The notes below the pieces were generated by a model. The model had not been told where the DNA came from, did no database searches, and saw only the letters and a program-made list of their open reading frames with translations. The position numbers and the translations under genes were made by a program. 64,000 bases of DNA from Arcobacter acticola (GTDB taxonomy: Bacteria; Campylobacterota; Campylobacteria; Campylobacterales; Arcobacteraceae), in NCBI RefSeq assembly GCF_013177675.1, contig NZ_CP042652.1:2852001-2916000 (forward strand), in the 5' to 3' direction. Each line of letters starts with the position of its first letter. Positions within the stretch are counted from its first letter, which is position 1. Shown piece by piece: positions 1-64,000 of this stretch.

Positions 1-604
1 CTATTATATCTCTAGCTTCCTTTCCAAAGATTTTATCAACTTCATACCATGAAGCTGCTTCATCACCTTGCAGTGGATATGTTTTTTTAAGTGGATGATC
101 ATACCAATCATCTGGCATTATCAATCTTTTTAGATTAAAGTGATTAGATACTTTTACACCTAACATATCATACATTTCTCTCTCACTCCAATTTGCTGAT
201 GAGAAAAAAGAAGTTAATGAAGGTATTTCTTCATCTTTTTGTAAGAAACATTTAATTCTTAGTCTTTTGTGTTTTGATAGTGATAAAAATTCATAAAAAA
301 TTTCATATCCATCACGTGCAGCTAAATAATCAATTGCTGATAATTCCATTAACATGTCATACTCTAATTTTTCTTTTAGAAGTTTTACACATGAAATTAA
401 GAAACTTTTATCAATAATAATTACTAAGTGAGTATGTTCAATATAAGCTTTTTGAACATTAATACTATAGTTGATTTCTTCAAAATCTTTTGCAAAGATT
501 TCATCTGAATCTATTGGAAATCGTGGAACGGGAGGAGATACGAAAAATCTATCTGAAAAATAAGCTTGTCTTTGAACATTATCTTTTGGAGTATATTTTC
601 TCAT
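1..604 (-). CDS. nuoC: NADH-quinone oxidoreductase subunit C (partial, 3' end outside window)
   Basis: Peripheral-arm subunit of respiratory complex I, adjoining the quinone-reducing module. I translated the minus strand from the ATG at 604; the frame stays open to the window edge (201 codons), so the C-terminus is missing. The segment WSEREMYDMLG followed by PDDWYDHPLKKTYPLQG is the family signature of the 30-kDa subunit. The start overlaps the nuoB stop by one base (TAATG), so translation is probably coupled. Order nuoA-nuoB-nuoC is the usual operon order. Confidence 0.93.
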   Translation of the reverse strand, partial: MRKYTPKDNVQRQAYFSDRFFVSPPVPRFPIDSDEIFAKDFEEINYSINVQKAYIEHTHLVIIIDKSFLISCVKLLKEKLEYDMLMELSAIDYLAARDGYEIFYEFLSLSKHKRLRIKCFLQKDEEIPSLTSFFSSANWSEREMYDMLGVKVSNHFNLKRLIMPDDWYDHPLKKTYPLQGDEAASWYEVDKIFGKEARDII

Positions 605-1113
605 TACACTAACCTCTTTTTCTTAATAGCTCTAAAAATTGATTCTTTTCTGATTTTTTGCTGAAGTGTCATAAGTGCATATTGTAGTGTTTCCGGTCTT
701 GGTGCACAGCCTGGAAGATAAATATCAACAGGGATAATTCTATCTGCACCTTGAACAGTTGCATATGTGTTAAACATTCCACCTGTATTTGCACATGATC
801 CCATTGAAATAACCCATTTAGGATCTGGCATTTGATCATATAATCTTCTCATGAATTCAGCATGTTTTTTTGTTAAAGTTCCTGCGATTATTAAAACATC
901 TGATTGTCTAGGACTTGCTCTAAAAATTGTTCCAAATCTATCGAAATCATATCTAGAAGCTCCTGTTGCCATCATTTCAATAGCACAACATGCTAATCCG
1001 TAAGTCATTGGCCATAATGAATTAGAACGACCAAAATTAACTAATTTATCAATAGTTGTTAGTTTAATTGCCGTTGCATTATCTTGTAAATAATTTATTT
1101 TATGCTGTGCCAC
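604..1113 (-). CDS. nuoB: NADH-quinone oxidoreductase subunit B
   Basis: Complex I subunit that holds the terminal iron-sulfur cluster N2, which passes electrons to quinone. The four expected cysteine ligands are visible: the tandem pair C42-C43 in [11 protein letters not shown]107 in [10 protein letters not shown] and C136 in PGCAPRPE. The length of 169 residues is normal. It overlaps the end of nuoA by 19 bp and ends in a TAATG overlap with nuoC, so the three genes are tightly coupled. Confidence 0.97.
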
Positions 1114-1484
1114 TCAAGTGCTCCTTTTTTCCATGCGTATAAAAAGCCTATTGCTAAAATAGTAAAGAATAGTATCATCTCAACAAAACCAAACCATCCA
1201 AGAAGTTTAAAGTTAATTGCCCAAGGGAACATAAATATAATCTCTACATCAAATAAAATAAACAATAAGGCAGTTAAATAAAATTGCGTTGATATTGTGT
1301 TTGGTTGTTTTGTAACTTCTGGCCCACACTCATAAAGTGTTGTTTTTAATTTTTCTGTGTCAAGTCTTGCAATTTTTCTACTTACATATCTTGCTAGCCA
1401 TACGGTTGCACCAAAAGCACCAAATGTTACAATAAACATAACAAATGCACCAAAATAGGGATGTGCAAATTCCATGTGTGTCAT
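1095..1484 (-). CDS. nuoA: NADH-quinone oxidoreductase subunit A
   Basis: Small inner-membrane subunit of complex I. Three hydrophobic helices are visible at about residues 12-33, 64-86 and 95-117, with the conserved acidic stretch [11 protein letters not shown] in the second. An AAAGGA ribosome binding site (1493-1498, minus strand) stands 8 bases before the ATG at 1484. A second in-frame ATG lies three codons in but is less well spaced. It is the first gene of the nuo operon in this window. Confidence 0.95.
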
Positions 1485-1794
1485 TTAATCTATCCTTTTA
1501 AAGCTAAAAGTTTTAATCTACAAATACAATACTAAATTTGTGATAAATAGCCACTTATATAATAATTATGAATAATATTGTAACCTAATAAAAATAAGCT
1601 TATACTTTAATGTTTTTCTAAGGATAAAAGCTAAATTGGTACAAAAAGAAACATTAAATCTATAGTAAAATTTTTATAATAAAAAAGTATAATTTATTAA
1701 TTTCTTAAAATATTATTAATTATAATGATTAATTATACTTTTTAAAGATGAGATATTTGTGATATTTTTTAAATAACATTTTCGTTAAGTAAGT
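1485..1794 (-). promoter_or_regulatory. Non-coding region upstream of nuoA
   Basis: This 310-base, very AT-rich gap separates the end of the AAA ATPase gene from nuoA, all on the minus strand. It must hold the nuo promoter, but several TATAAT-like boxes occur and I cannot choose one. It also contains a 12-bp perfect inverted repeat (1682-1693 with 1732-1743) followed on the minus strand by a T-rich stretch, which could end transcription from the ATPase gene. The long AT-rich loop makes that uncertain. Confidence 0.4.
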
Positions 1795-3528
1795 TTAGAA
1801 AAAACCTACTTTATTTTCACTGTCAAATTGACCTTTTTGCTCTTTTGTAATTTGCTCTTTGAAATTTTCAACTTTAAAAATTGGCTCATCGCTAACAGCT
1901 ATTTTATAAGCTGTATTTTTAATTACAAGCTCTATTTGTCCACCCGTTAGTTCATATTTAGCTAACTCTTCAATATCAAAGTCTTTTTCTAAAGGAAGAG
2001 ATGATGGAATTAATTTTTTCCATAAATCCAATCTTTGAGCTTTATTTGGTTTTACAAATTCAATTTTATAATTAAATCTTCTAGAAAATGCCTTATCAAG
2101 ATTTTCAAGTAAATTTGTTGTTGCAATTAATATTCCATCGAATCTTTCAATCTGTTCTAAAAAGATATTTTGCATTTGATTATGCATCTTATCACTACTA
2201 CTTACTCCTCCAGAAGCTCGTGCGCTTAAAAACTGATCTGCTTCATTTAGTAACAATACAGGTTCTGATTTTGTTTGAGTTCTAAGTTCATAGTATTTAT
2301 CAAAAATACTTCTTACATTTTTTTCACTTTCACCTATATACATAGATAAAATTTTTGAACAATCAAAACTTAATACCTCTTTTTTAAGAGATCTAGCAAG
2401 TGCAAGGGCTGTTAATGTTTTACCAGTTCCTGCAACACCATAAAAGATTATTTTAGCTTCTATTCCTCTTTTTTTATCTTTAATTCCCCATTGTTTAAGT
2501 CTATTAATAACAGTTTTATCAACTTGTTTTAACAATGAATCTAAAGTTTCTTTTGTTTTTTCATTTAAAACTACGTCATCTAAAGATTTTGTTGTTGAGA
2601 TTAACTCAAACATCTCTTGCTCTTTTATAACTGTATCAAGTTTTATTTTTCCTACATTTGTAGATTTTTTTGTTGGATGTGAAATTTTATATAATACCTC
2701 ATCAGGAATATAAAAATTTCTATTAATTCCTCCAAATGGAGTTAAAACTTCATCATAATCAATCAATGATTTTGAAACTAAAGTTGAGCTTTCTTCTAAT
2801 AGACTTCTGTATTTGATTTTTTCATAATCATCGCTTGAAATTAATTCAATCAAAGAGTTCATATCTCTTAAGCTTCCATCTCCACCTGAATACTCTTCTT
2901 TTAATAGAGCTAAAAACAATGTTTGTTCTTGTTCGTCTAAATCATTATCTTTGAAGAAATCCACAAGCATAATTGCGTTATTTGTAACTTTGATTCTCTC
3001 TTTAATTCTATTTTCCAATAAAATTAATTTTGATTTTAATCTATTTGAACTTGGACTATTTACATCAAAGTTTTTTCTTACTACATTTAACTGCTGTGCT
3101 AAATCTATTCTAAAAAATTGATCTTGTAAATATTCTAAATGATCAGAGTAATTCTTAATCTCAGGAAGGATGAAATCATTGCTTCCATTTTCAAGCATTT
3201 TTAAATATGCACTTGAAAGAGAGATACTTGAATTGATAAGTTCAAGTTTTGATACTTCACTAAGTTTAACTTGATCAAATGATACTTGAACAATCCAACC
3301 AAACTCTAAAAGTGATTTAATCAAATCGAGTTTTTCTAAATGTTTATAAGTTTTTAAATCATAAAACTCACCTAATACGTCAATAACACCTAAAGTATCT
3401 CTACCATTTACATACTCTTTAGACATATATTGTAAAATTTTTGCTTCTTCAACAGAACATTTTAATTGTGTATAGAATGTAGTTGATTCTACATTTTGTG
3501 CTTTTATAAAGTTTATAACTTCTTTCAT
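1795..3528 (-). CDS. AAA-family ATPase
   Basis: Cytoplasmic AAA+ ATPase of 577 residues; substrate unknown. The C-terminal half is the ATPase module: Walker A GVAGTGKT at 364-371, Walker B-like VLLLNEAD at 424-431, sensor 1 in IATTN near 472, and paired arginines in FSRRF near 483 as arginine finger. The first 350 residues are helical without a recognised domain. The Walker B aspartate is replaced by asparagine while the catalytic glutamate stays; I recall such NEAD variants in a bacterial AAA subfamily, so the protein is probably active. A small membrane-anchored protein lies 15 bp upstream on the same strand. Confidence 0.85.
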   Translation of the reverse strand: MKEVINFIKAQNVESTTFYTQLKCSVEEAKILQYMSKEYVNGRDTLGVIDVLGEFYDLKTYKHLEKLDLIKSLLEFGWIVQVSFDQVKLSEVSKLELINSSISLSSAYLKMLENGSNDFILPEIKNYSDHLEYLQDQFFRIDLAQQLNVVRKNFDVNSPSSNRLKSKLILLENRIKERIKVTNNAIMLVDFFKDNDLDEQEQTLFLALLKEEYSGGDGSLRDMNSLIELISSDDYEKIKYRSLLEESSTLVSKSLIDYDEVLTPFGGINRNFYIPDEVLYKISHPTKKSTNVGKIKLDTVIKEQEMFELISTTKSLDDVVLNEKTKETLDSLLKQVDKTVINRLKQWGIKDKKRGIEAKIIFYGVAGTGKTLTALALARSLKKEVLSFDCSKILSMYIGESEKNVRSIFDKYYELRTQTKSEPVLLLNEADQFLSARASGGVSSSDKMHNQMQNIFLEQIERFDGILIATTNLLENLDKAFSRRFNYKIEFVKPNKAQRLDLWKKLIPSSLPLEKDFDIEELAKYELTGGQIELVIKNTAYKIAVSDEPIFKVENFKEQITKEQKGQFDSENKVGFF

Positions 3529-3543
3529 TCTATTTCTATAATC

Positions 3544-3897
3544 CTATTTATTTAATTTGTTTTCTAGATTTTTGAAAAATGGATCTAAGATTTCTTTTTC
3601 TTTAAATTCAATTTTAAAATCACTATTTATTACTATATTCAGTTTATCTACTCTTAAATCTTTTATATCTTTGTAGTTTATACTTCTTGAATTTTTATTA
3701 ATATCAATTGTAAAACTATTTTCTATTTCAGTGAAATAATCATCGCATAATGCCTTATATGAGCCTTTTGAATACACTATATCTTGACAGTTATTATTTT
3801 GAAGATATTGTTTTATTTCGTTTAAGTTAGATTGATTATGTAGATTTAATGCAATTATAATTAATGCAATAAATAAAAATAGTCCTATAAAAATCAT
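3544..3897 (-). CDS. Small membrane-anchored protein of unknown function
   Basis: 117-residue protein with one strongly hydrophobic N-terminal segment (about residues 2-18) followed by a soluble, charged domain containing two cysteines (NNCQD and ALCDD). This suggests a single-pass protein with its domain outside the cytoplasm or held at the membrane. I do not recognise the family. It lies 15 bp upstream of the AAA ATPase gene on the same strand and is probably co-transcribed with it. Confidence 0.6.
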   Translation of the reverse strand: MIFIGLFLFIALIIIALNLHNQSNLNEIKQYLQNNNCQDIVYSKGSYKALCDDYFTEIENSFTIDINKNSRSINYKDIKDLRVDKLNIVINSDFKIEFKEKEILDPFFKNLENKLNK

Positions 3898-4005
3898 TTA
3901 AACTCCCAGTAAAAATAATATAATACTGCAATAAGTCTTAACTACTTATGAATAAAAAACCTGATAGAATAAGCAAAATTACTTGAGTAAATAAAAAGGA
4001 TTCCA

Positions 4006-4623
4006 ATGTTTAAACTTGTTACTTCTTCTTTTACAGCAATAACACTTTCAATATTTTTATTAAATGGTTGTGTTGACCATAGTGAAGCTTTGAAAGTATT
4101 ACCTAATGAACTAGCAATAGCAGATCAATGTAAAAACACAAATGCAAAATATGAAATGGATTGTTATGATTTAATTTCATATAAAAACTCTTTTGCACAA
4201 TTAAGACTTGGATTAAATGCGCAACTTAGCGGAAATTATAATGAGGCACTACAACGATATTTATATGCAAAAGAAAAAGGGAACTTTTATGTTAACTCTT
4301 TGTTAGCAGAACTATATAATAATGGCTTTGGTGTTGAGAAAAATGAAGAAACCGTTATTAAATTATTAGAAGAAGTAAAAGATGTTGATCCAATAGCAGC
4401 ATACAAACTATCTTATAACTATTTAGCAAAACAAGATTATAAAAAAGCCGTTAAGCTTTTAACTTATGCTGCTGAAAATAACGTAAAACCTGCACAATCT
4501 GAACTATCAAAAATTTATAGCAATTCAGAGATTATAGATACAGATTTAGAAAAAAGCATCTATTGGAATGACTTATACCAAGACAAATCTGATAGTTTTA
4601 TGAAAAGAATATATGGAAAATAA
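4006..4623 (+). CDS. Lipoprotein with Sel1/TPR-like repeats
   Basis: 205-residue predicted lipoprotein. A signal peptide ends in the lipobox LLNGC, giving a lipidated Cys22. The mature part consists of helical Sel1/TPR-like repeats (for example LLAELYNNGFGVEKN and AYKLSYNYLAKQDYKKAV), which usually mediate protein contacts. The start is supported by an AAAAGGA box before the ATG. The next gene starts directly after the stop codon and encodes a clearly related lipoprotein, so the two arose by tandem duplication. Function unknown. Confidence 0.8.
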   Translation: MFKLVTSSFTAITLSIFLLNGCVDHSEALKVLPNELAIADQCKNTNAKYEMDCYDLISYKNSFAQLRLGLNAQLSGNYNEALQRYLYAKEKGNFYVNSLLAELYNNGFGVEKNEETVIKLLEEVKDVDPIAAYKLSYNYLAKQDYKKAVKLLTYAAENNVKPAQSELSKIYSNSEIIDTDLEKSIYWNDLYQDKSDSFMKRIYGK

Positions 4624-5289
4624 ATGATAAGAAAAATACTACTACCTACTGCTGTACTTTTTATGTTTACAGCTTGTTCTATGAAAATGCCGACATTCTC
4701 TATGCCATCGTTTTCAATGCCTTCTTTTTTTGATTCTGAGGATAAAGATTTACTTAGTTTAAAAGAGGCAAATCTTTGTCAAGAAATTGAAAGTTTAGAT
4801 TCAAAACTTACATGTTATAAAAAAATAGTAGATAAGAACTCTTATGCTCAACTTAGAATGGGTACATATTATGCTGATAAAAAAGAGTATAAAGATGCAG
4901 TTAAATATCTAGAGCAAGCAAAAAGCAATGATAATATTTACGCAAATCTTGCCTTAGCCTTTTTATATTATAAAGGTGATGGAGTTAAAAAAGATATAGA
5001 TAAGTCTTTTGAATTACTAAAAGAATCAAGTAATATTGATCCAAATGCAGCTTATCAATTAGCAAGATTTTATCTTCAAGGTATAAATACTAAAATAGAT
5101 AATCAAAAAGGAGTAGAATTAATAAATTTTGCTGCTTCAAAAGGTGTATCTACAGCTCAAAAGATGTTAATAAATATTCATAGAGAAGGTTCGTTTGAAC
5201 AACCTCGTGATCAAAAGAAAGTTGAATATTGGGAAAACATAGTAAAACAAAACAAAGAAGATACTACATTTAAAGTTTATAAACTTTAA
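4624..5289 (+). CDS. Lipoprotein with Sel1-like repeats (paralogue of upstream gene)
   Basis: 221-residue predicted lipoprotein. The signal peptide ends in FTAC (lipobox), followed by a short repetitive linker with three copies of a PxFSMPSF-like unit, then Sel1-like repeats (AFLYYKGDGVKKDIDKSF, YLQGINTKIDNQKG). The YAQLRMG segment aligns with FAQLRLG of the preceding gene. It begins at the base after the upstream stop codon, so the pair is one operon. Likely an envelope scaffold protein; its partner is unknown. Confidence 0.8.
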   Translation: MIRKILLPTAVLFMFTACSMKMPTFSMPSFSMPSFFDSEDKDLLSLKEANLCQEIESLDSKLTCYKKIVDKNSYAQLRMGTYYADKKEYKDAVKYLEQAKSNDNIYANLALAFLYYKGDGVKKDIDKSFELLKESSNIDPNAAYQLARFYLQGINTKIDNQKGVELINFAASKGVSTAQKMLINIHREGSFEQPRDQKKVEYWENIVKQNKEDTTFKVYKL

Positions 5290-5308
5290 TCTACAAACTA
5301 AAACAATA

Positions 5309-5872
5309 CTACTTTTTTTCTAGTCCATAGAAAAAAAGTTCTATTGTGTCATTAATGATATTTTTTGTATCATATTTCTCTATTAAATAACTCTCAATAA
5401 AACCATCTGATAATTTTTTAAACAGCGTAGATAGATGCTTATAATTGATGTTTTTATTTGGATAAAGTTGTTTAAACTGTCTTATTAAAAATTCATATAT
5501 TTCATCAACTATTGGATGATTTGAAATATCTAACTTATGGAAAAAATATGGATCAGTTGTATTATCATCAATTTGAATAAATATCTCATATTTACAAGAT
5601 AAATATAATTCAAGATTTTCTTTTGGATTGTTTGTCTCTTTAGATTTTAGAGTATCTAGAAAGTTTTGAAGTTTTGAAATAAGATATTCTAAATATAAAT
5701 TTTCTTTTGAAGTAAATAGATTATAGATTGTTCCAACAGATATTTCCAACTCCTTTGCTAAATGTGATATTTTAAAACTTTTATACCCATATCTATCAAA
5801 ATATTCAGTTGCTGCTTTTAAATACAAATCTTTTTTTACTTTAATTAATTCTTCATTTATTTTATTCTTCAT
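5309..5872 (-). CDS. TetR/AcrR-family transcriptional regulator
   Basis: 187-residue one-component regulator. Residues about 12-60 form the TetR helix-turn-helix (FDRYGYKSFKISHLAKEL, then EISVGTIYNLFTSKENLY), and the remainder is the helical ligand-binding domain with no recognisable ligand. It diverges from the 6011 gene and the SulP transporter. A good inverted-repeat operator candidate lies between them, so it probably represses that operon and itself. Its last codons contain half of a perfect 12-bp hairpin. Confidence 0.85.
   Translation of the reverse strand: MKNKINEELIKVKKDLYLKAATEYFDRYGYKSFKISHLAKELEISVGTIYNLFTSKENLYLEYLISKLQNFLDTLKSKETNNPKENLELYLSCKYEIFIQIDDNTTDPYFFHKLDISNHPIVDEIYEFLIRQFKQLYPNKNINYKHLSTLFKKLSDGFIESYLIEKYDTKNIINDTIELFFYGLEKK
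5311..5339. terminator. Hairpin overlapping the 3' end of the TetR gene
   Basis: ACTTTTTTTCTA (5311-5322) and TAGAAAAAAAGT (5328-5339) form a perfect 12-bp stem around a 5-nt loop. The A/T runs give a U tract on both strands. It lies 22 bp after the lipoprotein stop and inside the last codons of the convergent TetR gene, so it can terminate both transcripts. Confidence 0.65.
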
Positions 5873-5921
5873 TTATATCCATAATTTTTTTATGATTATA
5901 ATTTAATTAATATTAAAAACA

Positions 5922-5967
5922 AAATTGAACTATAAATAATAAATTGAACTTAATTCATTATTAAGTT
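5922..5967. promoter_or_regulatory. Candidate TetR operator
   Basis: In the divergent gap, AACTTAAT (5947-5954) and ATTAAGTT (5960-5967) form a perfect inverted repeat with a 5-nt spacer. The decamer AAATTGAACT occurs at 5922-5931 and again at 5941-5950. Symmetry and position between the TetR gene and the transporter operon suit a repressor site. Confidence 0.45.
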
Positions 5968-6010
5968 TATTTGATTTAAAATCTATTTTACATTGAAACT
6001 TAGGATTCAC

Positions 6011-6628
6011 ATGAATTTCAACCCACAAATAAAATTAAAACTTTTAAGAGATTTTAAAACTGACGCATTATTAATCTATATAAAAACAGTAATTGAAGAA
6101 CTTCTAGAAAACATAAAAAAAGGAAGTTATAAAATTGATTTAGGAAATGATGAGTTTAATTTAGAGATTGAAGAAAATATCAAAATATTAAACTCTCATC
6201 TTAGTAAGACAATTATAAATGCTTATGAATTAAAAGCATTTATGTCTTATAGTCAAATAAAAACAAAAAATAGCAAACTTCTTCCAAATGATGAAGCCTT
6301 AGTTTTTTATTATAATTCAATAGTAAAACAAATAGAAACAAGTCTTCAAGAAGGTGATATCTGGATTCCTGAACAAATAATATTATCACTTCTTAGTGAA
6401 TGGATTTTAGAAGAGAACAAATCACTTACTTTATACCCATTTTTAAATGATATTGATTATTTAAAATTACTTAGTCATTATGAAAATGCTCGAAATAATG
6501 AAAAGAAGAACTCTTTACGTGAAAATGTAATAGAAATGTACAAAATTTCATCATCAATGATAAAAAGGCTTAAAAATTCAAAATATAGAGTAGATACTTC
6601 AAGAAAGTCTAAAAAGAGAAATAAATGA
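6011..6628 (+). CDS. Hypothetical protein upstream of SulP transporter
   Basis: 205-residue helical, lysine- and glutamate-rich soluble protein with no family I recognise. I place the start at the ATG at 6011, which has AGGA (6002-6005) five bases ahead; a TTG at 5993 in the same frame lacks such a site. Its stop overlaps the transporter start (ATGA), so both are translated from one message. The basic C-terminus (TSRKSKKRNK) is notable. It may assist or regulate the transporter, by context only. Confidence 0.65.
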   Translation: MNFNPQIKLKLLRDFKTDALLIYIKTVIEELLENIKKGSYKIDLGNDEFNLEIEENIKILNSHLSKTIINAYELKAFMSYSQIKTKNSKLLPNDEALVFYYNSIVKQIETSLQEGDIWIPEQIILSLLSEWILEENKSLTLYPFLNDIDYLKLLSHYENARNNEKKNSLRENVIEMYKISSSMIKRLKNSKYRVDTSRKSKKRNK

Positions 6629-8256
6629 AAAGCAATATTCTATCTGGTTTAACAGTTGGTATTGTTGCACTTCCATTATCTATGGCATTAGCAATTGCAA
6701 CAGGAGTTCCACCTCAACTTGGACTGTATACTGCAATAATTGCAGGTTTTTTTGCAAGTATTTTTGGTAGTAGTAAAATAAATATTTCAGGTCCAACTGC
6801 TGCTTTTGTGGTTATTTTAATTCCTATTGTTCAAGAGTTTGGTGTTTCTGGACTTCTAATTTGTGGTTTATTATCTGGAATTATTCTTATATTAATAGGA
6901 GTTTTAAAACTAGGTACTATAATAGAACTTATTCCTTATCCTGTAACAGTAGGGTTTACTTCTGGAATTGCAGTTGTTATTGCAACTTTTCAAATAAAAG
7001 ATTTCTTCGGTCTTACAATAGAAAATTTTAGTGGTTCTTATATAGATAAAATTATTATACTATTTAACTCTTTTCATACTTTTGATACAGCAGAATTATT
7101 AACAGGTTTATTCACTCTTTTTTTATTGGTTTTATGGCAAAAAACTAAAAGTAAAATACCCTCTGCGCTTATCGCACTTAGTTTTGCAACAGTAATTGTA
7201 ACTTTTTTAAATATGAATATTCCTTCTCTTAATATTTCAACAATTGCATCTACTTTTTCTTATGAAATAGGAGAATTAAAAGGAAATGGAATTCCCCCTA
7301 TTCCTTTACAATTTACTTTGCCATGGAGTTATTTAAATACTGATGATATTAATTTAGATTTATTTTACAAACTACTTCCACATAGTATTGCTATTGCAAT
7401 CTTAGGAGCTTTAGAATCTTTATTATGTGCTGTAATTAGTGATGGTATGACTGGAAATAAAACCAATCCAAATAAAGAGCTGATTGGCCAAGGAATTACA
7501 AATATAATTGTTCCTTTTTTCGGAGGAATTCCTGCAACTGCTGCAATTGCTAGAACTGTTGTAAATATAAAATCAGGAGGAACTTCAAAAGTATCTTCGA
7601 TTGTTCATTCTTTGTTTATTTTAGTTTCAATTATATTTTTATCTTCATATTTATCATATTTACCAATGGCTTCACTTTCTGCTTTACTTTTTGTAGTTGC
7701 TTGGAATATGTCAGAGGTAAAACACTTCATAAATATAATAAAAGTGGCGCCTAAAGATGATGTTTATGTTCTTTTGGCTTGTTTTTCTTTAACTGTTTTA
7801 TTTGATATGCAAATTGCAGTTGCCATTGGTATTGGATTAGCTTCAGTTTTATTTATAAAAAGAACCATTGATTTATATTCAATTGAACTTATAAATACAA
7901 AAACATCTGCTATTCACCCAAATATCCCTGAAAATATTTCTATTTATGATATAAATGGTCCAATGTTTTTTGGAGCTGCTCAAAATGCTTTGAAAACTTT
8001 GCTAAATGCAAATGAAGATACAGATGTGGTGATTTTAAATATGCAAAATGTAACTATGATTGATATGACTGCAATGGTTGCTCTTAAATCAATCGTAGAT
8101 AATTTTAAAAGAAAAAATAAAAAGCTTATTTTTTCTGGTTTAAATGCAAGAATTGTAAAAAAATTAACTAAAGCAAAATTTGAATTTGATGATATAAATT
8201 TAAAAACTTTTGATAATTTAGAAGATTCAATAAACTACTCAAAAACTGTAATATAA
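6625..8256 (+). CDS. SulP-family (SLC26A-like) anion transporter with STAS domain
   Basis: 543-residue inner-membrane permease of the SulP/SLC26 family, which carries sulfate, bicarbonate, dicarboxylates or similar anions. The first 420 residues hold ten or more hydrophobic helices, including the hallmark GLYTAIIAGFFASIFGSS segment and the SGPTAA motif. Residues about 435-540 form a cytoplasmic STAS domain (VVILNMQNVTMIDMTAM). The substrate cannot be told from sequence. It overlaps the preceding gene by four bases. Its last codons are part of an 18-bp palindrome shared with the convergent gene. Confidence 0.92.
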   Translation: MKSNILSGLTVGIVALPLSMALAIATGVPPQLGLYTAIIAGFFASIFGSSKINISGPTAAFVVILIPIVQEFGVSGLLICGLLSGIILILIGVLKLGTIIELIPYPVTVGFTSGIAVVIATFQIKDFFGLTIENFSGSYIDKIIILFNSFHTFDTAELLTGLFTLFLLVLWQKTKSKIPSALIALSFATVIVTFLNMNIPSLNISTIASTFSYEIGELKGNGIPPIPLQFTLPWSYLNTDDINLDLFYKLLPHSIAIAILGALESLLCAVISDGMTGNKTNPNKELIGQGITNIIVPFFGGIPATAAIARTVVNIKSGGTSKVSSIVHSLFILVSIIFLSSYLSYLPMASLSALLFVVAWNMSEVKHFINIIKVAPKDDVYVLLACFSLTVLFDMQIAVAIGIGLASVLFIKRTIDLYSIELINTKTSAIHPNIPENISIYDINGPMFFGAAQNALKTLLNANEDTDVVILNMQNVTMIDMTAMVALKSIVDNFKRKNKKLIFSGLNARIVKKLTKAKFEFDDINLKTFDNLEDSINYSKTVI

Positions 8257-8282
8257 AAATAAATTTTATTTTTATATTACAG
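8246..8282. terminator. Near-perfect palindrome shared by two convergent gene ends
   Basis: CTGTAATATAAAAATAAA (8246-8263) and its exact reverse complement (8265-8282) are separated by one T. The palindrome contains the stop codons of both convergent genes, so both proteins end in Val-Ile. The A/T-rich flanks provide U tracts in each direction, consistent with a bidirectional terminator or processing site. Confidence 0.65.
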
Positions 8283-8502
8283 CATCTACCTCAAAGTGAA
8301 AATAATCTTCAATTTTACTTGAAGTAAAATCAACATAATCTTTTGAAATTATTTCGTAATTTAAAGGAATAATTTCATTTGCTAAACTAATTTTTTTATA
8401 ATCTAAATCTAAAAGATGAGTAAATTTATTTGTTAACTCTTTTACTGTTATTGAAGTATCAAAGTTATTTGGATCAAATGGAATTTTTGTTTTATTTTTC
8501 AT
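8272..8502 (-). CDS. Small hypothetical protein
   Basis: 76-residue acidic protein of unknown function, without signal peptide or membrane segment. The ATG at 8502 follows a weak AAGG-type site. It converges on the SulP gene with only 15 bp between the stop codons. I recognise no domain, but the frame is clean and fills the gap between two well-supported genes. Confidence 0.55.
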   Translation of the reverse strand: MKNKTKIPFDPNNFDTSITVKELTNKFTHLLDLDYKKISLANEIIPLNYEIISKDYVDFTSSKIEDYFHFEVDAVI

Positions 8503-8556
8503 ATAAATTGCCTTAAAGGTTTTTATACTCTATACACAAATCATTCCATTTAAAAT

Positions 8557-9402
8557 CTATTTTTCTACCAAATCATATAAAGCTTGAATTTCTTGTGCCC
8601 AAATTTCTTCATTTATAGTTTCTAATACAAGTGGAATATCATCCATTCTATCATCATTCATAATAAATTTAAAAGCATCCCAACCGATTTTCCCAACGCC
8701 AAGAGAATCGTGTCTATCAACCCTACTTCCTAAATCTGGCTTTGAGTCATTGATATGCATTCCCATAAGATATTGACGACCTACTATTTGATCAAACTCA
8801 TTCCAAGTTTTATCATAAGCTTCTCTTGTTCTTATATCATAACCTGCTGTAAACATATGACAAGTATCAATACAAACACCAACTCTACTTTTATCTTCAA
8901 TTTTATCAATAATATAAGCTAGATGTTCAAATTTATATCCAAGGTTACTTCCTTGACCTGCTGTGTTTTCAATTACAAGTTTTATATCTTTTGTTGCATC
9001 TATTGCTTTATTCATTGAAACAGCGATATTATCTAAACACTCTTCTTCACTTATTTTTCTAAGATGGCTTCCTGGATGAAAATTTAATCTATCAAGTTTT
9101 AATATTTCACATCTTTTTATCTCATGAATAAAACCATTAAGTGATTTTTCTCTAGCTTCGATTTCTGGATGCCCTAAATTTATCAAATAAGAATCATGGG
9201 GCAAAATATGTTTTGCAGCAATACCACATTTTTCCATTTCTAAAAACCATTTATCTAATGTTTTTGTATCAAAATCTTTTGCTGCCCATTGTCTTTGATT
9301 CTTTACAAAAAGTGCAAAAGCTTTTGCACCAATTGCACTTGCATTAATTGGTGCATTATAAACTCCACCACTTGCACTTACATGTGCTCCTACATATTTC
9401 AT
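8557..9402 (-). CDS. nfo: Endonuclease IV (AP endonuclease)
   Basis: Base-excision repair enzyme that nicks DNA 5' of abasic sites using a trinuclear zinc centre in a TIM barrel. The 281-residue length is normal. The N-terminal [12 protein letters not shown] is typical, and metal-ligand motifs are seen in order: [52 protein letters not shown] and LETIN. It stands alone, divergent from the flavoprotein gene that follows. Confidence 0.96.
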
Positions 9403-9701
9403 TATATAATCCTATTAATTTTTATTCTAATTATCATTTTACTTAAATAGTCTGTAGTTAATTTTAAAAGTGACAATAAAGTGTCATTTATTAACATATT
9501 TAATTTATATTAAAAAACATACTTGATTTTTAGTTTTATTATCAAAATGTGTTATACAATTATATTGTAAATTTAAACTTGCTACAGAAGAGCTATAAAT
9601 TTTGAGTAAAATTCTCACTAAGAATAAGTTAATAGATTTCGAAAATAGAAAACATAGTAAATTTACAGACAAAATTGTACGTAGACAAAGGATCAAAATA
9701 T
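9403..9701. promoter_or_regulatory. Divergent promoter region between nfo and the NDH-2-like gene
   Basis: 299 AT-rich bases between divergently transcribed genes. It must contain both promoters, but no unambiguous pair of boxes could be chosen. AAAGGA lies 10 bases before the ATG at 9702 and fixes that start. No credible small gene was seen. Confidence 0.4.
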
Positions 9702-10901
9702 ATGGAAAAAGTTGTAATTATCGGTGGTGGATACTCAGGAATTTATGCATTACAAGAATTAGTTAAAAATAAAAATATTAAAATCACACTGATAGATAAA
9801 CACACTTTTCATAATTTACAGCCTGAAGTTTACGATTTAATCGCGAACAAATCAAATATTGCTGATGTTACTATTGATTTAACTACATTATGTATGGGAA
9901 TGAATCATCCATATTTAGAATACAAAAACCTAAAAGTTAGAAAAATAGATAAAGAAGCAAAAAAAATCTATACAGAAGAACAAGAGATTGTAGAATTTGA
10001 CTATTTAGTTATGGCAGCAGGAACAAGAACTTTCTTTCCTCCTCAAATTCCAGGACTTAATAATGCTCACGATATTAAAAAACTTCATTGGGCAATGTTT
10101 TTTAAACAAAGTTTTGAAAATCAACTTTTCAAAAAAATCCAATTTGAAGCAAAACAATGTGATGACACACATATAGTTGTTGTTGGAGCTGGTTTATCAG
10201 GAGTTGAAATTGCTGCTGAAATGGCATATAACTCTAAAATGTTCTTCAAAAGAGGTAACTTTTCTTGCGACAATCTAAAAATTTCACTTGTAAGTAGTTC
10301 TGATACTATTCTTCCAGGACTTACTCCACAGTTAATTAGTATGTCACATGAAAGATTAAAATCTTTAGGAATTAATGTAATTACAAATACAAAACTACTA
10401 AAGTGTAATGAAGACAACTTGGAGTTATCAAACGGAACAAAAATTCATCACTCATTTATTATCTTTACAGGTGGTATTGAAGCTTCACCAATTACGTCAC
10501 AATTAGATGTTGATAAAAATGGTAGAGGTCAAATATTAGTAAATGAGTATCTTCAAACAAATAAATATCCAAATATATTTGCTATTGGAGATATTGCCGA
10601 AATCAAAAACAAAAAAGGCGAAATAATGCCTCCAAATGTTACAGTTGCACGAATTAGTGGAACATGTGCTGGTAAGAATATTTTAGCAATGATAAAAAAT
10701 AAAAAAATGACACCTTGTGATCCAAAACTAGAAGGTATCTTAATCGCACTTGGTGGGAAATATGCAGCTGGAAATTTATATGGATTGGTTCATGTAAAAG
10801 GAAGAATAGCATACGAAATCAAAAAGTATGTATTTAGTTCATATAGAAAACCACTTTTACAGCTTATAAAAGCGGGTTATAAAAAACTTAAAAAGCTTTA
10901 A
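9702..10901 (+). CDS. FAD-dependent pyridine nucleotide oxidoreductase, NDH-2-like
   Basis: 399-residue flavoprotein resembling type II NADH:quinone oxidoreductases, single-chain non-pumping enzymes at the inner membrane face. Residues 3-20 give the FAD-binding VVIIGGGYSG fold, a second GxGxxG (VVVGAGLSGVEIAAE) near 160 binds NAD(P)H, and NIFAIGDIAEI near 300 is the second FAD contact. The basic C-terminus (KKYVFSSYRKPLLQLIK) could contact the membrane. An upstream TTG at 9675 is in frame, but the AAAGGA site fits the ATG at 9702. Substrate specificity is inferred from family only. Confidence 0.88.
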   Translation: MEKVVIIGGGYSGIYALQELVKNKNIKITLIDKHTFHNLQPEVYDLIANKSNIADVTIDLTTLCMGMNHPYLEYKNLKVRKIDKEAKKIYTEEQEIVEFDYLVMAAGTRTFFPPQIPGLNNAHDIKKLHWAMFFKQSFENQLFKKIQFEAKQCDDTHIVVVGAGLSGVEIAAEMAYNSKMFFKRGNFSCDNLKISLVSSSDTILPGLTPQLISMSHERLKSLGINVITNTKLLKCNEDNLELSNGTKIHHSFIIFTGGIEASPITSQLDVDKNGRGQILVNEYLQTNKYPNIFAIGDIAEIKNKKGEIMPPNVTVARISGTCAGKNILAMIKNKKMTPCDPKLEGILIALGGKYAAGNLYGLVHVKGRIAYEIKKYVFSSYRKPLLQLIKAGYKKLKKL

Positions 10902-10921
10902 TCTAAAGCTATATTAAAAAA

Positions 10922-10940
10922 GATTAGTAAATTACTAATC
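10922..10940. terminator. Hairpin between convergent genes
   Basis: GATTAGTA (10922-10929) and TACTAATC (10933-10940) form a perfect 8-bp stem with a 3-nt loop, flanked by AAAAAA on the left and TCTTTTAATTTTT on the right. It serves the flavoprotein gene and covers the last codons of the convergent lipoprotein gene. Confidence 0.65.
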
Positions 10941-11324
10941 TCTTTTAATTTTTATCAAAATCTCGTTGTCTTTATCTCTATGCGTTATCTCTTTTCCATT
11001 TCTTTCAAATAACTCTTTTAAGAAATTATCAGGATAAGTTGAAGATAGATTTTCTTTATTAAATGTTTTTAAATCTTGACATTTAAAAGTGCTTCTACAA
11101 ACTTTATCTTCATAGATTTTCATATCTAATATTGCCGTTCCTGCTGTAAAAATCTGAACTTGTGTATAATCTTTGAACTTGTAAATAAATCCCTTATCAT
11201 AAAACTTCATTTGAGGTGTTTTAATTAATATTGTTGCACTTGAAGTATCTTGAGGTTGTATTTCTTTTGTTGCACATCCTACAAATAAAAATGCAAAGAT
11301 GATAAAAATTGCTAAATTTCTGAT
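10935..11324 (-). CDS. Putative small lipoprotein with non-standard or lost start codon
   Basis: The in-frame minus-strand sequence before the first ATG (at 11210) encodes a convincing lipoprotein signal: RNLAIFIIFAFLFVGC, lipobox FVGC. The frame is 129 residues if it starts at 11324. A TATAAT box and an AAAGGA site are correctly placed, but the codon six bases after AAAGGA is ATC, and no ATG, GTG or TTG lies between it and the lipobox. Either ATC is used, or the start was lost by a single G-to-C change, or there is a base error. Starting at 11210 would remove the signal. Function of the C-terminal domain is unknown. Confidence 0.55.
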   Translation of the reverse strand: MRNLAIFIIFAFLFVGCATKEIQPQDTSSATILIKTPQMKFYDKGFIYKFKDYTQVQIFTAGTAILDMKIYEDKVCRSTFKCQDLKTFNKENLSSTYPDNFLKELFERNGKEITHRDKDNEILIKIKRD

Positions 11325-11353
11325 GACTAATCCTTTGTTGTGAAAACTTTTAC

Positions 11354-11363
11354 TATAATTATA
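11354..11363. promoter_or_regulatory. Overlapping divergent -10 boxes
   Basis: The palindrome TATAATTATA contains TATAAT on the plus strand (11354-11359, toward queH) and on the minus strand (11358-11363, toward the lipoprotein). Both are followed at suitable distance by AAAGG-type ribosome binding sites. RNA polymerase could probably occupy only one direction at a time. Confidence 0.55.
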
Positions 11364-11390
11364 GCAAATTATATAATTAAAGGTTTTATA

Positions 11391-12464
11391 TTGTTAGTAC
11401 ATATTTGTTGCGCAGTTGATAGTCACTATTTTTTAGAAAGAATACAAGAAGAATTTCCCGAAGAAAAGTTAGTAGGTTATTTTTATGACCCTAACATTCA
11501 TCCATATAGTGAATATAGACTTAGATATTTAGATGTGGAGTACTCATGCAAAAAATTGGGTATTCCTTTGATTGAAGGTGCTTATAACCTAGAAGAATGG
11601 TTAAAAAAAGTTAAAGGAATGGAGCATTTACCTGAAAAAGGTGATAGATGTACAGTTTGTTATGATGATAGACTTGATACAACTGTTCAAAAAGCCCAAG
11701 AATTAGGTCATAATAAATTTACAACTACTCTTTTAATTTCACCTAAAAAATCTCAAGAAAAACTTGAAAAGATTGGTAATAACCTATCTTCATTAACAGG
11801 TTTAGAGTTTATTTATAGAGACTACAAAGCTGGAAATGGTGCTGAAATTCAAGGTCAGAAAGTAAAAGAGAACTCACTTTATAGACAAAATTATTGTGGT
11901 TGTTTATTTGGTTTAAGTGCCCAGAGAGTTGCTCAAGATAAGATTATGGATGAAATGTTTAATCCTATTTCAAATCAAATTTTACCTGAGTCTATTGAAG
12001 AAAGACTTGAGCTTTATAAAAGAAGAAATGAATTAGAAGAGGAAGGTGCAAACTATAAAATCATCAAACAAAGATTTCTAAATTATAGACTAATGAGCGC
12101 TAAAGTAATTGTTGCAAAACAAATTGTTCCATCTTATATTTTATGTTATTCAACTATAAATAGAAATAAAACAAACGGAAGAATTGAGTATGAGAAAGAT
12201 GGAATCAACTATTTAAATAGAGATGAAGTTAAAATCATTGATATTACAACATTTAATCTATTTGCAGATACTTCATATAAAAATGTAAAAGAGCTTATGT
12301 ATTCTCCTTTGAGTTTTCAAAAAGAGTTAGAAATCAGAAATCTTATTATAAAAAATCCTTACGATTTAAGTGCATTAATTGTTCTTGATGAAATAAAAAA
12401 TGAAAAATATGAGATAGAAATAAACGCTGAAACTTATGAAGATATAAAAGAAGAAATTATATGA
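11391..12464 (+). CDS. queH: Epoxyqueuosine reductase QueH
   Basis: Catalyses the last step of queuosine synthesis in tRNA, reducing epoxyqueuosine to queuosine, and is the non-orthologous replacement of QueG. The conserved cysteines are visible: HICCAV near the start, RCTVCYDDRL at about residue 80 and NYCGCLFG near 165. I place the start at TTG 11391, seven bases after AAAGG (11379-11383), because the family begins LVHICC; a GTG at 11340 would add 17 unneeded residues and sits before the promoter box. At 357 residues it has a C-terminal extension beyond the catalytic core. It overlaps lpxB by four bases. Confidence 0.9.
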   Translation: MLVHICCAVDSHYFLERIQEEFPEEKLVGYFYDPNIHPYSEYRLRYLDVEYSCKKLGIPLIEGAYNLEEWLKKVKGMEHLPEKGDRCTVCYDDRLDTTVQKAQELGHNKFTTTLLISPKKSQEKLEKIGNNLSSLTGLEFIYRDYKAGNGAEIQGQKVKENSLYRQNYCGCLFGLSAQRVAQDKIMDEMFNPISNQILPESIEERLELYKRRNELEEEGANYKIIKQRFLNYRLMSAKVIVAKQIVPSYILCYSTINRNKTNGRIEYEKDGINYLNRDEVKIIDITTFNLFADTSYKNVKELMYSPLSFQKELEIRNLIIKNPYDLSALIVLDEIKNEKYEIEINAETYEDIKEEII

Positions 12465-13504
12465 AACTTTTAGTTTGCGCCATGGAGGCTTCATCAAATA
12501 TTCACTTAAAAGAGTTAAAAAAATATTTAAGTGATGATGTTGAACTTTATGGTGTTTTTGATAAAGAGTTGGGAAATCCTCTTTATGATTTAACTTCTTT
12601 GGCAATTATGGGTTTTGTTGATGCTTTAAAAAAGTTAAGATTTTTTTTTAAACTAAGAGATGAGTTCGTAAAACTTGCAGCTTCTTGCGATAAAGTTTTA
12701 CTAATGGATAGTTCAGGATTTAATCTACCACTTGCAAAAAAATTAAGAGAAACTTATCCAGATAAAGAGATTATATATTATATTTTACCTCAAGCTTGGG
12801 CTTGGAAAAAAGGAAGAGTTGCAAAGCTAGAGAAGTATTGTTCTAAACTTTGCTCAATAATTCCTTTTGAAGGTGAAATGTATAGTGATAAAAATAAACT
12901 TACTTATGTGGGACACCCTCTTTTAGACGAAATAAAAGAGTTTAAACAAGAACTATCAAATACAAATAAAATAGCTTTTATGCCAGGAAGTAGGAAAACA
13001 GAAATCACAAATCTTATGCCAATTTTTAGAGAATTGATAAATAAAATACCAAATAAAGAGTACGTTTTAATAATTCCTGCAAAATTTGATGATGCTTATA
13101 TTAAAAAAATATATGGTGATATTTCAGAGTTTACAATTTCTAAAAATACACATGAAGCGCTTATTGATTCTGAATATGCATTTATTTGTTCAGGAACGGC
13201 TACTTTAGAAGCTGCACTTATTGGAACTCCTTTTACACTTTCTTATATTGCTAAGAGATTTGATTTTTTTATAGGAAAATTATTTGTAAAATTAAATTAC
13301 ATTGGACTTGCAAATATATTTTTTGAAAAAATGGGGAAATCAGCTCTTCATAGTGAATTTTTACAAGAAAATGTGACTGTAGATAATCTACTAAATGATT
13401 ATAATAATTTGGATAAAAAATCATTTTTTAACAATTCTAAATTACTAAGAGACTATCTAAAGAATGGAAGTTCACAAAATGTTGCAAAGATAATTCAAAA
13501 CTAA
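12461..13504 (+). CDS. lpxB: Lipid-A-disaccharide synthase
   Basis: GT-B glycosyltransferase that condenses UDP-diacylglucosamine with lipid X to form the lipid A disaccharide at the inner membrane. Family motifs present are LLMDSSGFNLPLAKKL, YILPQAWAWKKGR, VGHPLLDE, the FMPGSRKTEI donor-binding loop near 170 and the CSGTATLEAALIGTPF segment near 245. The length of 347 residues is slightly short but complete. Start overlaps the queH stop (ATGA). The lipid A genes fabZ and lpxA follow. Confidence 0.95.
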   Translation: MKLLVCAMEASSNIHLKELKKYLSDDVELYGVFDKELGNPLYDLTSLAIMGFVDALKKLRFFFKLRDEFVKLAASCDKVLLMDSSGFNLPLAKKLRETYPDKEIIYYILPQAWAWKKGRVAKLEKYCSKLCSIIPFEGEMYSDKNKLTYVGHPLLDEIKEFKQELSNTNKIAFMPGSRKTEITNLMPIFRELINKIPNKEYVLIIPAKFDDAYIKKIYGDISEFTISKNTHEALIDSEYAFICSGTATLEAALIGTPFTLSYIAKRFDFFIGKLFVKLNYIGLANIFFEKMGKSALHSEFLQENVTVDNLLNDYNNLDKKSFFNNSKLLRDYLKNGSSQNVAKIIQN

Positions 13505-13516
13505 TTTTTTTTTGGA

Positions 13517-13522
13517 TATAAT
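13517..13522 (+). promoter_or_regulatory. -10 box of the fabZ-lpxA-clpX-mreBC run
   Basis: TATAAT in the 51-bp gap after lpxB, 33 bases before the fabZ start, with AGGAA just before the ATG. It would give a short leader for fabZ and the genes behind it. Confidence 0.5.
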
Positions 13523-13555
13523 ATTTGTCATTCAATAAAAAAATCAGGAAATTAT

Positions 13556-13999
13556 ATGTTAGATATTATGCAAATTCAAGAAATTCTTCCTCACAGATAC
13601 CCACTACTTTTAGTAGATAGAATCACAGAAATGGAACTTAAACAGTCTATTAAGGGTTTTAAAAATGTATCAATCTCAGAACCAGCATTTCAAGGTCACT
13701 TTCCAGGTCATCCTATTTATCCAGGTGTTTTAATACTAGAAGGTATGGCTCAAGCAGGTGGTGTATTGGCGCTTAAGAGTTCAGATTTAACTGACGAAGA
13801 AATGAAAAACAAAGTTATCTATTTTATGAGTATTGATAAGGCTAAATTTAGAACTCCTGTAAGACCAGGGGATAGATTAGACTATGAATTAGAAGTAATC
13901 AAAATGAAAAGCTCTCTTATGGTTTTAAAAGGTCAAGCATTTGTAGATGGAAAAGTATGTGCAGAAGCAGAATTTAAAGCTATGATTGTTGACAAGTAA
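13556..13999 (+). CDS. fabZ: 3-hydroxyacyl-[acyl-carrier-protein] dehydratase FabZ
   Basis: Dehydrates 3-hydroxyacyl-ACP in type II fatty acid synthesis and competes with LpxA for hydroxyacyl-ACP. The 147-residue hot-dog protein shows [10 protein letters not shown] at 13-22 and the catalytic helix region [15 protein letters not shown] followed by LEGMAQAGG, with the catalytic His and Glu present. Adjacency to lpxA is the common arrangement and links fatty-acid and lipid A synthesis. Confidence 0.97.
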
Positions 14000-14014
14000 G
14001 AATAGTAGGAAAAT

Positions 14015-14797
14015 ATGAATAATATTCACAATACAGCAATAATTGAAGAAGGTGCACAATTAGGTGATAATATCACTATTGGTGCTTTTACAATTATTGG
14101 AAAAGATGTAAAAATAGGTGATGGCACAATTGTTGATTCTCATACTTTAATAACAGGTAAAACAACAATTGGAAAAAACAATCATATTTTTTCACACGCA
14201 TCAATCGGTTCAATTCCTCAAGATTTAAAATTCAATGGAGAAGATGTTGAACTTATTATTGGTGACAATAATAAAATAAGAGAATACACACTATTTAATC
14301 CAGGAACAATTGGTGGTGGATCTGTTACAAGAATTGGTGACAACAACTTATTTATGGGATATACTCACGTTGCTCATGATGTAATAATTGGTAACCATTG
14401 TATTTTTGCAAATGGTGCAACACTTGCAGGACATGTTGAATGTGATGACTACGTTGTAGTTGGTGGATTAACACCTATTCATCAATTCTGTAAATTAGGA
14501 ACTCAAGTAATGGTAGGTGGTGCATCAGCTGTTGCCCAAGATATTCCTCCATTTTGTTTAGCAGAAGGGAATAAAGCAGTGTTAAGAGGATTAAACTTAA
14601 CAGGGCTTAGAAGAAGATTTGAAAATAGAGCTGATATAGATGCAATTAAACATGCATATAAAGAATTATTCGAATCAGGAAGACCTCTACAAGAAGTAGC
14701 GAGTGAGCTACTTGAAACAGATGAAAATAAATATGTAAAAGAATTAGCTAGTTTTGTATTAAATACAAAAAGAGGTATTCCTTTTAATAGAAAATAA
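14015..14797 (+). CDS. lpxA: UDP-N-acetylglucosamine acyltransferase
   Basis: First enzyme of lipid A synthesis, transferring a 3-hydroxyacyl chain from ACP to UDP-GlcNAc. The 260-residue protein has many hexapeptide repeats of a left-handed beta helix (IIEEGAQLGDNITIGAFTII onward) and the catalytic histidine in THVAHDVIIGN near 120. The C-terminal helical part (RRFENRADIDAIKHAY) is the ACP-binding domain. It starts 15 bp after fabZ. Confidence 0.97.
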   Translation: MNNIHNTAIIEEGAQLGDNITIGAFTIIGKDVKIGDGTIVDSHTLITGKTTIGKNNHIFSHASIGSIPQDLKFNGEDVELIIGDNNKIREYTLFNPGTIGGGSVTRIGDNNLFMGYTHVAHDVIIGNHCIFANGATLAGHVECDDYVVVGGLTPIHQFCKLGTQVMVGGASAVAQDIPPFCLAEGNKAVLRGLNLTGLRRRFENRADIDAIKHAYKELFESGRPLQEVASELLETDENKYVKELASFVLNTKRGIPFNRK

Positions 14798-14809
14798 GAT
14801 AGGTAGAAA

Positions 14810-16030
14810 ATGAGTAAGATTATATGTGATTTTTGCGGTGCAACTGATAGCAGAGACAATCCTGTAATTGCAGGAGATAATGCTTGTATTTGTAAATCTT
14901 GTGTAACAGCAGCAAGTGAAATTATGAATGGAAACGTTGAAAATATTAACGATCAAACAAAAGTAAATCCTGTTGAAGAAAAAGAGATTAAAATCAAAAC
15001 TCCAGGTGAACTAAAAGCTATATTAGATGAGTATATAATTGGACAAGATAGAGCTAAAAAAGTTCTTTCTGTTGCTGTTTATAATCATTATAAAAGAATT
15101 TTTAGACACAATGAAATTGATGATGATACAGAGTTAAATAAATCAAATGTTTTATTAATAGGACCAACAGGTTCTGGAAAAACTCTATTAGCACAAACGA
15201 TTTCAAAATATCTTGATGTTCCATTAGCAATTGCAGATGCTACATCTTTAACAGAAGCTGGATATGTTGGTGATGATGTTGAGAATGTTGTAACAAGACT
15301 TGTTCAAGCAGCTGATGGTGATATCAAAAAAGCTGAGCGTGGAATTATCTTTATTGACGAAGTTGATAAAGTTGCACGTATGAGTGAAAATAGATCTATT
15401 ACTAGAGATGTTTCAGGAGAAGGAGTTCAACAAGCTTTATTAAAAATTGTTGAAGGTTCTGTTGTAAATGTTCCACCAAAAGGTGGAAGAAAACACCCAG
15501 GTCAAGATGCACTACAAGTTGATACTACAAATATTTTATTTATTTGTGGTGGAGCATTTGATGGTTTAGAAGATATTATCAAGAAAAAAGAAGGTGCAAA
15601 TGTACTTGGATTTAATCAAGATAAAAAAGGTAAAAATGACCACGATAAAGTATTATCAAAAGTTGAAGCAGATGATTTAGTAAAATATGGTTTAATTCCA
15701 GAATTAATTGGAAGACTTCATATGGTTGCTACATTAAATGAAATTACTGAAGATGATATGGTTCATATTTTAACTGAGCCTAAAAATGCTTTGATAAAAC
15801 AATATATTAAACTTTTTGAAATGGATGATGTAAAATTAGAGTTCGAAAAAGATGCATTAAAAGAGTTAGCAAGATTAGCAATTGTTAGAAAAACAGGAGC
15901 TAGAGGATTAAGATCTATTTTAGAAGATATTATGTTAGATATTATGTTTGATCTTCCAAAATACAAAAATAAAACTATTACAATTTCAAAAGAAGTTGTT
16001 CTTAAAACTAAAGAACCAAAAGTAGCATAA
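14810..16030 (+). CDS. clpX: ATP-dependent Clp protease ATP-binding subunit ClpX
   Basis: AAA+ unfoldase that delivers substrates to ClpP. The N-terminal zinc domain has Cys6, Cys9, Cys28 and Cys31. Walker A is GPTGSGKT near 118, the pore loop is GYVGDD, Walker B is IIFIDEVDK, the RKH loop is GGRKHPG, and a ClpP-contacting loop reads LGFNQD where IGF is usual. The arginine-finger/sensor-2 region TGARGLRSI is present. The 406-residue length is normal. It lies 12 bp after lpxA and 13 bp before mreB. Confidence 0.97.
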
Positions 16031-16043
16031 AAAGGATATAAAA

Positions 16044-17075
16044 GTGTTTTTAGATAAATTAATAGGTCTCTTTTCAAATGATATGGCAATTGACTTGGGA
16101 ACAGCAAATACAATTGTTTCAGTAAGAGGAAAAGGTATCATTATAAATGAGCCTTCTGTTGTTGCTGTTCAAAAAGACAGAAATGGTAGAGATAGAATTT
16201 TAGCTGTTGGTCAAGAAGCTAAACAAATGATTGGGAAAACTCCTTTAAATATTCAAGCTGTTCGTCCTATGCAAGATGGTGTTATTGCCGATTTTGAAAT
16301 GACAGAAAGAATGATTAGATATTTTATTGAAAAAGCACATTCTAGAAAATCTTTTATACGTCCAAGAATTATTATTTGTATTCCTTATGGTATTACTCAA
16401 GTTGAGAAAAAAGCCGTTGAAGAATCAGCAATGAGCGCAGGAGCTAGAGAAGTTTATCTAGTAGAAGAACCAATGGCAGCTGCAATTGGTGCTGGAATTC
16501 CTGTATCTGATCCAGCTGGTTATGTTGTTGTTGATATTGGTGGTGGTACAACTGAAATTGGTGTTACTTCACTTGGCGGATTAGTTCTTTGTAAATCAAT
16601 AAAAGTTGCAGGTGATAAATTTGATAAATCAATTATCGAACATGTAAGACAAAACTTCAATTTATTTATTGGTGAAAGAACTGCTGAAAATATCAAAATT
16701 GAAATTGGAACTGCTGTTAAACTAGAAACTGAACTTAAAATGAAAGTAAAAGGAAGAGATAATTCTGGATTACTTTCAACTATTGAATTAGGAAGTGAAG
16801 GTGTTAGAATTGCAATAAAAGAACCTCTAAAAGAGATTGTTTCTGCAATTAAAAGTGTATTAGAAAATATGCCTCCTGACTTAGCAAGTGATATTGTTGA
16901 TAATGGTGTTATTATTACAGGTGGTGGTGCTTTAATCAGAGGACTAGACACTTACCTAGCAGATATTATAAAACTACCTGTTAGAATTGCTGATGAACCT
17001 TTATTATCAGTTGCATACGGAACAAGCCAAGTTCTAGATCAAGAAGAGTTACTTAAACTAATAACTAATGCGTAA
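16044..17075 (+). CDS. mreB: Rod shape-determining protein MreB
   Basis: Actin-like filament protein that guides lateral cell wall synthesis. The 343-residue sequence shows the phosphate-1 motif IDLGTANT near 12, connector and phosphate-2 VVVDIGGGTTEIGV near 155, and the adenosine motif IITGGGALIRGLD near 285. The start codon is GTG at 16044, six bases after AAAGGA. The end overlaps mreC by eight bases, so translation is coupled. Confidence 0.97.
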   Translation: MFLDKLIGLFSNDMAIDLGTANTIVSVRGKGIIINEPSVVAVQKDRNGRDRILAVGQEAKQMIGKTPLNIQAVRPMQDGVIADFEMTERMIRYFIEKAHSRKSFIRPRIIICIPYGITQVEKKAVEESAMSAGAREVYLVEEPMAAAIGAGIPVSDPAGYVVVDIGGGTTEIGVTSLGGLVLCKSIKVAGDKFDKSIIEHVRQNFNLFIGERTAENIKIEIGTAVKLETELKMKVKGRDNSGLLSTIELGSEGVRIAIKEPLKEIVSAIKSVLENMPPDLASDIVDNGVIITGGGALIRGLDTYLADIIKLPVRIADEPLLSVAYGTSQVLDQEELLKLITNA

Positions 17076-17904
17076 ATTCATCTTTGTACTACTATTTATA
17101 ATAGCTAGTTTATCTTACCTCTTTGAGGTAGATGAACTACTAGTAAAAAAATTCTCTTTTTTTAATGATATTAAAGTATCTTATATCAATAAAGTAATAA
17201 GTATTTCAAGTAGTGTAGAAAAACATTTTGATCAAGCAAAAAAAATAGAAGAATTAACTATTGAGAATAATGAATTAAAAGAGTACAAAATACTATACAA
17301 TGGTGCACAAAAACAATTAAATGCTGTAAAAGAATTTTTAGTAAATGTTGATTTAAACCAATCAAAACCTAAAATTGAACTAGTAAAAGTTTTATCTTAT
17401 GTAAATTTTAATGATTTTACAAAAGTTTGGTTAGATAAAATTCCTGAAGATGACACTATTTTAGGACTAATAACAGAAAACTATGCAGCAGGTATTTTAG
17501 TAAATAAAAATGGAAGATCAGTTGGTTTATTAAATGGAAATAAAGATTCTTCATATGCTACTTTTATTGGAGAAGAAAAAGCTCCTGGAATAATCACTGC
17601 ATCCACAAGTGAAGAAGAGCTTCTAATCAAATATATCCCTATTTGGGCTGAGATAAAAAAAGGTGATGAAGTTATAACATCAGGTATGGATAACATCTTT
17701 TTTGAAGGTTTAAAAGTAGGAAGAATTATGGAAGTTACAAGTTTACCTGATATGAAAATAGCTACAGTAAAACCATATGTAAATGTATTAAAAAAGAAAT
17801 ATTTTTATGTTTATAAAAATGTAAATCAAGAAGTTAAAACTATTGAAAAAGTTGAAGTAACAGAAAAAAAAGAAGCTACAGAAAAAAAGCCATTAACTAA
17901 ATGA
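17068..17904 (+). CDS. mreC: Rod shape-determining protein MreC
   Basis: Periplasmic scaffold of the elongasome, anchored in the inner membrane. It has one N-terminal membrane segment (residues 2-17), a coiled coil around 55-95 (FDQAKKIEELTIENNELKEY) and a beta-domain containing EVITSGMDNIFFEGLKVGRI near 205. The lysine/glutamate-rich tail (EKKEATEKKPLTK) is low in complexity. mreD is not seen next to it in this window. Confidence 0.93.
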   Translation: MRKFIFVLLFIIASLSYLFEVDELLVKKFSFFNDIKVSYINKVISISSSVEKHFDQAKKIEELTIENNELKEYKILYNGAQKQLNAVKEFLVNVDLNQSKPKIELVKVLSYVNFNDFTKVWLDKIPEDDTILGLITENYAAGILVNKNGRSVGLLNGNKDSSYATFIGEEKAPGIITASTSEEELLIKYIPIWAEIKKGDEVITSGMDNIFFEGLKVGRIMEVTSLPDMKIATVKPYVNVLKKKYFYVYKNVNQEVKTIEKVEVTEKKEATEKKPLTK

Positions 17905-17966
17905 TTTCAGATTAGAAAACTAAGCTAAAATCTTACATATTCTAAAACTATTAATTAAAACTTATT

Positions 17967-18584
17967 TTAATATCTTGCCATTATAGCATCTACCACATCC
18001 CATGACATATCTTCTTTTTTATTTCCACCTTTAAACATATTATAAATATATCTTGCAAACATATCTGTTTCAAGATTTACTTTAGTTCCTATTTTATATC
18101 TACAAAATAGTGTATTTTTTACAGTATGAGGAATAATAGTAAGTCTAAAAGAATCTTTTAAAACTTCATTAACAGTAAGTGAAACACCATCTATGGTTAT
18201 ACTTCCTTTTGGAATAACATATTTTAAATACTCAGCTGGTAATGACACATAAAAATCTGTAGAGTTCCCATTTTGTTTAATAGATTTTATAGTTCCTAAA
18301 CAATCAACATGTCCTTGAACTATATGTCCTTCAAATCTATCTCCCATCATCATAGCAGGTTCCATATGAACCTCATCTTTATAGTTTTCCATTGCAAGGA
18401 TATTTTGAGATTCAGGTGACAACTCAACAGTAAAAGTATCTTTTGAAGTTTTTACAACTGTTAAACATGCTCCATTTATTGCAATAGAATCTCCAATTTT
18501 TGGATTATATTTTGCTTTTAATGTTAAATAATTGTTTTGAAAACTAACAACTTTTCCCATCTCTCTTATAAGTCCTGTAAACAC
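17967..18584 (-). CDS. ribE: Riboflavin synthase (alpha chain)
   Basis: Dismutates two 6,7-dimethyl-8-ribityllumazine molecules to riboflavin. Two lumazine-binding repeats are visible: MFTGLIREMGKV with INGACLTVV in the first half, and FEGHIVQGHVDCLGTI with IDGVSLTVNEV in the second. The 205-residue length is standard. The C-terminal tail MSWDVVDAIMARY is distinctive. It is a lone gene here, convergent with mreC. Confidence 0.95.
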   Translation of the reverse strand: MFTGLIREMGKVVSFQNNYLTLKAKYNPKIGDSIAINGACLTVVKTSKDTFTVELSPESQNILAMENYKDEVHMEPAMMMGDRFEGHIVQGHVDCLGTIKSIKQNGNSTDFYVSLPAEYLKYVIPKGSITIDGVSLTVNEVLKDSFRLTIIPHTVKNTLFCRYKIGTKVNLETDMFARYIYNMFKGGNKKEDMSWDVVDAIMARY

Positions 18585-18611
18585 TTAAAAAACCTTTTGA
18601 TAAAATTTAGG

Positions 18612-18617
18612 TATAAT
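18612..18617 (+). promoter_or_regulatory. -10 box of mnmG
   Basis: TATAAT within GGTATAATATC, 131 bases before the mnmG ATG. It implies a leader of about 120 nt that contains the hairpin at 18659-18702. Confidence 0.5.
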
Positions 18618-18658
18618 ATCTAAAAAATGTTAAGAAGCTAATTTTAACTACTTTTAAT

Positions 18659-18702
18659 AAATTTCTTAGATAAGTGGAAGAAAACATTTATCTAAGAAAT
18701 TT
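18659..18702 (+). promoter_or_regulatory. Leader hairpin upstream of mnmG
   Basis: AAATTTCTTAGATAA (18659-18673) and TTATCTAAGAAATTT (18688-18702) are exact reverse complements separated by 14 nt. The hairpin sits between the TATAAT box and the AAGGA site (18733-18737) of mnmG. No T run follows, so it is not a standard terminator; an mRNA-stabilising structure, protein site or DNA operator is possible. Confidence 0.5.
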
Positions 18703-18742
18703 CCCAAATATAAAATCACGAAAAAAATATATAAGGAATAAT

Positions 18743-20614
18743 ATGGATTATGATGTAATCGTTGTTGGTGGTGGTCATGCAGGTATTGAAGCATCATTAG
18801 CAAGTGCTAGAATGGGTAAAAAGACCCTTCTAATTACTATGTTAGTAGAACAAATAGGAGCAGCCAGCTGTAATCCAGCAGTTGGTGGTCTTGCTAAAGG
18901 TCATTTAGTTCGAGAACTAGATGCAATTGGTGGAGAAATGGGACTTTGCACAGATGCAACAGGTATTCAATTTAGAATACTAAATGCTTCAAAAGGTGCA
19001 GCAGTTCAAGGAAGCAGAGCTCAAATTGATATGGATAAATATAGAGCGTATATGAGAAAAGTTTGTCATAATACTCCTAATTTAGAAGTATATCAAGATG
19101 AAGTATCTTCTCTTTTAGTAAAAAATGGAAATGAAGTTTATGGTGTAAAAACTAAACTAACAGAAGAATTCACTTCACATAAGGTAATTATTACTACAGG
19201 TACTTTTATGAGAGGACTTATTCATATTGGTGAAAATAGATATGATGCAGGACGAGCTTGGGAATTACCATCAAGTACATTATCAATTCAATTAAAAGAA
19301 TTAGGATTAAATGTTGGAAGATTAAAAACAGGAACACCTGCTAGAATTGATGCAAACTCTATTGATTTTTCAGTAATGGATATGCATGGTGGAGATGTTA
19401 ATCCAAGTCCATTTTCATTTAGAACTGATAAATCAAAATTCGCACCCGTTCAGTATCCATGTTATATCACATATACAAATTTAAAAACTCATGAAAAGAT
19501 TTCATCTAATTTCTTTAGAGCACCACTTTTTACAGGTCAAATTGAAGGACTAGGACCAAGATATTGTCCAAGTATTGAAGATAAAGTAAATAGATTTGCA
19601 GAACGTGATAGACACCAATTATTTTTAGAACCACAAACTGCTATGGGAAGTGAATATTATATAAATGGATTAAGTACATCTTTACCTATTGATGTTCAAA
19701 AAGATATGATTCATTCAATCGCAGGTCTTGAAAATGCTAAAATTATTAGATATGGATATGCTATTGAATATGATTATGTAGATCCTACAGAATTAAAACA
19801 TACATTAGAAACTAAAAAAATAAAAAACCTTTATAATGCAGGTCAAATAAATGCAACAACAGGTTATGAAGAAGCAGCGTCTCAAGGATTAATGGCAGGG
19901 ATTAATGCAGCTCTTGCAATTGATGGTAAAGAGCCATTTATTTTAAGACGAGATGAAGCATATATTGGGGTTCTAATAGATGATTTAGTTACTAAAGGAA
20001 CAAATGAACCATATAGAATGTTCACATCACGTGCTGAGTATAGACTTCTTTTAAGAGAAGAAAATGCTGATTTAAGATTATCGCAATATGGTCATAAATT
20101 AGGACTTATTTCTGATGAAGTTTTAGCAAAAGTTGAAAATAAAAGAAAAGTTTTAGACGAAGCAATTGAATTTATGGCAGGAGAATGGCTAACTTCTAAA
20201 AAAGAGACTTTAGAATTACTTGAATCAATTGGTGAAGAAAAAATTAATGATAAAGTTTTACTTATAGATTTAATTGGAAGAAATACAATTGATGGACCTA
20301 AATTTGATAAATTAGTTCCTTCTTTAGCAAACGTTGATGACTATTTAAAAGAACAGATTATTATTGAAGCTAAGTATTATAGATATATTCAAAAACAACA
20401 AAAACAAATTGAAAAAATGAAAAAAATGTTAAAAGCAGCTATTCCTGAGAACTTCTCATTTAAAGGTTTAGCTGGATTATCAAATGAAGTAATTGAAAAA
20501 CTAGAAAAACATAGACCTCCAACACTATTTAATGCAAGTTTGATATCAGGAATTACACCTGCTGCACTTGATATTATTCATTTAAATATAAATATTAGAA
20601 ACCAAAACATCTAA
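18743..20614 (+). CDS. mnmG: tRNA uridine 5-carboxymethylaminomethyl modification enzyme MnmG (GidA)
   Basis: FAD enzyme that, with MnmE, modifies the wobble uridine U34 of certain tRNAs. The N-terminal [14 protein letters not shown] is the FAD fold, followed by the family motifs [34 protein letters not shown] and [12 protein letters not shown]. The C-terminal helical domain ends in [16 protein letters not shown] use the ATG at 18743, which has AAGGA six bases ahead; an open frame reaches back to 18674 but would cross the leader hairpin. Length 623 residues is normal. Confidence 0.96.
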
Positions 20615-20633
20615 TATTTTTAATACTTATTTT

Positions 20634-20664
20634 AAAAAAAGGACATTCTAAATGTCCTTTTTTT
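20634..20664 (+). terminator. Intrinsic terminator of mnmG
   Basis: GGACATT (20641-20647) pairs with AATGTCC (20651-20657) around CTA, with seven A before and seven T after. It is a textbook intrinsic terminator, possibly bidirectional. Its T tract is the left half of the target duplication of the adjacent insertion sequence. Confidence 0.85.
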
Positions 20665-20666
20665 AT

Positions 20667-21926
20667 TATCCTCATCCACCAAAAACTCTTAATTAAGTAA
20701 ATAGATAAAATCAGCTATAATAAGCATAAAAAAGAGATATTATGGCAAATAGATTTAGAGAGAAATTAGCAGAGAAAAGATCTAAAAAAGGTTATAAGGA
20801 AATAGCTTCTAAAAATAGATTATTGCAACTATTAGGTGAGATACCAGATCATAGAAAAGGTCAAGGTAAACTTCATAAATTGGAACATATTTTGTTTTTG
20901 TCAGTTATTGCACAATTAATGGGAGCAGTTAATTATAAAGAGATATGGGTATGGATTACAAAGCATATTCAAGATGATAAAATTAAAAAACTTTTAGGTG
21001 TAGAGTTTATAAAAACACCAGGAAGAAGTGCTATTGCAGAGATTTTAGCTGAAGTTAATTATCTAGAGTTAGAAAAAGTTTTTAGAATATGGATAAATGA
21101 ATTGGTTGATACTTCTAATTTACCACAATTAGCTGTTGATGGTAAAGTTATGAATGGTAGTAGTGTAAATGCAAAACAATCAACACAAGTACTAAATGCA
21201 GTATTAGCAAATAGTGGAATAATATTAGCTCATAAAAAATTGTAGAAAAATCAAATGAAGTACCCGCATTAAGAGAACTTATTGATGAATTAGATGATAG
21301 CTTTATATATACCTTTGATGCTATGAATAGTAAAAAAAACACTTGATAAAATTGAAAAGACAAATGATAATAAGTATTATTCTAAATTAAAAGGAAATCA
21401 AAAAAAGCTTTTGCAAAAAGCTATTAAAATATCCGATACACAAATACCTACAGATATCTATATATCTTCGTTAAAACAAGAAAGTAAATATCTTGTTCAA
21501 AGAAAAGTGTCTACTTTTACAAATGATAGTTGCTTTTACCATAATGGAATGACACATATAAAAACTATAATTAAAATTGATAAAACAATATACTCAAATA
21601 ATAAAAAAACAGGTGAGATAAAAGAAATAGTAACAACATCATTTGCAATTGCAAACTTTAAAAATAGTGCAGAATTTTTCCATAATCTTCAACTCAATCA
21701 TTGGAAAGTGGAGACAATGCACTTTTATAAAGATAAATCACTTTATGAAGATTTACATACTGCAAATATAAATCCAATGACTATGACAATATTAAGAAGC
21801 TTTGTTATAAATATTCTACACCTAAATAAAGTTAAATCTATCAAAAATCAGTTATTAGAAAACAGATGGGATTTAGATACTACTTTAGGATTATTATTAA
21901 AAATTTGTTTTTAGTGGATTGGAGTA
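20667..21926 (+). mobile_element. ISAs1-like insertion sequence (1,260 bp)
   Basis: Imperfect terminal inverted repeats lie at 20667-20686 and 21907-21926 (15 of 20 positions match; the core ATCCACCAAAAAC versus ATCCACTAAAAAC differs at one). The element is flanked exactly by the 9-bp direct repeat TTTTTTTAT (20658-20666 and 21927-21935), a length that fits this family. It encodes one frame-broken transposase. The target was the T tract of the mnmG terminator. Confidence 0.75.
20742..21914 (+). pseudogene. ISAs1-family transposase, two frameshifts
   Basis: The N-terminal part (20742-21245) has the family motif GEIPDHRKGQGKLHKLEHIL, and LAVDGKVMNGS carries the first catalytic Asp. The frame breaks at an A6 run near 21237 (one A too few), continues out of frame with FDAMNSKK, and returns at an A8 run near 21335 (one A too many). 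The C-terminal part (to 21914) contains NHWKVETMHFYKDKSLYED. Removing both indels gives one intact protein of about 390 residues, so decay is recent or the indels are base-calling errors. Confidence 0.8.
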
Positions 21927-21976
21927 TTTTTTTATCTCTAAAAATTAACCAAAAGTGAATTATTATTTATAAATGC

Positions 21977-21982
21977 TATAAT
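21977..21982 (+). promoter_or_regulatory. -10 box of the hybrid kinase gene
   Basis: TATAAT within TGCTATAATAAAAG, 44 bases before the ATG at 22026; AAAAGG precedes that ATG by seven bases. It lies just outside the insertion sequence, which therefore did not remove the promoter. Confidence 0.5.
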
Positions 21983-22025
21983 AAAAGCTATTTAATAATT
22001 TATCAAATACTACAAAAGGTTATAT

Positions 22026-23606
22026 ATGAATTATGTTTACAAAAGAATTTATCTATTAATACTTCTTGTTGGTATATTAAGTAGTTTAATCTTTGGTTAC
22101 CATACATATACTAACAATCTAGAAAAAGAACAAATTCAATTTAACTCCCTTACAAAAAAAGTTATCCAACAAATCAATAATAGAATGGCTACATATAGAG
22201 AAATCCTATACAGTGGAGTGAGCTTCTTCGAAGCTTCACATCATGTTTCAAGAGATGAGTGGCATATTTTTGTAAATAAACTTCAATTAAAAGAACTTTT
22301 CCCTGGAATTCAAGGATTAGGTTATAGTTTAGTTTTAAGAGAAAATGAATTAGAAAAAAATATGCAAGACATCCAAGCAGAAGGATTCCCTAATTATAAA
22401 ATAAAACCAGAAGGAAAAAGAGACTTATATACATCAATAATCTATCTTGAACCCTTTGATCAAAGAAACCAAAGAGCGTTTGGTTACGATATGTTTTCTG
22501 AAGAAAATCGTCGTAATGCCATGAGTAGATCTATAGAATTAGGATTACCTTCCTTATCTAATAAAGTAAGATTAGTTCAAGAAAATGGAAAAGATGAACA
22601 ATCTGGTTTTTTATTATATACGCCTCACTATAAGAAAAATTATCCTTTAGAAAATAAAGAACAAAGATATGAAGCTATTGAAGGTTTTGTTTATGCAGTT
22701 TTTCGTACAAAAGATTTTATTCATGGAGCAGTTGGTGACTCTCTTGAAATGCTTGATATAAAAATGTATGATGGAAAAGAAAAAAATGAAAACTCACTTT
22801 TACTAAATTCAAATACCAAAACAGAAGAAAATAAAACATTTAATAAAACTGTTCAAGTAGAACTTGATGGTCATATTTGGACATTTGAAATTACTGCAAA
22901 AGATTCATTTTTAGACAATCAACAAAATATATATTCATTGATTTTTACTTTATTAGGTTTTGCAATTACTTTTTTAATAGCATTACTTGTAAAAAGACAA
23001 GGTGAAATTGAAGTTCTAAAAGATGATGCATTATTAAATGTATCCCAAGGAGTAATGGTTACAAACAGCTATAAAGAAATTATTTATGCAAATAAGGCAT
23101 TTGAAAAACTAACTGGTTATAAAAGAGAATCAATATACGGACAAAAACCTAACTTTTTACAAGGTAAAGATACGGACATAGAATCTATTGTTTTTATAAA
23201 AGAAAATCTTAAAAAACTAATTCCTTTTGAATGTGAACTTTTAAATTATAGAAAAGATGGCACAACATTTTGGAACCGTTTATCAGTAACTCCTATTTTA
23301 GATGAAAAGAATAATATCAAAAGATATATTGGTATTCAAAATGATATTACTGAGAAAAAGATTTTAGAAAAAGATATGCTTTTTGAGAAAAAACTTATTG
23401 AAAATATTTTAAATAATACAAATGCTATTATCGCACTAATTGATATGAAAGGTGTAATGATAAAACTCAATGAATATGGAAAAAAATTTGTAGGACATAC
23501 TCAAGAAGAGATATCAGCAGAACCATATTTTTGGAAAAAATTTATTCCAGAAGATATGAGAGAAAAAGTTGCAAACATTATTAAAGAAGCAAAAAAAATA
23601 ATTTAA
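22026..23606 (+). CDS. CHASE/PAS hybrid histidine kinase, N-terminal part (frame-broken)
   Basis: Sensor half of a large hybrid kinase. Membrane helices at about 8-26 and 303-323 flank a periplasmic CHASE-like domain (ASHHVSRDEWHIFV, GIQGLGYSLVLRENEL, YLEPFDQRNQRAFGYDMF). A PAS domain follows at 335-445 (GVMVTNSYKEIIYANKAFEKLTGY ending in ITEKK is split by a loop) and a second PAS starts near 460. The frame stops at 23606 after a run of eight A (23591-23598). A ninth A would join it in frame to the downstream part, giving about 1,573 residues. The real gene is probably 22026-26746. Confidence 0.85.
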   Translation: MNYVYKRIYLLILLVGILSSLIFGYHTYTNNLEKEQIQFNSLTKKVIQQINNRMATYREILYSGVSFFEASHHVSRDEWHIFVNKLQLKELFPGIQGLGYSLVLRENELEKNMQDIQAEGFPNYKIKPEGKRDLYTSIIYLEPFDQRNQRAFGYDMFSEENRRNAMSRSIELGLPSLSNKVRLVQENGKDEQSGFLLYTPHYKKNYPLENKEQRYEAIEGFVYAVFRTKDFIHGAVGDSLEMLDIKMYDGKEKNENSLLLNSNTKTEENKTFNKTVQVELDGHIWTFEITAKDSFLDNQQNIYSLIFTLLGFAITFLIALLVKRQGEIEVLKDDALLNVSQGVMVTNSYKEIIYANKAFEKLTGYKRESIYGQKPNFLQGKDTDIESIVFIKENLKKLIPFECELLNYRKDGTTFWNRLSVTPILDEKNNIKRYIGIQNDITEKKILEKDMLFEKKLIENILNNTNAIIALIDMKGVMIKLNEYGKKFVGHTQEEISAEPYFWKKFIPEDMREKVANIIKEAKKII

Positions 23607-23908
23607 CAGAGAAAAAGAAGAATTCTTGGATATCAAGCTCTGGTGAAGAAAAAATATTTGAATGGTCAAATCAATTAATAAAAGATTCAAATGGCACACC
23701 TGAATATATAATTACTGTTGGAATTGATGTAACAAATGATGTTATTGCCCAAGAAGAATATAAAAAATATCAAAAACAATTAGAATTATCAGCACAAATA
23801 TCAGGTTTAGCATTTTGGGAATTAAATCTTAAAACAAATATTTTTACGTTTAATGATTTATTTTTTACTTTCTTAAATACAAATGTAGAAAAAGAAGGTG
23901 GATATTTA

Positions 23909-26746
23909 ATGACAGTAGAAGAATATTTACAAAGATTTATTCTTCAAGAAGACCAAGAAATCATACGTAATGAAATAAAAACAGCCTTAACAAAAAGTAA
24001 AGAATATCAAGAGAGTATTGAGCATGACATAAAAAGAAGAGATGGAGAAATACTTAAAGTTTTGGTTAATTATTTTGTTGCTTATGATATATATGGGAAT
24101 CCAGATAAAATATATGGTACAAAATATAATCTCACAAAACAAAAAGAAAAAGAAAAGATTCTAATAGAAGCAAAACAAAAAGCACAAGATTTGTTATATG
24201 AACAAAATACTCTTTTATCTTTATTTGATAAGGGTGATTCAGTATTATTTAAATGGAAAAATAATGAACATTGGGATATAGAATATGTTTCAAATAGTGT
24301 AGAAAAACTACTTGCTTATAGTATTACAGATTTCACATCAGAAAAAATAAAATATATATCTTGTATACATCAAGATGACAAAGCAACTCTAATAGAAGAA
24401 GTTAAAGATGCAGAAAATGAAAATAAAGATTTCTTTACACACAAACCATATAGAATAATCACAAAAGATAATAAAATAAAATGGGTATTAGATTACACTG
24501 TAACTCAAAAAGATAGAAATGGAAATATAATATATTTCATAGGTTATATTATAGATATAACAGAACAAAAAGAGTTAGAAGAAAATTTAATCAAAGCAAA
24601 AGAACAAGCAGAAAATGCTTCAAAAGCAAAAAGTGAATTTCTTGCAAATATGTCACATGAAATCAGAACACCACTAAATGGTATTATTGGTCTTACTAAT
24701 CTTTTATTAGAAACACAATTAACAGATATCCAAAAAAATTATCTTACAAAATCAATTGTATCATCGGAAGCGTTATTACATGTAATCAATGACATACTAG
24801 ATTATTCAAAAATTGAAGCTAATAAAATTGAATTAGAACATATTGCATTTGAATTGGACAAAATGCTACATCAAGTTTCTAACTTATTTATATATGAAGC
24901 TCAAAATAAAGGTATTGATTTAGATTGTACTATTGATCCTGCTATTCATAACAACTTAATAGGAGACCCTTTTAGAATCAATCAAATTCTTATTAATTTA
25001 GTAGGAAATGCACTTAAATTCACATCTCAAGGGTATGTTAATATAAATGTAAAACTAGAAGAGATAAATAATAATACTATGAAATTAAACTTCAATATAA
25101 AAGATACAGGTATTGGTATATCAAAAGAAAAGCAAAATAAATTATTTCAAGATTTTTCTCAAGTAGATACTTCTAATACTAGAAAATATGGAGGAAGCGG
25201 ATTAGGACTGGTTATCTCTCAAAAATTAGCAAATCTAATGGGTGGTGGAATTACGGTAGAAAGTATTGAAGATGAGGGAAGTACTTTTAGTTTTACTTCT
25301 ATTGTTGAATATAAAGAACAAGATTATAAATTTTTATCACAAGATTTAAAAAATAAACTAGTATTGCTAGTAAATAATCATGAAGAAATCAGACAAAATA
25401 TCGAGAAAACATTAGAAATGTTCTCTTTAAAAACTATTTCTTGTAATGATGCAGAATCCGCGTTAAAAATTTTAGAGCAAAAAAGTGTTGATTATATCAT
25501 TACAGAATGGGAACTTCCAGAAGAAGATGGAATCAAGTTTGCAAAAAATGTTGATTCAATTTATCATGAAAAAGACATAAAAACTGTTATTATAAGCTCA
25601 TTTAATAAAAAAGATAAGCTAATAAGTGCAGCAAAAAAATCAGGAATACCAATAAGTAAACTTCTAGTAAAGCCTTTTAGTTCATATTCATTACTTGATA
25701 TTTTAGTTGATAATAGTGATATAAAATTAGAAGAAAAGCAATCTAGTGAAAAACTTTCTGCAACAGGAAAAGCATTATTAGTCGAAGATAATGAAATAAA
25801 TCAACTAGTAGCAAAACAAAACTTAGAAAATTTTGGATTAGAAGTTCATACAGCAATTAATGGAGCAATTGCAGTAGAAAAAGTAAAAAAAGAGCATTTT
25901 GATATTATCTTTATGGATTTGCAAATGCCTATTATGGATGGATTTGAAGCAAGTCGAAGAATAAGAAAGTTTAATTTAGATATTCCAATTATTGCATCAA
26001 GTGCAGCTGTTATGAAAGAAGATTTAAAAATGACACAAGAAGCTGGTATGAATGAGCATCTAGCTAAACCTATTGATATTGAAAAATTAAAAAATGTTCT
26101 TATTAAATATTTAGAAACAAGTGTAAAAGAAGTTGCAAATATTGAAAATGAAATCATTAGTGAAGAATTAGAAGTTTCTATTGATGGAGTAAGTATGGAA
26201 GACCTTTTTCATAGATTAAATAATAATAAAGAGCTTTCATACAAAATGTTAATGAATTTTGCAAATGATAAAAAAGATATCCTAAATGAACTTGATTCTT
26301 TAAATATAGAATCAGACGAATTTAACTCTTTAATGCATAATCTAAAAGGCCTAAGTGGGAACTTATCTCTTACTGATGTATATAAATATAGTAGTGAAAT
26401 TTATACAAGTGATAATATAGAAAATAAAATAGCACTTTTACCTAAATTAAAAGAGAGTTTAACTATTGTTATAGAATCAATAAATGAAAAAGCATCTTCA
26501 AAAGTTGTGAAAAAAGAAAATATTAACAATTTTTCAAAAGATGAAATATTAAAAGAGATTAAAGAATTAAGCCATGATATTGAAAAAGGTGCCTTCATTA
26601 CTCAAAATAGAAAAGATTTAATTCTAGACCAAGTTACACAAGTAACCAATGAAGAAATAGCAAAAAAACTAGATAGTTATCTATCAAATTTTGATTATGA
26701 TAACACGCAAATCATTCTAGAAAAAATTATAGGAGAATTATCTTGA
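23909..26746 (+). CDS. Hybrid histidine kinase, C-terminal part: PAS-HisKA-HATPase-REC-REC-HPt
   Basis: Continuation of the preceding frame; sequence homologous to PAS domains is already readable from about 23598, so the ATG at 23909 is not the true start. After further PAS repeats come HisKA (phospho-His in NMSHEIRTPLNGI), an HATPase domain (NQILINLVGNALKF, DTGIGI, GSGLGL) and two receivers. The first has Glu533 (TEWELPEEDG) instead of the phosphoacceptor Asp; the second is canonical (FMDLQMPIMDG). A C-terminal HPt domain has NLKGLSGN with the accepting His just before. A phosphorelay kinase coupled to the next gene by a four-base overlap. Confidence 0.88.
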   Translation: MTVEEYLQRFILQEDQEIIRNEIKTALTKSKEYQESIEHDIKRRDGEILKVLVNYFVAYDIYGNPDKIYGTKYNLTKQKEKEKILIEAKQKAQDLLYEQNTLLSLFDKGDSVLFKWKNNEHWDIEYVSNSVEKLLAYSITDFTSEKIKYISCIHQDDKATLIEEVKDAENENKDFFTHKPYRIITKDNKIKWVLDYTVTQKDRNGNIIYFIGYIIDITEQKELEENLIKAKEQAENASKAKSEFLANMSHEIRTPLNGIIGLTNLLLETQLTDIQKNYLTKSIVSSEALLHVINDILDYSKIEANKIELEHIAFELDKMLHQVSNLFIYEAQNKGIDLDCTIDPAIHNNLIGDPFRINQILINLVGNALKFTSQGYVNINVKLEEINNNTMKLNFNIKDTGIGISKEKQNKLFQDFSQVDTSNTRKYGGSGLGLVISQKLANLMGGGITVESIEDEGSTFSFTSIVEYKEQDYKFLSQDLKNKLVLLVNNHEEIRQNIEKTLEMFSLKTISCNDAESALKILEQKSVDYIITEWELPEEDGIKFAKNVDSIYHEKDIKTVIISSFNKKDKLISAAKKSGIPISKLLVKPFSSYSLLDILVDNSDIKLEEKQSSEKLSATGKALLVEDNEINQLVAKQNLENFGLEVHTAINGAIAVEKVKKEHFDIIFMDLQMPIMDGFEASRRIRKFNLDIPIIASSAAVMKEDLKMTQEAGMNEHLAKPIDIEKLKNVLIKYLETSVKEVANIENEIISEELEVSIDGVSMEDLFHRLNNNKELSYKMLMNFANDKKDILNELDSLNIESDEFNSLMHNLKGLSGNLSLTDVYKYSSEIYTSDNIENKIALLPKLKESLTIVIESINEKASSKVVKKENINNFSKDEILKEIKELSHDIEKGAFITQNRKDLILDQVTQVTNEEIAKKLDSYLSNFDYDNTQIILEKIIGELS

Positions 26747-28017
26747 ATAAAAAAGTAGTTTTAATTGTTGATGATGAGCCTGCAAATATTAACCTTGTAG
26801 CAGAAATTTTACACAATCTTTATGAAATAAGAATAGCAACCAATGGAATGATGGCGTTAGGTATGATAGAAAAAGCAAAACCAAATTTAATTTTACTTGA
26901 TATAAATATGCCACAAATGAATGGTTATGAAGTTGCAGCTAAATTAAAATCATCTAAAGAAACAACAAGTATTCCATTTATATTTTTAACTGCAAAAAGT
27001 GATGCACAAAGTATTGTTGAAGGATTTAAACATGGAGCTGTCGATTATATATCAAAACCATTTTCAAAAGAAGAACTTTTAGCAAGAGTTGAAACCCATT
27101 TAAAATTATACATGCTTCAAGATTCTCTTAATGAAAAAGTAAATGAATTGTCAAATTATCTTGAAATAATGGATCAAAATATAAATTTTTCTACAACGGA
27201 TTTAAAGGGTGTAATAACAAAAGTTTCTAGTGCTTTTTGCAAAGTTTGTGGATATACAAAAGAAGAACTCATTTCTAAAACTCATAATATTGTAAGACAT
27301 GAAGATATGCCAAAAGAGATTTATGATGATTTATGGAAAACAATAAGCCAAGACCTTGTTTGGAAAGGTGAACTTAAAAATAAAAAGAAAGATGGTACAT
27401 CTTATTGGGTTGAAATAACTATTTATCCAGAGTTTGATAGAAAAAATGGTAAAAAAATAGGTTATAGCTCCATTAGACATGATATTTCAGATAAAAAAAG
27501 AATTGAAGAAATTTCAATACATGATGAACTAACAAATCTTTATAATAGACGTCATTTTAATAAGGTATTACATGATGAACTTAATCGTGCAAAAAGAGAT
27601 AAAAAACTACTCTCATTTATGATGATTGATGTGGATAATTTTAAACTTTACAACGATAATTATGGACATCAAGAAGGTGATAGTGTTTTATTTGAAATTG
27701 CAAAAGTATTAAATAATTATTGTAAAAGAGCTGGAGATTTTGCCTTTAGATTAGGAGGGGAAGAGTTTGGGATTTTATTCTCTGAATTAACAGAAGAAGA
27801 ATCCAAAACTTATGCCAATGCCATAAGAAAAGCAGTGGAAGATTTGAAAATTCCACATGAAAAGAATTCTATTTCTTCTTTCGTGACTATTTCAGTTGGT
27901 TTATTATCAATTAGCCCTAAAGAAAAAATAACAGAAGATGAAATATATAAAAAAGCAGATAATTTATTATATAAAGCAAAAGAATCTGGTAGAAATAGAG
28001 TTTGTGCTCAAGAATAA
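26743..28017 (+). CDS. Response regulator with PAS and GGDEF domains (diguanylate cyclase)
   Basis: Makes the second messenger c-di-GMP from two GTP. The order is a receiver (2-120, phosphoacceptor in LLDINMPQMNG), PAS (about 145-255, DLKGVITKVSSAFCKVCGY) and GGDEF (about 260-422, active-site GGEEF). The RAGD motif five residues before GGEEF is an intact inhibitory I-site, so feedback by product is likely. It starts with TTG overlapping the kinase stop, so the kinase upstream is its probable phosphodonor. Confidence 0.93.
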   Translation: MNKKVVLIVDDEPANINLVAEILHNLYEIRIATNGMMALGMIEKAKPNLILLDINMPQMNGYEVAAKLKSSKETTSIPFIFLTAKSDAQSIVEGFKHGAVDYISKPFSKEELLARVETHLKLYMLQDSLNEKVNELSNYLEIMDQNINFSTTDLKGVITKVSSAFCKVCGYTKEELISKTHNIVRHEDMPKEIYDDLWKTISQDLVWKGELKNKKKDGTSYWVEITIYPEFDRKNGKKIGYSSIRHDISDKKRIEEISIHDELTNLYNRRHFNKVLHDELNRAKRDKKLLSFMMIDVDNFKLYNDNYGHQEGDSVLFEIAKVLNNYCKRAGDFAFRLGGEEFGILFSELTEEESKTYANAIRKAVEDLKIPHEKNSISSFVTISVGLLSISPKEKITEDEIYKKADNLLYKAKESGRNRVCAQE

Positions 28018-28152
28018 AATACTTAAACTTAAATCTAAAATTTGCTTTAATTAAGTATGTTATATAATCTTTTTTAAAATAATATTCAACTATGTGAAAT
28101 TTATTATCAATTTTTATTGAATATTATCTAAAAATAAAAAAAGAGGATTTAT

Positions 28153-28986
28153 ATGCAAATTTATTTATACGCAAAAAGTGGACATACAATTGGTCTTGAA
28201 GCCACAAAAAGATGTGCTGCGATTGCAAATTTTTTAAAAGAGTTTGACCCAATTTTATGTACTAGTGATTTTAGAGCAGGAGCATTTGCAAAAGATTTAT
28301 TAGGTGTTAGAAGATATGTGAATATTGATGTTGTAAGAAATTTACACAATATTATGCAAAAAAGAGATATCTTAATTTATGATACTCCTGAAGCAAATGA
28401 TGATATGAAAAAAGATATGAAAGAATTTTGTACTTTACTTTATGGAATAGACAGTGAAATTGAAGGAATTGTTGTTGATACTTCAATTTATACAAAACAA
28501 GAAAATCCAAAACTTGAAAAAACTATTTTCTTTGGAGATGATGATTATTATAATATCTTTTTAGCTTTGGTTGAAAAGTCAGGAGAATTTGATATTAATC
28601 TTTTAATGGGACATTATTTCTTCTTAGGTAATGAAAAAATATTTGATAAGCATTTTGCAAATGTAATTGATGAAGAAGAGTATGTGGAAACAATAAAAGA
28701 TTCAAAATATCTTTTAACAGCTTCACTCCAAACAGCTCTTGAGTCATTAGCTTGTGGAAATAAACCTGTTTTATTTAAAAGAGAAGATAAAATTTATGAT
28801 GAGAAATTAATTGAAAAATTAAACCTTCCTGTTATTGAAGCGAATGATTTAAAAGATTTATTAGAAAAATTTGATACTAGTATAAATGAGTATCCAATAA
28901 TAAGTAATTTTAATATTATTAGTCTTGAAAATATTAAAGAAGAAATAAAAGAAAAAATTGATTTATACAATAAATTAACCAGATAA
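28153..28986 (+). CDS. Hypothetical protein, possible GT-B-like fold
   Basis: 277-residue soluble protein I cannot name. It starts with a hydrophobic strand and a loop (IYLYAKSGHTIGLEATKRCAA) and has a C-terminal region (LLTASLQTALESLACGNKPVLF, then NLPVIEANDLKDLLEKF) that resembles the sugar-nucleotide-binding half of GT-B glycosyltransferases or PseG-like hydrolases. That likeness is weak and is inference. AGAGGA lies before the ATG. It stands alone between the c-di-GMP module and ccoG. Confidence 0.65.
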   Translation: MQIYLYAKSGHTIGLEATKRCAAIANFLKEFDPILCTSDFRAGAFAKDLLGVRRYVNIDVVRNLHNIMQKRDILIYDTPEANDDMKKDMKEFCTLLYGIDSEIEGIVVDTSIYTKQENPKLEKTIFFGDDDYYNIFLALVEKSGEFDINLLMGHYFFLGNEKIFDKHFANVIDEEEYVETIKDSKYLLTASLQTALESLACGNKPVLFKREDKIYDEKLIEKLNLPVIEANDLKDLLEKFDTSINEYPIISNFNIISLENIKEEIKEKIDLYNKLTR

Positions 28987-29091
28987 TAGTGTTTTAACTA
29001 TTTTTAATATATAAGTATAGATTATATTTGTTTATGCAAATCATAAGGATAGTTTATATAAAATTAGAAAAAATAAACAAAGGTTTTATAA

Positions 29092-30474
29092 ATGACAAAA
29101 TCAAATGAATTTTTAAGTAAAACTCCTTATCGTCTAAAAAGATACGTAGGGTATGTTATTGCAACAGTTGTTGCATTGTCTCTACCTTTTATCAGAATTG
29201 ATGGGAACCATATGTTTTTATTATCTTTTGATAAAAAACAATTACACCTTTTAGGTACAGCATTTGATATGCAAGAGTTATATTTAATGCCATTTTTATT
29301 GATGCTTTTATTTTTAGGAATATTTGCAGCTACTTCACTTGGAGGTAGAGCTTGGTGTGGATGGGCCTGTCCTCAAACAATTTTTAGGGTAATTTATAGA
29401 GATTTAATTGAAACAAAATTATTAGGTCTTAGAAGAATTAAAAATAAACAAAAAGAGCCTGATTTAAGTAAAGCTGAAAATAAAACAAAAAAAGTAATTG
29501 GTATTCTTATTTGGACTTGCTTAGCATTAATAGCAGCTGCAGATTTTTTATGGTATTTCGTTCCTCCTGAAGATTTCTTTGCTTATTTACAAGATCCACT
29601 TGAGCATCTTTTTTTAATTGGATTCGTTTTAGCAATTGCTGCATTTTTAGTTTATGATGTAATTTTTCTAAAAGAAGATTTCTGCATTTATATTTGCCCT
29701 TATTCAAGAGTTCAATCAGTTTTATATGACAATGATACATTCCAAGCTATTTATTCAACAAATAGAGGCGGAGATATTTACAATGATAATAAAGAAAAAA
29801 TAATTTTTAAAGCAAAAGACTTACCACTAGATACAAATGAATGTACTACATGTGAAGCATGTGTAACTGTTTGTCCTACTCATATTGATATTAGAAAAGG
29901 TTTACAACTTGAGTGTATTAACTGTCTAGAATGTGTTGATGCATGTACTACAGTTATGGGAAAACTTGGCAAACCATCCCTTGTTCAATGGTCAAGTACA
30001 AATGCAATTAAAAATGATATTCCAACTAAAATGCTAAGAAAATCAACTATTATGTATTCTGTTGCACTTTTACTTGTTGTTGCACTTTTATTTGTAATGG
30101 GTGGAGAAAAAGAGTATATGCTATTAAACATTAATAAAACTACTCAACTATATAAAGTAAAAGAAGATAATGTTGTTGCAAATAATTATGTATTATTATT
30201 CCAAAATACAGAGTCAAAACCTTTAACATATAATTTAGAAATAACTGATAACCCAGATATTAAAATTACAAGATTTGAACCATTTACTTTAAGTCCAGGT
30301 AAACTTGCAAAAAAAGTTGTAATTCTTGAAACTGATAAAGTTTTAGTAAATGATAAATCAAAAGATACACCAATTACAGTGACTCTTAAAGCTTATGCAC
30401 AAGAAGACCCTGAAAAAGTTGTTGTGTTTAGAAAAGCAGTATTTATCTATCCAAGAGCAGATAAACTAAAATAA
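29092..30474 (+). CDS. ccoG: Cytochrome c oxidase accessory protein CcoG (FixG/RdxA type)
   Basis: Membrane-bound polyferredoxin needed for copper handling during cbb3-type cytochrome oxidase assembly. The 460-residue protein has about five membrane helices, the motifs WCGWACPQTIF and CIYICPYSRVQ, and two 4Fe-4S clusters (CTTCEACVTVCPTHIDIRKG and CINCLECVDAC). The C-terminal region after 320 is a periplasmic Ig-like domain. The ccoNOPQ genes are not in the window. Confidence 0.94.
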   Translation: MTKSNEFLSKTPYRLKRYVGYVIATVVALSLPFIRIDGNHMFLLSFDKKQLHLLGTAFDMQELYLMPFLLMLLFLGIFAATSLGGRAWCGWACPQTIFRVIYRDLIETKLLGLRRIKNKQKEPDLSKAENKTKKVIGILIWTCLALIAAADFLWYFVPPEDFFAYLQDPLEHLFLIGFVLAIAAFLVYDVIFLKEDFCIYICPYSRVQSVLYDNDTFQAIYSTNRGGDIYNDNKEKIIFKAKDLPLDTNECTTCEACVTVCPTHIDIRKGLQLECINCLECVDACTTVMGKLGKPSLVQWSSTNAIKNDIPTKMLRKSTIMYSVALLLVVALLFVMGGEKEYMLLNINKTTQLYKVKEDNVVANNYVLLFQNTESKPLTYNLEITDNPDIKITRFEPFTLSPGKLAKKVVILETDKVLVNDKSKDTPITVTLKAYAQEDPEKVVVFRKAVFIYPRADKLK

Positions 30475-30478
30475 CTTC

Positions 30479-30508
30479 ATATGGGATAAGAGCTTTCTTC
30501 TCCCATAT
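30479..30508 (+). terminator. Hairpin after ccoG
   Basis: ATATGGGA (30479-30486) and TCCCATAT (30501-30508) pair perfectly, and AAGA/TCTT extends the stem inside with small bulges. It follows the ccoG stop by five bases. The T tract is weak, so termination efficiency is uncertain. Confidence 0.45.
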
Positions 30509-30547
30509 ATTCAAACTTACTTAACTTACTTATCAACAAAGCTTAGC

Positions 30548-30553
30548 TATAAT
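30548..30553 (+). promoter_or_regulatory. -10 box of pyrG-recJ
   Basis: TATAAT in AGCTATAATCGCG, 47 bases before the pyrG ATG, matching the isolated -10 boxes typical of this group. A GGAG site precedes the ATG. Confidence 0.55.
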
Positions 30554-30594
30554 CGCGATATATATTTATTAACTATTTTCATGGAGTACTATTA

Positions 30595-32211
30595 ATGACT
30601 AAATTCATATTTGTAACAGGTGGAGTTCTTAGTTCACTTGGTAAAGGGATTACCTCGGCATCAATTGCAACTATTTTAAAACAATCAGGATTCAAAGTAA
30701 GTATGCTTAAAATTGACCCATACTTAAATGTAGATCCAGGAACAATGAGTCCACTTGAACATGGTGAAGTTTTTGTTACAGCAGATGGAGCTGAAACAGA
30801 TCTTGACTTAGGAAACTATGAAAGATTTATTGATAAAACTTTAACTAAAAAAAATAGTTTTACAACAGGACAAGTTTACCAAAGTGTAATTAAAAGAGAA
30901 AGAGAAGGTGGTTACTTAGGTAAAACTATTCAAGTAATCCCTCATGTTGTTGATGAAATTAAAGAAAGAATTTATGCAGCAACAGATGATAATGATTTTC
31001 TAATTATTGAACTTGGTGGAACAGTAGGAGACATTGAAGGTTTACCATTTATGGAAGCAATTAGATCAATAAGACATGAACTTCCAAAAACAAACACTAT
31101 GAACATTCATTTAAGTTTAGTGCCTTATATTAGAGCAGCAGGTGAACTTAAAACAAAACCAACTCAACATTCAGTTCAAGAACTAAGAAGAATTGGTATT
31201 ACTCCTCATATGTTAGTTTGTAGAACAGAAAGAGAATTACCAAAAATTTTAAAAGATAAACTTGCACTTGCTTGTGATATTGATAGAAATGCAGTTATTG
31301 AAGCAGGTGATGCACAATCTATTTATCAAGTTCCTTTACAATTCATTAAAGAAGGTATTTTAACTCCATTATCAGAGCATTTTAATATCAAAATTAAACC
31401 AAATATGGAAAAATGGGATACTTTAGTTAAAAACATTTTAGTTCCTCAATCTGAAGTAACAATTGCATTTGTTGGGAAATATCTAGATTTAAAAGAATCA
31501 TATAAATCACTTATTGAAGCATTAATTCACGCAGGCGCACACTTAAATACAAAAGTAAATATCCACTGGTGTGATAGTGAGAGAATCGAAGATGTAGGAG
31601 CTTATGAAATTATTGGAAACTCTGATGCTATATTAGTTGCAGGTGGATTTGGACACAGAGGTGTTGAAGGAAAACTAGCAGCTATTAAATATGCAAGAGA
31701 AAACAAAGTTCCTTATCTTGGAATTTGTTTAGGTATGCAACTAGCAATTATTGAATTTGCAAGAAATGTTCTTGAACTTGAAGATGCAAACTCTATTGAA
31801 TTTGATCCTAATACTAAAAACCCATTGATTTATTTAATTGATCAATTTATGGACCAAAATGGAGATACTCAACTAAGAACACATGAATCACCAATGGGTG
31901 GAACAATGAGACTTGGAGAATATCCATTTGAGCCATTAAAAGGTACACATCTTCAAAAAGCTTATGGAAATAATGATGTTTATTTTGAAAGACATAGACA
32001 TAGATATGAAGCAAATCCTGCATATAAAGAAGCATTAGAGAAAGCAGGAATGATAATTTCAGGTCAATCAAATGGTTTAATTGAAGCTGTTGAATTAAAA
32101 GATCATCCTTGGTTTGTAGGCGTTCAATTCCATCCTGAATTTACTTCTCATTTAGAAACACCAAATCCAATTATTTTAGAGTTCGTAAAACAAGCAGTTA
32201 AAAATAAATAA
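30595..32211 (+). CDS. pyrG: CTP synthase
   Basis: Converts UTP to CTP using ATP and glutamine. The N-terminal synthetase domain begins [18 protein letters not shown] (nucleotide loop) with the LDLGNYERF region. The C-terminal glutamine amidotransferase domain has the nucleophile in YLGICLGMQ and the His/Glu pair in QFHPEFTSH. The length of 538 residues is normal. The stop overlaps the recJ start by one base. Confidence 0.98.
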
Positions 32212-33776
32212 TGTCTAAAATAACAAAGAATAGACTTTTTGAACTACTTTCAGCAAGACATTTGAATAATCCTTATTCAAAACTTGCTGATATTCCTTCT
32301 CCTGATAACTTTAAAGATATCCACATTGCAACTAAAAGAATTAAAAAAGCCATTTTAGAAAAAGAAACTATTACAATTGTAGGTGACTATGACGTAGATG
32401 GTGTTGTATCAACTACTATTATGCTAGATTTTTTTAATACAATTGGCGTAAAAGTAAATCATATTATTCCAAATCGTTTTGAACATGGATATGGTCTTTC
32501 TGTAAAAATAGTTGATTTAATAGATGATGGTTTAGTAATAACTGTTGATAATGGGATTTCAGCATATGAGGCATCTGTAAAACTAAAAGAAAAAAATATT
32601 GATTTAATCATTACAGATCATCACACAGTAGGGACTCAAATACCTCTTGCACTTGCTATTATAAATCCAAAACAACATGACTGCAACTTTGAATTTAAAG
32701 ATATTTGCGGAGCGCAAGTTGCTTGGTATTTATGTGCAGCTATAAAAAAAGAGTTAAACTTAGATATAAATATGACTAAGTTTTTAGATTTACTTTGTGT
32801 TGCAATAATTGCAGATATAGTGCCAATGACTGCTTTAAATTATACCTTAGTAAAACAAGGTTTAAAAAAAATCAAAACCTCTTCAAGGGAAGCCTTTAAA
32901 AGGCTAAATGAAGTTATGTCAAAAGAGTTCCTAGTATCAGATGATATAGGTTTTTTCATAGCTCCAAAACTTAATAGTGCAGGAAGAATGGATGATGCTA
33001 GTGTTGCTTTATCTTTTTTATTATCTGAAAATGCATTTAATGCAAATGAAACTTTATCTTTATTAGATGAACTAAATAACTATAGAAAAACCTTACAAGA
33101 AGAGATTTCAAGAAAAGCTGATTCAAAAACTGATAAAAATGATAATGCTGTTATTGTTTGGGGTGAAAATTGGCATGAAGGTGTTATTGGAATAGTTGCT
33201 TCAAAACTATCAAACGCACATAAAAAACCAGCTTTTATTTTTTCTATTCATAATGGAATTGCAAAAGGAAGTGCAAGAGCTAATGCTAACATCAATTTAT
33301 ATGATGTTATTACAAAAGCAAAGCATTTGTTATTAGGTTATGGGGGACATAAGAATGCAGCTGGATTATCATTAGATGCTTCAAATCTTGAAGAGTTTAA
33401 AACTATTATAAATGAAGAATTAGAAAGCTCAAAAGATGATTTACATATAGAACCTATTACACTTGGAGAACTTGATGTTTCTTCTGTAGATTTAGATTTT
33501 ATCTCTATAATAGAACAATTTGAACCATATGGATTAGAAAACCATAGACCAATTTTTAAAATATCAAATGCAACTTTAGTAAAATATGATTTATTGGGAA
33601 AAGATAAAAATCACTTAAAATTAACACTAAACTGTGAAGGTGTAATATTTGAAGCTTTAAAATTTAATGACTCAAATACCAATATTCCGCAAAATTTAGA
33701 TTTAATTGTATCAATAAGTAAAAATGAGTTTAGAGGAGTAGTTACCCCTCAATTTTTAATTCAAGATATTTTATAA
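32211..33776 (+). CDS. recJ: Single-stranded-DNA-specific exonuclease RecJ
   Basis: 5'-3' single-strand exonuclease of recombination and mismatch repair, in the DHH phosphoesterase superfamily. Metal motifs are GDYDVDGV at about 58, VDNGISA, ITDHHTVG (the DHH) and ICGAQVAW; the DHHA1 domain shows GYGGHKNAAG near 375. At 521 residues it is a compact RecJ, as expected for this phylum. It starts in the pyrG stop and converges with the FlgO-like gene, overlapping it by six bases. Confidence 0.94.
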   Translation: MSKITKNRLFELLSARHLNNPYSKLADIPSPDNFKDIHIATKRIKKAILEKETITIVGDYDVDGVVSTTIMLDFFNTIGVKVNHIIPNRFEHGYGLSVKIVDLIDDGLVITVDNGISAYEASVKLKEKNIDLIITDHHTVGTQIPLALAIINPKQHDCNFEFKDICGAQVAWYLCAAIKKELNLDINMTKFLDLLCVAIIADIVPMTALNYTLVKQGLKKIKTSSREAFKRLNEVMSKEFLVSDDIGFFIAPKLNSAGRMDDASVALSFLLSENAFNANETLSLLDELNNYRKTLQEEISRKADSKTDKNDNAVIVWGENWHEGVIGIVASKLSNAHKKPAFIFSIHNGIAKGSARANANINLYDVITKAKHLLLGYGGHKNAAGLSLDASNLEEFKTIINEELESSKDDLHIEPITLGELDVSSVDLDFISIIEQFEPYGLENHRPIFKISNATLVKYDLLGKDKNHLKLTLNCEGVIFEALKFNDSNTNIPQNLDLIVSISKNEFRGVVTPQFLIQDIL

Positions 33777-34367
33777 AACTAAAAAAGGTCTTGAAGCTGG
33801 AGCTTTTTTAGTACTTCCACCTTCACTATTTCCTTCAAGTCCTAAAATCTCATCATCAATATCAGTTCTTGCATATGAAGAAGATAAGATATATCCTGTA
33901 TTTATATCTATTAGTTTAATAAAAACATTTAAACTTCTACTTGTAATTGAATATGTTCCAACAACTGCATATCGTGATTTAACTTTATCAGAGAGTATTC
34001 TATCTTTTTCTCTAGTTAATAAATTAAAACCTGATTTACCAAATTCAAACTCTTTTCCAAATTCAACTTCTCTAACAATTATATTTAAAGAAACTAAACT
34101 ATCTTTTAACATACTTGATAATAAAAATCCAAGTTGTGATTTATTTTTTAATTTATCTAAATTCACAAAATCAGAAACTAAAACAACATCATCAGCTTGT
34201 AAATTCTTTTTTATTTTATTAGCAGAATCATCAACTAATTTTGAAACTAAAGAGTGAAAATTATTACTTCCGTTTATTGGATTTTTATAAGCACACGAAG
34301 TGAAAAGAAGTGAAAAGAGTGATGAAATTATAACTAATTTCAAAACTCTTAAAAAAGATAATGACAT
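33771..34367 (-). CDS. FlgO-family outer membrane lipoprotein
   Basis: 198-residue lipoprotein: signal peptide ending LLFTSC. The mature part shows the FlgO pattern VLVSDFVNLDKLKNKSQLGFLLSSM and YAVVGTYSITSRSLNVFIKLID. FlgO-type proteins support the outer parts of flagella in Vibrio and Campylobacter relatives. It is the downstream member of a tandem pair; its start overlaps the partner's stop by one base. No other flagellar gene is in the window, so a flagellar role is inference. Confidence 0.82.
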   Translation of the reverse strand: MSLSFLRVLKLVIISSLFSLLFTSCAYKNPINGSNNFHSLVSKLVDDSANKIKKNLQADDVVLVSDFVNLDKLKNKSQLGFLLSSMLKDSLVSLNIIVREVEFGKEFEFGKSGFNLLTREKDRILSDKVKSRYAVVGTYSITSRSLNVFIKLIDINTGYILSSSYARTDIDDEILGLEGNSEGGSTKKAPASRPFLVL

Positions 34368-35008
34368 TATCTTTCTTTTACTATATTAATCGTTCTAGCG
34401 GGGGCACAATCTCCAAACATCATACAATCATTTGCAACACCATGTGCGTAAGTAGATCTAGCACTTGTTATGATTTTTCCAGTAATATTATCAATAACTC
34501 TTGCATTTAACATAATTCTACCAGCTTGTCTTGAGTAAGTTCCAACAACTACATATGTATTTGGGATACTACCTTTGATTTCATAGGGTTTTCTTGAAAT
34601 AAAATATTCACCTTCTTCATTTATTGAAACAGCCATTTGACCTCTAAATTCAATAATATTAAACCCTCTATTTGAAAGTTCATTTATTAAACTTTCGCTT
34701 ATAACTCTTCCAAATTCAGTTGTTTTTTTGAATTGATCAAGTCTTACAAATGAAGTAATAAGAACAGGTTTATTTGTATCCATTTTCTTATTTTGCATCA
34801 TTTGTGCTGCTAGCGATGAGATAGTAGCATCTAGTGTATTTTGAGTAGTTACATATTTTTGATTATCAGCTGCAACTTCCAAATGTTGTTTTGTAGTTTG
34901 AACTCTATCATTTTCTTGAGAAAGAGCATCATTACTTTTGTGTGCACATCCTACAGTTAACAATAAAGAGCTAGCCAAAATACTTGACTTTAGAACACTT
35001 TTAAACAT
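34367..35008 (-). CDS. FlgO-family outer membrane lipoprotein (paralogue)
   Basis: 213-residue lipoprotein with a signal peptide ending LLTVGC. The domain reads PVLITSFVRLDQFKKTTEFGRVISE and YVVVGTYSRQAGRIMLNARVID, alignable with the downstream gene, so the two are tandem paralogues. A C-terminal tail contains two cysteines (CMMFGDC). It is the first gene of a two-gene operon, with AAAGGGG before its ATG. Confidence 0.82.
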   Translation of the reverse strand: MFKSVLKSSILASSLLLTVGCAHKSNDALSQENDRVQTTKQHLEVAADNQKYVTTQNTLDATISSLAAQMMQNKKMDTNKPVLITSFVRLDQFKKTTEFGRVISESLINELSNRGFNIIEFRGQMAVSINEEGEYFISRKPYEIKGSIPNTYVVVGTYSRQAGRIMLNARVIDNITGKIITSARSTYAHGVANDCMMFGDCAPARTINIVKER

Positions 35009-35169
35009 TAAAACCCCTTTTCATAATTCTTTAAATTTTATTTAAAGTTAGCTTAGATACTCTTGAATGATTGTTTACTACTTTAATTTTATTATTATAT
35101 CTTATATTATTTAGAATATTATTTTAAAGTAAGATAATATAAAATCATTTAAAAATTATAGGAGAAATT

Positions 35170-35721
35170 ATGGCAAAAATTATAATACCAATTTCAAATG
35201 GATTTGAAGAAATTGAAACAATTTCAATTATTGATGTATGTAGACGTGCAAATATAGAAGTTACTATAGCAGCTGTTGAAAACTTACAAACAATAGGTGC
35301 GCATAATGTGAAAATAGAAGCTGCTTGTAAAATTGAAGATATAAATTCTGATGATTTTGATATGATTGTTTTACCAGGTGGTTTGCCAAATGCTTTTACT
35401 CTTGCAGAAAATGAAAAAGTTCAATCATTATTAAAAGAGTTTAAAGAAAAAAATAAAAACATTGGAGCAATTTGTGCAGCACCATTTGCTCTTCATAAAG
35501 CAGGTGTTTTAAATGAAAATTTCACTTGTTATCCAAGTTTTGAGCAAAAAATAAAACTAAATGGTTACCACGAAGATGATGCTGTTGTAATTGATAATAA
35601 GGTAATTACTTCAAGAGGTCCTGCAACTGCTATGATATTTGCTCTTGAAATAGTAAGTATTCTTTGTGGTGAAGAAACATCAACTGAAGTTAAAAATGGT
35701 TTATTAATGGCTGATTATTAA
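35170..35721 (+). CDS. DJ-1/PfpI family protein
   Basis: 183-residue DJ-1 superfamily protein, similar in length and layout to YajL/ThiJ-type members linked to oxidative and carbonyl stress. The metal-free active-site pattern is visible: Glu near 15 (GFEEIET), the glycine loop LPGGLPNA, and the nucleophile-elbow Cys in GAICAAPFAL at about 100. The activity (glyoxalase, chaperone or other) cannot be told. GGAG lies before the ATG. Confidence 0.88.
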   Translation: MAKIIIPISNGFEEIETISIIDVCRRANIEVTIAAVENLQTIGAHNVKIEAACKIEDINSDDFDMIVLPGGLPNAFTLAENEKVQSLLKEFKEKNKNIGAICAAPFALHKAGVLNENFTCYPSFEQKIKLNGYHEDDAVVIDNKVITSRGPATAMIFALEIVSILCGEETSTEVKNGLLMADY

Positions 35722-35751
35722 TAAATAAATTTTTGTTATTCAATTGTAATC

Positions 35752-35776
35752 AAAAGGATTTAAAATGCCCTTATGA
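35752..35776 (+). promoter_or_regulatory. Ribosome binding site with three-codon leader ORF before lpxH-like gene
   Basis: AAAAGGA (35752-35758) is ideally placed for the ATG at 35765, which encodes only Met-Pro-Leu and stops at the TGA at 35774-35776. That TGA overlaps the ATG (35773) of the next gene. The real gene may thus be translated by termination and re-initiation. Confidence 0.4.
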
Positions 35777-36540
35777 AATACAAAAGCATTTTTATATCAG
35801 ATATACATCTAGGAACACGCTTTTCAAAGGCTAAAGTTCTTTTAAATTTTTTAAAACATAATGAATCAGATCAATTAATTTTAGTAGGAGACATCATTGA
35901 TGGCTGGGCTATAAAAAGAAAATTGATTTGGCCGCAAGAACATTCAGATGTTATTCAAAAAATTCTAAAAAAAGCTAAAAAAGGAACAAAAGTAACGTTT
36001 ATTACAGGGAACCATGATGAATTTCTAAGACCTTTTGTTCCTTTATTATTAGGAGATTCTGTAAGTATTGCAAATGAACTTGAATATGTAGCTATAAATA
36101 AAAAGAAATATTATATAACCCATGGAGATTTTTTTGATTCAATTACCATGACAAAAAAATGGTTAGCAATTTTGGGTGATTATGGATATGATCTACTTCT
36201 ACACTTAAACGTTGTTTTAAATTTTCTTAGAAAAAGAATCGGTATAAAAAAGTACTGGTCACTTTCAAAATATGTAAAAGACAATGTAAAATCATCTGTT
36301 TCATTTATTAGTGATTTTGAAGCTGTTTTATCCACCCATGCAAAAAACAAAGGATATGATGGTATTATTTGTGGACATATTCACAAAGCAGAAATTAGAG
36401 ATATTGAAGATATTGAATATCTAAATTGTGGAGATTGGGTTGAATCTTGTACTGCAATTGTGGAAACATATGAAGGTGAATTTAAAATAATAAATTGGTT
36501 AGAAAATGATAACTCAAGTAAAAAGAATTCCAACGAATAA
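35773..36540 (+). CDS. Calcineurin-like phosphoesterase, LpxH-type UDP-2,3-diacylglucosamine hydrolase
   Basis: 255-residue metallophosphoesterase. The metal-binding motifs occur in order: ISDIHLGTRF, VGDIIDGW, FITGNHDEFLRPF, ITHGDFFDS and ICGHIHKAEI. The DGW and the helical insert around 125-175 match LpxH-like enzymes, which release lipid X for LpxB. With lpxA and lpxB in the same window, this is a plausible step of lipid A synthesis, though a general membrane-linked phosphoesterase is possible. It overlaps the patatin gene by 35 bases. Confidence 0.82.
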   Translation: MKYKSIFISDIHLGTRFSKAKVLLNFLKHNESDQLILVGDIIDGWAIKRKLIWPQEHSDVIQKILKKAKKGTKVTFITGNHDEFLRPFVPLLLGDSVSIANELEYVAINKKKYYITHGDFFDSITMTKKWLAILGDYGYDLLLHLNVVLNFLRKRIGIKKYWSLSKYVKDNVKSSVSFISDFEAVLSTHAKNKGYDGIICGHIHKAEIRDIEDIEYLNCGDWVESCTAIVETYEGEFKIINWLENDNSSKKNSNE

Positions 36541-37288
36541 TCTAGCATTAGCCTTAAGTGGAGGAGCAGCACGTGGTGCTTTTCATTTAGGAATACTTGA
36601 CTTTTGCGAAGAATATAAAATAGAGATAAAAGCTTATAGTGGATCATCTATTGGAGCTATAATATCAGCTTCCCATGCAAGTGGAATAAGTGCAAAAGAA
36701 CAACTAAAAATATTCTCATCTAAAGATGTAAGACAAGCTTTGAAATTTAACTACTTTAGAAATGGTTTATTAAAAATAGATTCTTCCAATAAAATCATAA
36801 AAGAGCTTCTTCCAATTGAAAAACTAGAAGATATTCCAAAACCTATTTGGGTAAATGCTTATGATTTAAAGAAAAAAGAGTTGCATTATTTCAATTCTGG
36901 AGATACAGTTACCCTATGTTTAGCATCAAGTGCATTAGTACCTTTATTTAAGCCTATTGCTTATGAAGGTATGAATTTAATTGATGGTGGATTATTTGAT
37001 AACATTCCTATTCGTCCACTACTTGATAAAAATTATGATATTTATGCCATTGATTTATTCGCTAAAGACAATGAAATCAAAACAAAAAACTTCAATCCAT
37101 TAAGAAATATAAAAAAATCTTTATTTAAACAATTACATGAAAACCACAAACATTCACTCGAAAATACTAATTATTATTTAGGGAGTAAACATATTAGAAA
37201 TTTTTCACTTTTTACTTTTAAAGAATTAGAACAGTGTTTTAACTTAGGTATTAAAGAGGCTCAAAATCATTTTTTAGATATACTATAA
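36506..37288 (+). CDS. Patatin-like phospholipase
   Basis: 260-residue lipid acyl hydrolase of the patatin family. The oxyanion loop is SGGAARGAFHLG at about 19-30, the nucleophile Ser lies in GSSIG near 48, and the catalytic dyad Asp is in DGGLFDNIP near 155. No signal peptide, so probably a cytoplasmic enzyme acting on membrane lipids. The start lies within the end of the LpxH-like gene, implying translational coupling and a shared envelope-lipid role. Confidence 0.88.
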   Translation: MITQVKRIPTNNLALALSGGAARGAFHLGILDFCEEYKIEIKAYSGSSIGAIISASHASGISAKEQLKIFSSKDVRQALKFNYFRNGLLKIDSSNKIIKELLPIEKLEDIPKPIWVNAYDLKKKELHYFNSGDTVTLCLASSALVPLFKPIAYEGMNLIDGGLFDNIPIRPLLDKNYDIYAIDLFAKDNEIKTKNFNPLRNIKKSLFKQLHENHKHSLENTNYYLGSKHIRNFSLFTFKELEQCFNLGIKEAQNHFLDIL

Positions 37289-37313
37289 ATAAAAATACAA
37301 AAAGATTTATATT

Positions 37314-40300
37314 ATGTCACAAACACCACAATTTACCCATCTACACTTACATACAGAATATTCACTACTTGATGGTGCAAATAAAATTAAACCCCTAGCA
37401 AAAAAAATAAAAAAAATGGGAATGACTAGCGTTGCTATGACTGACCATGGAAATATGTTTGGAGCTATTGATTTTTATAATGCAATGAGAGCAGAAGGTA
37501 TAAAACCAATTATTGGAATGGAAGCATATATTCATAATAGTGAAGACCTAGGAGATAAAACAACTAGACAAAGATACCACTTATGTTTATATGCAAAAAA
37601 TGATATAGGTTATAAAAACTTAATGTTTTTAAGTTCACAAGCTTATATGCATGGATTTTATTATTACCCTCGAATTAATAAACAACTTTTAAGAGAAAAT
37701 TCTGAAGGCCTAGTTTGTAGTGCTGCCTGTTTACAAGGTGAAGTTAACTGGCATTTAAACACACAAAATGAAAGAAACGTAAAAAATGGTGCAAAAGGAT
37801 ATGAGGGTGCAAAAGCTGTCGCACTTGAATATAAAGAAATCTTTGAAGATGATTTTTATTTAGAAATAATGAGACATGGAATTGGTGACCAGCATTTTGT
37901 TGATGATCAAATCTTACGAATCTCAAGAGAAACAGGAATAAAAGTAGTTGCTACAAATGATACTCACTATTTAGAACAAAAAGATGCTGACGCACATGAG
38001 GCTTTTATGTGTATTGCGATGAATAAACTTTATGATGATCCAAATAGATTAAGACATAGTGTTCATGAATTTTACTTAAAATCACCAGAACAAATTGCAA
38101 AATTATATGCAGATATTCCTGAAGCCATTGAAGCAACTCAAGAGATTGCTGATAAATGTAATTTAGAAATAAAACTAGGAAACCCTACTCCTCCCAATTT
38201 TAAATTTACAAGACAAAAAGCTGAAGATTTAAATTTAACACTACCAGAGCCAGAGCTTGAGTATTCTCTTGAAAATGATAAAGTTTTATTTATTCACGAA
38301 TGTCGAATAGGATTAGAAGATAGATTAAAAATTGTTCCAGAAGAAAGACATCAAGAATATAAAGATAGACTTGAGGTTGAAATTGAAATTATTAATAATA
38401 TGCGATTCCCAGGATATATGCTTATTGTTTGGGATTTCGTAATAGTTGCTAAACAAATGGGAATTCCAGTGGGTCCTGGACGAGGATCAGCGGCTGGAAG
38501 TTTAGTTGCCTTTTCTTTAAAGATCACAGATATTGACCCAATTCCTTACGGTTTACTTTTTGAGAGATTTCTAAATCCAGAAAGAATATCAATGCCCGAT
38601 ATTGATATGGACTTTTGCCAAGCAAGACGTGGGGAAATTATTGATTATGTTGTTCAACAATATGGTCGAGCCAACGTTGCTCAAATTATTACCTTTGGTA
38701 AACTCTTAGCAAAAGGGGTAATTAGAGACGTTGCAAGAGTTCTTGATATGCCATATGCAAGAGCAGATGCTATGGCAAAACTAATTCCTGATGAATTAGG
38801 AATAAATCTTACAAACTCATATGAAAAAGAACCAAAAATAAAAGAACTTTGTGATGCAGACCCACAAGCAGCAAGAGTTTGGGAATATGCTTTAGCGCTT
38901 GAAGGATTAAATAGAAATGCAGGAACACACGCAGCAGGTGTTGTTATTTCAAATGAGCCTTTATGGAAAAAAACACCCCTTTTTAAACCCTCAGGACTTG
39001 ATACGCTAGCAACTCAATATAATGGTAAATACGTTGAGGATGTGGATTTAATTAAATTCGACTTCTTGGGTCTTAAGACCCTAACAGTTATTGAAGAAGC
39101 AAATAAACTAATAGAACAACGTCATGGAAAAAGAGTTGATTTCATTACCACAGATGTAAATGATAAAGGTGTCTATGACCTTATTCAAACTGGAAATACA
39201 ATTGGACTATTCCAAATAGAGTCAGATGGTATGCAAGATTTATGTAAAAGATTGAAACCTTCAAATTTTGAGGATATTATCGCCGTTCTTGCACTTTATA
39301 GACCAGGTCCAATGGAATCAGGAATGCTTGATGACTTTATTGATAGAAAACACGGTCGAGCAGAGATTAACTACTTCTACGATGAATTTGATGCGCCTTT
39401 AAGACCAATTCTTGAAACAACTTATGGAGTTATCGTTTACCAAGAGCAAGTAATGCAAATCGTACAGACTATCGGTGGATTTAGCCTTGGAGGTGCCGAT
39501 TTAGTTAGACGAGCTATGGGTAAAAAGATTAAAGAAGAGATGGATAGATTAAAAGGAGAATTCGCAGTTGGTGGAGTAAAAAAAGGTTATCAAAAACCTC
39601 ACTGTGAAGAACTTTTCGATCTTATCGTAAAATTTGCTGGATATGGATTTAATAAATCTCACTCAGCAGCTTATGCACTTGTAACATTTTATACTTCGTA
39701 TTTAAAAAAATATTATCCATCAGAATTTATGGCAGCTTTACTTACACTTGAGAAAGATAACACAGATAAAGTTGTTAAATATGTGGATGAAGTAAAAAGA
39801 CTAGGACTTGATTTATTTCCACCTGATATTAATAAATCAGATTTAGTATTCTCAGCTAAAAAAATTGATGGTGAAGAAGTTGTAATGTTTGGAATGGGTG
39901 CTATTAAAGGTGCTGGAGATGTTGCAATTAAATCTATTTTAAAAGCAAGAGATGAAGGTGGATTATTTACTGATTTAGCAGATTTTATTTCAAGAATTGA
40001 TGGAAGTAAAGTAAATAAAAGAGTAATAGAATCACTTACGAAAGCAGGAGCCTTTGATAGTTTTGGTTATTCACGTCACGCATTACTTGAACAAATAGAA
40101 AAGATTGTTGAAACAGTAGGAAAAGCAGCACAGGCAAAAAAAATGGCTACAGGTTCTTTATTTGGAGATTGTGATGAACTTACAAAAATAGATATAGAGT
40201 TAGAGCATCTTCCTGAATATAATGCAAAAGAAATATTAGAGTTTGAAAAAGCTTCTTTAGGATTTTATGTATCTGGTCATCCACTTGATCAATATAGAGA

Positions 40301-40859
40301 ACAACTAGAAAAAGTAAATTATACACTTTCTTCTCAAATTGATGAACTAGCAGATGGTAGTCAAGCAATTTTTGTTGGGAAAATAGAAAATATTACTGAA
40401 AAAATATCTAAAAAAGGTAATAAGTTTGGAATTGCAACAATCATGGATTTACATGGAAATATTGAGCTTATGCTTTTTGAAGATAGATTAAAAGAGTTAA
40501 AAGAGAGCTATAACTTAGAAGAGCCAATTGCCTTTAAAGTAAGAATTTCAAAAGATGATAACTTCACAAGAATGAATATCTTAAAAATAGAAACAATCTT
40601 AGATGCACAAAAAGAAAAAGTAAAAACCAAACAAAAAGAAGTCCAAGAGCCACCATTAACAATAGCACTTCCTTTTACAAATGATGAAAGCACTATGTAT
40701 AAACTATTTGATATAGTTGCAAATAATCAAGGGAAAAGAGAGTTAAAACTTTTGATAAAATCAAAACTTGCAGACTTAGAGTTAGAAACTGGTTTTAAAG
40801 TTACATCTCAAGTTGAAAATTTAATTCAACAAATAGAAGGAGTATATGTAGTAGCATGA
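37314..40859 (+). CDS. dnaE: DNA polymerase III subunit alpha
   Basis: Replicative polymerase, 1,181 residues. It starts with a PHP domain (HLHLHTEYSLLDG, MTDHGNMFG), then the polymerase core with GPGRGSAAGSLVAF and the catalytic acidic motif PDIDMDF near 425, a third acidic segment FDFLGLKTL, helix-hairpin-helix region AIKGAGDVAI, and a C-terminal OB domain (AIFVGKIENITEKISKKGNKF). It overlaps surE by four bases. Confidence 0.98.
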   Translation: MSQTPQFTHLHLHTEYSLLDGANKIKPLAKKIKKMGMTSVAMTDHGNMFGAIDFYNAMRAEGIKPIIGMEAYIHNSEDLGDKTTRQRYHLCLYAKNDIGYKNLMFLSSQAYMHGFYYYPRINKQLLRENSEGLVCSAACLQGEVNWHLNTQNERNVKNGAKGYEGAKAVALEYKEIFEDDFYLEIMRHGIGDQHFVDDQILRISRETGIKVVATNDTHYLEQKDADAHEAFMCIAMNKLYDDPNRLRHSVHEFYLKSPEQIAKLYADIPEAIEATQEIADKCNLEIKLGNPTPPNFKFTRQKAEDLNLTLPEPELEYSLENDKVLFIHECRIGLEDRLKIVPEERHQEYKDRLEVEIEIINNMRFPGYMLIVWDFVIVAKQMGIPVGPGRGSAAGSLVAFSLKITDIDPIPYGLLFERFLNPERISMPDIDMDFCQARRGEIIDYVVQQYGRANVAQIITFGKLLAKGVIRDVARVLDMPYARADAMAKLIPDELGINLTNSYEKEPKIKELCDADPQAARVWEYALALEGLNRNAGTHAAGVVISNEPLWKKTPLFKPSGLDTLATQYNGKYVEDVDLIKFDFLGLKTLTVIEEANKLIEQRHGKRVDFITTDVNDKGVYDLIQTGNTIGLFQIESDGMQDLCKRLKPSNFEDIIAVLALYRPGPMESGMLDDFIDRKHGRAEINYFYDEFDAPLRPILETTYGVIVYQEQVMQIVQTIGGFSLGGADLVRRAMGKKIKEEMDRLKGEFAVGGVKKGYQKPHCEELFDLIVKFAGYGFNKSHSAAYALVTFYTSYLKKYYPSEFMAALLTLEKDNTDKVVKYVDEVKRLGLDLFPPDINKSDLVFSAKKIDGEEVVMFGMGAIKGAGDVAIKSILKARDEGGLFTDLADFISRIDGSKVNKRVIESLTKAGAFDSFGYSRHALLEQIEKIVETVGKAAQAKKMATGSLFGDCDELTKIDIELEHLPEYNAKEILEFEKASLGFYVSGHPLDQYREQLEKVNYTLSSQIDELADGSQAIFVGKIENITEKISKKGNKFGIATIMDLHGNIELMLFEDRLKELKESYNLEEPIAFKVRISKDDNFTRMNILKIETILDAQKEKVKTKQKEVQEPPLTIALPFTNDESTMYKLFDIVANNQGKRELKLLIKSKLADLELETGFKVTSQVENLIQQIEGVYVVA

Positions 40860-41644
40860 AACACATCCTATTAACAAATGATGATGGTTTTGATGCGGTT
40901 GGATTAAAAGCTTTAATAGAAGCATTATTACCAATAGCAAAAATAACTGTTGTAGCACCGGCAAGAAATAAATCAGCTTGTGGTCACTCATTAACTTTGG
41001 ATAAACCACTAAGAATGATTTGTGTAGAAGATGATTATTATAAAATAGATGATGCTAGTCCAACTGATTGTATTTTCATTTCTCTTAGTAATCTATTTAA
41101 AGAAGGTTACAAACCAGACCTTGTAATAAGTGGTATAAATATTGGTGCAAATATGGGAGAAGATATAACATATAGTGGAACAGCAGCAGGTGCAATGGAA
41201 GCTGTAATTCATAAAGTTCCAGCAATTGCAATCTCTCAAGTATGTAATGATAAGTGTGAAGATATAAAAAATGGATGGGATTTTGAGTTAGCAAAAAAAG
41301 TTATTGTTGAACTTGCAAGTAAAATATTGGATAATTCCTTTCCATTAGATGAAAGAAAGTTTTTAAATGTTAATATTCCACCAATAAAAGCTGATGAGTG
41401 TAATGGAATAAAAGTTACTAAAGTTGGATATAGAGAATATGGTAATGATACCCATAGACATTTAAATCCAAGAGGTGAAGAGTATTATTGGATTGGATTA
41501 CATCCATTAATCTGGAAACCATCAGAAAAAAAAGATTGCGACTTTGAAGCAATAAAAGCTAATTATGTATCAGTTACACCTATTATGCTTGATTTAACTT
41601 CTTACAACGATATTCAAGCCATTGAATCATGGCTAAAAAAATAA
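40856..41644 (+). CDS. surE: 5'-nucleotidase SurE
   Basis: Metal-dependent nucleoside monophosphate phosphatase of stress survival. The N-terminal LLTNDDGFDAVGLKAL carries the metal-binding DD, VVAPARNKSACGHSLT follows, and SGINIGANMGEDITYSGTAAGA is the family signature near 90. The length of 262 residues is normal. It is translationally coupled to dnaE and followed 10 bp later by a small gene. Confidence 0.96.
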   Translation: MKHILLTNDDGFDAVGLKALIEALLPIAKITVVAPARNKSACGHSLTLDKPLRMICVEDDYYKIDDASPTDCIFISLSNLFKEGYKPDLVISGINIGANMGEDITYSGTAAGAMEAVIHKVPAIAISQVCNDKCEDIKNGWDFELAKKVIVELASKILDNSFPLDERKFLNVNIPPIKADECNGIKVTKVGYREYGNDTHRHLNPRGEEYYWIGLHPLIWKPSEKKDCDFEAIKANYVSVTPIMLDLTSYNDIQAIESWLKK

Positions 41645-41654
41645 AAGGGAAAAA

Positions 41655-41918
41655 ATGAATTTTACACAATCATTATTAAAACATATTGATAAACTTGTTG
41701 GATCGTTAAGATCAGATGAACAATTACAAGAAATTTTAAAAAGAAAATTTACTAAAAAAGAGTACAAAGTATTTGTGGCTTTTGAAGAAGGTAAATCAAT
41801 TGAAGAAATTAAAACTCTTGTAAAAGAAGACGAAGAACAAATTAAAAAACACTATAAAGTAGCTTGTAAAAAATTAAATCAAGAAAAAATGAAACAAGAG
41901 TTAGTATCTTACGAATAA
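41655..41918 (+). CDS. Small helical protein, possible sigma-region-4-like HTH
   Basis: 87-residue charged helical protein. The segment FTKKEYKVFVAFEEGKSI followed by EEIKTLVKEDEEQIKKHYKVACKKL resembles the helix-turn-helix of sigma factor region 4 or LuxR-type proteins, but the match is loose and partly inference. AAAGGG lies before the ATG. It ends the dnaE-surE transcription unit, with its stop codon inside the terminator stem, and is the last core gene before the island. Confidence 0.65.
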   Translation: MNFTQSLLKHIDKLVGSLRSDEQLQEILKRKFTKKEYKVFVAFEEGKSIEEIKTLVKEDEEQIKKHYKVACKKLNQEKMKQELVSYE

Positions 41919-41928
41919 GATACTTGTT
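41903..41928 (+). terminator. Terminator of the dnaE-surE unit
   Basis: AGTATCTTA (41903-41911) and TAAGATACT (41916-41924) pair perfectly around the tetraloop CGAA, followed by TGTTTT. The stem includes the stop codon of the preceding small gene. The island integrase gene ends 30 bp further on. Confidence 0.7.
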
Positions 41929-41957
41929 TTCGACTAAAACTCCTTGTTTACGCTACT

Positions 41958-43097
41958 TTAGGCAACATCTATATCCGATAGAGACGAAACAGAGACGTTT
42001 TCTAGGAATAATGCACGCTTTTTCCTATCCTTTTTATTCTCTGATAACTTATAAAAATGTGTATAAGTTCTCAGTGTAATATCAACATTTTCATGTCCCA
42101 TCATTTGTGAAACCCAAGAAATATCTTCCCCTTCATTTATCATCATTGATGCAAAAGTATGTCTTAACTGATACAAATATCTATTATCATCTTTTGATAA
42201 CAATTTTTTAAACCTTGATGCAATATTATCATGACTGTAAAATGGTTTATTGTTAGAACTACAAAATACTTGATTAGCAACATTATCTTTTGTAAGAGAA
42301 TATTGCTGTAGAAAGTATTTTTTTACAATTGGAAGTATTTCAATTTCTCTTCTTGATGCTCTTGTTTTTGGTAATCCATCACTTCCAAGAATTCTTGTCT
42401 TATTTATTGAAATAGTTTCATTTTCAAAATCTATATCATCCCATCTTAAAGCTAATAATTCACCAGGTCTCATTCCTGTAAATGCTGATATTGCAATGAA
42501 ATTTTTCAAATAGCCATCTGCTTTACTTATTAAATCATTTACCTCATCCAACGAAAATGGATTAATTTTTGATGATGTTTCAAGCTTCTTTTGTTTTTTT
42601 GGCTTTAATACTTGAGCAAAAGGATTTTTCTCAATTAATTCCTCAAACAATGCATCTCTTAAGATTTGATTGAATATTGCTCTAAATTTTTTTACACTTG
42701 ATTCTTTATATGATTTCAATTTATCATTTTGCCAATCAAGTAATTCCATAGATTTAATACTATCTAATCTTCTTTTCCCAAAATATGGGAGAATATGTTT
42801 ATTGAAATTCATTAAATTTCTTTTTGATACATGTTCTCTTCTATCGTTATTATGACGCTCAAAACATATCAATGCATATTCTCCCAAAAGAAAAACTTTT
42901 TTTTCTCTTTTGTTTGGGTCAAATGTTCCTTCATTTATCTTTTTTTCTATATCTGGGATAATATTTTTTTCTAATAATTTCCTATTTTTAGAATTATCTT
43001 TTAATCCCATAGAACGTCTTATTCTTCTTCCATTTCCATAATGAATATCTAAATATAAAATATCACTATCTTTTTTTGTTCTTATCTTAACACTCAT
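41958..43097 (-). CDS. Tyrosine-type site-specific integrase
   Basis: 379-residue phage-type integrase that inserts and excises the island by strand exchange through a covalent tyrosine. The first Arg is in TGMRPGELLALRWDDID, the HxxR box is LRHTFAS, the second His is in MMGHENVDITLRTY, and the nucleophile Tyr follows in that segment or just after (TYTHFY). The N-terminal arm (KIRTKKDSDILYLDIHYG) and SAM-like core-binding domain are present, so it looks intact. It overlaps the upstream gene by four bases. Confidence 0.93.
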   Translation of the reverse strand: MSVKIRTKKDSDILYLDIHYGNGRRIRRSMGLKDNSKNRKLLEKNIIPDIEKKINEGTFDPNKREKKVFLLGEYALICFERHNNDRREHVSKRNLMNFNKHILPYFGKRRLDSIKSMELLDWQNDKLKSYKESSVKKFRAIFNQILRDALFEELIEKNPFAQVLKPKKQKKLETSSKINPFSLDEVNDLISKADGYLKNFIAISAFTGMRPGELLALRWDDIDFENETISINKTRILGSDGLPKTRASRREIEILPIVKKYFLQQYSLTKDNVANQVFCSSNNKPFYSHDNIASRFKKLLSKDDNRYLYQLRHTFASMMINEGEDISWVSQMMGHENVDITLRTYTHFYKLSENKKDRKKRALFLENVSVSSLSDIDVA

Positions 43098-43504
43098 AAA
43101 ATACCTTCCTCGGCACTTCTAGACCCGTTAAATATATCTAATCTTTGTTTTAGACCTTCTAAAGTATCCTTATTTGTATCTTTTCTTTTTCTTCCAACTT
43201 GTCCTGATTGTTTAAATTTTATAATTTCATCAGCAAAGAATACCTTGCAGTTTTTTTCATTATAGTAATGAATACCTTCTTCAAATATATTATTCTTAAT
43301 ATATGTATTAAATGTAGTTTTTGTGATTTCTAAAAAATGAATCACACCATTTTGAGTTGTTAAATCTGGAGTGTAAAGGTTAATAGAAGAATTTAAACTT
43401 CTAATTTCTTCCAATACTTGCATCATAATTTCTTCTAAATACATCTTACTAGCCATACCAGAAGATGAAATACTTTTTTCTAAATACTTAATTTGTTCAG
43501 TCAC
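43094..43504 (-). CDS. Small DNA-binding protein, excisionase-like
   Basis: 136-residue protein starting at GTG with AAAAGGAG ahead. The middle (NGVIHFLEITKTTFNTYI, then GIHYYNEKNCKVFFADEIIKF) looks like a helix-turn-helix of the excisionase/AlpA kind that reads a site and bends DNA. The start of the integrase lies in its last codons. Hence the pair is probably a recombination-directionality factor plus integrase; the assignment is by context and weak likeness. Confidence 0.55.
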   Translation of the reverse strand: MTEQIKYLEKSISSSGMASKMYLEEIMMQVLEEIRSLNSSINLYTPDLTTQNGVIHFLEITKTTFNTYIKNNIFEEGIHYYNEKNCKVFFADEIIKFKQSGQVGRKRKDTNKDTLEGLKQRLDIFNGSRSAEEGIL

Positions 43505-43651
43505 GTTGACTCCTTTTTAAGTATTTATTAATTTCATTTCAGAATAATTGAAAATATACTAATATTTAAGAGTCTAAAGTTATAAATAATTATTCTATAA
43601 AGATTATAAAATAGACTCCTTATGATAAATTGTAACTATAAAAGTATAAAA

Positions 43652-44051
43652 TTAAATGTATTCTTTTTTATATCTAGATTTTATAAAATGTCTTAATGCT
43701 GAAATACTGCCATAGCCTAAGTCTTTTAATATTTCATTCGGTGCTTTTCCACAATTTAATCTATATCTTATTATTTCTTTATCTCTATCAAATTGACTTA
43801 CTCCTTTTTTATTTTTTGGTCGTCCAAACTTCCAAACTTTATTTTTAGCTAGATGTTCATTTTTTTTATTATCTCTTCCTATTTTTTGAATTGATTTCTT
43901 TAAAAAAACATTTAGATTATCCCTTTGTGAATATTTTATATCTGATAAAAGCAGGTATTCAAATTCCTCATTTTCTGATTTCAAGCTATGACTAAAATAT
44001 TCACTAATATCAAAATATATGTTCTTAATAAAGATAATGTCTTTATTAAAT
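43652..44051 (-). pseudogene. Degenerate serine-resolvase homologue, C-terminal part (split by IS21-type element)
   Basis: Contains the resolvase-like C-terminus: FGRPKNKKGVSQFDRDKEII and a helix-turn-helix (GKAPNEILKDLGYGSISAL, FIKSR) that aligns with the end of the intact resolvase at 54546 (GRQKG..., YIKTR). The other half is at 46642-46898. Removing the insertion and one TTAAAT copy joins both in frame into a 216-residue protein. The present open frame runs into the element's left end. Confidence 0.75.
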
Positions 44052-44228
44052 TGCATACGCCGACCACATTCGGACAGCCAGCCGATTAACATCCGGACAC
44101 TCAGCCGAAGTTGATTCGTACACTTTGCCGATTTACATTCGGACAATTTAATTAATTTCCGGCTGGAAAATTAAAGTAGAAGTTTTTCTAAAATTTAATT
44201 ACACTTTGTTAAAAACAAGGGGTAAAAA

Positions 44229-45770
44229 ATGAGGAGACTTTCTATGAAAAAAATTAAAGATGTATTGAGGTTAAGATTCATTACCAATATATCCTATCGT
44301 CAAATAAGCAGAGCTTTAAATACCCCAAGTTCAACCGCTGCTGATTATTGTAAAAGATTTGAAATTACAAACTATAAAATAGATGAATTTCTTACATTAG
44401 ATGAAGATGAAATTTATCAATTATTGTTCCCTGAAAAATCTTTGCCAAAAACCTATAAAACAAGACCTATCCCAAATGTAGAATATATTCATAAAGAAAT
44501 AGCTAAAAAAGGTGTTACCTTTGAATTACTATGGCAAGAATATAAAGAGCAATATCCTGATGGTTATGGGTGTAGCCAATTTAAAGAATACTACTACAAA
44601 TATAAAAAGAGATTAAACCCAAGTATGAGACAAACATATATTCCAGGTGAAAAAATGTTTGTAGATTATAGTGGCTTAACAGTACCTATTGTAGATTTAT
44701 CAACAGGAGAATTTATAAAAGCACAGATATTTGTAAGTGTATTAGGATTAAGTGGATATACCTATGTTCATGCAACAGCTTCTCAAAAAGTTGAAGACTT
44801 TATAAAATCCCATGTAAAAGCATTTGAATTTTATGAAGGGGTTCCTAAAATACTGGTTCCAGATAATCTTAAAAGTGCAATAATTTCAAATAATAAAAAA
44901 GGAATTGTGTTTAATGATAATTATGCAGAACTTTCACGTCATTATAACTTTGCAATAGAACCAGCAAGGGTAAGAAAACCCCAAGATAAAGCAAAAGCAG
45001 AACAAGGTGTACAAGGTATCCAAAGATGGATATTAGCTGTATTTAGGAATAAGACATTCTTTAATGTTGATGAGATAAATGAAGCTATATCTCCATTACT
45101 TGATATTTATAATAATAAAATTATAAAAAGGATTGGTAAAAGTAGAACTTATTTATTTGAAGAAAATGAAAAGAAGTTTTTAGAAGTTCTTCCTGCAAAT
45201 AGATTTATTTATAAAGAGCTAAAAATTGCAAGTGTTAATATAGATTACCATGTTGAATTAAATAGATCTTTTTACTCAGTTCCTTTTAAATATTTAAAAG
45301 AAAAAGTAGAAATTAAATACTCTACAACATTAGTTGAAATTTATTATAAATCAAAATTAATAGCTACTCATCCAAGATTATATAAAATAAATGATTCGTC
45401 TACTATAAAAGAACATATGCCATTAAATCATCAATATCAAAATGAGAAGATGAATCCACAAAGACTTATATCTTGGGGAAGGAATATAGGTGTTGAAGCA
45501 AAAGAGTTTGTAGAAAAAAGATTAGATGAAGCACAATATCCAGTAAAAGCGTATCGCACATTAATAGCAATTTTATCATTAGCAAAACTTTATGGAAAAA
45601 TAGAGTTAAATTTAGCACTAGCATATGCTCTTAAAATTGATGCAAAAAGTGTTAAGTCGATTGAATCTATTTTATCAAAAAAATTATATTTAGTGGCTGC
45701 AAATAATGTTGTAAAATCAAATGTGTTTAATAATCATGAAAATATTCGTGGTTCTGATTATTATAAATAA
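44229..45770 (+). CDS. istA: IS21-family transposase IstA
   Basis: 513-residue DDE transposase. An N-terminal helix-turn-helix (FITNISYRQISRALNTPSS) precedes the rve-type catalytic core with the first Asp in FVDYSGLTVPIVD, the second in LVPDNLKSAI and the Glu in KAKAEQGVQGIQ. The C-terminal beta domain follows. Two ATG codons (44229 and 44244) both have purine-rich sites; I keep the upstream one. It lies 22 bp before istB. Confidence 0.93.
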   Translation: MRRLSMKKIKDVLRLRFITNISYRQISRALNTPSSTAADYCKRFEITNYKIDEFLTLDEDEIYQLLFPEKSLPKTYKTRPIPNVEYIHKEIAKKGVTFELLWQEYKEQYPDGYGCSQFKEYYYKYKKRLNPSMRQTYIPGEKMFVDYSGLTVPIVDLSTGEFIKAQIFVSVLGLSGYTYVHATASQKVEDFIKSHVKAFEFYEGVPKILVPDNLKSAIISNNKKGIVFNDNYAELSRHYNFAIEPARVRKPQDKAKAEQGVQGIQRWILAVFRNKTFFNVDEINEAISPLLDIYNNKIIKRIGKSRTYLFEENEKKFLEVLPANRFIYKELKIASVNIDYHVELNRSFYSVPFKYLKEKVEIKYSTTLVEIYYKSKLIATHPRLYKINDSSTIKEHMPLNHQYQNEKMNPQRLISWGRNIGVEAKEFVEKRLDEAQYPVKAYRTLIAILSLAKLYGKIELNLALAYALKIDAKSVKSIESILSKKLYLVAANNVVKSNVFNNHENIRGSDYYK

Positions 45771-45792
45771 AATTAAGAATAAAGGCTAAAAA

Positions 45793-46539
45793 ATGAATCA
45801 AACTACAATAATAAATAAATTAAATGATTTAAAATATGATGGATTTAAATCAGCATACTTAAGACAAATAGAAGATACAAATTATAGTAAATTAAGCTTT
45901 GATGAAAGAGTATATAATTTACTAGAAGCTCAAGAGATATTTCTTCAAAATAAAAGAATATCAGTGAATTTAAGATTGTCAAAAATAAAAGATAAACAAG
46001 CATCTTTAGAAGATATAGATTATTCTTCAAAAAGAAAAATTGATAAATCAATTATTAAAGATTTATCAAATATGAACTTTATTAGGAATCATCATAATGT
46101 AATAATTTCAGGTTGTACAGGTACCGGAAAATCATACATTTCCCAAGCTTTGGGAAATAGAGCAGTAATTGATGGATTTAGAGTTTATTATATAAGAGTT
46201 CCTACTCTTCTTGAAGAGATAAAGATTTCAAGAGCAACAGGAACATATACAAATTTATTAAAAAAGTACTCAAGATTTCAATTACTCATTTTAGATGACT
46301 TTGGAACTTCAACAATTTCAACAGATGATGCAACAAATTTATTTGAGATAATAGAAGATAGAACAGAGATAAATTCCACAATAATAACTTCACAACTACC
46401 TGTTTCAAGTTGGTATGATTATTTAAATAATGACACAGTTGCAGATGCCATTTTAGATAGGATAATTCACTCATCACATAGGATAGAATTAGAAGGAGAA
46501 TCAATGAGAAAATTAAGATCAAAAATCAATAAAATTTAA
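45793..46539 (+). CDS. istB: IS21-family ATP-binding helper IstB
   Basis: 248-residue AAA+ ATPase (DnaC-like) that helps IstA choose and capture the target. Walker A is SGCTGTGKSYI near 110, Walker B is LLILDDFGTS near 175, and an arginine pair region ADAILDRIIHSSHRI follows near 220. AAGG precedes the ATG. The gene is intact. Confidence 0.93.
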   Translation: MNQTTIINKLNDLKYDGFKSAYLRQIEDTNYSKLSFDERVYNLLEAQEIFLQNKRISVNLRLSKIKDKQASLEDIDYSSKRKIDKSIIKDLSNMNFIRNHHNVIISGCTGTGKSYISQALGNRAVIDGFRVYYIRVPTLLEEIKISRATGTYTNLLKKYSRFQLLILDDFGTSTISTDDATNLFEIIEDRTEINSTIITSQLPVSSWYDYLNNDTVADAILDRIIHSSHRIELEGESMRKLRSKINKI

Positions 46540-46641
46540 AAACATTCGGACACTTATGATATAATTTTACACTTAGAAAATTTCTACTTTTAAACTGTCC
46601 GAATACTTCTGGCTGGGTGTCCGAATGAATCGGCTGGAGCA

Positions 46642-46898
46642 TTAAATATTTTAACTAAATAGTTAATATCAATTGTAATATGGAAAATATCGAAAACAAT
46701 TATATTGTCAAAATTTTTAATTTTATTTTCAAACTTTTTCCTAAATTCTAGAGTTGATAAATTTCTTCTACTTATATATTTAACATTACTAATCTTTTCA
46801 TAATTACTCAGAAAATCAAAAACTCTTAATTGCTCATCTGTCAACTTAAAATCCTTATTTATTAGTAATAAAGTTTTTCTTTTTTTTTCTTTTCTCAT
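46642..46898 (-). pseudogene. Degenerate serine-resolvase homologue, N-terminal part (split by IS21-type element)
   Basis: Encodes the start of the protein interrupted by the IS21-type element. RRNLSTLEFRKKFENKIK and FDNIIVFDIFHITIDIN align with SSRKNQKDRLLDDVFLRLK and NDTLIVTELSRLGRNML of the intact resolvase at 54546. The catalytic Ser region (RVST there) reads INKDF here and the SRLGR arginines are absent, so the ancestor was already unable to cut DNA. It probably acted as a DNA-binding protein. Confidence 0.7.
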
Positions 46899-46926
46899 TT
46901 TATACTTTCTTAGTTTATATAATCAA

Positions 46927-46951
46927 TAGATACTCTAATTTATAGTATCTA
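46927..46951. promoter_or_regulatory. Inverted repeat between divergent resolvase-like and Rep-like genes
   Basis: TAGATACT (46927-46934) and AGTATCTA (46944-46951) are exact inverted repeats with a 9-nt spacer, placed in the 149-bp divergent gap. It is an operator candidate for the degenerate resolvase-like protein or another island regulator. Confidence 0.35.
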
Positions 46952-47047
46952 AATAGGATTAATTTTCTAATTAATTCATTAAATTAATCATCACTTTCTC
47001 TTAAATCTTATTTTTTTGAAAATAAATAATTAAAAAAGGATTCAAAA

Positions 47048-48112
47048 GTGCATGTACAAAAATTAAAAAAAATTGAAAAAAAAGAGATTAGGGAAAGTAT
47101 AAAGAAGGACTATAACAACGATTGTATACTAACTATTTCTAATAAGTTAAAAGTTTATAGTTATACCGATATATATAAGAGCTATAATATTTATATTGCT
47201 ATTGATTCTATTCATATATCAACTTTTCTAAATCCTTATGATATAGAAAAAGACAAAATTAATAATTTTTATATAGAGAATAAAGAAACTAATATTATTT
47301 ATATAAAAAAATTTAACTTATACATAAATAATAGTGTAAATATCAATATATTATTTCACATACAAACAAGAACTTATACTTATGAGTTTAGTGGATTACA
47401 TCAATATAAATCATTGAATTCTACATTAATTTATATTTTAAGATTAGTTTATAAATCTGCACATAATGTAAAAAGAATTGATATTGCATTAGATGTATTT
47501 TCAGATAAATCACTATTTAATATTAATCCAATATTTAAGAATTTCCAACTCAAAAGTATAGAAAACACTTTATATATTAATGAAAAATATTCAAAAAATA
47601 AAAAGAAAGTAGAAGTTGTAATTTATCCTAAAATATTAAATTCTTCAAAAACATTACAAGTATATAGTGATATTACAAGAATAGAAGTACGTATGGAAAA
47701 TAGTTTTCTTAAAAATAAAAAGATAAATGATATTTTTCATGAAACATCATCTATAAAAAAATTACACAAGAATTTAATTGATATATTAAACAAATGTAAT
47801 ATCACCTATGCAAATGAATTAAGTAATTTTAATTCTTTAAAAATAGAAGAAAGTTTATTTAATTTTATTAGATTTCTTGAATCAGATGAAAATAAGATAG
47901 AATATTTAAATTATAAGAAGTTTATAGGAGAAGTTGAAAAACAAAATAATATATTATCAAAAATTTGTAATACCTATAATATAGAATCTATGGAAGAATT
48001 TAATAGTTATATAAAAGAAAATAAATTAACTATACATAAAATTTCCAAGGAATGTAAAATTCATAGAAATACTATTTTCAAAATTTTCAAAAAATTTGTT
48101 TTTGATAACTGA
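47048..48112 (+). CDS. Replication-initiation-like protein
   Basis: 354-residue protein starting at GTG with AAAAAGGA ahead. NVKRIDIALDVFSD near 140 and DITRIEVRMENSF near 215 match the paired acidic strands of plasmid and filamentous-phage Rep proteins (Rep_trans-like), which nick the origin through a tyrosine. The C-terminus (KISKECKIHRNTIFKIFKKF) looks like a helix-turn-helix. If correct, the island can or could replicate after excision, as a satellite or integrative element does. The family is inferred from short motifs only. Confidence 0.55.
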   Translation: MHVQKLKKIEKKEIRESIKKDYNNDCILTISNKLKVYSYTDIYKSYNIYIAIDSIHISTFLNPYDIEKDKINNFYIENKETNIIYIKKFNLYINNSVNINILFHIQTRTYTYEFSGLHQYKSLNSTLIYILRLVYKSAHNVKRIDIALDVFSDKSLFNINPIFKNFQLKSIENTLYINEKYSKNKKKVEVVIYPKILNSSKTLQVYSDITRIEVRMENSFLKNKKINDIFHETSSIKKLHKNLIDILNKCNITYANELSNFNSLKIEESLFNFIRFLESDENKIEYLNYKKFIGEVEKQNNILSKICNTYNIESMEEFNSYIKENKLTIHKISKECKIHRNTIFKIFKKFVFDN

Positions 48113-48278
48113 AAAATATTTTAAATAGCTTTAAAACCAAGCTCAAAATCACTTTAGAAGCCAAAACTATAGAATAAACATAACATTGCTTTCTAGGTGC
48201 TTGTATGGGCTTTAAAATACATATAAATAAGATATAAATATCAATACTTTTTTAAATTCTTTGTTGGTTTTTATTTTA

Positions 48279-48746
48279 CTACTTTTTTATAAAAATACCA
48301 AACAGATGTAAAAAATATTCTTTTATATCTATATCTTTTTTTGAGTCTTTTAATTTTGATTGATAGGTATAAATCTTATCAAGTAGTAAGTATTTTTCTA
48401 TGTGAGAAAGTGTAGTGATTTTTGGAAGTATTTCTATGATGATTTTATTATCAGTAGAAAGTTTTTTACTACACAATTGTAAAAACTTCTCAGGGAATTC
48501 TTCAAATAAATTTGTTGGTTTTTCTTTGTAATCTAATTCTACTAAAAATTGAAGTTCACTCTTTGTGAAAGTTGGAATAATAGTTTTTTTATATGCTCTT
48601 AATAAAAGATTCAAGTCTCTAGCTTTATCAAAATAATCATCTGATTTTTTTAAAAACTCATATAGTTCTGGTCTACTTTCACTCCAGTTATATAAAGTTT
48701 TACTAGCAATCCCAAACTTTTTTATAATCTCACTATTTTTTAGCAT
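48279..48746 (-). CDS. Putative HTH regulator divergent from the restriction enzyme
   Basis: 155-residue protein. The N-terminus (EIIKKFGIASKTLYNWSESR) is a helix-turn-helix of the MerR/transposase type; the rest is helical and unrecognised. The ATG at 48746 has AGAGG five bases ahead, better than an ATG at 48806. It is divergent from the type IIG gene with about 185 bp between, so it may control restriction expression. That role is inference. Confidence 0.55.
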   Translation of the reverse strand: MLKNSEIIKKFGIASKTLYNWSESRPELYEFLKKSDDYFDKARDLNLLLRAYKKTIIPTFTKSELQFLVELDYKEKPTNLFEEFPEKFLQLCSKKLSTDNKIIIEILPKITTLSHIEKYLLLDKIYTYQSKLKDSKKDIDIKEYFLHLFGIFIKK

Positions 48747-48931
48747 ATTGACCTCTTTTATTTCTATGAATAATAATAGATGGTCATATAGATATGAATA
48801 TTTCATAAAATTATTTATTTAAGCTAAATAAACATATAATTAATTTTTAACATTAATTATATGTCATTATGACAAACTTTAAAAATATAATTAATAATAC
48901 TTGCTTTAACGACAATCAGAATAGGAAGAAT

Positions 48932-51900
48932 ATGCAATTATTTACAATACATTTACTACAAAATCAAATTAAAAACCAAAATAAAGATTTATTAAAAAAT
49001 AGATGGGATAATTTTCAAAACTTTTTAAAAAAGACTTCAGAAATAAAAGAATGGAAAGAAGAAAAATATCAGGAAGGATTTTTAAAAGATATTTTCCAAG
49101 ATTGTCTTGGATATACACTTGATACTACAAATTCTAAAGAATTTAATCTTGAAAGAGAAAAGAAAAATATTAACAATAGTAAAAAAGCAGATGGAGCTAT
49201 ATTAGTAAATGGTAATGTTGTTGGAGTTATTGAATTAAAAGGACAAGATACAAAGAACTTTGAAACAAAAGGCAAAAATGTAATAGAACAAGCATTTGGT
49301 TATCTTACCTCTCATAGTAGAAAATTTGCACATTATGTAATAATTTCAAACTTTGATGAAATAAGATTTTACATAGATGATAAACTTAATTATCAATCTT
49401 ACTCACTTTTTAATCTTACCTATGAAGAGTTTGAAGAGTTTCATTATCTACTATGTTATGAAAATATTAAACAAAATATTCCTTTACAACTAAAAGAACA
49501 ACAAGCTACCCATCAAGATGATATTTCAAATAAGATTTATAAACAATATTCACAACTTAGAGTACAACTATTTAATAATTTAATTGAAAAAAATGAGAAT
49601 ATTGATAAAAATATTTTACTAGCTAAAACTCAAAAAATACTAGATAGAATGATATTTATATTTTTTGCAGAAGATAGAGGAATTATTCCATCTGATACAA
49701 TTGATAAAATTATAGAACAGTTTAAAAATGATTATAGGCATGAATCTCTTTATAGTCATTATAAAATATATTTTGATGCAATCAATAAAGGTAATGATAG
49801 ATTAAATATATCAGCTTATAACGGTGGTCTTTTTGCGAGTGATGAAATACTTGATAATCTTATAATAGATGATATTGTATTACAAGAAATTCCTTCTCAA
49901 CTAAGTAAATATAACTTTAATACAGAGATAGATGTAAATATCTTAGGACATATTTTTGAGAATTCTTTAAATGATATTGAAGAATTAAAAGCATCAATAA
50001 ATGATGAAAATTTTGATAAAACAAAAACAAAAAGAAAAAAAGATGGAGTATTTTATACACCTGAATATATCACAAAGTACATAGTAGAAAATACACTTGG
50101 AAAACTATGTGATGAAAAAAAAGAGTTATTAGGATTAATTGACATTAATATCGAAATACCAAAGAATCCTGCAAAATTAAATAAAACCGAATTAGCTATT
50201 GAGCAATCACTTAAAGATTATAGAGAATATCTTTTATCTTTAAAAATACTTGACCCTGCTTGTGGAAGTGGTGCATTTTTAAATCAAGCTTTAAACTATT
50301 TACTAAAAGAACATGATTTTATAGATGAAAGTGAAAAAGTATTATTAGGTGGTGGTGGATTGTTTGGTGAAGAAAAATTTGCTAAAACAGACGTAAAAAA
50401 AGAAGTATTAGAACATAATCTTTATGGTGTAGATATAAATGAAGAAGCAGTTGAAATAGCAAAACTTTCACTTTGGCTAAGAACAGTAGAAGTTGGTCGT
50501 CCACTTACAAGGTTAGCTGATAAACTAAAAGTTGGAAATTCTCTTATAGATGATAAAAGTGTAGTAAATAATGCCTTTGAATGGGAAAAAGAATTTCCAG
50601 AGGTGTTTGTACAAGGTGGTTTTGATGTAGTTATTGGGAATCCTCCATATGTTGATAATAGAGGATTTGATAAAAATATTTTAAAATATTATTTTGAAAT
50701 ATATATTAATTCTTTTGGTAAATCAGGAACAGATAATTTTAAAACTACTAAATTCAATTTAATTGCACCATTCATTGAATTAACTTATAAATTGTTATCA
50801 AACAAAGGATTAACAAGTTTTATTATTCATAAAAATATTTTTAAAACTAATTCGTATAGTAACATCCGAAAATTTATATTAAATAATTATAATATTAAAT
50901 CTTTAACAGATTGGGGTTCTGGACAGTTTCATGATGTAGTAGCAGAAACAGCAACATTTATATTCGAAAAAAATAAGACTAAACAAAATGAAATAAAAAT
51001 AGAATTTTATAAATTATGTAATAAAATAAATGAAAGTAAGGAATTGCAAGATATTTATTTAAAAAATTACGACTATATTTTCAGCATATATACAATAGAA
51101 AGTGATAGAAGTATTTTAATTAAAGCAAAAAACAATTCATTATCTCTTGAGAATATAGTAAATATCAATAATGGAATTGTAACAGGAAATGACAAGAAAT
51201 ATATTTTTGGAAAAAAAATAAGTGATATATTAAAACCTATAATTAGAGGTAAAGACATATCAAAATATTGTTATATCAACCCGATTGAATATATTGAATA
51301 TAATAAAGAGAATTTATTAAGAGCAAGAGATGAAACTATTTTCTTGGCAAATGAGAAATTAATTATGCAAATGATAAATACACAATTTATTATTACATTT
51401 GATAATAATCAAATTTATAATTTAGGTACAACATATGCTTTAACTTTAAAAAATTTAGATTTCAACATTAAATTTATTTTATCTGTACTATCTTCTAAAT
51501 TTCTAAATTGGTATTATAAAAAACAATTTACCAATGAATCAGAACTTACAAATGCAATATCAACAAAAAACTTATTTGAAATACCAATAAGAGAAATTAC
51601 TTTAGAACAACAAGAACCATTTATTCAAAAAGCTGATTTAATGCTTGAATTAAATAAAAAATTACAAGAAACAAAACAAAATTTTTTAAAAGAGTTAGAA
51701 CTTGAAAAAGTATCTAAAAAACTTCAATCATTTGAAACACTAGAATTCGATGAGTTTGTAAAAGAGTTTACAAAAGCTAAAAAAATAAAACTTACAAAAC
51801 TAGAAGAAAGAAAATTCAAAGAGGAATGGCAAGAATTATTTGAACACGATAAACAAAAAGCTTTAGAACTTCAAACACAAATCAATCAAACAGATAAAGA

Positions 51901-51970
51901 GATAGATACTATGGTTTATGAGTTATATGGATTAAGTGAGGATGAGATTAAGATTGTTGAGGGTGTTTAA
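48932..51970 (+). CDS. Type IIG (Eco57I-like) restriction-modification enzyme
   Basis: Single-chain enzyme that both methylates adenine and cleaves DNA. An N-terminal nuclease has the PD-ExK pattern (ADGAILVNGNVVGVIELKG). The central N6-adenine methyltransferase has motif I DPACGSGAF near 441 and catalytic NPPY near 570. The C-terminal TaqI-like target-recognition region and coiled coil (QKADLMLELNKKLQETKQN) follow. I prefer ATG 48932, which has AGGAAG ahead, over ATG 48869, which lacks a site. It is 1,012 residues and intact. A membrane-protein gene begins at the base after its stop. Confidence 0.9.
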   Translation: MQLFTIHLLQNQIKNQNKDLLKNRWDNFQNFLKKTSEIKEWKEEKYQEGFLKDIFQDCLGYTLDTTNSKEFNLEREKKNINNSKKADGAILVNGNVVGVIELKGQDTKNFETKGKNVIEQAFGYLTSHSRKFAHYVIISNFDEIRFYIDDKLNYQSYSLFNLTYEEFEEFHYLLCYENIKQNIPLQLKEQQATHQDDISNKIYKQYSQLRVQLFNNLIEKNENIDKNILLAKTQKILDRMIFIFFAEDRGIIPSDTIDKIIEQFKNDYRHESLYSHYKIYFDAINKGNDRLNISAYNGGLFASDEILDNLIIDDIVLQEIPSQLSKYNFNTEIDVNILGHIFENSLNDIEELKASINDENFDKTKTKRKKDGVFYTPEYITKYIVENTLGKLCDEKKELLGLIDINIEIPKNPAKLNKTELAIEQSLKDYREYLLSLKILDPACGSGAFLNQALNYLLKEHDFIDESEKVLLGGGGLFGEEKFAKTDVKKEVLEHNLYGVDINEEAVEIAKLSLWLRTVEVGRPLTRLADKLKVGNSLIDDKSVVNNAFEWEKEFPEVFVQGGFDVVIGNPPYVDNRGFDKNILKYYFEIYINSFGKSGTDNFKTTKFNLIAPFIELTYKLLSNKGLTSFIIHKNIFKTNSYSNIRKFILNNYNIKSLTDWGSGQFHDVVAETATFIFEKNKTKQNEIKIEFYKLCNKINESKELQDIYLKNYDYIFSIYTIESDRSILIKAKNNSLSLENIVNINNGIVTGNDKKYIFGKKISDILKPIIRGKDISKYCYINPIEYIEYNKENLLRARDETIFLANEKLIMQMINTQFIITFDNNQIYNLGTTYALTLKNLDFNIKFILSVLSSKFLNWYYKKQFTNESELTNAISTKNLFEIPIREITLEQQEPFIQKADLMLELNKKLQETKQNFLKELELEKVSKKLQSFETLEFDEFVKEFTKAKKIKLTKLEERKFKEEWQELFEHDKQKALELQTQINQTDKEIDTMVYELYGLSEDEIKIVEGV

Positions 51971-52219
51971 ATGCAGAGTTATTTCATAAATCTAGCACTA
52001 ATAACTGATGGTATTGGTGCTTTTCTTATCTTTTTGAGTTTTAAAAAGAGTTCTAATAAATTACATATTATTAATTCTTTTATGAACACAGAAGAAACCA
52101 TAGACACTTTTGTCAAAGAAAAACTATATGCAAAGTATGGGGGATTATTAATCTTAATAGGTTTCTTAGAACAACTATCTATTATAAATATTTTCAAAGT
52201 TTACTCTTTTCAACATATT
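51971..52219 (+). pseudogene. Membrane protein gene, left copy interrupted by IS1634-type element
   Basis: The ATG follows the stop of the restriction gene directly, so it was its operon partner. Two membrane helices are encoded (INLALITDGIGAFLIFLSF and GGLLILIGFLEQLSIINIF). At 52219 the sequence runs into the insertion element and the frame ends at 52252 with element-derived residues. All but its first six bases are repeated exactly at 53978-54220, where the gene continues. The original product was 152 residues. Confidence 0.8.
51977..52219 (+). repeat. 243-bp target duplication, left copy
   Basis: Identical base for base to 53978-54220, and ends exactly where the terminal inverted repeat of the IS1634-type element begins. 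It starts AGTTATTTC and ends CAACATATT. The length is far beyond the usual target duplication but known for the IS1634 group. Confidence 0.9.
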
Positions 52220-53977
52220 CCTGACTTTCTCATATGGACACACACTTTTTAACTATTTTTAATTGCATTATAAACTTGTTGTTGAATTTCATCAAATTTC
52301 AAGTAGACTAATTTTCCATTTGTTCTAAGTGCAAACATATGTTTAATTATATCTCTTAAAAGTTTTTGTGAGAATTTAAATTTAATATTATTTTCTTTAA
52401 GTTTTGAATCAAACTCTTTATAAATTGAGTATGATACAAATGAAATAAGAATATGAGCCTTTATTCTGGTTTCTAGCCTATGGTATATGGGTCTGATTTT
52501 AAGATCAGTTTTTGATATTCTAAATGCTTGTTCTACTGCATATTGATTATTATAGTGTTCTATAATTTCACTTGGTGTTAGTGTAAAATCATTTGTAATA
52601 AAACCTTTTATACCATCTAATTTTGAATCATTATCAACTTTTTGATTATTGATATTAAAAGTGATATCACATTTATGATCATCGATGTTAAGATATTTAG
52701 CATAGTATGATAGTTTTAAATCTTTTTTTGTGATAGATTTTGAGAATTCAATTTTTTTCTTTAATCTTTCAAGTGCTTTATCTCTATTATGTTTATCTTT
52801 CTTAGCTCTTGCCGTTGAATATGAAAGAACTAACCTTTGATTGATATTTATGGATTGTTTATTGTCATTCTCATCAGTATATGGTATATCTTTATTAAAT
52901 TTAAGTGTATGAGTTACTCCATCATTTAAAAATATCAAGTTTGATATTTGCTCTTTTAAATCATTTGATATATTTTTTATTTTGGCTGCAAGGATATATT
53001 TATATCCATTATTTTCAAGATATACTAGATTATTATTGTTTAGCATTCCTCTATCAGCTACAACTACAGGTTTATTTTTTAATTGAAATTTATTTTGAAA
53101 CTTTTTAAGTACATCAACTAAAGTATGTCCCTCATATTTATTACCCTCATAAACCTCAAAGCTTAATGGATATCCTTGTAGTGTTGTAAACAATCCCAGT
53201 TGTATCTGAGGACGTGCTAATTTACCCTCTTTACTAAATCCAATACGTCTAAGATCGTCTTCACTCTCAGATTCAAAGTACAGGGTTGTAACATCATAAA
53301 ATGTAAATGCAATAGTTTGGTTCATTTTTGCATAAGTATGATCAAATACACATTTTTCAATTTGTAGTTTTAAATTCTCTTCATAAAGTGTATCTAAAAA
53401 TCTATAGATAGCATTTTTATCTACACTCTCTTTTTTAAAATATTCAAGATAATCAATCAAATATAATTTACTACCAGGATACAGTAATCTTGATACAACA
53501 AGATTTTTAAACATCTGAAGTCTTTTACAATCCAAATCTACACTAGAACATCCCAATCGTTCAAATAATTTTCCATAGATTAATTCATCACCTATTGGTA
53601 TTAAATCATTATTTCCAAGTTCTATGAATATTAACTCTTCATTTTTATTTTCATCAAATAAAGTAGGATACATTTGTTGACGCAGTTCTTCTAAACGTTT
53701 ATTTGCAACATCTAAATAAATTTGTAAATCTAAATCATTTTTTACACAAGCAATAGTTTCTATAACCTTATATTTCCTATGAACTCTATCGATAATCTGA
53801 ATACTGATTGTTCCACTACTATTTTTCTTCTGTCTAATATGTAAACTCATACTAAAATTGTAGCAGGTTTTAGACTATAGGACACACACTTTTATGAATT
53901 TTATAGTCTATAAAGCCCTTTAATAAGGGATATCACTTTTAGAAAAATTGATTTTTGATAAAAATGAGAAAGTCAGG
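52220..53977 (-). mobile_element. IS1634-type insertion element (1,758 bp)
   Basis: Perfect 14-bp terminal inverted repeats CCTGACTTTCTCAT (52220-52233) and ATGAGAAAGTCAGG (53964-53977). It contains one transposase on the minus strand and is bounded on both sides by a 243-bp direct repeat. A 14-bp direct repeat GGACACACACTTTT lies inside each end (52236-52249, 53880-53893). Intact and possibly active. Confidence 0.92.
52249..53850 (-). CDS. IS1634-family transposase
   Basis: 533-residue DDE transposase of the IS4 superfamily. The first Asp is in FYDVTTLYFESESEDDL, the second in VVADRGMLNNNNL, and the Glu in YAVEQAFRISKTDLKIRP (YREK-like). RPQIQLGLFTTLQGYPLSFEVYEGN (split by a loop) is typical of the IS1634/IS1549 group. 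The ATG at 53850 lies 127 bp inside the right end. The stop is 29 bp from the left end. Confidence 0.93.
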   Translation of the reverse strand: MSLHIRQKKNSSGTISIQIIDRVHRKYKVIETIACVKNDLDLQIYLDVANKRLEELRQQMYPTLFDENKNEELIFIELGNNDLIPIGDELIYGKLFERLGCSSVDLDCKRLQMFKNLVVSRLLYPGSKLYLIDYLEYFKKESVDKNAIYRFLDTLYEENLKLQIEKCVFDHTYAKMNQTIAFTFYDVTTLYFESESEDDLRRIGFSKEGKLARPQIQLGLFTTLQGYPLSFEVYEGNKYEGHTLVDVLKKFQNKFQLKNKPVVVADRGMLNNNNLVYLENNGYKYILAAKIKNISNDLKEQISNLIFLNDGVTHTLKFNKDIPYTDENDNKQSININQRLVLSYSTARAKKDKHNRDKALERLKKKIEFSKSITKKDLKLSYYAKYLNIDDHKCDITFNINNQKVDNDSKLDGIKGFITNDFTLTPSEIIEHYNNQYAVEQAFRISKTDLKIRPIYHRLETRIKAHILISFVSYSIYKEFDSKLKENNIKFKFSQKLLRDIIKHMFALRTNGKLVYLKFDEIQQQVYNAIKNS

Positions 53978-54430
53978 AGTTATTTCATAAATCTAGCACT
54001 AATAACTGATGGTATTGGTGCTTTTCTTATCTTTTTGAGTTTTAAAAAGAGTTCTAATAAATTACATATTATTAATTCTTTTATGAACACAGAAGAAACC
54101 ATAGACACTTTTGTCAAAGAAAAACTATATGCAAAGTATGGGGGATTATTAATCTTAATAGGTTTCTTAGAACAACTATCTATTATAAATATTTTCAAAG
54201 TTTACTCTTTTCAACATATTGAACTAATTTCATTGATTTTATTTGTAGTTTTTACTTTTGTATTGATACTTTCTGTTATGTATCGATTAATCAATGAAAA
54301 GAAAATATTGAAAGATGAAATTAAAAAATTTTATAAACCAAATAAATCAATTCAAAATGATGATATGATAAAAAAAGACAATCAAATAGAAAAGAACAAA
54401 AAACAAGAAGAATTAATGAAACTTTTTTAA
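53948..54430 (+). CDS. Membrane protein partner of the restriction gene, rebuilt right copy
   Basis: The duplicated segment restores everything but the first two codons of the interrupted gene, and the frame continues into the original downstream sequence. The new N-terminus would come from the element's end, starting at TTG 53948 (IFDKNEKVR before SYFINLAL). Three membrane helices and a lysine-rich cytoplasmic tail (KKDNQIEKNKKQEELMK) are predicted. I do not recognise the family. Expression now depends on promoter activity from the element or beyond it. Confidence 0.65.
   Translation: MIFDKNEKVRSYFINLALITDGIGAFLIFLSFKKSSNKLHIINSFMNTEETIDTFVKEKLYAKYGGLLILIGFLEQLSIINIFKVYSFQHIELISLILFVVFTFVLILSVMYRLINEKKILKDEIKKFYKPNKSIQNDDMIKKDNQIEKNKKQEELMKLF
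53978..54220 (+). repeat. 243-bp target duplication, right copy
   Basis: Exact second copy of 51977-52219. It begins immediately after the right terminal inverted repeat of the IS1634-type element and passes into unique sequence at 54221 (GAACTAATTTC). Confidence 0.9.
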
Positions 54431-54444
54431 TAACTCTAAATGAA

Positions 54445-54536
54445 CATCTAAACATATAATATTTATAAGTTTAGATGGTTAGATAAAGTTATATTTTATA
54501 TAACTCTAGTTATAATTTATAAGATTAAACTTATAA
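54445..54536. promoter_or_regulatory. Cluster of inverted repeats upstream of the resolvase (candidate res/operator site)
   Basis: CATCTAAAC/GTTTAGATG (54445-54453, 54469-54477) and TTATAAGTTTA/TAAACTTATAA (54463-54473, 54526-54536) are perfect inverted repeats sharing the GTTTA block. ATAAC-GTTAT symmetry and a TATAAT-like box near 54511 lie between. Resolvases usually bind paired sites beside their own gene. Confidence 0.4.
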
Positions 54537-54545
54537 AGGTTGAAA

Positions 54546-55172
54546 ATGAGTAAATATTTAGCATATATTAGAGTATCAACTGACAAACAATCATTAGAAA
54601 ATCAAAAACATAAAATTCTTGAATATGCTTATGAAAATAAAATCAAAATTGATGATTTTATTCAAATTGAAATTAGTAGTAGAAAAAATCAGAAAGATAG
54701 ATTATTAGATGATGTATTTCTTAGACTAAAAGATAATGATACTTTAATAGTAACAGAATTATCTAGACTAGGAAGAAATATGCTAGAAATTTTAAATTTA
54801 ATTGAAAGATTTAATAAATCAAATATTAAATTAATTTTTGTAAATCAACCTGAACTATCAACTGCAAATAATGCTCTCTCAAAATTACTACTTTCTATTT
54901 ATGGATATTTTGCAGAAACAGAAAGAGAAATCATAAGTGAGAGAACAAAGCAAGGTTTAGCAGTTGCAAAAGCTAAAGGTAAAAAACTAGGTAGACAAAA
55001 AGGGCAACAAGTTACAAGTAAATATGACGAATTTAAAGATAAAATAGAAGAACTATATATATTAGGTTTATCTGTACAAAGAATCGTTGATTACATTGGA
55101 ATAGGAACTCAAGCTTCATTAAGTACCTATATAAAAACAAGAAATATTTTAAGAAAGGATAAAAATGTATAA
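54546..55172 (+). CDS. Serine recombinase (resolvase/invertase family)
   Basis: 208-residue small serine recombinase. The catalytic domain has AYIRVSTDKQSLENQK with the nucleophile Ser, SSRKNQKDR, and ELSRLGRNMLEI with the arginines; the E-helix TEREIISERTKQGL and C-terminal helix-turn-helix (LSVQRIVDYIGIGTQASLSTY) follow. The ATG at 54546 has AAAGG six bases ahead, better than TTG 54540. It overlaps the next small gene by eight bases. Intact and probably active, unlike the degenerate homologue at 43652-46898. Confidence 0.92.
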   Translation: MSKYLAYIRVSTDKQSLENQKHKILEYAYENKIKIDDFIQIEISSRKNQKDRLLDDVFLRLKDNDTLIVTELSRLGRNMLEILNLIERFNKSNIKLIFVNQPELSTANNALSKLLLSIYGYFAETEREIISERTKQGLAVAKAKGKKLGRQKGQQVTSKYDEFKDKIEELYILGLSVQRIVDYIGIGTQASLSTYIKTRNILRKDKNV

Positions 55173-55401
55173 ACATGATTATGATAAAAAACTTTTTAGA
55201 CTTATTGATATTTTAGGTAAACTTTATAGAGAAGAAAATCTCTCTATTGATGAATATGCCCAAGAATACAATGTTTCTACAAAAACGATTCAAAGAGATT
55301 TTAATGAAAAACTTACATCCTTCCCCATTTATCAAGATGGAAAAATTTGGAAAATGAATAATGAAGAATTTACTAAATTATATTTTGATAAAAATCGTTG
55401 A
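55165..55401 (+). CDS. HTH-only fragment of a WYL-type regulator
   Basis: 78 residues closely related to the first 67 residues of the full WYL regulator at 55694 (YKHDYDK, VSTKTIQRDFNEKL, FPIYQD, WKM). It ends at NEEFTKLYFDKNR without the WYL ligand domain. AAAGGA precedes the ATG, which lies in the resolvase's last codons. It is either a truncated duplicate or a stand-alone DNA-binding protein that could compete with the full-length regulator. Confidence 0.6.
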   Translation: MYKHDYDKKLFRLIDILGKLYREENLSIDEYAQEYNVSTKTIQRDFNEKLTSFPIYQDGKIWKMNNEEFTKLYFDKNR

Positions 55402-55451
55402 ACCCACTAAATATTTTAAACTGGAGCTTCTTACGTAGTCTATACAATTTT

Positions 55452-55661
55452 CTATATATTATCAACTCTTTTAATTAACTCAAATTCATCTGTTCCTTCT
55501 AATATTAAGTCATTACAACATTTAAGAGAAAACTCATTTATAAATTTAGCTTTAAAATTATCTATATTATTTTCATTTAAATTATCTAAATCTAAACACC
55601 ATCCATAATCTTCATATATTTCTTCATTAATATTTATAAATTTTTCTATTCTTTCTATCAT
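55452..55661 (-). CDS. Small acidic hypothetical protein
   Basis: 69-residue acidic protein (many Asp, Glu, Asn), no membrane segment, no recognised domain. The ATG has AGAGGA at good spacing. It is the last gene of a minus-strand run that starts near the Fic gene, just after the WYL regulator. Size and charge would fit an antitoxin, inhibitor or immunity protein, but no evidence shows this. Confidence 0.5.
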   Translation of the reverse strand: MIERIEKFININEEIYEDYGWCLDLDNLNENNIDNFKAKFINEFSLKCCNDLILEGTDEFELIKRVDNI

Positions 55662-55693
55662 TAATTTCCTCTTTTAACTAAACAGGTTTATAT

Positions 55694-56620
55694 TTAAATA
55701 TTCAAATAACTCTTTAAATCTTCACAAATCATATCATCTATCCATTTTGGCTCTAGTATTTTTAGATTAGGTAACCAATATTTTATAATAGGAATTATTT
55801 CCATTTCATGGGTGATTTTAATTGAAATAATTGAACTTCCATCTTCATTTATTGATTCAAATATTTGAGAAGGTGAAATTGGTTTTCTTTTTATATATTT
55901 TGTAATATCTTTTGATATTTGTATTTTTACTTCAAATGGTTCTTTTGTGTTATCAAACCAGATACTTGAAACTTTTTCTAATATTCTATCTATTCTATCA
56001 TCAATTAAAAAAGTTGTACTTAGTGTTTTTAAATTTGATATATTTTTCAAATAGTATTTTTTAATTGATTCAGTATTTTTTTCATCAATTGCTAGAAGAT
56101 ACCAATATCCCTCAAAGTTTACTATTTTCAGTGGTTTCAATGTAAGATTTGAAATATCTGAATTATTTGATATATAGTTACAAGTTATTTCAAATTTTGA
56201 TTTTATAGCAATTTCAAGATGATGAATTATTTCTAATTTATCTTCAATATCTTCCATATTAATTTTTGCATAAATAGGATTATAATCATGATTTTTGATT
56301 TTTGATAATAGATTTTTTGCTTTAGTAGAAAATTGATTACCAACACCATCAACTAGTTTTTCCATAATATCTAAAATAACTTGTTCTTCTATTGATGTAG
56401 ATTTTTCTATTTTAAAACCGTCTTGCATTTTCCAAAGTCTATTATCTTGATAAATAGGAAAAGCAACTAGTCTTTCATTGAAATCTCTTTGAATTGTTCT
56501 AGTACTTACATTAAATTCATCTGCTAGTTCTTTTACTGATAAGCTATCACCATTGTATAGTTTAGATAGTATTGAAACTAATCTTGTTAATGTTTTATCA
56601 TAATCGTGTTTATATGCCAT
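55694..56620 (-). CDS. WYL-domain transcriptional regulator
   Basis: 308-residue regulator. Residues 1-65 form an HTH_11-type winged helix (VKELADEFNVSTRTIQRDFNERL). A WYL domain lies at about 135-205 (KFEITCNYISN, LKPLKIVNFEGYWYLLAIDE) and a C-terminal WCX-like region follows (PFEVKIQISKDI). WYL regulators often sense nucleic-acid ligands and control phage-defence operons. It is read in the same direction as the unknown small genes upstream and may regulate that cluster. Confidence 0.88.
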   Translation of the reverse strand: MAYKHDYDKTLTRLVSILSKLYNGDSLSVKELADEFNVSTRTIQRDFNERLVAFPIYQDNRLWKMQDGFKIEKSTSIEEQVILDIMEKLVDGVGNQFSTKAKNLLSKIKNHDYNPIYAKINMEDIEDKLEIIHHLEIAIKSKFEITCNYISNNSDISNLTLKPLKIVNFEGYWYLLAIDEKNTESIKKYYLKNISNLKTLSTTFLIDDRIDRILEKVSSIWFDNTKEPFEVKIQISKDITKYIKRKPISPSQIFESINEDGSSIISIKITHEMEIIPIIKYWLPNLKILEPKWIDDMICEDLKSYLNI

Positions 56621-56647
56621 TGTTTTTACTTTTATTTGAATTTTAAA

Positions 56648-57079
56648 TTATTCTACACAATTGTATTTTAATTGCACATATCTTTTTGTAGTTAAATCTT
56701 TATAAACCAACTCTTGGGAAATAACTCCACCTTTTTTTGGAGGTGGAGTTATTTTTATATTTCCAAGAGTTTTTGATTTTATATAAATATCAAAACCTAA
56801 AAGATAATCTAAATCATAATAATCATCATACTCTTCAACTTTTACACTTTCATTTGGTTTTACATTTTCATAATAATACTTAGGATTTTTCTCTAAAGCA
56901 GAATCTTCAATCAAACCAAAACTATCACTAGAAACTACATCTAAAGTCTCATCACTTTCATTTACAAAATATAAAGCTCCTTTATAATTTAGAAGAGAGA
57001 AAAGCACTTCTCTTTTTATAGGTCTTGGAGGAAATTCTGGATATTCCCATTTTAGATTATTTGTTCTATCTTGTTTCAT
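56648..57079 (-). CDS. Hypothetical protein in the WYL cluster
   Basis: 143-residue soluble acidic protein with a proline-rich start (PEFPPRPIKREVLFSLLNY) and a mostly beta-like sequence (YKGALYFVNESDETLDVVSSDSFG). AAAAGGA precedes the ATG. I do not recognise the family. Near its 3' end the codons for KITPPPKKGGVI contain a 13-bp inverted repeat. It lies 27 bp before the WYL gene. Confidence 0.55.
   Translation of the reverse strand: MKQDRTNNLKWEYPEFPPRPIKREVLFSLLNYKGALYFVNESDETLDVVSSDSFGLIEDSALEKNPKYYYENVKPNESVKVEEYDDYYDLDYLLGFDIYIKSKTLGNIKITPPPKKGGVISQELVYKDLTTKRYVQLKYNCVE
56719..56754 (-). repeat. 13-bp inverted repeat inside a coding sequence
   Basis: AAATAACTCCACC (56719-56731) and GGTGGAGTTATTT (56742-56754) are exact complements with a 10-nt loop. 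It is unusually GC-rich for this region and would form a stable hairpin in the mRNA. No T run follows on the minus strand. Confidence 0.6.
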
Positions 57080-57098
57080 TTATTCATCCTTTTTTACT

Positions 57099-57581
57099 TT
57101 AATCATAATATTGATAAGTAACCTTTATATCACTATAAATTTCACCAATATTTAATATATCTTCCCAGTTTAAATCACTATGGTCATAAAGAGAGTGAAA
57201 CAACCAACAATGATAATCATCTTTCATAATATGATTTTCCCAAGAATTAAATTCATTATGATTAGAATCATTCCAAGGATATATACTTCTTTTTATTGAG
57301 ATTCTTTTGAGATATTCATATATGATTGTTAAAAAATTATCATCATCTTTTTTATAAGAGGGATGATTTTCTTTTAACACAAATTTTATTTCTAATTCTA
57401 TTTCATAATCTTCTAATAAATCATCTTTATTAGATAGTTTATAAATCAAATCTTTATCAATTTTTATAGCTTCTTTTATTAGTTTATCTTGCAAATTTTT
57501 TAGTCTAATATTTAAGCTTTGTAATTCTTTTAATTGATAAATTGTTAAATCTTTTACATCCATAATAAATTGCCTCTTCAT
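57099..57581 (-). CDS. Hypothetical protein in the WYL cluster
   Basis: 160-residue soluble protein. The N-terminal 60 residues are a charged helical region (LKELQSLNIRLKNLQDKLIKEAIK). The C-terminus has a dense aromatic/His signature (YHCWLFHSLYDHSDLNW, then YQYYD) that looks like a conserved family hallmark, though I cannot name it. Two starts are possible: ATG 57581, or ATG 57563 with GAGG nine bases ahead. Its start lies inside the cREC-like fragment, read in another frame. Confidence 0.5.
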   Translation of the reverse strand: MKRQFIMDVKDLTIYQLKELQSLNIRLKNLQDKLIKEAIKIDKDLIYKLSNKDDLLEDYEIELEIKFVLKENHPSYKKDDDNFLTIIYEYLKRISIKRSIYPWNDSNHNEFNSWENHIMKDDYHCWLFHSLYDHSDLNWEDILNIGEIYSDIKVTYQYYD

Positions 57582-57645
57582 AACTTCTAACTATTACATC
57601 ATAATTATCTTGAGGAATTCTCAAGTCATCTAAATATAACTTCAT
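57505..57645 (-). pseudogene. cREC-like (cyclic-phosphate-processing receiver) domain fragment
   Basis: A 46-codon frame that starts MKLYLDDLRIPQD and continues YDVIVRSYEEAIYYG, closely matching the start of cREC receiver-like domains (pattern LYLDDLRxP...VRTxEEAI). The usual SFDHDLG segment and the rest are missing, so it is a remnant or a very short gene. GGAGAGG precedes the ATG, which overlaps the upstream gene's stop (TAATG). Its end overlaps the start of the gene at 57581. Confidence 0.5.
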
Positions 57646-58106
57646 TAAACCTCTCCTAAATCAATAGTATTCATATGTTTATGTTCTAAATTTCTAAAAT
57701 ACTTATGAAGCATTTGTTTGTTTTTTTTTGTTAATGATTTAATACTTTTCTTTTGTCTTGGAAATGAATCATGAATTGCCTTTTCATATTTCAAAAAAGT
57801 ATCAATTTCTTTTTTATATGGATATTGTTCATATAATAAAGCTTCAAACTCTAAAAAACCATTTTCTTCCACATGTATAATAAACATTCCTTTATTTGTA
57901 TCAAAAATATAAATACCTTGAACGCTCTCTTTCCAAGGTGTTCTTGATTTTAAATAAACTGTTGCACACCCTTTATCTTTACAATTACACTTCGAATATA
58001 TAAATAGTTTATTTTGTATATATCTATTTCTAAATTCTATTTTTACGAACTTAAAGAACCTTTTTAAAAATTCTAAAAAAATTGGTGTATCATTTAGTGA
58101 GTGCAT
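57645..58106 (-). CDS. Hypothetical protein in the WYL cluster
   Basis: 153-residue soluble protein. A short Cys motif (SKCNCKDKGCATVYLKS) near 38-55 could bind metal, followed by beta-like sequence (GIYIFDTNKGMFIIHVEENGFLEFEALL) broken by a loop and a basic helical C-terminus (RQKKSIKSLTKKNKQMLHKYF). Not recognised. Its stop overlaps the start of the cREC-like fragment, so the two were translated together. Confidence 0.5.
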   Translation of the reverse strand: MHSLNDTPIFLEFLKRFFKFVKIEFRNRYIQNKLFIYSKCNCKDKGCATVYLKSRTPWKESVQGIYIFDTNKGMFIIHVEENGFLEFEALLYEQYPYKKEIDTFLKYEKAIHDSFPRQKKSIKSLTKKNKQMLHKYFRNLEHKHMNTIDLGEV

Positions 58107-58117
58107 TTATCATGTCC

Positions 58118-58387
58118 TTATAAGTTTATATTTTCTAAATATATTGATTTTAAAATTTCTTTAGATTTTTCGCATAATTCAATTTCATGACAGCTTGGCT
58201 TTTCTGATTTTTCATATACATATTTAACAGGAACGGCATATTGTGAATGATACGAAGAACTACCCTCAAAAGGTTCAATTAACTTTACACAATAATCTTT
58301 TGACCAGTACTCTAGTTCACCTTTTAATAAAACACCATCTACTGTTGTTTCGATTTGAATTGTTTTTGTTTTTATATTTTTATTCAT
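58118..58387 (-). CDS. Small hypothetical protein in the WYL cluster
   Basis: 89-residue protein with a beta-rich N-terminus (IQIETTVDGVLLKGELEYWSK) and a helical end containing CHEIELCEKSKEIL. AAAGGA lies nine bases before the ATG. No known domain seen. It is the first gene of the minus-strand run that leads through the unknown genes to the WYL regulator, 11 bp before the next gene. Confidence 0.5.
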   Translation of the reverse strand: MNKNIKTKTIQIETTVDGVLLKGELEYWSKDYCVKLIEPFEGSSSYHSQYAVPVKYVYEKSEKPSCHEIELCEKSKEILKSIYLENINL

Positions 58388-58485
58388 TTTTCATTATCCT
58401 TTTATTTTAAAACAGTCGATACATTTTTTACTGTTTTTATATTGTAATTATAAGATAGCTATGTGACAACATTATGTCTGTTTAA

Positions 58486-59613
58486 TTAAATATTAATAAC
58501 ATAACTTACATTTCTACCAGCAGTTCCTTCTTTTTGTTTAATACATCCACATTCAATTAATTCAGATAAATCTCTTGATGCTGTGGCTGATGTAGTATCT
58601 GCAATACTCATATATTTTTTTTTACTTAAATTTCCTTTGAAATCATCAATTCCAATATCTAAAATAAAGTTAAGTACTTTTATTTGTCTTGCATTTAAAT
58701 TATTATTTTTATATTTATCCCAAAATTTTGTTTTTTGTACAATAAAAGCTAATTTCTTTTTTGTATCAAGTAATGCTTCATAAAGTGTAGATAAAAACCA
58801 TTCACACCAAATTGTAATATCAAGGTGATTATCCTCTTTTTTAATATATCCAGTTGTTTGTTCAAGTGCTTTATAATAAGCTTTTCTATTTGTATTTATA
58901 GCACTTGACATAGAGTAAAGTCTTGATATTTTTGAGTTTTCGATTTTTGATAAAACCAAATCTGTAATTGCTCTTGTGATTCTTCCATTTCCATCATCAA
59001 AGGGATGAATAATTACAAACCAAAGATGAGCAATACAAGCTTTTATTAATCCTTCTTTTGTTGAATTAAACCAAGTTAAAAAGTTATTCATTTCATCTTC
59101 AAGATTATCTCTTGGCGGTGCTTCATAATAAACTTCTTCATTTCCTGCATAGCCACCAACTATTTGCATAATATCATCACCTCTAAAAGTAGCTATATTA
59201 GTTTGATTAAATCCTTCATAATCTTTTGGAAAAATTGCACCATGCCAAGCAAAAAGTCTTTCAAGTGTTAAATCTTGATTGTAGTTTGTATTTGCATCAA
59301 TTAGCACTTCAATAAGATATTCAACAGAATTATCAATCTTTTTATAATCAATATCTCTAAAACCCATTTTCTTTTGAATAGATGCTTTTACACTATCACG
59401 ATTTAATATTTTTCCTTCAATTGCAGATGTTGCTATTGCTTCATTTTCAAGTGCTTCTATTTGTCTATTTATTACATTTGTATTATCCATAGTTTGAGTA
59501 ATAGCTATTAAGTAGCCTTGTTCTATTGATATTTTTTGGATTAAGTCTTCTAGTTTTTTAGAATCATAGGTAAAGTGTGGATAATCTTTTTGTTGCCATA
59601 TCCATTTTTTCAT
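58486..59613 (-). CDS. Fic family protein with C-terminal winged helix
   Basis: 375-residue Fic protein, an AMP-transferase-type enzyme. The catalytic motif HPFDDGNGR is at 203-211. The inhibitory motif T62-SAI-E66-G lies N-terminal (class II Fic), so activity is self-restrained. The N-terminal MKKWIWQQKDYPHF region is typical of this subfamily. Residues about 310-375 form a winged helix (IADTTSATASRDLSELIECG), suggesting DNA binding. An inverted-repeat site directly upstream fits autoregulation. GGA precedes the ATG. Confidence 0.9.
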   Translation of the reverse strand: MKKWIWQQKDYPHFTYDSKKLEDLIQKISIEQGYLIAITQTMDNTNVINRQIEALENEAIATSAIEGKILNRDSVKASIQKKMGFRDIDYKKIDNSVEYLIEVLIDANTNYNQDLTLERLFAWHGAIFPKDYEGFNQTNIATFRGDDIMQIVGGYAGNEEVYYEAPPRDNLEDEMNNFLTWFNSTKEGLIKACIAHLWFVIIHPFDDGNGRITRAITDLVLSKIENSKISRLYSMSSAINTNRKAYYKALEQTTGYIKKEDNHLDITIWCEWFLSTLYEALLDTKKKLAFIVQKTKFWDKYKNNNLNARQIKVLNFILDIGIDDFKGNLSKKKYMSIADTTSATASRDLSELIECGCIKQKEGTAGRNVSYVINI

Positions 59614-59624
59614 AAGATTTTTCC

Positions 59625-59691
59625 TTTATGATACGATTATTTATTATAATCATATCATAAATGATGTGAATAAACTGTTTTATCGTATCAT
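59625..59691. promoter_or_regulatory. Candidate operator of the fic gene: three copies of a half-site
   Basis: TTTATGATACGATTAT (59625-59640) and ATAATCATATCATAAA (59646-59661) are inverted with one mismatch in 16 and a 5-nt spacer. A third copy, TTTTATCGTATCAT (59678-59691), is in inverted orientation. The shared half-site ATGATACGAT lies just upstream of the fic ribosome binding site. Confidence 0.55.
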
Positions 59692-59720
59692 TTTCTAAAT
59701 ATTCTTTTTAATTTCATTTA

Positions 59721-60332
59721 TTATCCTAATAAATCTTCAACCGTATATCTATCTAAAATATATTTTTTCAACTTTTTAAATTCATCTATTAATATTTTAT
59801 TTGAATCATTTAATTTAGTTTTTAATTCAACTTTTAATTCATAAGTTGATACATCAATTTTATTATATTCATTTAGATAAATACTATCTGAATCATCTAA
59901 ATCAATTTTAAGAGCATTTGTATGTAATTGTTTTGAATTTTGTTCAATAAATCCAATACTATATTCTTCCATTATAAAACCATATAAGCTTTTTGCATTA
60001 TATATTTTATTTATATAACTTTCACTCATATCTTCATGACTTAGATATGATAGATTTAAAAGATATTCTTTAAGTGAATCATTTAATTTCTCTAAATCTT
60101 GATTAAGAAAAAATCTCCATTTATCAGAAGGCTTACCAAAAGATGAGTTTTGTAAATTGGCTTCATTAAAATCATGAACTAAATAATGGTTTGCAACTAA
60201 ATTAATATCACTTACTACTTCTTCTAAACATCTATATGTAGAATAAACTCTTTTAGGATTTTCTAGATTTTCTTCTTTTTTTAGTGCATCATCAAAAACT
60301 TTTTTTGTGATAAATATTATATCTTCTAACAT
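59721..60332 (-). CDS. Hypothetical helical protein after mcrC
   Basis: 203-residue soluble, mostly helical acidic protein with no recognised motif. I use the ATG at 60332, preceded by AAAGGGAAC; an open frame reaches back into mcrC but has no site there. It lies 58 bp downstream of mcrC on the same strand and 107 bp before fic. It may be an accessory subunit of the McrBC system, by position only. Confidence 0.55.
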   Translation of the reverse strand: MLEDIIFITKKVFDDALKKEENLENPKRVYSTYRCLEEVVSDINLVANHYLVHDFNEANLQNSSFGKPSDKWRFFLNQDLEKLNDSLKEYLLNLSYLSHEDMSESYINKIYNAKSLYGFIMEEYSIGFIEQNSKQLHTNALKIDLDDSDSIYLNEYNKIDVSTYELKVELKTKLNDSNKILIDEFKKLKKYILDRYTVEDLLG

Positions 60333-60390
60333 ATTTGTTCCCTTTTTTACTTTTTGTATAATAAAAGTATATAGTATTAAGTAGACAGCT

Positions 60391-61677
60391 TTATGTCTGA
60401 CTATATTTAAAAATCTCATACTTTTCTTCATTTTTATGAATTTCATTTTTAAAACAATGTTTATTTTCACATACATCAAAAAATAAAACATTTAAATGTA
60501 ACTCATCTTTTAATTTTTTCTCTTCATCATTTCTAAAATATTGATAAGAGTTTTGAATATCTAATCCATCATAAGGATAAATTAAATACATATATTTACA
60601 ATCTTTATATTTTGTTCCATATGCATATAATTGATACATATCACTTTGTGAGATACCTTGATGTGTTTTATCTTCACTAAGCAGTTTCCATTTTGTATCA
60701 GCTATTATTTCACCCTTATTAATAACTATATCAGGTTTTAATTGGAACTTTGAGATTTTTCCATCTAAGTAAGCTAAATGATGTTCTTTATCTTGAGCTG
60801 TAATATCATCAAAATTACCATTTCTCTTTAGATAATCATACACATAAGATTCAAAAAGTAAATTCATATCAAATAAAAGAGCAAATGCAACATCATTTCC
60901 TTTATAAGGTGAGAATGAATTTTCAAGTAAAAAAGTTTTGCACCATAAAAGAACTTGTTCATAATCTTTCATTTGTCTATTTAATTTTAGATTTGAGAAA
61001 TCTGTTTTTATATTATGTGAAATTCCCATTTCATCAAATACAAATAAAAATTCTCTAATTCTTTGCTGATTTTTATTTAACTTTGATTTTTTATACAGAT
61101 ATTGAAGTGTAGTTTTTATAAGCCTATTTTCTATTCTATCACTCATAAATTCTTCATATTGAACAAAAAAACGCTCTTTATGAATAGTGTTATATTTTAT
61201 TTGTTCAGATATTTTTAGTTTACCTTTTAAAAATCTTAGATTTTCTTCTTTGCTAATATAATCTGATTTTATACCTTTTTTAATAAGTTTAGATAACTCT
61301 TCTAAAAACATTGATATAAATATTTCAAGTAAAGGCATTTTTGAAGATTTTAGATTTGCCATATTAAAGTTTTTGAATGGAGATTTCTTTAGAGTTTTTA
61401 ACATCTTTATTAAAATCTCTTTTGATTTATTCTCATCTACATTTTGAATTTTAGGCAATATCTCTATTATTGTTCCATCTTTTGTTTGTATTACACCTAC
61501 ATAGTTTTGGGCTTGAAGAACTTTTCCAAACCCTTTTTTTGTAGTAATTTTTAGATATTGGGCTGTTTCTTCATTGTCTAATACAAATTTTTCTAATGCT
61601 TCAAAAGATTCAGGTTTAATATAATTTTCCTTATCTTCATCTCTATATTGAAGATATTGAAACTCTTTAATTATCAA
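60391..61677 (-). CDS. mcrC: McrC, nuclease subunit of McrBC restriction system
   Basis: 428-residue partner of McrB that supplies the PD-(D/E)xK endonuclease and stimulates GTP hydrolysis in the complex. The N-terminal region (KITTKKGFGKVLQAQNYVGV, IIEILPKI) is typical of the family. The nuclease core reads FQLKPDIVINKGEIIADTKWK near 325, with the catalytic Asp and DTK present. It starts within the last 11 bases of mcrB. Intact. Confidence 0.9.
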   Translation of the reverse strand: MIIKEFQYLQYRDEDKENYIKPESFEALEKFVLDNEETAQYLKITTKKGFGKVLQAQNYVGVIQTKDGTIIEILPKIQNVDENKSKEILIKMLKTLKKSPFKNFNMANLKSSKMPLLEIFISMFLEELSKLIKKGIKSDYISKEENLRFLKGKLKISEQIKYNTIHKERFFVQYEEFMSDRIENRLIKTTLQYLYKKSKLNKNQQRIREFLFVFDEMGISHNIKTDFSNLKLNRQMKDYEQVLLWCKTFLLENSFSPYKGNDVAFALLFDMNLLFESYVYDYLKRNGNFDDITAQDKEHHLAYLDGKISKFQLKPDIVINKGEIIADTKWKLLSEDKTHQGISQSDMYQLYAYGTKYKDCKYMYLIYPYDGLDIQNSYQYFRNDEEKKLKDELHLNVLFFDVCENKHCFKNEIHKNEEKYEIFKYSQT

Positions 61678-64000
61678 TTTTATTTTCCTCTTCTATAATC
61701 TGTTTTATTTGAGGATAATTACTATAAATTTTAATATACATTATTTCTACAAAGATATTATTTACCTTATATTCTATAGCTTCATTTTCAATATCAGGAT
61801 GGTCAAATCCTAAAATTTCTTCTTCTGTTATTACTTTACTTTGTATAAATTGATATTCTAAATATTCTTTTAAATTTGATTTCTTTTTAAATTGTTCAGG
61901 ATGGTCTCCTAAAACAATTTGAATTTTTTCCCAATCATCATAAAAATACTCTTGTAATAATGGAATGATTTTATTCCTAAAAATATTGTCAAGTTCTACT
62001 TTTTTATCTAATATTTTTTCATCTTTTAAACTCATAAAATAAGCATGACCTATTGTGTGGTCTCTATCATATAAATATTCTATTCTTTTATTTACAGTTT
62101 CAAGAAGAGATTTAATATTAATTTTATCTACCATTAAATCATTACCATTCTCATCTTTAAGCAAATCAGGATTAGGCATCATCTCTTCAAAATGAAATCT
62201 TCTTCTTAATGCTGTATCCATTAAAGCGATACTTCTATCTGCTGTATTCATCGTACCTATAATATATAAGTTTTGTGGAACGCCAAATTCATCTCCACTA
62301 TAAGGAAGTTTTACTCTTATTTCTTCATCTGCACCAATTCTTTTTGATGGTTCTATTAATGTAATAAGTTCTCCAAAGATTTTTGAAATATTTCCTCTAT
62401 TTATTTCATCTATTATTAGGATGTAGTTTTTGTTATTTTCTTTTTCTGATATATCATTTTGAGTTAATAAATTTTTCAATGAATCTAATTTTGTATTATT
62501 TTTAATATCATAAATTGACATTTGTGAAAATTGTTTTTTTAATATTTTTTCAAAAGAAAATGCTTCATCTGGAACCAATAACCATTCAACTTCTCTTGAT
62601 TGTACATATGTTCTTAATGTATCATCATCTATATATTTATAATCACCAATAATTTTGGCTATAGCTCTTAATTTTCTATTACCATAAGATACTAAAACTA
62701 TATCATCTTTTTTCATTTTATTTTTTAATATATTTATTGCTGTTGGCGGGTAACTATACTTCTCATTGTCATCAAGTTTTTTAGCAATTGAATCTCTATT
62801 TACACAATCACTAAAATCTAATCCATTTCCAAATCCGAGTAAAATTTTATTATTTTCAATACAATAATTGAATAAATAGTCATCTTCACTATTTTGAGAA
62901 TCCCCTAAAGATATTTTCCAAACATTAACTTTTTCATCAAAATCATAAATAGACTTTTTTTCTGATTTAATACTCTTTGCTTGTTCACATAAGCGTTTAA
63001 AAATACCTGCTTCAATATCATATGTAATTATTTTATTTTCATTATCAGTGATTGTTTGTGCTTTAATCCCTTCAACAAACTCTTCATATCCATAACTTTG
63101 ATGAAGTGTTACAAACTCTATTTGACCTCTTTGTTCATCTTTAAAATATTCAAACAATCCTTTTAAATGCTGTCTTTTTTTAATTTCATCATTAATCTCT
63201 AAAATTCTATTATATGTTTTTTCAATAGGTTCTATATCATTGCCATCTTTATCTTTTACTTTAAAATCATATTCTGTTTTTCTATCATTTTCTTTTTCAA
63301 AAATAATTTCTAAAGCTTTATTAATAGTATTATATGTTTTCCCAGTTCCTGGACTTCCATATAATATTTGGTTTAAGGGCTGAAATTTCATTATTATATC
63401 TTCTGAATTTTCAAATTCTTCTTTTTCTTCATAAACTTCAATTTCATCTTTTTTATCATTAAGTTTTGTTTTCTCCCATAATTTTGTTGAATAATCAAAA
63501 ATTGATATATTCACTGGTTTATTATTTATTAATTCTTCTTGAATTTCATAAATTTTGTTTTTACTAGATAATTCATTTAATGCTTTTTTTGCAAAGATAT
63601 CAATTAAATCACCTTTTTCTGCATATAAAAAAGCGATTTTCCATTTTATTCCATCTCCAAAAAGAGTTGAATTTTCTATTTCTTTAAAATTCTTTTTTAT
63701 TGCAAATTCAATTATTTTAATAATTTCATTTTTAACTTTCTGGAATGCATCAGTACAATTAGTACCTAAACTTTTATGCCATGCATATTTTTCATCATAT
63801 AGGATATTTATTTTTGTAGGTACTTTATCGTACATATATATCTTAAATTTTGAACTATCTCCACCTCTTATACTTCCTATATCTGGTGTATTATGTTCTA
63901 AATCATAAGTAAAATCTTTTCTGTTTTTACCACCTTTTGAACTATAATCTTCAATTGTTAAATTTTTTATTTTATTCAAATTCCATTTTTCTGTAAACTT
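61667..64000 (-). CDS. mcrB: McrB, GTPase/AAA+ subunit of McrBC with EVE-like insertion (5' end outside window)
   Basis: The frame is open to the window edge and the residues before TTG 63979 (FTEKWN) still look coding, so the true start lies outside. Numbering from 63979: an N-terminal domain (FTYDLEHNTPDIGSIRGGDSS-like), Walker A GSPGTGKT at 208-215, HQSYGYEEFVEGI near 293, and Walker B ILIIDEINRGN near 520. The sensor region IIGTMNTADRS and LRRRFHF follow. Between the Walker motifs, at about 351-490, lies an EVE-like module (VWKISLGD, DDIVLVSYGNRKLRAIAKIIGDYKY, REVEWL). It would read modified bases and direct cleavage with McrC. Confidence 0.88.
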   Translation of the reverse strand, partial: KFTEKWNLNKIKNLTIEDYSSKGGKNRKDFTYDLEHNTPDIGSIRGGDSSKFKIYMYDKVPTKINILYDEKYAWHKSLGTNCTDAFQKVKNEIIKIIEFAIKKNFKEIENSTLFGDGIKWKIAFLYAEKGDLIDIFAKKALNELSSKNKIYEIQEELINNKPVNISIFDYSTKLWEKTKLNDKKDEIEVYEEKEEFENSEDIIMKFQPLNQILYGSPGTGKTYNTINKALEIIFEKENDRKTEYDFKVKDKDGNDIEPIEKTYNRILEINDEIKKRQHLKGLFEYFKDEQRGQIEFVTLHQSYGYEEFVEGIKAQTITDNENKIITYDIEAGIFKRLCEQAKSIKSEKKSIYDFDEKVNVWKISLGDSQNSEDDYLFNYCIENNKILLGFGNGLDFSDCVNRDSIAKKLDDNEKYSYPPTAINILKNKMKKDDIVLVSYGNRKLRAIAKIIGDYKYIDDDTLRTYVQSREVEWLLVPDEAFSFEKILKKQFSQMSIYDIKNNTKLDSLKNLLTQNDISEKENNKNYILIIDEINRGNISKIFGELITLIEPSKRIGADEEIRVKLPYSGDEFGVPQNLYIIGTMNTADRSIALMDTALRRRFHFEEMMPNPDLLKDENGNDLMVDKINIKSLLETVNKRIEYLYDRDHTIGHAYFMSLKDEKILDKKVELDNIFRNKIIPLLQEYFYDDWEKIQIVLGDHPEQFKKKSNLKEYLEYQFIQSKVITEEEILGFDHPDIENEAIEYKVNNIFVEIMYIKIYSNYPQIKQIIEEENKIDN

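Follow-up and report, generated by a model that had tools for sequence, protein, structure and literature searches.

What do the small genes beside a WYL regulator of Arcobacter acticola encode, and do they form a defense module that has escaped description, as the initial annotation proposed? In the window, i.e., the whole stretch of 64,000 nucleotides that was analyzed, that annotation had described six closely packed minus-strand genes, among them a WYL regulator, a cREC-like fragment, and four proteins without assignment. Seven ORFs were found at 55452-58387, all on the minus strand, hence the positions and strand stood while the count did not (Table 1). The coupling of start and stop codons was borne out: A and cREC' have one base in common, the overlap between cREC' and D is 59 nt long, and elsewhere the gaps are short (P7 to A, 11 nt; D to E, 19 nt; E to WYL, 27 nt; WYL to the 69-aa ORF, 32 nt). 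The 59-nt overlap arises because D most likely starts inside cREC', at 57563 rather than 57581, judged from the AAGAGG that precedes the former ATG and the lack of anything similar before the latter. Shine-Dalgarno-like motifs were also found upstream of P7, A, cREC', E, and the 69-aa ORF, possibly the last gene of the unit, and none was seen before WYL. Both motifs noted earlier are present, CNCKDKGC in A and the aromatic His signature YHCWLFHSLYDH in D. The ORFs of the cluster were thus confirmed as real genes located where first noted; A and D in particular are more than chance ORFs, since intact relatives exist in other species.

Table 1. Features of the small-gene cluster and its surroundings, in window coordinates
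Feature	Position	Strand	Description
McrB-like AAA motor	61667-63979	-	AAA_5 (PF07728, 4.2e-11), adjoining McrC; PADLOC matches partial
McrC	60391-61677	-	PF10117, 1.8e-101
MLED gene	59721-60332	-	About 203 aa, start picked by Shine-Dalgarno-like motif; recurrent partner, unnamed family
Fic protein	58486-59613	-	DUF4172 + Fic; HPFDDGNGR readable; relative in Sulfurimonas L039
Promoter-like site	58441-58469	-	TTGTCA-17-TACAAT, 10/12 to consensus; for the P7-to-WYL unit
Inverted repeat	58409-58437		AAAACAGT-N13-ACTGTTTT; candidate WYL operator, putative role
P7	58118-58387	-	89-aa ORF; Shine-Dalgarno-like motif; first gene of likely transcription unit
A	57645-58106	-	153-aa ORF; C-x-C-x4-C-A-T family
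cREC'	57505-57645	-	46 aa, about 28 of them cREC; PF20274 match and tblastn
D	57099-57563	-	154 aa; HCWxFHxLYDH family; longer ORF 57099-57581, 160 aa
E	56648-57079	-	143-aa ORF; orphan in the sets searched
WYL regulator	55694-56620	-	308 aa; HTH_11 + WYL + WCX
69-aa ORF	55452-55661	-	ORF with Shine-Dalgarno-like motif; downstream of WYL
Truncated second WYL N-terminus	55165-55401	+	64.6% identity to WYL residues 3-67, E 1.2e-24; overlaps serine recombinase end

None of P7, A, D, and E was explained by any Pfam, NCBIfam, PHROGs, or PADLOC family, in agreement with the initial annotation, nor did a cluster protein match a housekeeping or conjugation family, the outcome it had named as telling against its proposal. 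P7 and the 69-aa ORF matched no family at E ≤ 0.01 in these four libraries. Weak matches of D to T4_baseplate (E 0.015) and of E to phrog_27957 (E 0.0082) were taken as chance, as were the weak matches that alone emerged when nine members of the D family and six of the A family were scanned against Pfam one by one. When solved structures were compared by sequence, D reached 0.84 at best and A 0.068. For D, an AlphaFold2 model (pLDDT 84.5) returned no Foldseek match better than E 2.9 in the PDB and 0.31 in BFVD; the best VIA-align match, DNA polymerase eta (Z 4.9, rmsd 3.2, 90 aligned), fell within the range that this tool gives for common arrangements and was not used. The predicted fold of D therefore appears to have no clear structural relative in the PDB or the viral models searched. 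The model of A, built from three sequences, was unusable (pLDDT 48).

Other Campylobacterota also carry relatives of A and D, which are intact in several species. A was found in 7 of 150 genomes, own genome included, plus plasmid pACIB, its range being known from relatives, the phylum sample, plasmids, phages, and viral contigs; a weak match in G111 (36% over 44 aa; locus L037) was left out of the counts. Residues C40, C42, C47, and T49 are invariant across six A sequences. D occurred in 9 of 150 genomes, again including the source genome, and on eight contigs from a collection spanning 84,980 species. The invariant residues of this family include His, Cys, and Asp, and the D of the window keeps them. 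In Sulfuricurvum (L044), D and a histone-deacetylase domain form one fusion, which lies convergent with a sirtuin gene. Far fewer relatives were recovered for P7, which 2 of 150 genomes carry, counting its own; the other copy (G084) is 72% identical and lies directly after a McrBC pair. E was confined to its own genome among the 150 and was absent from the plasmids and phages searched; the case for E as a gene thus rests on its ORF, Shine-Dalgarno motif, and spacing. A phage origin of the cluster was considered and set aside, neither A nor D being present in the viral contigs or phage records examined, nor E in the phages.

Between A and D lies what is, by its sequence, a broken cREC (cyclic-phosphate processing receiver) gene, consistent with the fragment noted earlier. 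The cREC_REC profile PF20274 matched at positions 1 to 27 of 88 (24.2 bits, where the cut-off is 27), hence cREC' covers less than the complete receiver domain, which has about 88 positions. When three intact cRECs were used as tblastn queries, the alignment covered 57562-57648 with E down to 1.5e-9, so that about 28 residues match, ending at the D start; the only further alignment at 41001-64000 (E 0.60) was attributed to chance. Across this same interval, tblastn with six Sir2 proteins gave nothing better than E 0.17, the one ADP-ribosylglycohydrolase used as a query (from L028) reached E 0.42 at best, and no Macro gene was found. Elsewhere the genome carries one intact cREC and a single SIR2, at 1420800, of the island type (2.9e-125).

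The break in cREC, together with the truncated second WYL copy and the IS elements and recombinase close by, would also fit a collection of debris, that is, small genes of several dead systems lying side by side in the island with none working. The near-orphan status of E and P7 and the broken D copies of two other genomes (stops in G020, a fragment in G009) agree with such decay. However, the ORFs of A, D, E, P7, and WYL are unbroken, tightly spaced, and, WYL excepted, preceded by Shine-Dalgarno-like motifs, D retains its invariant family residues, and A and D persist intact in several species. We therefore regard debris as unlikely, if not strongly so.

The cluster is located within a foreign-looking island of an Arcobacteraceae-type chromosome, and its setting is of the defense type, with a Type IIG enzyme, McrBC, Fic, and WYL. 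No tRNA genes were found in the window, hence no integration site is shown. Rfam families at gathering score were absent from 53500-61000, and terminator-like sites were no commoner than in shuffles. The row from P7 to the 69-aa ORF follows McrB, McrC, MLED, and Fic on the same strand; MLED, with its longer ORF as query, matched no family at E ≤ 0.01 in Pfam, NCBIfam, PADLOC, or PHROGs. McrBC enzymes cleave DNA and Fic proteins transfer AMP. The McrC and AAA-type motor that McrBC Type IV restriction requires are both encoded in this neighboring block, upstream and in the same direction, and small genes of the cluster type are not known to be part of classical McrBC.

Co-direction with McrBC suggests an accessory or regulatory cassette, in which WYL would control McrBC and Fic while P7, A, and D modulate McrBC or protect against it. 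The position of P7 after McrBC in G084 is consistent with this, as are the McrBC genes adjoining WYL relatives in L111 and L120 and the recovery of McrC in 3 of 16 loci for D and 4 of 9 for A, versus 0 of 20 control windows. Yet McrC was absent from the stretch scanned in 13 of the 16 D loci, and in no scanned A or D locus were McrC and D adjacent, which makes a dedicated McrBC cassette decidedly improbable. Since the small proteins adjoin Fic, and toxin-antitoxin networks made up of Fic proteins are reported from Campylobacter fetus (PMC5651007), we also weighed a toxin-antitoxin or orphan immunity-protein array, with Fic or other island toxins paired with small neutralizers. P7, A, D, and E, however, match no toxin, antitoxin, or immunity family in the four libraries, and Fic occurs in only 3 of the 16 loci with D and 2 of the 9 with A; such an array is very unlikely.

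The neighborhoods of A and D in other genomes were examined as well, and there both families recur alongside genes for sirtuin, cREC in intact form, Macro, ADP-ribosylglycohydrolase, SLOG, AAA, and WYL. The window was included among the 21 A/D loci and the broken D of G020 and G009 were counted as D loci, while duplicates (L040, L041, L043, and L053) and L036, which has neither A nor D, were left out. A WYL gene or an NAD+/ADP-ribose gene (Sir2, cREC, Macro, ADP-ribosylglycohydrolase, or SLOG) was present in 16 of the 21 loci versus 1 of 20 control windows of 18 kb that came from four genomes of the set (Fisher p 2.7e-6), a contrast that is approximate because the loci span 3 to 34 kb (24 kb for the window) and the profiles were partly built from scanned loci. 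The other five (L030, L033, L034, L045, and L046), two of them short contigs, contained neither WYL nor any NAD+/ADP-ribose profile; L033 carried MLED and McrBC. Among D loci, 7 of 16 contained MLED, as did 6 of 9 A loci. D lay beside a sirtuin gene in three loci, and A and D occurred together in 4 of 21, including the window. In Sulfurimonas (L039) the order is McrC-Fic-MLED-(MLED-like::cREC)-A-x-x-Sir2-D; P7, E, and WYL are missing from the stretch scanned, and its cREC precedes A rather than following it. Other arrangements include A-B-cREC-Sir2-AAA-x-WYL (L029), MLED-ADP-ribosylglycohydrolase-D-Sir2 (L028), and Macro-x-D-WYL (L035), the last being the D-WYL order of the window minus E.

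The regulator itself was confirmed by Pfam in all three parts, an N-terminal HTH (HTH_11, 9.6e-8), WYL (3.4e-7), and WCX (1.5e-7), each above the cut-off. Relatives at E ≤ 1e-40 were found in 35 of 120 genomes, own included, the best outside this genome being 79% identical among the matches listed. Fourteen WYL-relative loci, chosen for WYL from the 44 matches listed outside the source genome and thus without a control of their own, included stretches with Macro (L113), McrBC (L111 and L120), DUF2779 (L111, L113, and L118), and ADP-ribosylglycohydrolase (L119); 8 of the 14 neighborhoods held none of the other profiled families. Just downstream of the promoter-like site, itself a weak call because the region holds 36 such sites against a shuffle mean of 44.5, lies an inverted repeat that is a candidate WYL operator. 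Its pattern, chosen after being seen, has a single occurrence in the 64 kb and none in any of 100 shuffles. The exact AAACAGT...ACTGTTT was absent from 18 further loci (15 island-type and three stretches of the source genome) and from the 20 controls, while a looser pattern appeared once each in controls L067 and L070. The pattern was also absent from the 14 WYL-relative loci (L110-L123), and no repeat was found in the 160 bases upstream of ten WYL relatives, which are perhaps not the promoters of their units.

Consistent with these neighborhoods, the reading we favor, at roughly even odds, sees the cluster as an accessory cassette under WYL control, placed at the end of the co-directional McrB-McrC-MLED-Fic block, recombined from the known pool of sirtuin, cREC, Macro, and ADP-ribosylglycohydrolase conflict genes and having lost most of cREC and probably Sir2. 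Because A and D often adjoin NAD/ADP-ribose genes in related bacteria, we see a reshuffled, partly broken virus-conflict set rather than a wholly new system; with Sir2, Macro, and ADP-ribosylglycohydrolase not found at 41001-64000, this link rests on the neighborhoods of other genomes. In such a cassette, WYL would repress its own unit from the repeat at 58409-58437, and release might be triggered when phage attack leads to a build-up of ADP-ribose derivatives or of nucleic-acid ends with a cyclic phosphate. A and D would act with a sirtuin and cREC on damaged RNA ends or on ADP-ribose products that stem from NAD+, alongside DNA cleavage by McrBC and AMP transfer by Fic. In the copy of the window, recombination may have removed the remainder of cREC and, probably, the next gene, Sir2, the latter being a parsimony guess because the order A-cREC-Sir2-D was pieced together from different genomes; activity would therefore be lost, or served in trans by the other cREC and Sir2 of the genome. 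A stronger version, possible if doubtful, holds that Campylobacterota have a so far undescribed sirtuin/cREC/ADP-ribose conflict system under WYL control in which D and A are functional components, with D a new enzyme or adaptor whose fold is unmatched in the PDB and the window copy acting in trans with chromosomal cREC and Sir2.

The proposed undescribed defense module is thus upheld in part. The setting and the recurrence of A, D, and WYL near conflict genes agree with it, but the genes present suggest conflict genes of NAD+/ADP-ribose chemistry and RNA repair, a class that the literature has already put forward, and the expected co-occurrence was partial and did not extend to a conserved six-gene set, as the 4 of 21 loci with both A and D, the counts of P7 and E (2 and 1 of 150 genomes), and the truncated cREC attest. 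As recurrent unnamed families, A and D are worth seeking in defense islands, and the islands of these Campylobacterota could serve as compact units for testing that can be taken apart, since they combine these two conserved families with a candidate operator and with natural forms that have or lack Sir2 and cREC.

According to PMC9503650, in the sections consulted, host sirtuin/cREC/Macro sets oppose viral or self-inflicted ADP-ribosylation and RNA damage, a role that is largely predicted. Sirtuin-cREC RNA-repair neighborhoods with RNA ligase, 2H, and Nudix partners occur in phages (PMC9503650, section 3.7.3). Similarly, cREC and Sir2 are side by side in L029 and in one row in L039, and a sirtuin neighbor is present in L029, L038, and L039. 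Unlike those neighborhoods, the window holds a cREC remnant only, with Sir2 not found at 41001-64000, and the Campylobacterota loci are chromosomal or plasmid-borne and carry the extra families A and D. In PMC11090510, WYL, Fic, Sir2, and other such terms were met only within a reference. BrxR, as described in the part of PMC9122601 consulted, has its inverted repeats after a -10 box. The regulator here resembles BrxR-type WYL proteins in its HTH, WYL, and C-terminal domains, its defense-type island, and a repeat just after a -10-like box, where an operator role remains a candidate one, and differs in lying near the end of its unit and in a repeat of 8+13+8 rather than 11+5+11. Host conflict systems centered on ADP-ribosylglycohydrolase have WYL or Nudix regulators and TY-Chap, ARPP, and phosphatase partners (PMC9503650, section 3.8). 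Although no ADP-ribosylglycohydrolase gene was found at 41001-64000, the cluster shares with these systems a WYL one-component regulator, variable accreted genes, and restriction-type neighbors, and among its relatives an ADP-ribosylglycohydrolase gene adjoins D in L028 and lies near a WYL relative in L119, with Macro near D in L035.

Read on the minus strand, the genes ran in the order McrB-like, McrC, MLED (an unnamed recurrent partner gene), Fic, P7 (89 aa), A (153 aa), cREC' (a cREC-like fragment, 57505-57645), D (154 aa), E (143 aa), WYL regulator (55694-56620), and a 69-aa ORF. The initial annotation had described the place and content of this cluster correctly, and the WYL identity was confirmed. 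From P7 to the 69-aa ORF, A and cREC' overlapped by 1 nt and cREC' and D by 59 nt, remaining spacings were 11 to 32 nt, and every gene except WYL had a Shine-Dalgarno-like motif. The repeat pattern upstream of P7, AAAACAGT-N13-ACTGTTTT, picked post hoc, occurred once in the window and in 0 of 100 shuffles; perfect 8-base repeats with at least two G or C occupied 15 intergenic positions (~8 sites) in the window, versus a mean of 1.3 expected under a Markov model. Surrounding a promoter-like site upstream of Fic was an imperfect palindrome (59628-59691; arms 31 nt, 74%) that differs from the P7 repeat and is possibly a separate operator. The E coding sequence contains a perfect inverted repeat of 14 nt around an 8-nt loop (56719-56754), which overlapped the region's sole terminator-like site and might dampen transcription into WYL.

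The host genome is one contig of 3,019,071 bases. The foreign-looking stretch carrying the cluster started near a XerC/XerA-like tyrosine recombinase (41958-43097; under NCBIfam cut-offs), G+C falling from 0.29-0.34 to 0.21-0.27 at ~42 kb; its other end apparently lies beyond the window, past the DUF2779 gene and ahead of moaC. On either side of the IS1634-family element lay an exact direct duplication of 244 bases (51976-52219 and 53977-54220); a second genomic copy, identical over 1602 bases of the coding part (L056 12264-13865), was flanked by an exact 411-base duplication. For IS1549 and IS1634, the excerpted text of PMC2266710 describes long duplications of varying size (8-514 bases) and gives no mechanistic model. 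On the plus strand, a truncated WYL N-terminus (55165-55401) overlapped the serine recombinase stop; it shares 64.6% identity with residues 3-67 of the complete WYL protein.

Features of the island and of the region upstream of P7 (window counting)
Feature	Position	Evidence or remark
IS21-type pair, island cargo		IstB PF01695 3.3e-61
Type IIG restriction enzyme, island cargo		PADLOC 4.3e-170
McrBC + Fic, island cargo		
IS1634-family element, island cargo	around 52249-53850	NCBIfam NF033559, 7.3e-101
Serine recombinase, island cargo	54540-55172	
Inverted repeat AAAACAGT-N13-ACTGTTTT	58409-58437	directly after promoter-like site
Promoter-like site upstream of P7	58469-58441	
DUF2779 gene	64024-65505	PF11074 1.3e-43
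moaC gene past apparent island end	outside window	PF01967 1.2e-53

A, D, P7, E, and the 69-aa ORF had no useful match in four family libraries, and that the small genes constitute a toxin-immunity set appears very improbable. Relatives of A were found in 7 of 150 related genomes and 5 of 298 in a phylum sample (own genome counted in both), and on three plasmids, two of them partial. D occurred in 9 of 150 genomes, on one plasmid, and on eight contigs in a pattern scan of an 84,980-species collection, its named relatives being Campylobacterota plus one Deltaproteobacterium, while P7 and E were found in 2 and 1 of 150, respectively (own genome counted in each figure out of 150). Nine D sequences shared invariant N18, D52, E54, H118, C119, W120, F122, H123, L125, Y126, D127, H128, I139, and Q151; the predicted model (pLDDT 84.5) combines one long helix with three strands and a pair of short helices, and had no clear structural relative in structure searches.

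Profiles of 20 families, made from loci collected in this analysis, were scanned against 22 hit loci, two further own-genome stretches, and 20 control windows of 18 kb drawn from four genomes. WYL (7), MLED (7), SLOG (6), Sir2a (4), AAA (4), cREC (3), Fic (3), Sir2b (2), Macro (1), and ADP-ribosylglycohydrolase (1) were found at the 16 D loci, and Sir2a (7), WYL (6), MLED (6), cREC (4), Fic (2), and Sir2b (1) at the nine A loci; SLOG and Fic each occurred in one control. McrC was present at three D and four A loci. That the cluster is an accessory of McrBC is improbable. WYL or any NAD+/ADPr gene was present at 16 of 21 loci with A and/or D (window counted) versus 1 of 20 controls (p = 2.7e-6), and absent in the profile scan from L030, L033, L034, L045, and L046. 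Sampled members of cREC, SIR2, AAA, WYL/WCX, ADP-ribosylglycohydrolase, Macro, SLOG, and GmrSD were confirmed by Pfam. With E <= 1e-40 as threshold, 35 of 120 genomes (own counted) had a match to the WYL protein. Among 14 neighborhoods fetched from 44 matches outside the own genome, AAA (4), McrBC (2), GmrSD-type (2), Macro (1), ADP-ribosylglycohydrolase (1), and SLOG (1) were found; eight, some of them short contigs, had none of these. The excerpted part of PMC9122601 shows binding of BrxR, a WYL protein, to inverted repeats that lie downstream of its own promoter; 212 of 347 BrxR homologues adjoin known phage-defence systems.

Locus L029 (genome G013) read McrC-McrB-McrC-..-MLED-..-A-B-cREC-Sir2a-AAA-x-WYL-..-Sir2b, B being the gene that follows A in this row. 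On Aliarcobacter cibarius plasmid pACIB, cREC, SLOG, D, three WYL, AAA, B, MLED, A, and Sir2 lay within 34 kb. Shorter rows were MLED-ADP-ribosylglycohydrolase-D-Sir2b (G045, L028) and Macro-x-D-WYL (G076, L035), and in Sulfuricurvum (L044 1032-2447) D was fused to a histone-deacetylase domain (2.5e-44), convergent with an adjoining sirtuin gene. The AAA ATPase recurrent in these islands (L029 10595-12238 and relatives) partially matched anti-phage IetA/IteA models (PADLOC 1.8e-26; NCBIfam 4.5e-22, under cut-off).

PF20274 matched cREC' at positions 1-27 only. Three intact cRECs (L029, pACIB, own genome) aligned to it as far as 57562 and, against the rest of 41001-64000, gave one chance match only (E 0.60); by these alignments, cREC' is a broken gene cut where D starts. 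The adjacency of cREC and Sir2 in L029, where A and B come immediately ahead, and that of Sir2 and D in L039 suggest, across different genomes, an ancestral row A-cREC-Sir2-D-WYL from which one deletion would have removed the cREC end and Sir2. That the cluster is now debris is unlikely, though likelier than the two alternatives already named. The own genome has one intact cREC (187737-188030), which adjoins a WYL gene split in two, as well as one island-type Sir2 (1420800-1421309), so that the missing functions may be supplied in trans. PMC9503650 (sections 3.4.5, 3.7.3, and 3.8) predicts roles for cREC and sirtuins in RNA repair and in the processing of cyclic ADP-ribose, and sensing of ADP-ribose by WYL or Nudix repressors of ADP-ribosylglycohydrolase systems (section 3.8). 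Based on these predictions, the BrxR findings, the rows in the window and its relatives, and the own-genome cREC and Sir2, the most likely reading, held with about even confidence, is a WYL-derepressed cassette processing NAD+/ADP-ribose or RNA ends. The defence role initially proposed is plausible, but viewed as a module the cluster is a mosaic in which one member is broken.

A cluster of this kind is already conceived in the literature; new are the two families, A and D, together with their recurrent association with sirtuins and cREC. In Sulfurimonas (L039), the order was McrC-Fic-MLED-(MLED-like::cREC fusion)-A-x-x-Sir2-D, the fusion matching both profiles (MLED 3.8e-12, cREC 2.9e-41). McrC, Fic, MLED, cREC, A, and D are common to this row and the window in somewhat different order; unlike the Sulfurimonas row, the window lacks Sir2 and most of cREC, and has P7, E, and WYL.
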